A stretch of 11,680 bases of DNA from Candidatus Parvarchaeota archaeon UBA446 (GTDB taxonomy: Archaea; Nanobdellota; Nanobdellia; Parvarchaeales; Parvarchaeaceae). The position numbers and the translations under genes were made by a program. Location: the NCBI GenBank assembly GCA_002503215.1, contig DARG01000006.1, positions 1-11,680 on the forward strand, in the 5' to 3' direction. Shown here piece after piece: positions 1 to 11,680 of this stretch; within the stretch, counting starts at the first letter, position 1, and each line of letters begins with the position of its first letter. The notes under the pieces are model-generated. The model was given only the letters and a program-made list of their open reading frames with translations, was not told the origin of the DNA and did not search any database.

Positions 1-36
1 GATGAGGATTTCTACACAGCCGGATTATACATATAA
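1..36 (+). CDS. possible C-terminal tail of a gene entering from the left
   Basis: Frame 1 from the first base reads DEDFYTAGLYI followed by a TAA stop at 34-36. The composition looks coding-like and is less AT-rich than the DNA just after it. Frame 2 also gives a short open stretch ending at 43, so the frame is not certain. Nothing on the minus strand here looks coding. Too little is visible to suggest a product. Confidence 0.25.
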   Translation, partial: DEDFYTAGLYI

Positions 37-311
37 TATTTAAAGTAACTTTAATTTTAAGCTTTATCCTTTGTATTATTGGAGATAAAAACACTTTAAA
101 TAAATCTCTCTTTCTCCTAAGCATTATACACTATTAGTAACGATACTTTTTTATTCTACTTTAATTCTAAATAAATTGAAGTTATAAGAAATATAAAATT
201 GAGATTATTTTACATAACCGACAAAAATATGATATAACTTGTTATTATTTTTGAATACTTATAAATCACTATAAACTATATAACTTATCACAAATAATAA
301 AGTGAGATAAA
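37..311. other. AT-rich intergenic region before tRNA-Lys
   Basis: About 275 bases of very AT-rich DNA. I found no convincing open reading frame, RNA fold or long repeat on either strand. The right end carries TATA-like boxes that probably drive the tRNA. The left part may hold the 3' end of transcripts from the gene to the left. Confidence 0.5.
271..283 (+). promoter_or_regulatory. putative TATA box for tRNA-Lys
   Basis: The stretch ATAAACTATATAA is centred about 35 nt before the mature tRNA 5' end, which fits an archaeal TATA box with a short 5' leader. A second AT-rich box lies at 259-268, so the exact element is uncertain. Confidence 0.35.
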
Positions 312-386
312 GGGCTTGTAGCTCAACTAGGTCAGAGCATCCGGCTTTTAACCGGTTGGTTGCGGGTTCAAATCCCGTCAAGCCCA
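312..386 (+). tRNA. tRNA-Lys(UUU)
   Basis: A full cloverleaf folds by hand. The acceptor GGGCTTG pairs with CAAGCCC (379-385). The D-stem is GCTC (321-324) with GAGC (335-338). The anticodon loop CTTTTAA (345-351) gives anticodon UUU. The T-stem GCGGG/CCCGT closes the loop TTCAAAT, and the discriminator base is A386. The outermost anticodon-stem pair is a T-T mismatch (340/356). No CCA is encoded and there is no intron, both common in archaea. A short open frame on the opposite strand here is only an antisense shadow. Confidence 0.96.
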
Positions 387-417
387 TGTCTATCAGTACC
401 TCCAAAACGTGTACCGA

Positions 418-430
418 AATTAATATAAGT
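418..430 (+). promoter_or_regulatory. putative TATA box for the zinc-ribbon gene
   Basis: AATTAATATAAGT is centred about 28 nt before the ATG at 453, the spacing expected for a leaderless archaeal transcript. It supports the small gene being real. Confidence 0.45.
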
Positions 431-452
431 AATAAACCTAACAATAAATAAA

Positions 453-605
453 ATGGAGGGTAATTCCAAATTCAATGTAATCTGCCCTAATTGCGGGGCT
501 GGCGCGTATTTAATAGGCGATGCAGAAGAAATGATTTGCCCAAATTGTAAGAAACCGTTTAAGGTATCAGAAGGTAAGAAAAGACTAAAAGAAATGCGGT
601 TGTAG
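453..605 (+). CDS. 50-aa zinc-ribbon protein
   Basis: The frame starts ATG GAG GGT at 453 and ends at TAG 603-605, giving 50 residues. Two CPNC knuckles (C11/C14 and C29/C32) are separated by 14 residues, the four-cysteine pattern of a treble-clef or rubredoxin-like zinc ribbon. A Lys/Arg-rich tail (residues 36-49) follows. There is no signal peptide or membrane segment, so it is probably cytosolic and may bind nucleic acid or a partner protein. A TATA-like box sits about 28 nt upstream, so the mRNA is probably leaderless. It lies 66 nt after tRNA-Lys and its stop codon abuts the stop of the converging transposase remnant. The specific role is unknown; small zinc ribbons of this type are common in archaea. 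Confidence 0.75.
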   Translation: MEGNSKFNVICPNCGAGAYLIGDAEEMICPNCKKPFKVSEGKKRLKEMRL

Positions 606-967
606 TTATATTGCGGGTTCTTTAATCGTTAAAATTTTAGCGGAAAATGTTTTTTCTGTTATCAAAGTTTTATTGGTTCTTAACACTAATACTAAGAGTA
701 TAATCAGATCCACTATAACCTGGCAGTTGTACAAGATGAACTGCACAAAATAAAAGTAACGTATTATATGGTTCTTTGAGCATGTTTTGCTCCCGAAGCG
801 TATTTTTTAACTTTGTAACCTGTTTCAATCTGCCAGCGGTTTCTGTAGAATCTTGCTAATGCTGTACCAAACTCTATTTCATTGATTTTAAGCAGGATAT
901 TTGTTAAAAACTGATGTTTGCCATTTTTCTCGATAATTATAAAATTTACCTGAAGAAACTGAAACAT
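606..967 (-). pseudogene. C-terminal remnant of an IS4-type DDE transposase, frameshifted
   Basis: The first 55 residues (from 967) contain FYRNRWQIETGYKVKK, an exact Y-x2-R-x3-E-x6-K match (Y41, R44, E48, K55) to the YREK signature of IS4-superfamily transposases; E48 would be the third catalytic acid. The frame then degrades and stops at 764. A shift by one base at the T6 tract 803-808 (A6 on this strand) lets the reading go on for about 65 residues in another frame, through SKNHIIRYFYFVQFILYN and a hydrophobic stretch typical of the C-terminus of these enzymes, to a TAA at 606-608. The N-terminal part with the two catalytic aspartates is missing; the neighbouring methyltransferase ends 15 nt away. 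I saw no flanking inverted repeats. It is inactive. The YREK match is direct; the family assignment is from memory. Confidence 0.82.
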
Positions 968-981
968 AAAAATCTATAAGC

Positions 982-1707
982 TTATTCGCTTTTCTTAACT
1001 CCTACAAATATGCCTCTCTCCATATCTAATGAGTTTTTCTTCAGAAATTTCGCATCTAAACCAGCCTTTTTCATAAGTTGTAAAGTCTTTGATATCTCAA
1101 ACATCCCTAACTTCTCTATACTGACAAAATGTTTTACTTGTTTTCTTCTTTCTGCGATTAGATAATGCATCTTCATTATGGATATATTATCTTTGGCATC
1201 TGATATTGAAGCTCTTGCTATCTTAATGTCCTTATCCTGATATACTGTTAAGTGTGGTGAATATTTGGTATACGTTGATTTAGACAACCAAGGCTCTATT
1301 ATAACAACGCCACCAACTTTAAGATGATTAGAAAAGTTTTTTAAAGTTTTTTCAAGGTTCTTATAAGTTCTCACATATCCAATCGAGCTAAACAAACAGG
1401 TTATAACATCAAATTTCTTGTCAAGCCTGAATTTCATCATGTCCGCTCTAACAAACTTAATTTCCGGATTTCTTTTACGTGCAAGTTTTAACATTTCTTC
1501 GTTCAAATCAAGGCCGGTGCACTCAAATTCTTTCTTTAGATACTCCAGGTGCCTTCCTGTACCGCAGGCAACTTCCAGAAGCGAATTACCTTTAGTTTTT
1601 TTGTATTTACGAATAATCTCCTTGATTTTTTCATTTTCTTCCTTATAATTTTTCCAGTAGTATATTAAGTCGTAATACTTGGCAAGTTCACCATACATTT
1701 GTGGCAT
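982..1707 (-). CDS. SAM-dependent methyltransferase, DesVI/TylM1-like
   Basis: A 241-residue class I methyltransferase. Motif I is LEVACGTGRH (44-53), the SAM-ribose acid is D67 in GLDLN, and the motif II acid is D89. The start MYGELAKYYDLIY, the stretch FSSIGYV (106-112) and EPW (138-140) resemble the amino-sugar N,N-dimethyltransferases DesVI and TylM1, which methylate a nucleotide-linked 3-amino sugar. No sugar-nucleotide genes are nearby, so the substrate here is open and could be another small amine. The start could be the ATG at 1707 or the one at 1698 (MYG); the family usually begins at MYG. A TATA-like box lies about 28 nt upstream. It follows the GH15 gene on the same strand after a 139-nt gap and probably has its own promoter. 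Length and motifs look intact. Confidence 0.85.
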   Translation of the reverse strand: MPQMYGELAKYYDLIYYWKNYKEENEKIKEIIRKYKKTKGNSLLEVACGTGRHLEYLKKEFECTGLDLNEEMLKLARKRNPEIKFVRADMMKFRLDKKFDVITCLFSSIGYVRTYKNLEKTLKNFSNHLKVGGVVIIEPWLSKSTYTKYSPHLTVYQDKDIKIARASISDAKDNISIMKMHYLIAERRKQVKHFVSIEKLGMFEISKTLQLMKKAGLDAKFLKKNSLDMERGIFVGVKKSE

Positions 1708-1730
1708 AGATAATTAGTACCTTACAGCTT

Positions 1731-1740
1731 ATTATATTTT
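1731..1740 (-). promoter_or_regulatory. putative TATA box for the methyltransferase
   Basis: On the minus strand this reads AAAATATAAT, 24-33 nt before the ATG at 1707. This spacing predicts a leaderless transcript. Confidence 0.45.
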
Positions 1741-1846
1741 GCCGCCTTTGCATTATTTTTTAAGCTCATAAAAAATAACATTACGTTTTTCTTTTAGTAA
1801 TAAAAATAACATATCTAAAGTAAGTTTTGTACTTATTTAGACCAAT

Positions 1847-3775
1847 TTATTTTAATTCCTTAAATTTCCTAGTGTATTCTATTACTGTATCTACGAATTC
1901 ACCGTGGCTCCATGTAAGCGGAGAAACCGACAATGGCTCTCCAGTGTAAGGATGTATCTGCTCAGGTATAATACCTGTTTTCAGAGCATGTTTTGACACC
2001 CACTTCAGTATTTTTACAGCGTCATTTAGATCATTTTTAGACTTAGCTTTTTTTATAAGATATTTGCAGTACCAAAGAGTGCATATAAACCAAGGATTTC
2101 CAGGAACATTATTAGTATCATCTGATTTTTTGTAATAGTTATCACCAACGTACCTTGCAAATCCACCAATGTCTGTTTTTACTGATAATTTGTCTTTATA
2201 TTTTTGCATAGAAGACCTGATTTCTTCATCCTCTACATTAAAGATATCAAACTCCACTGCTGCATAACAAGATGAATCGAATGTATCGTCGTACAAGACA
2301 TTTCCATCCTGGACATTTACCATCTTCCTAAAATGGCCTAGATCTTTGCTGTAAAGAAATTTTACCATTGCAGATTTTATCTCATTAAAAGTATTTTTGC
2401 AATTGTTACAAAATTCCTCATCGGAAGCTATATGACCAAGTTTTTCTGCGGCTAAAAATCCTGCGAGAACTGTAGCAGTAGTAAAGGTAAATATACCTCT
2501 ATGCTCCTCCCAAAGGCCATAGCTTTCGCGTATAAGCCCGTTTTCATACTTGTAATTAAGTATAAAGTCCCCCATTGGTTTTATAAAGTCTTTGTATATA
2601 CTCTTTATGTATTCAGAATCATGCGTGTACTCATAATAAACATTGAGAGCACAAAGAATCAATGCTGTTTCATCCTCCTGTATAGGTAGGGAGAATTTAT
2701 CATTGAAAACCCATGGAAGCCAACTGCTTCCTATCGATTTATCCGGATTGTATTTCTGCAGCATGCAGCCGTCCTTGTATAGTATACCGTTGCAAAAATC
2801 GAAGAATTTTCTTGCAATCTCAGGATAACCTGCCTTTGTCATTGCTATGGCCACCATCGATGCATCTCTTGGCCACATATAAGAATAGGTATCTTTATTG
2901 AATCCTATATTGTCAGAATCGTTCGCAGCTATTATTGCGCCATTCCAGTTTATCTGTGTTTTTATGACCAGCAAAGAACGTTTGTAAAGTTCAGCTATAT
3001 CACTTTCTACTATGGAAAGATCCGTCTTGGACTTGCTTAGAAATTCCTTTTCACTTGATTCCAACTTTTCTATGTAGTTATTATAGCCATTATCAAGGAA
3101 TGGTTCTCTCTTTTTAAAAACGGAATTGAAACTATCGCCTGCTATAATGTAATAACATAGCTCTACACTGCTTTTTGCACGTATCTGTAAATCCACACCT
3201 ATTATCGATTCTACAGTTCCTTGTTTTATGGGATTTCTGTTGAAATTTTTTGACGGTGAGACCTTATTTTCAATATCATAATCAAATCCCATTTCATCTT
3301 TTCCCTTGCATACTCCAATAAGAAAATATACATTGTCCTTGTAGTGTATTATTGCCTTTTTTTCAGGATGGAATAGTGCTGTATCCCCTATCCCGTTCTC
3401 ATATAAATGAAATGACTGGTTAAAACACAGTCTTAAATTTCTTATAGAATCTTTTTCATTACTGATGCGTATTCTCCTTATAAATATGTCATCATTGCTG
3501 ACTGCTTCATCAAATACTATTCTTACGCCTTGAGCTTTATTTACAGCTTCATTATGTGCAATGATTGTATCGGGTTTATAATCTAGTTTTCTTTCCCATG
3601 ATGCGTCATTTATCCACGATAAATTGTTTTGTTCGTCTATAAGGCATACCTTATTTGCAAGCCCATTTAAGTGATTATACTGCCCAACATTTGGATAAAA
3701 TATATCTCTTACCTGAAGCCACCTATCGATATTTACTAAAAGTTTCTGATTTCCTAAAACTATGTCTCTTGTCAT
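1847..3775 (-). CDS. glycoside hydrolase family 15 (glucoamylase/trehalase type)
   Basis: A 642-residue GH15 enzyme. The N-terminus (LGNQKLLVNIDRWLQVRDIFYP) opens the beta-sandwich domain seen in prokaryotic glucoamylases, covering about residues 1-240. The (alpha/alpha)6 catalytic barrel follows, with YMWPRDAS (299-306), the substrate-binding signature. LWEEHRGIFTFT (421-432) should carry the general acid (E423 or E424), and IIPEQIHP (602-609) the general base E605. Family members release glucose from the non-reducing ends of alpha-glucans; Thermoplasma homologues of this architecture include trehalases, so trehalose or glycogen/maltodextrin are both possible substrates. I see no signal peptide, which suggests a cytosolic enzyme for storage-sugar breakdown. 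Length is normal for the prokaryotic form. It stands alone between the heme cluster and the methyltransferase, with its own TATA-like box. Confidence 0.93.
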   Translation of the reverse strand: MTRDIVLGNQKLLVNIDRWLQVRDIFYPNVGQYNHLNGLANKVCLIDEQNNLSWINDASWERKLDYKPDTIIAHNEAVNKAQGVRIVFDEAVSNDDIFIRRIRISNEKDSIRNLRLCFNQSFHLYENGIGDTALFHPEKKAIIHYKDNVYFLIGVCKGKDEMGFDYDIENKVSPSKNFNRNPIKQGTVESIIGVDLQIRAKSSVELCYYIIAGDSFNSVFKKREPFLDNGYNNYIEKLESSEKEFLSKSKTDLSIVESDIAELYKRSLLVIKTQINWNGAIIAANDSDNIGFNKDTYSYMWPRDASMVAIAMTKAGYPEIARKFFDFCNGILYKDGCMLQKYNPDKSIGSSWLPWVFNDKFSLPIQEDETALILCALNVYYEYTHDSEYIKSIYKDFIKPMGDFILNYKYENGLIRESYGLWEEHRGIFTFTTATVLAGFLAAEKLGHIASDEEFCNNCKNTFNEIKSAMVKFLYSKDLGHFRKMVNVQDGNVLYDDTFDSSCYAAVEFDIFNVEDEEIRSSMQKYKDKLSVKTDIGGFARYVGDNYYKKSDDTNNVPGNPWFICTLWYCKYLIKKAKSKNDLNDAVKILKWVSKHALKTGIIPEQIHPYTGEPLSVSPLTWSHGEFVDTVIEYTRKFKELK

Positions 3776-3796
3776 TTTCCCCGATATTATTAAAAC

Positions 3797-3810
3797 ATTT
3801 ATATTTTAAA
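3797..3810 (-). promoter_or_regulatory. putative TATA box for the GH15 gene
   Basis: Minus-strand sequence TTTAAAATATAAAT is centred about 28 nt before the ATG at 3775, so the message is probably leaderless. Two copies of a repeated AT-rich motif lie roughly 85-125 nt before the start and could be regulatory. Confidence 0.5.
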
Positions 3811-3857
3811 TTATTATTTTGTCTAGTTAATTATTTTATAAAGAATCGAGATTGTGC

Positions 3858-3900
3858 ATTACTAATATATAAAAGTTTATATTACTAATATATAAAAATT
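3858..3900. repeat. tandem pair of an 18-nt AT-rich motif
   Basis: TACTAATATATAAAAGTT (3860-3877) and TACTAATATATAAAAATT (3883-3900) differ at one base and start 23 bp apart, about two helical turns. The identity extends a few bases leftward (ATTACTAATATATAAAA, 17 nt, in both). An exact copy of the second form lies over the hemA promoter at 5830-5847. Here the pair sits between the 3' end of the ABM gene and the GH15 promoter. It could be paired operators, extra TATA boxes for an unseen transcript, or a chance result of low-complexity sequence. Confidence 0.6.
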
Positions 3901-3942
3901 ATACTAACTTTTCGTTCTAGATTTTATAAAGACGGAATTCTC

Positions 3943-3966
3943 AAAGATTGACCAAATTTGATCTTT
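3943..3966 (-). terminator. weak hairpin at the end of the heme cluster
   Basis: AAAGAT (3943-3948) and ATCTTT (3961-3966) can form a 6-bp stem, and the loop contains the palindrome CAAATTTG. It reaches the stop codon of the ABM gene at 3966. The stem is AT-only apart from one pair and no strong U-tract follows, so termination here is only a suggestion. Confidence 0.25.
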
Positions 3967-4283
3967 TACATTTTTTGTTCTGTATTTTCAGTAAATATCC
4001 TGTGCTTCGGATGGCCCTCTATTATTTCTTTTCCGGCTTCTACAGTTTGTTTGTATGCATCGCTTTGCATGAACTTCCTAAAACCATCTGTGTCCTCCCA
4101 CTCTGTATAAAGCATATACTCGCTTGGATTTGAAACTTCCTTGTAAAGTCTTGCATCTGTACATCCAAACCCTGCTTCCTTTATTGCTGAGACTGCAGCG
4201 TTAAACCTTTCTTCGAACTCAGATTCATGCCCCTCTTTTACCTTGTAATACAATCCGATGTTTATCATGTTTTTTGTAATCAC
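3966..4283 (-). CDS. ABM-domain protein, probable HemQ/PitA partner
   Basis: A 105-residue ferredoxin-like protein of the antibiotic biosynthesis monooxygenase (ABM) family. Visible hallmarks are a first strand INIGLYYKVKEGHE, then a helix, then EVSNPSEYMLYTEWEDTDGF (49-68) with the conserved W62, then FMQSDAYKQ. The IsdG-type heme oxygenases of this fold use an Asn-Trp-His set; I see no matching His in the helix after W62, so heme degradation is not supported. The GTG start at 4283 overlaps the upstream Cld-family stop as GTGA. An ATG at 4268 (MINIGLYYK) would start exactly at the domain and is equally or more likely. Haloarchaeal PitA is a Cld-family domain followed by an ABM domain in one chain; here the same order occurs as two coupled genes. 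This suggests a role with the HemQ-like protein, perhaps in heme handling. Confidence 0.82.
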   Translation of the reverse strand: MITKNMINIGLYYKVKEGHESEFEERFNAAVSAIKEAGFGCTDARLYKEVSNPSEYMLYTEWEDTDGFRKFMQSDAYKQTVEAGKEIIEGHPKHRIFTENTEQKM

Positions 4284-4909
4284 TGGAAATATAAAAACGC
4301 TTCATCCTTTATGCCGGCAAGTACAGGTATTTCCTTGGTAACCCATTTTCTAGCACGCGCCTGTCTAAGCTCTTCGACTACGCGTATCCACTCATTAATA
4401 GAAGGTAGCTCATACAATACAAGAAACTCATCATCCGATACACCGAACGATTTCATAGTATACGAAGAGATATTGTTATTGTTACCACTTGATTTTGCCA
4501 TGGAAATATGTTCAGCTGTTATTTGCTTTCTCTCGTTTTCCGGCAGCAAGTACCACTCTGTGGATTTACGCATAGGATAAGCTATAAAGTATTTGGCATT
4601 TTTATTCTCTACAAAAGGTTTCTGGCATACTGAAAGAAAGCCATAATTAAATTCGCCGTAATCTCCGAAAGTCTTTGAAAGGAAAACCTTGAAAGCCGAC
4701 AATTTTTCCCAGCTGTCTGCAGTCATCCAGAATATAATATCGGTATCATATCTTAGCGATGAATAGAAATTTATAGATGAATTCTCCAGCTTTGCTCTGG
4801 AAATTTCCATTTTCAAAGAATCCATCACTGAATGCCTAACTGCAGAATCAGTAGTCCACCATGAATGCTTTAGCTTAATTCCTGTAACGCTAACTGGGTA
4901 GTCTGTCAT
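4280..4909 (-). CDS. chdC: chlorite dismutase-family protein, probable coproheme decarboxylase (ChdC/HemQ)
   Basis: A 209-residue Cld-family protein. The segment YPMRKSTEWYLLPENERKQI (111-130) followed by TAEH (131-134) aligns by eye with the HemQ segment YPMxK...NWYxLPxEER...H. In bacterial HemQ, Tyr145, Lys149 and His172 are the radical tyrosine, a propionate contact and the heme ligand; the matching residues are Y111, K115 and H134, with a loop four residues shorter. The position of the distal Arg of true chlorite dismutases appears to be S149 near SFGVSDDEF, which argues against chlorite dismutation. The expected reaction is stepwise oxidative decarboxylation of coproheme III to heme b in the cytosol. 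Its ATG overlaps the hemA stop as ATGA, and its own stop overlaps the ABM start. Ferrochelatase and hemA lie upstream. Membership of the family is clear; the exact reaction is inferred from conserved residues and context. Confidence 0.86.
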   Translation of the reverse strand: MTDYPVSVTGIKLKHSWWTTDSAVRHSVMDSLKMEISRAKLENSSINFYSSLRYDTDIIFWMTADSWEKLSAFKVFLSKTFGDYGEFNYGFLSVCQKPFVENKNAKYFIAYPMRKSTEWYLLPENERKQITAEHISMAKSSGNNNNISSYTMKSFGVSDDEFLVLYELPSINEWIRVVEELRQARARKWVTKEIPVLAGIKDEAFLYFQ

Positions 4910-5817
4910 TTGTCCTCACCTTTGGACATAAATCTCCTGACTTCAATGTCTATTATACGCTCTGCAGAGTCTATATAATCTGTTGTCCCATTACTTTGAA
5001 TAGAAGAATTATTCATTATATCCTCGGCATACAAAGCATTTTTTCCAAGAAATGCCCTTGGCACAGAAAGGTCTATTATGGCCTTTGGCCCTTCTAAGTA
5101 CACTCCATTACCCCCTTTTATAGCGGATATTACTATATCATAGCCGTTTAATTTTTCAATATCCAATTCCTGATGTTCCAACCCAAATTTATTGGCCAGT
5201 CTGGCTGCGTTCACATCGCTTCTGCTGAATATTACTGGGTTAATGTCCGGAAAAGCGTAATCCATACGTCTTACTATACCACTTATAACCATGCCGGAGC
5301 CGACCATAGCCACCTTGTCCTTCTCGGAGTATAATCTCTTAAATGCCTCAACTGTGGAATTGTAAAGGATATTATCTCCATTGGATTTAGAGGTTTCTCT
5401 CCTGATCTTTCTTCCTACCATTATCGCATTTTCAAAAAGCTGCGCAAGCGTGCCATGACCATATTCATTGACGTAATCCTTGAACGCGCTGCGTACCTGT
5501 CCGAGTATCGCGTCCTCTCCGACAATAATTGACTCTAATCCTGCTGATACCCGAAAAGCATGTTTTATCGCGTCCTCTCCAACGAGAAATTCCCCACCTT
5601 GAATACCGTCATTCGCGCTGGCTTTGTCAAAGCGTGAAAAAATATTGTAAAGATTGAATAAGCTATCAGAATGAAAGTATACCTCTATCCTGTTGCATGT
5701 CTTCAACATGAGTGCATCCAGCCCTGACATGTCCTTTCTTGTTATATCGTACTTGTATATATCCTGCAAAGGCATGTTTTTGTGGGAATAGGAGACAACA
5801 CCATAGACCATAAACAA
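4906..5817 (-). CDS. hemA: glutamyl-tRNA reductase, short form
   Basis: It reduces glutamyl-tRNA(Glu) to glutamate-1-semialdehyde with NADPH, the first committed step of C5-route tetrapyrrole synthesis. The catalytic Cys is C41 in TCNRIEVY (40-47). A conserved His is H86, and GLESIIVGEDAILGQVRSAF (93-112) is the family signature. The NADPH-binding loop is MVGSGMVISG (171-180). The frame ends after 303 residues, whereas GluTR is usually about 400 or more; the last 25 residues look like the start of the long spine helix, so most of the C-terminal dimerisation domain is missing. There is no sign of a frameshift, since the stop overlaps the next ATG (ATGA) in a tidy operon. The start ATG has another in-frame ATG two codons later. 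It has its own TATA-like box in the 39-nt gap after the ferrochelatase. Confidence 0.93.
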   Translation of the reverse strand: MFMVYGVVSYSHKNMPLQDIYKYDITRKDMSGLDALMLKTCNRIEVYFHSDSLFNLYNIFSRFDKASANDGIQGGEFLVGEDAIKHAFRVSAGLESIIVGEDAILGQVRSAFKDYVNEYGHGTLAQLFENAIMVGRKIRRETSKSNGDNILYNSTVEAFKRLYSEKDKVAMVGSGMVISGIVRRMDYAFPDINPVIFSRSDVNAARLANKFGLEHQELDIEKLNGYDIVISAIKGGNGVYLEGPKAIIDLSVPRAFLGKNALYAEDIMNNSSIQSNGTTDYIDSAERIIDIEVRRFMSKGEDK

Positions 5818-5829
5818 TATATTACAATA

Positions 5830-5847
5830 TACTAATATATAAAAATT
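5830..5847. repeat. third copy of the 18-nt AT-rich motif, at the hemA promoter
   Basis: TACTAATATATAAAAATT is identical to the copy at 3883-3900 and differs by one base from that at 3860-3877. It overlaps the presumed hemA TATA box, which makes a regulatory role more plausible than for the other two copies alone. Confidence 0.6.
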
Positions 5848-5849
5848 TA
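5831..5849 (-). promoter_or_regulatory. putative TATA box for hemA
   Basis: On the minus strand the sequence TAAATTTTTATATATTAGT lies 14-32 nt before the ATG at 5817, consistent with a leaderless start. It sits in the 39-nt gap after the ferrochelatase stop, so hemA-chdC-ABM may be transcribed separately from the ferrochelatase gene. Confidence 0.45.
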
Positions 5850-5856
5850 AAACAAA

Positions 5857-6738
5857 TCAGAGGGCTTTCACTATTGCAGATGACATGGCAGAAATCAGTT
5901 TATCCGATAAGTTCAAGCAACTAGCTCTGTGCATATTTATCCCTATATCAACGGAGAACTTCTTATAACCAATGTCTATATCATATAACGTCTCCAGGCT
6001 ATCTGACAGATAACCTATCGGTACTATAAGCACGTCCTTGAAGCCCTTATCTTTTACATCTGTTAGTTTCTGCGTAACCTCGGGTGCGTACCAATTTGTG
6101 TGGCTTCCATTCTGATAGGCAAGACAATAATTTTTAATGTTGTTCATTTCTGCGAGTCTGGAAGAAAATTCTTCGAGCTGTGTTTTATATATTTTGTCCT
6201 CTACGGAAGACGGAAGACCGTGGGACGTGAATATGACAAACACGTCATTGATGTTACTGAACTTTCTAAGTTCTGCTTTTATGTTATCAGACCATGCATC
6301 GTAAAGGACTTCTTCGGAGTACCAGCTGTCTATGAACTTTGCATCCAACCCGTTGAAAGCGGAAAAGAACATTTTTTTGTACTCTTCGCTCCCCATTACC
6401 GACTTAAATGGATGAATAATCATTCCTATGACTTTTTCGGGATCTCCTTCTTTTATCGCAGAAGCAACCTCTTCTATTCTTGGGTGCCAGTGCTTCATTC
6501 CTATTGATACGCTGCAAACGTGTCCCAACGCTGCAAGATTCCTTTCCAAAAGAACGGCCTGCTCTTCTGTTATAGATTTGAGCGGAGAAAAACCTATCTT
6601 CTCGTACTTTTCAAGTGTTTCTTCCACCACGTTTTGAGGAACTTCTTTCCCATTGAATATGTCTTTCAGATACGGCCCTACATCCTCTTTCTTACTGGGA
6701 GTACCATATGCCATAAGCAAAATATTATTTTTTTCCAT
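5857..6738 (-). CDS. hemH: ferrochelatase, probable coproporphyrin ferrochelatase (CpfC)
   Basis: It inserts Fe2+ into a porphyrin. The catalytic His is H173 in FTSHGLP (170-176), and the acidic partner is E249 in SLETLYDID (247-255), the arrangement of Bacillus subtilis HemH (H183, E264). The N-terminus LLMAYGTPSKKEDVGPYL (7-24) closely resembles the Firmicute MAYGTP segment, whose Tyr (here Y11) is an iron ligand in coproporphyrin ferrochelatases; protoporphyrin enzymes usually carry NLG or NxG there. The length of 293 residues is normal for the monomeric soluble form, with no C-terminal membrane anchor. The start at 6738 has a TATA-like box 28 nt upstream. It heads the heme gene group and faces the tad operon across a divergent promoter region. 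Ferrochelatase is sure; substrate preference is inferred from the Tyr segment and the HemQ-like neighbour. Confidence 0.93.
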   Translation of the reverse strand: MEKNNILLMAYGTPSKKEDVGPYLKDIFNGKEVPQNVVEETLEKYEKIGFSPLKSITEEQAVLLERNLAALGHVCSVSIGMKHWHPRIEEVASAIKEGDPEKVIGMIIHPFKSVMGSEEYKKMFFSAFNGLDAKFIDSWYSEEVLYDAWSDNIKAELRKFSNINDVFVIFTSHGLPSSVEDKIYKTQLEEFSSRLAEMNNIKNYCLAYQNGSHTNWYAPEVTQKLTDVKDKGFKDVLIVPIGYLSDSLETLYDIDIGYKKFSVDIGINMHRASCLNLSDKLISAMSSAIVKAL

Positions 6739-6760
6739 ATTTACAAATAATAATACGCAT

Positions 6761-6775
6761 TGATTTATAGATTTT
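6761..6775 (-). promoter_or_regulatory. putative TATA box for the ferrochelatase gene
   Basis: Minus-strand AAAATCTATAAATCA has its CTATAAAT core centred about 28 nt before the ATG at 6738, with an A-rich stretch before it that could serve as BRE. A leaderless message is expected. Confidence 0.5.
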
Positions 6776-6830
6776 AATATTGTCTTAATATGTTGATTAT
6801 TTTCCGGCTGCCGTTACATCATAAAAGGAT

Positions 6831-6850
6831 TAAAGTTATAAGAACTTAAA
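6831..6850 (+). promoter_or_regulatory. putative promoter of the tad operon
   Basis: TAAAGTTATAAGAACTTAAA contains a TTATAAG core about 33 nt before the ATG at 6871 and an AT-rich ACTTAAAA about 23 nt before it. Either could be the TATA box. The start codon itself follows directly on TATTAATATAT, which resembles the 18-nt motif elsewhere in the window only partially. Confidence 0.35.
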
Positions 6851-6870
6851 ATTATTAATTATTAATATAT

Positions 6871-8400
6871 ATGCAATCGGAAGCTGGAGAGATAAGAATA
6901 GTAGACAGTTATGACGTCGTATCTGACGGTGTAACTGCAAAGGTAAGGATACTCGATATTCCTTCCAAATTTACTATGGCATATCATCTGGCTACGCCGG
7001 TAATAGATCAGAGTATGAATGCCGTCCTTTCTGAGATAAGGACGGAGTTGATAAAGGAAAACCCTTCAAAAATACAGGAATTGTCGCAGACAACATCGGA
7101 ATTATTGAAAAGAGACTTTCTTGATATAGTACAGAAAAAACTGATTAAACTAATTCCAGGTATGCCGGAAAAATCATATATAGAGCTTTCTGCTACTCTG
7201 CTTCATGAGATGTTCGGTTTAGGTATAATAGAAATCCTTGATAACGACGCGAACCTTGAAGAAATCGTAATAAACGACTCAAAGACTTATGTAAAGGTGT
7301 ATCATGTTAAATATGGGTGGCTTGAAACCAATGTTAAAATAGAAACGGAATCCAAGATAGAAGCATATTCCCAGCAGATTGCAAGAAAAGTGGGAAGACA
7401 GATAACTAATCTAAATCCCTTGCTTGATGCACAGCTTCCAAATGGAGATAGGGTAAACGCTACTCTTTACCCTATATCCACGCATGGGAATACGCTTGAC
7501 ATCAGAAAGTTTAGAGCAGACCCTTGGACTGTAATAGATTTTCTAGAGAGAGGCACTCTATCCAAAGAACTTGTTTCATTTGTATGGCAGGCTATGCAGT
7601 ATGAACTTTCATTCCTTGTAACCGGTGGTACTGCTTCCGGTAAAACATCAATGCTTAATGTTTTCCTTCCTTTCATCCCTCCAAACCAGAGGATAATAAC
7701 CATAGAAGATACAAGCGAGCTTGTCCTTCCAAAGTATATGCACTGGGTTCCGATGCTTACTAGACAGAAGAACGCAGAAGGCAAAGGAGAGGTTACTATG
7801 CTTGACCTTTTGCTTAACTCTCTTAGAATGAGACCAGACAGACTTGTAGTAGGTGAGATAAGAAAGAAGGAAGACGCACAGACTCTTTTTGAAGCAATGA
7901 TGACTGGTCACTCCGTATATGCTACGATGCACGCGGAAACTGCACAACAAGTTGTTAAAAGACTTGTATCCGAACCGATAGATCTTCCTGAAATAGAAGT
8001 CGCGACTCTTGACCTTATAATTACCGCTTTCAGACAGAGAAGAACGGGAGTAAGACGTGTACTTGAGCTTGCAGAGATAGTAGAAAGACAAATAAGCGGA
8101 GTTACAGAGCTTAAGACCAACAACCTTTTTGAATGGAAACCAAGAAGCGATAAAATCGAAAGAACAATAAATACCTCCCAGAAATTATCGACAAAACTTG
8201 CTCTTTATTCGGGATTAACAAGCGATGAAATGGCAGATGACCTAAAGGAAAAGGTAACTGTGCTTCAGTGGATGACGGATAAAAAAATTAAAAATGTAAA
8301 CACTATAGGATTGACGGCAAGTAATTATTACACAAATCATGACCAACTCATGCAGCTGATAAAAGACAATGGAGATCCATCGCAGTTAGAGGTAATATAG
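6871..8400 (+). CDS. tadA: type II/IV secretion-family ATPase (TadA/FlaI-like)
   Basis: A 509-residue motor ATPase of the GspE/TadA/FlaI superfamily that powers pilus or archaellum-type filament assembly at the inner face of the membrane. An N-terminal domain (about 1-215) includes LLDAQLPNGDRVNATLYP (184-201), the usual segment before the nucleotide site. Walker A is GGTASGKTS (252-260, K258). The Asp box is ITIEDTSEL (276-284), Walker B is RLVVGEIR (324-331, E329), and the His box is YATMHAET (350-357). All catalytic parts are present. It starts an operon: the TAG at 8398-8400 is followed at once by the ATG of the first membrane partner. No FlaH, FlaX or pilin genes are next to it, so an archaellum is less likely than a pilus. 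The substrate cannot be told from the window. Confidence 0.94.
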   Translation: MQSEAGEIRIVDSYDVVSDGVTAKVRILDIPSKFTMAYHLATPVIDQSMNAVLSEIRTELIKENPSKIQELSQTTSELLKRDFLDIVQKKLIKLIPGMPEKSYIELSATLLHEMFGLGIIEILDNDANLEEIVINDSKTYVKVYHVKYGWLETNVKIETESKIEAYSQQIARKVGRQITNLNPLLDAQLPNGDRVNATLYPISTHGNTLDIRKFRADPWTVIDFLERGTLSKELVSFVWQAMQYELSFLVTGGTASGKTSMLNVFLPFIPPNQRIITIEDTSELVLPKYMHWVPMLTRQKNAEGKGEVTMLDLLLNSLRMRPDRLVVGEIRKKEDAQTLFEAMMTGHSVYATMHAETAQQVVKRLVSEPIDLPEIEVATLDLIITAFRQRRTGVRRVLELAEIVERQISGVTELKTNNLFEWKPRSDKIERTINTSQKLSTKLALYSGLTSDEMADDLKEKVTVLQWMTDKKIKNVNTIGLTASNYYTNHDQLMQLIKDNGDPSQLEVI

Positions 8401-9297
8401 ATGGCAACAAAAATACCCGCAGTTATAATCTCTCCTGAAAAAGCTTTATTCTTCGGTAAAAAATTCAAGAAGCTTGCATTTAATTTTAAAGGAATAGTGC
8501 CTACACTCAAACAGGACCTTATCCAGGCATCCATGTCTATAGATTATCTGGATTATATAGCTGCGGGGATAGTAGTTGCGCTTGTACTAGTTGGTCTTAT
8601 GGCAGGGGTTTCCGGATTGATTATTCTTATAGCTATAAAGAAAAATCTCCTTACAATTAAAATTGAAGCGATACTGCCTGTATTGATATTTGTAGTACCT
8701 GCGGTTTACTTCTTTTATTTTCTGAATTTTCCGAAGCTCCAGGCAGTAAAAAGAACAAAGCTAATAGAAGAGCAGGTAGTTTTTGCTATCAGAGAAATCA
8801 TGATAAAAGTTGGTTCTGGAGTTCCTATATTCAATGCACTTCTAGACGTAGCAAATGGAAATTATGGAATTATATCAGACGAATTCAAATTAGCTGTTGA
8901 GGAGATAGAATCGGGTGTTCCGCAGAATGATGCGTTGGATCACCTCGCTAGAAGAGTTCCTTCGCAGTCGCTAAGAAGAGCTATAGATATAATATTAAAT
9001 GCAATAAAGTCAGGTAGTGATATAGCGGGAACGTTGGAACTTATAAATGATATGCTTATAAAAAAACAACAATCGGATATGAAATCTTATGCCGGTGAAC
9101 TAACCCCAATGTCTATGGCTTACATGCTTATCTCAGTAGTTGTACCTAGTCTTGGAATGTCAGTATTTGTTATACTGGGATCTTTGGCACACTTTAACAC
9201 AAAAGCAATAATATACATTATACCTCCATTTCTCCTTATATTCCAGATATTTTTCATGGGAATGGTAGGGAACAGGAGACCATCGATAGGAGTATGA
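8401..9297 (+). CDS. TadB/FlaJ-like pilus platform membrane protein (T2SSF)
   Basis: A 298-residue polytopic membrane protein. Hydrophobic segments lie at about 51-79, 87-110, 234-262 and 268-290. The cytosolic stretch between them (about 111-230) has the T2SSF pattern, with EEQVVFAIREIMIKVGSGVP (123-142) and SGVPQNDALDHLARRVPSQS (171-190) plus a LRRAIDIILNAIKSGSDI helix. Proteins of this family form the membrane platform that the TadA-type ATPase acts on. It starts immediately after the tadA stop with no spacer and overlaps the next gene by 4 nt (ATGA at 9294-9297), so the three genes are a translationally coupled unit. The match is at family level; I cannot tell TadB from TadC orthology. 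Confidence 0.88.
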   Translation: MATKIPAVIISPEKALFFGKKFKKLAFNFKGIVPTLKQDLIQASMSIDYLDYIAAGIVVALVLVGLMAGVSGLIILIAIKKNLLTIKIEAILPVLIFVVPAVYFFYFLNFPKLQAVKRTKLIEEQVVFAIREIMIKVGSGVPIFNALLDVANGNYGIISDEFKLAVEEIESGVPQNDALDHLARRVPSQSLRRAIDIILNAIKSGSDIAGTLELINDMLIKKQQSDMKSYAGELTPMSMAYMLISVVVPSLGMSVFVILGSLAHFNTKAIIYIIPPFLLIFQIFFMGMVGNRRPSIGV

Positions 9298-10364
9298 AAA
9301 ATAAATATAAAATTAATAGTGGTATTAAAAGAAAATACAAAGGTAGAAGTAAAAGAGAACTATTATCTAGACTCCTTCCAAAATCACTTACTATCGGATT
9401 AAAGGAGCAGTTTATATACGCACAGATGACTGGAGATAATCCCGATGAAACTATAGGATCCATAATAATGTTATTGCTCGTAGCTGCAGTTATCGGAGGT
9501 ATATTAACTTTTCATTTTCTTAATTCTGCTTTATACGGGTTGGGAGCCGTAGCAGCTATATTATTTGGAGGAATTTTCCTTTCGGAGGCATTAGTGGCTA
9601 TGATAGCAGATTCCGTATCAACTAAAATAGAAAAAGTACTGCCGGATATGCTTTTGCTTATGGCCGCTAACCTTAGAGCGGGAATGATACCTGAAAATTC
9701 TTTTATCTCGTCGATGAAACCAGAATTCGGTAAACTCAATAACCTGCTTAATAAAGCAGCCATAGAGACACAAGCCGGAAAAACCTTCCCGGAAGCTCTA
9801 CTGGAAATGAATGATCTTACAAGTTCGGAATTCTTCAAAGACAGCGTAAGAATAATATCTGAAAGCATCAGGTCTGGAGCTGAGTTACACCTTATACTTG
9901 AAAACCTTGCCAGCAACTTGTTGCAGAATGAAAGCATAAGAAGTGATATGAGAGCACAGGTAAAGAGTTATTCCCTTTTCATATTCATAGCAGCTACTCT
10001 TGCAGGGCCATTGCTTTATGGAGTATCTTCATTCCTTATAGGTATCATGGACAGTGTAGGTGCATCTACTGCAGGCTCTACTTCCGCTACAAACTTACCA
10101 TCCGGTACATTGGGATTATTTTCCGGCTTTAGCCTTCCGAATATTTCTGTTACTTTAATAGTAACAGTAGCAGTAATAAACGTTATTATAACTACCGCTT
10201 CAAGTGCACTTTTGGGGGGCATACTAAATACAGGAAAGGCGAAAAATGGTATAAGAAATGTACCAGTATATGTCGCTATAGGTCTTGGAATATTCTTTAT
10301 GGTAAGAATTGGTGTATCTATATTTTTCGCAAGCTCTAATCTTACTTCCAGTGGATCATTTTAA
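9294..10364 (+). CDS. TadC/FlaJ-like pilus platform membrane protein (T2SSF)
   Basis: A 356-residue second T2SSF-type membrane protein. A Lys/Arg-rich start (1-40) is followed by hydrophobic segments at about 53-75, 78-105, 224-250, 284-310 and 324-346. The cytosolic T2SSF stretch (about 106-223) includes EKVLPDMLLLMAANLRAGMI (113-132) and ESIRSGAELHLILENLASNL (190-209). A Ser/Thr/Gly-rich loop (about 255-282) probably faces outside. Having two separate T2SSF proteins beside one ATPase matches Tad-like archaeal pilus operons, where they may pair as a heterodimeric platform. Its ATG overlaps the previous stop. The operon ends here; the TAA is 33 nt before tRNA-Val, whose promoter seems to overlap the last codons. 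Confidence 0.88.
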   Translation: MKNKYKINSGIKRKYKGRSKRELLSRLLPKSLTIGLKEQFIYAQMTGDNPDETIGSIIMLLLVAAVIGGILTFHFLNSALYGLGAVAAILFGGIFLSEALVAMIADSVSTKIEKVLPDMLLLMAANLRAGMIPENSFISSMKPEFGKLNNLLNKAAIETQAGKTFPEALLEMNDLTSSEFFKDSVRIISESIRSGAELHLILENLASNLLQNESIRSDMRAQVKSYSLFIFIAATLAGPLLYGVSSFLIGIMDSVGASTAGSTSATNLPSGTLGLFSGFSLPNISVTLIVTVAVINVIITTASSALLGGILNTGKAKNGIRNVPVYVAIGLGIFFMVRIGVSIFFASSNLTSSGSF

Positions 10365-10373
10365 AATTTAAAT
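10359..10373 (+). promoter_or_regulatory. putative TATA box for tRNA-Val
   Basis: TTTTAAAATTTAAAT is centred about 31 nt before the tRNA 5' end. It overlaps the last codon and stop of the upstream membrane-protein gene. Confidence 0.4.
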
Positions 10374-10397
10374 GAGAATAGTAATTAATGTAAGTAA

Positions 10398-10470
10398 GGG
10401 CTCATGGTCTAGTGGTTATGACGTCTCCCTCACACGGAGAAGGCCGGGAGTTCGAACCTCCCTGGGCCCA
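10398..10470 (+). tRNA. tRNA-Val(CAC)
   Basis: The acceptor GGGCTCA pairs with TGGGCCC (10463-10469) with one G-T pair. The anticodon stem TCTCC/GGAGA encloses the loop CTCACAC (10429-10435), giving anticodon CAC for valine GUG codons. The T-stem GGGAG/CTCCC closes the loop TTCGAAC. The discriminator is A10470, no CCA is encoded and there is no intron. The D-stem has three good pairs. Confidence 0.96.
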
Positions 10471-10715
10471 GATATTGTTAATACACCGCCATGAAGACCG
10501 TATATATTTTTTAACTGAAATAGAAGATACCGTTTGTAATAACTTTTAAATAAATCATTAAAAATCTTTATTGATTGAACTAGTGTCAAAAAGGATTGCT
10601 CTTACGTTTCCAGATAATAATGGCTGAATCAAAAGATTACAACAAAGTCTGTATTAAGTTTAAACGCTTCTTTGCCTTGTCATTTATGATAACATACTTA
10701 AAATAATCTAATATC
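10471..10715. other. intergenic region between tRNA-Val and the LamG gene
   Basis: This gap lies between converging transcripts. It holds a T6 run just after the tRNA and a hairpin at its right end. A 28-codon plus-strand frame (10620-10706, MAESKDYNKVCIKF...) and an 18-codon TTG-start frame (10571-10627, containing KRIALTFPDNNG) are visible, but neither has a well-placed promoter or a recognised family. They could be decayed gene ends or chance frames. Confidence 0.4.
10507..10512 (+). terminator. T6 tract, possible tRNA-Val terminator
   Basis: A run of six T lies 36 nt after the tRNA 3' end. Archaeal RNA polymerase commonly terminates at such U-tracts without a hairpin. Confidence 0.4.
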
Positions 10716-10725
10716 TCAAGATATT
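10710..10725 (-). terminator. hairpin over the stop codon of the LamG gene
   Basis: AATATCT and AGATATT form a perfect 7-bp inverted repeat with a 2-nt spacer, spanning the TGA stop at 10716-10718. On the minus strand an AT-rich stretch with four T follows. It may aid termination or protect the mRNA end; the very short loop makes the hairpin uncertain. Confidence 0.35.
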
Positions 10726-11680
10726 GGATAGTTACTTGTATAGAAGACTACTGATGTAGCTACCCCATTATAATTATTACCGCTATAGTCCTTTGCTGTT
10801 CCATTTAACGGCCAATAACCTACAAACTGCTTGTTTATAGGATAACTTCCCATGCCTTTGCTAAATATTGATGATATCTGGTTTCCTGTAAGAGATTCGT
10901 TATAAAATTGTAAATTGGCCATATCTCCGATAAATTGATCGTCGCATCCCGCTAAACCGGAACCTATTAAACCAAGAGAAGATAACGTAATATTAGCTTT
11001 TGAATAGTAAGAACTGCTTGATAGCTTACCATTTATGTAAAAATTTACATAAGAATCGTTATACGTAGCTATTAAATTTTCCCATGAACTGTTTTTAACT
11101 GGGCCCCCAAACATGTTTGTCTGTGTTGTTGTGCCACCACTGTTATTGAACAATTCTAACATAATTTTATTACCAAGAATCCATGAGGAATATCCACTTA
11201 CACCAAATCTAAACGATGCTACAGGGTTATACAACCCAAATACATTTATCTCACAGGTAACAACATTTGGAAGCTGATATATCCAGGCCGAAAGAGAAAA
11301 CGACCCGCTCTTAAGTGTTTTATTAATCGCTGGATTTGACGTAAGAGATATGTTTATCCTGCTTATATCCGGAGATCCCTCCGAAGGGGGTTGATATGGG
11401 TTTGAATAAGTAGCAGTACTACTGATAGGACCAGTGAATACGGCCACATATGCAGGAGCACTATTTGATGAAACTGTTCCTGTTATGGAGCCGGAAGAAG
11501 GATAAATAGCCGAAGGAAAAGAAGAACTTGGTTCCATGTAATTTATCGTTACTGCTGCTAAGAAATGATTACCTGCAGAAGGGCATATGTTTGGAACTGA
11601 AAATGTATATGTGCTTCCTGGTGCTATAGTTGGATTTGGATCTATTGTTGCATTTGGGGTAAAAGTAACGGTTTTACTGC
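10716..11680 (-). CDS. LamG-domain surface protein, 5' end outside the window
   Basis: The frame stays open to the window edge, giving at least 320 residues; the ATG at 11537 is internal, since 47 more codons precede it without a stop. The part near the edge is Pro/Thr-rich (TPNATIDPNPTIAPGSTYTF), like a stalk or beta-sandwich region. A LamG/concanavalin A-like fold follows, with SFSLSAWIYQLP, SSWENLIATYNDSYVNFYIN and FIGDMANLQFYNESL as its core strands. The C-terminus QFVGYWPLNGTAKDYSGNNY reads like the opening of a second LamG unit that then stops. Nine N-x-S/T sequons (for example NIS, NKT, NSS, NDS, NES, NGT) suggest a glycosylated cell-surface or S-layer-associated protein. No C-terminal membrane anchor is seen; a signal peptide would lie outside the window. 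A ligand cannot be named. Confidence 0.85.
   Translation of the reverse strand, partial: SKTVTFTPNATIDPNPTIAPGSTYTFSVPNICPSAGNHFLAAVTINYMEPSSSFPSAIYPSSGSITGTVSSNSAPAYVAVFTGPISSTATYSNPYQPPSEGSPDISRINISLTSNPAINKTLKSGSFSLSAWIYQLPNVVTCEINVFGLYNPVASFRFGVSGYSSWILGNKIMLELFNNSGGTTTQTNMFGGPVKNSSWENLIATYNDSYVNFYINGKLSSSSYYSKANITLSSLGLIGSGLAGCDDQFIGDMANLQFYNESLTGNQISSIFSKGMGSYPINKQFVGYWPLNGTAKDYSGNNYNGVATSVVFYTSNYPIS

Follow-up and report, generated by a model that had tools for sequence, protein, structure and literature searches.

A minus-strand cluster with late heme genes

Coproporphyrin-type heme genes in an archaeon raise the question of whether the cell can build heme with them and, if not, which porphyrin they would act on and where the genes came from. 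The window, meaning the whole stretch of 11,680 nucleotides analysed here, comes from Candidatus Parvarchaeota, and the initial annotation was right to call its source archaeal. The minus strand holds a cluster of cpfC, hemA, chdC and a gene for an ABM-domain protein. As previously listed, the ferrochelatase, hemA and Cld-family reading frames are real, with hemA in the middle, and both their coordinates and their Pfam matches (PF00762, PF05201, PF06778) agree with that reading.

5857-6738, minus strand: cpfC, predicted coproporphyrin ferrochelatase, 293 aa (PF00762, 3.7e-61)
4906-5811, minus strand: hemA, homologue of glutamyl-tRNA reductase carrying the catalytic and NAD(P) domains (PF05201, 4.3e-26; PF00745, none)
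4280-4909, minus strand: chdC, Cld-family protein of 209 aa, predicted to be a coproheme decarboxylase (PF06778, 6.1e-36)
3966-4268, minus strand: ABM-domain protein gene (PF03992, 8.4e-17)

The listed hemA frame (4906-5817) opens at a TTG at 5817, and relatives begin at the ATG at 5811; chdC and the hemA stop overlap by 4 bases. The ABM gene, which was absent from the initial annotation, likely starts at a conserved ATG at 4268, with an alternative GTG at 4283. GC content was unremarkable (0.394 in the cluster, 0.35 in the remaining window and 0.374 in the genome's own C29), and a scan with a sigma-70 promoter model, which is unsuited to archaea, gave nothing above chance. The arrangement recurs among relatives: in each of the 11 genus loci the ABM gene adjoins chdC, five of the seven genus genomes with cpfC have it next to hemA, and the complete set of four is clustered again in Nanoarchaeota archaeon YP2.bin8 (L076).

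Conserved residues of the encoded proteins

The window CpfC scored 166.9 bits against TIGR00109, above the cut-off of 124.6, and 161.4 against PRK12435, below the cut-off of 455. It belongs to the ferrochelatase family and keeps the Tyr13, His183 and Glu264 of the Bacillus subtilis enzyme (1ak1), which align with Y11, H173 and E249 when counted along the printed alignment; Y11, proposed earlier as the iron-ligating Tyr, thus stands at the Y13 position. By family and residues the protein looks like a coproporphyrin-type ferrochelatase, its preference for coproporphyrin III over protoporphyrin IX being predicted. For both cpfC and hemA, dN/dS was 0.14 in the pair G002-G005, the sole unsaturated hemA pair.

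For the Cld-family protein, the best PDB match was the Thermoplasma Cld protein TA0507 (3dtz; profile match 2.5e-58), and coproheme decarboxylases matched at 4.8e-26. Its predicted model (pLDDT 86.7) has the Cld-family fold and matched 3dtz_B with a TMq of 0.88; it also matched chlorite dismutases (TMq 0.77-0.84), which counts against the explanation favoured below. Residues were mapped with the W183Y entry 7q4f, which sets a chain offset of +2. Y135 and His 158 of the Corynebacterium diphtheriae enzyme, the latter of which we take to be the proximal heme ligand, align with Y111 and H134, and Y111, P112, K115 and H134 are invariant across 14 aligned Cld-family proteins. The Tyr/Lys pair and heme His noticed earlier are therefore kept, with Y111 and H134 at catalytic positions. 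The distal His118 of actinobacterial enzymes is missing, the loop being shorter with no His aligned, a subgroup trait, and the NCBIfam model HemQ_actino reached 85.1 bits, under its cut-off of 235, which also counts against the favoured explanation. By these features the protein looks like a coproheme decarboxylase, with the activity predicted.

In an alignment of 13 ABM proteins, N8, W62 and H94 are invariant. The ABM gene is the split counterpart of PitA, the haloarchaeal ChdC-ABM fusion known from Haloferax volcanii (PMC5746218): ChdC is again coupled with ABM, but here as two separate adjacent genes, accompanied by cpfC, instead of one protein joined through a His-rich linker.

HemA has the catalytic Cys and His (C41, H86) and an NAD(P) domain. 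T40, C41, R43, E45, H86, S96, E101 and Q107 are invariant in seven sequences, C41 aligns with a Cys of 4n7r, and the model matches plant GluTR 5yjl (TMq 0.78). The Pfam scan found no C-terminal dimerisation domain (PF00745) in HemA of the window or of G004, a feature that lay outside the initial annotation. Seven Parvarchaeota HemA proteins are 297-316 aa long; Thermoplasmata loci have their own, longer HemA, with the dimerisation domain present in the two scanned.

Origin of the genes

The initial annotation had raised the possibility of transfer from bacteria, which our trees do not favour, since both proteins group with archaeal sequences. ChdC fell inside a 42-row clade of archaeal sequences (support 100/99), and the nearest group to CpfC was Thermoplasmata plus haloarchaea, with moderate support (90/80). 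Nor are archaeal ChdC and CpfC new: PitA of Haloferax has been examined as a ChdC (PMC5746218), and hemE and hemH were reported from Thermoplasma and Picrophilus in 2010 (PMC3004389). The exception to archaeal grouping is the relative G006, whose bacterial-like cpfC sits beside Lactobacillales in the tree, in a separate operon with hemCD-hemE.

The ChdC tree held 47 rows and drew on 9 of the 52 homologues found by profile and 4 of the 13 plasmid records; bacteria entered its outgroup as just four plasmid rows, none of them from Firmicutes. Excluded were L110, whose frame is interrupted, and 11 loci from Parvarchaeota or Nanoarchaeota (L078, L088, L090-L093, L097, L098, L100, L102, L107), several of which are copies of genus contigs already included (L090 and L097 excepted from this check). 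Warnings were raised for unusual letter composition (L133, L136, L135, L109) and for long branches (L111, P0172, P0158, L136). The CpfC tree held 44 rows, with 20 from the best 120 of 262 homologues and 8 of 52 plasmid records, and left out L022/L063 and L122 (partial) and L123/L124 (internal stops); Streptomyces, Halorussus and Natronorubrum were flagged for unusual letter composition.

Missing early steps

We searched 29 genomes, 17 of them within the genus, and 14 control genomes for a set of six genes: hemB, hemC, hemE, hemL, cgoX and ahbD; the window's own genome is 93% complete and its genus mates 63-100%. No genome of the 29, own genome and genus included, matched hemB, and 11 of 14 controls did. 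A hemC match occurred in one genome, within the genus (controls 11/14), and hemE in two, one of them within the genus (controls 8/14); neither was in the own genome. For cgoX (TIGR00562) there was no match in the own genome and none over the cut-off in the 29 (controls 4/14). The same was true of ahbD (TIGR04545), with a strict cut-off that only one of 14 controls passed.

The initial annotation had read the locus as a coproporphyrin-type heme pathway in an archaeon. Its assignment of CpfC and ChdC by family and residues holds, and ahbD was unmatched in the own genome; the cluster is not a pathway, since hemB, hemC, hemE and cgoX were unmatched there in searches which that annotation had itself proposed. 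What is left of the heme set amounts to the final two steps and a HemA that lacks the dimerisation domain.

Two candidates were rejected. HemL passed the cut-off in none of the 29 genomes, and the best match in the own genome scored 55.9 bits against 527.3. Elsewhere, a HemL-like protein of G012 scored 403 with TIGR00713 and 412.4 with the HemL subfamily model PRK00062.1, over the latter's cut-off of 398, but its top score was with GntE, under the GntE cut-off; the HemL-like protein of G004 scored 386.8. AhbD was considered as a substitute for ChdC in G013, which has cpfC and hemA with chdC not found, but the matches in G013 and G006 exceed the threshold for TIGR04053 and fall short of the one for AhbD. 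Similar matches occur in G001 and G014.

Source of the porphyrin

With CpfC and ChdC present and the ring-building genes that we searched for unrecognised, import of coproporphyrin is likely, and we lean towards the view that other cells supply coproporphyrin III, oxidised or reduced, which this cell takes up and finishes to heme b, both activities being predicted. Neighbours, probably Thermoplasmata, would make and leak coproporphyrin(ogen) III; of the 11 Thermoplasmata genomes searched, 10 carry ferrochelatase genes. After uptake, the porphyrinogen may be oxidised without CgoX, either spontaneously or by some other enzyme. CpfC would then insert iron to give coproheme, as predicted from its family and residues, and ChdC is predicted to take the carboxyl groups off two propionates, yielding heme b. 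The product may be handed to the ABM protein, a role already proposed for that portion of PitA, and used by cytochrome bd, for which the own genome has the subunit I gene. Ten genus bd matches were found, two of them fragments (G007, G016); co-occurrence of chdC with cytochrome bd across 17 genomes was not significant (p 0.35), and that of cpfC with hemA gave p 0.035, uncorrected for five tests. Tentatively, and as something possible but short of probable, we suggest a heme pathway split over two archaeal cells, with a host making and leaking coproporphyrin(ogen) III, the symbiont completing it through CpfC and ChdC for its own cytochrome bd, and the dimerless HemA, fixed next to cpfC, holding a new tetrapyrrole-linked task.

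Several observations count against import and finishing: the 93% completeness, the retained HemA, an uneven gene set, the non-significant link of chdC with cytochrome bd and the two fragmentary bd matches. There is no recognised partner gene to use the HemA product for porphyrin, and import leaves its retention unexplained. Relatives lacking cpfC or chdC fit less well: in G003, G008 and G014 we found chdC but neither cpfC nor hemA, in G004 (98% complete) chdC and hemA without cpfC, and in G013 cpfC and hemA without chdC. The four with chdC alone of the pair would suit import of finished heme or coproheme, with CpfC and ChdC as relics or serving another porphyrin task (detoxification, iron release) and ABM binding or degrading heme. 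The weak ABM matches to heme-degrading models (HmuQ, 27.7 of 130 bits) point the same way, but the 13-sequence alignment has no conserved His at what we presume to be the IsdG heme-ligand position, relics would hardly show so low a dN/dS or invariant residues in the active site, and acid mine drainage is rich in iron. Even with exogenous heme proposed for the related case of Mia14 (PMC5498576), we regard this as unlikely.

De novo synthesis, with early enzymes missed by family models or lost in assembly gaps and HemA as an ordinary first step, would account for HemA's catalytic residues and draws on the incompleteness of these genomes. It is quite unlikely, because the near-absence of hemB, hemC and hemE across the genus, with controls positive, means that gaps alone would need to recur, and the HemB and HemC models do recognise Methanocaldococcus, Haloferax, Sulfolobus and Methanosarcina. 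A two-way exchange, in which glutamate-1-semialdehyde from the short HemA goes to the host and coproporphyrin returns, would fit the pairing of hemA with cpfC in the absence of hemB and of hemL over its cut-off. It is highly improbable: glutamate-1-semialdehyde is unstable, the short HemA may be inactive, and Thermoplasmata have a HemA of their own.

Comparison with known systems

Import and finishing, if true, would be a new kind of archaeon-host dependence. That a small ARMAN-related archaeon keeps only finishing enzymes suggests that what is traded is an earlier precursor; this gives a specific compound to assay and to supply, and could aid the culture of such archaea. A further caution is that a genome with cpfC and chdC need not make heme de novo.

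The coproporphyrin-dependent pathway of Firmicutes and Actinobacteria (CgoX, CpfC, ChdC) shares CpfC and ChdC with aligned catalytic residues; here cgoX, hemB, hemC and hemE are missing and the sequences group with archaea. H. volcanii resembles the window's genome in being reported without uroD and cgoX; it is likewise reported without cpfC, which the window has, and with an Ahb route as well (PMC5746218). In Thermoplasma and Picrophilus, near whose hemE/hemH set CpfC groups, no hemF/N or hemG/Y was reported, but, unlike the window genome, they are reported to have hemA, hemL, hemB, hemC, hemD and hemE (PMC3004389).

According to the report on Mia14 (ARMAN-2-type Micrarchaeota) with Cuniculiplasma, ARMAN-type archaea pose a puzzle in having cytochrome bd with a complete heme pathway in neither them nor their hosts, for which finished-heme uptake or an unknown synthesis was proposed (PMC5498576). 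Cytochrome bd, an incomplete pathway and a proposed supply by the host are the likeness to our case; Mia14 is described there as without heme biosynthesis genes, and the traded molecule proposed is finished heme. Leucobacter ASN212, a bacterium, is reported in papers that cite the work to be fed by coproporphyrins, making a porphyrin precursor an inter-microbe growth factor (PMC6868719, PMC12285269, PMC11139205); two further strains of Leucobacter gave no response when coproporphyrins were supplied, which counts against our reading (PMC6868719; PMC12285269). Trypanosomatids and their bacterial symbionts likewise share heme synthesis between them, following gene losses and lateral transfers (PMC3154472); there the symbiont supplies heme enzymes to a eukaryotic host, whereas in our case the symbiont would be an archaeon that completes a precursor made by its host.

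Gene cluster and surroundings

The window is one entire contig (11,680 bases) of an 841-kb genome in 41 contigs that is 93.12% complete. Four genes follow one another on its minus strand in the order cpfC, hemA, chdC, ABM, with a 4-base overlap between hemA and chdC:

6738-5857, minus strand: cpfC, predicted coproporphyrin ferrochelatase
5817-4906 (likely start 5811), minus strand: hemA, glutamyl-tRNA reductase homologue
4909-4280, minus strand: chdC, predicted coproheme decarboxylase (Cld family)
4283-3966 (likely start the conserved ATG at 4268), minus strand: ABM, PF03992 protein

Downstream lie genes for a GH15-family protein and a methyltransferase. Upstream and divergent (6871-10364) are an arlI-like ATPase gene and then two genes that each encode a separate T2SSF (arlJ-like) protein, in place of the single full-length ArlJ that would be usual, and an ORF with a Laminin_G_3 (LamG-like) domain runs off the contig end (10716-11678).

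Identity of CpfC and ChdC

CpfC scored above the NCBIfam cut-off for TIGR00109 (166.9 vs 124.6), and ChdC scored under that for HemQ_actino (85.1 vs 235). The initial annotation had assigned catalytic roles to Y11 of the ferrochelatase and Y111/H134 of the Cld protein, and all three align with reference catalytic residues. Counted on the alignment, CpfC Y11, H173, and E249 correspond to B. subtilis Y13, H183, and E264; for ChdC, the W183Y entry 7q4f gives a chain offset of +2, so that window Y111 equals C. diphtheriae Y135 and window H134 equals the His at 158. Y111, P112, K115, W119, and H134 are common to 14 aligned ChdC relatives, and the actinobacterial distal His118 is not retained in the aligned window protein. 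The predicted ChdC structure (mean pLDDT 86.7) matched coproheme decarboxylases from bacteria as well as Thermoplasma TA0507 (3dtz_B; TMq 0.88); because chlorite dismutases match it too (TMq 0.77-0.84 among the 50 matches listed), fold alone does not decide its function. In Haloferax, ChdC and ABM are reported as one fusion protein, PitA, whose deletion slowed aerobic growth in a manner rescued by heme, and heme holding has been proposed for its ABM part (PMC5746218).

A short HemA in an incomplete pathway

HemA fell under the NCBIfam TIGR01035 cut-off (110.2 vs 209.55). Seven Parvarchaeota HemA (own genome, G002, G004, G005, G009, and G013 of the same genus, and Nanoarchaeota archaeon YP2.bin8) are 297-316 aa long, and a Pfam scan found PF00745 in the two Thermoplasmata HemA scanned and in neither the window nor the G004 protein. 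T40, C41, R43, E45, H86, S96, E101, and Q107 are invariant in an alignment of seven, in which the class genome G020 was included and YP2.bin8 left out. The predicted model (mean pLDDT 83.5) resembles plant GluTR 5yjl_A at TMq 0.78.

Pathway genes were each searched in 29 genomes: the window's own, 16 others of the genus, and 12 of the class. We found cpfC in seven, chdC in ten, and hemA in seven (six of the genus plus G020). No genome had hemB; hemC was found in G006 alone and hemE in G006 and G021. Nothing passed the cut-off for cgoX/PPO (five weak short matches, none in the own genome), hemL (best own match 55.9 bits), or ahbD. In 14 positive-control genomes, hemB and hemC were each detected in 11 and hemE in eight, and cgoX, hemL, and ahbD passed in four, nine, and one, respectively, so the ahbD cut-off is strict. 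Of the further genes of the coproporphyrin-type heme pathway that the initial annotation had named, hemB, hemC, hemE, and hemY/cgoX gave no match in the own genome; of the ahb genes, the search covered ahbD, with no match of any strength in the own genome. In a cell with neither hemL nor hemB, no way of putting the HemA product to use for porphyrins is known. TIGR04053-family radical SAM/SPASM proteins occur in G013 (L072) and G006 (L075), with AhbD scores just lower.

Recurrence in relatives

ABM adjoins chdC in 11/11 genus loci. In a scan with Parvarchaeota queries and flanks of up to 10 kb, it was near chdC in 13/13 loci titled Parvarchaeota or Nanoarchaeota (several on contigs already counted for the genus) and in 0/23 other archaeal loci. 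Five of the seven cpfC-bearing genus genomes (own, G002, G005, G009, and G013) have cpfC and hemA as neighbours, and YP2.bin8 carries the full set of four, hemA being on the opposite strand. The uneven gene sets speak against a tidy story: chdC occurs without detected cpfC or hemA in G003, G008, and G014, chdC and hemA without cpfC in G004 (98% complete), cpfC and chdC without hemA in G010, cpfC and hemA without chdC in G013, and none of the three was found in G001, G007, G011, G012, G015, or G016. Many more distant pairs were saturated for dN/dS; values were 0.14 for both cpfC and hemA (G002-G005), 0.05-0.15 for chdC (ten pairs), and 0.03-0.06 for ABM (nine unsaturated pairs among G002, G003, G005, G008, and G010).

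A second, partial cpfC at a G002 contig end (L063, G002:C33), with neighbours as in the first copy, may be a duplication, a strain variant, or an assembly effect. The ftsZ gene precedes chdC on its strand, directly in Thermoplasma sp. FL (L104:8710-10540) and with a few genes in between in Parvarchaeota relatives such as G002 (L052:69-3239).

Origin of the genes

Transfer from bacteria had been raised initially as a possibility. In the ChdC tree (47 rows), 42 rows form a single clade (support 100/99), archaeal by title or name except profile-search homologues P0002 and P0003, which are closely related to the window sequence; the remaining five rows, four of them bacterial, lie outside, and 14 Parvarchaeota-type rows cluster at 88/86. 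In the CpfC tree (44 rows), 11 genus-type rows group together (100/99) and adjoin Thermoplasmata and haloarchaea with moderate support (90/80). The G006 cpfC sits apart from these and groups with Lactobacillales (95/88), so a bacterial source fits for this gene. Its operon (L048:7644-11231, G006:C5) holds a hemCD fusion, hemE, and cpfC beside the genome's own chdC-ABM, as though this genome had won back a larger part of the pathway; a hemB match is still absent by profile search. PF00762 was present in 12/20 named genomes (10/11 Thermoplasmata, YP2.bin8, and G006) and absent from all three Sulfolobaceae and the other five tested, locus L086 included. On two haloarchaeal megaplasmids (L129, L130), annotation places hemH adjoining hemG, with hemE too in Natronorubrum.

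Proposed route and heme user

Coproporphyrin is a commonly leaked porphyrin. Alongside what was observed directly (gene presence, residues, absences by search, recurrence, and trees), we suggest that this archaeon probably takes up coproporphyrin(ogen) III from other cells, with Thermoplasmata as the putative hosts; the porphyrinogen would be oxidized, CpfC and ChdC would carry out their reactions in this organism, and ABM may hold heme. These small archaea are described as physically associated with Thermoplasmatales (PMC5864196). Storbeck 2010 reported hemE and hemH in Picrophilus and two Thermoplasma, with ahb genes absent and the route unclear (PMC3004389). Mia14 is reported to have cytochrome bd with heme genes absent (PMC5498576), and a 2025 survey lists some Micrarchaeota orders with complete or near-complete heme pathways (PMC12892359). 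A 2021 ferrochelatase survey excluded archaeal genomes (PMC8529089), Leucobacter GP and HA-1 are reported as unresponsive to coproporphyrins (PMC6868719; PMC12285269), and in trypanosomatids heme synthesis is reported to be divided between the host and its bacterial symbiont (PMC3154472). Among the open-licence PMC papers listed, judged by titles, abstract openings, or passages, no account of a partial coproporphyrin pathway in Parvarchaeota was apparent.

Cytochrome bd subunit I was found in 11/29 genomes, ten in the genus, of which two hold fragments (G007 and G016). In the own genome it lies on contig C29 (PF01654, 7.1e-96), and the adjacent ORF, in the expected place of subunit II, had no Pfam match. 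Chen et al. reported cytochrome bd-II related to Thermoplasmatales in 13 Parvarchaeota genomes (PMC5864196), in a main text without the words heme or ferrochelatase. Near subunit I on C29, a sugar-transporter-family MFS gene is split into two ORFs (L064:930-2511).
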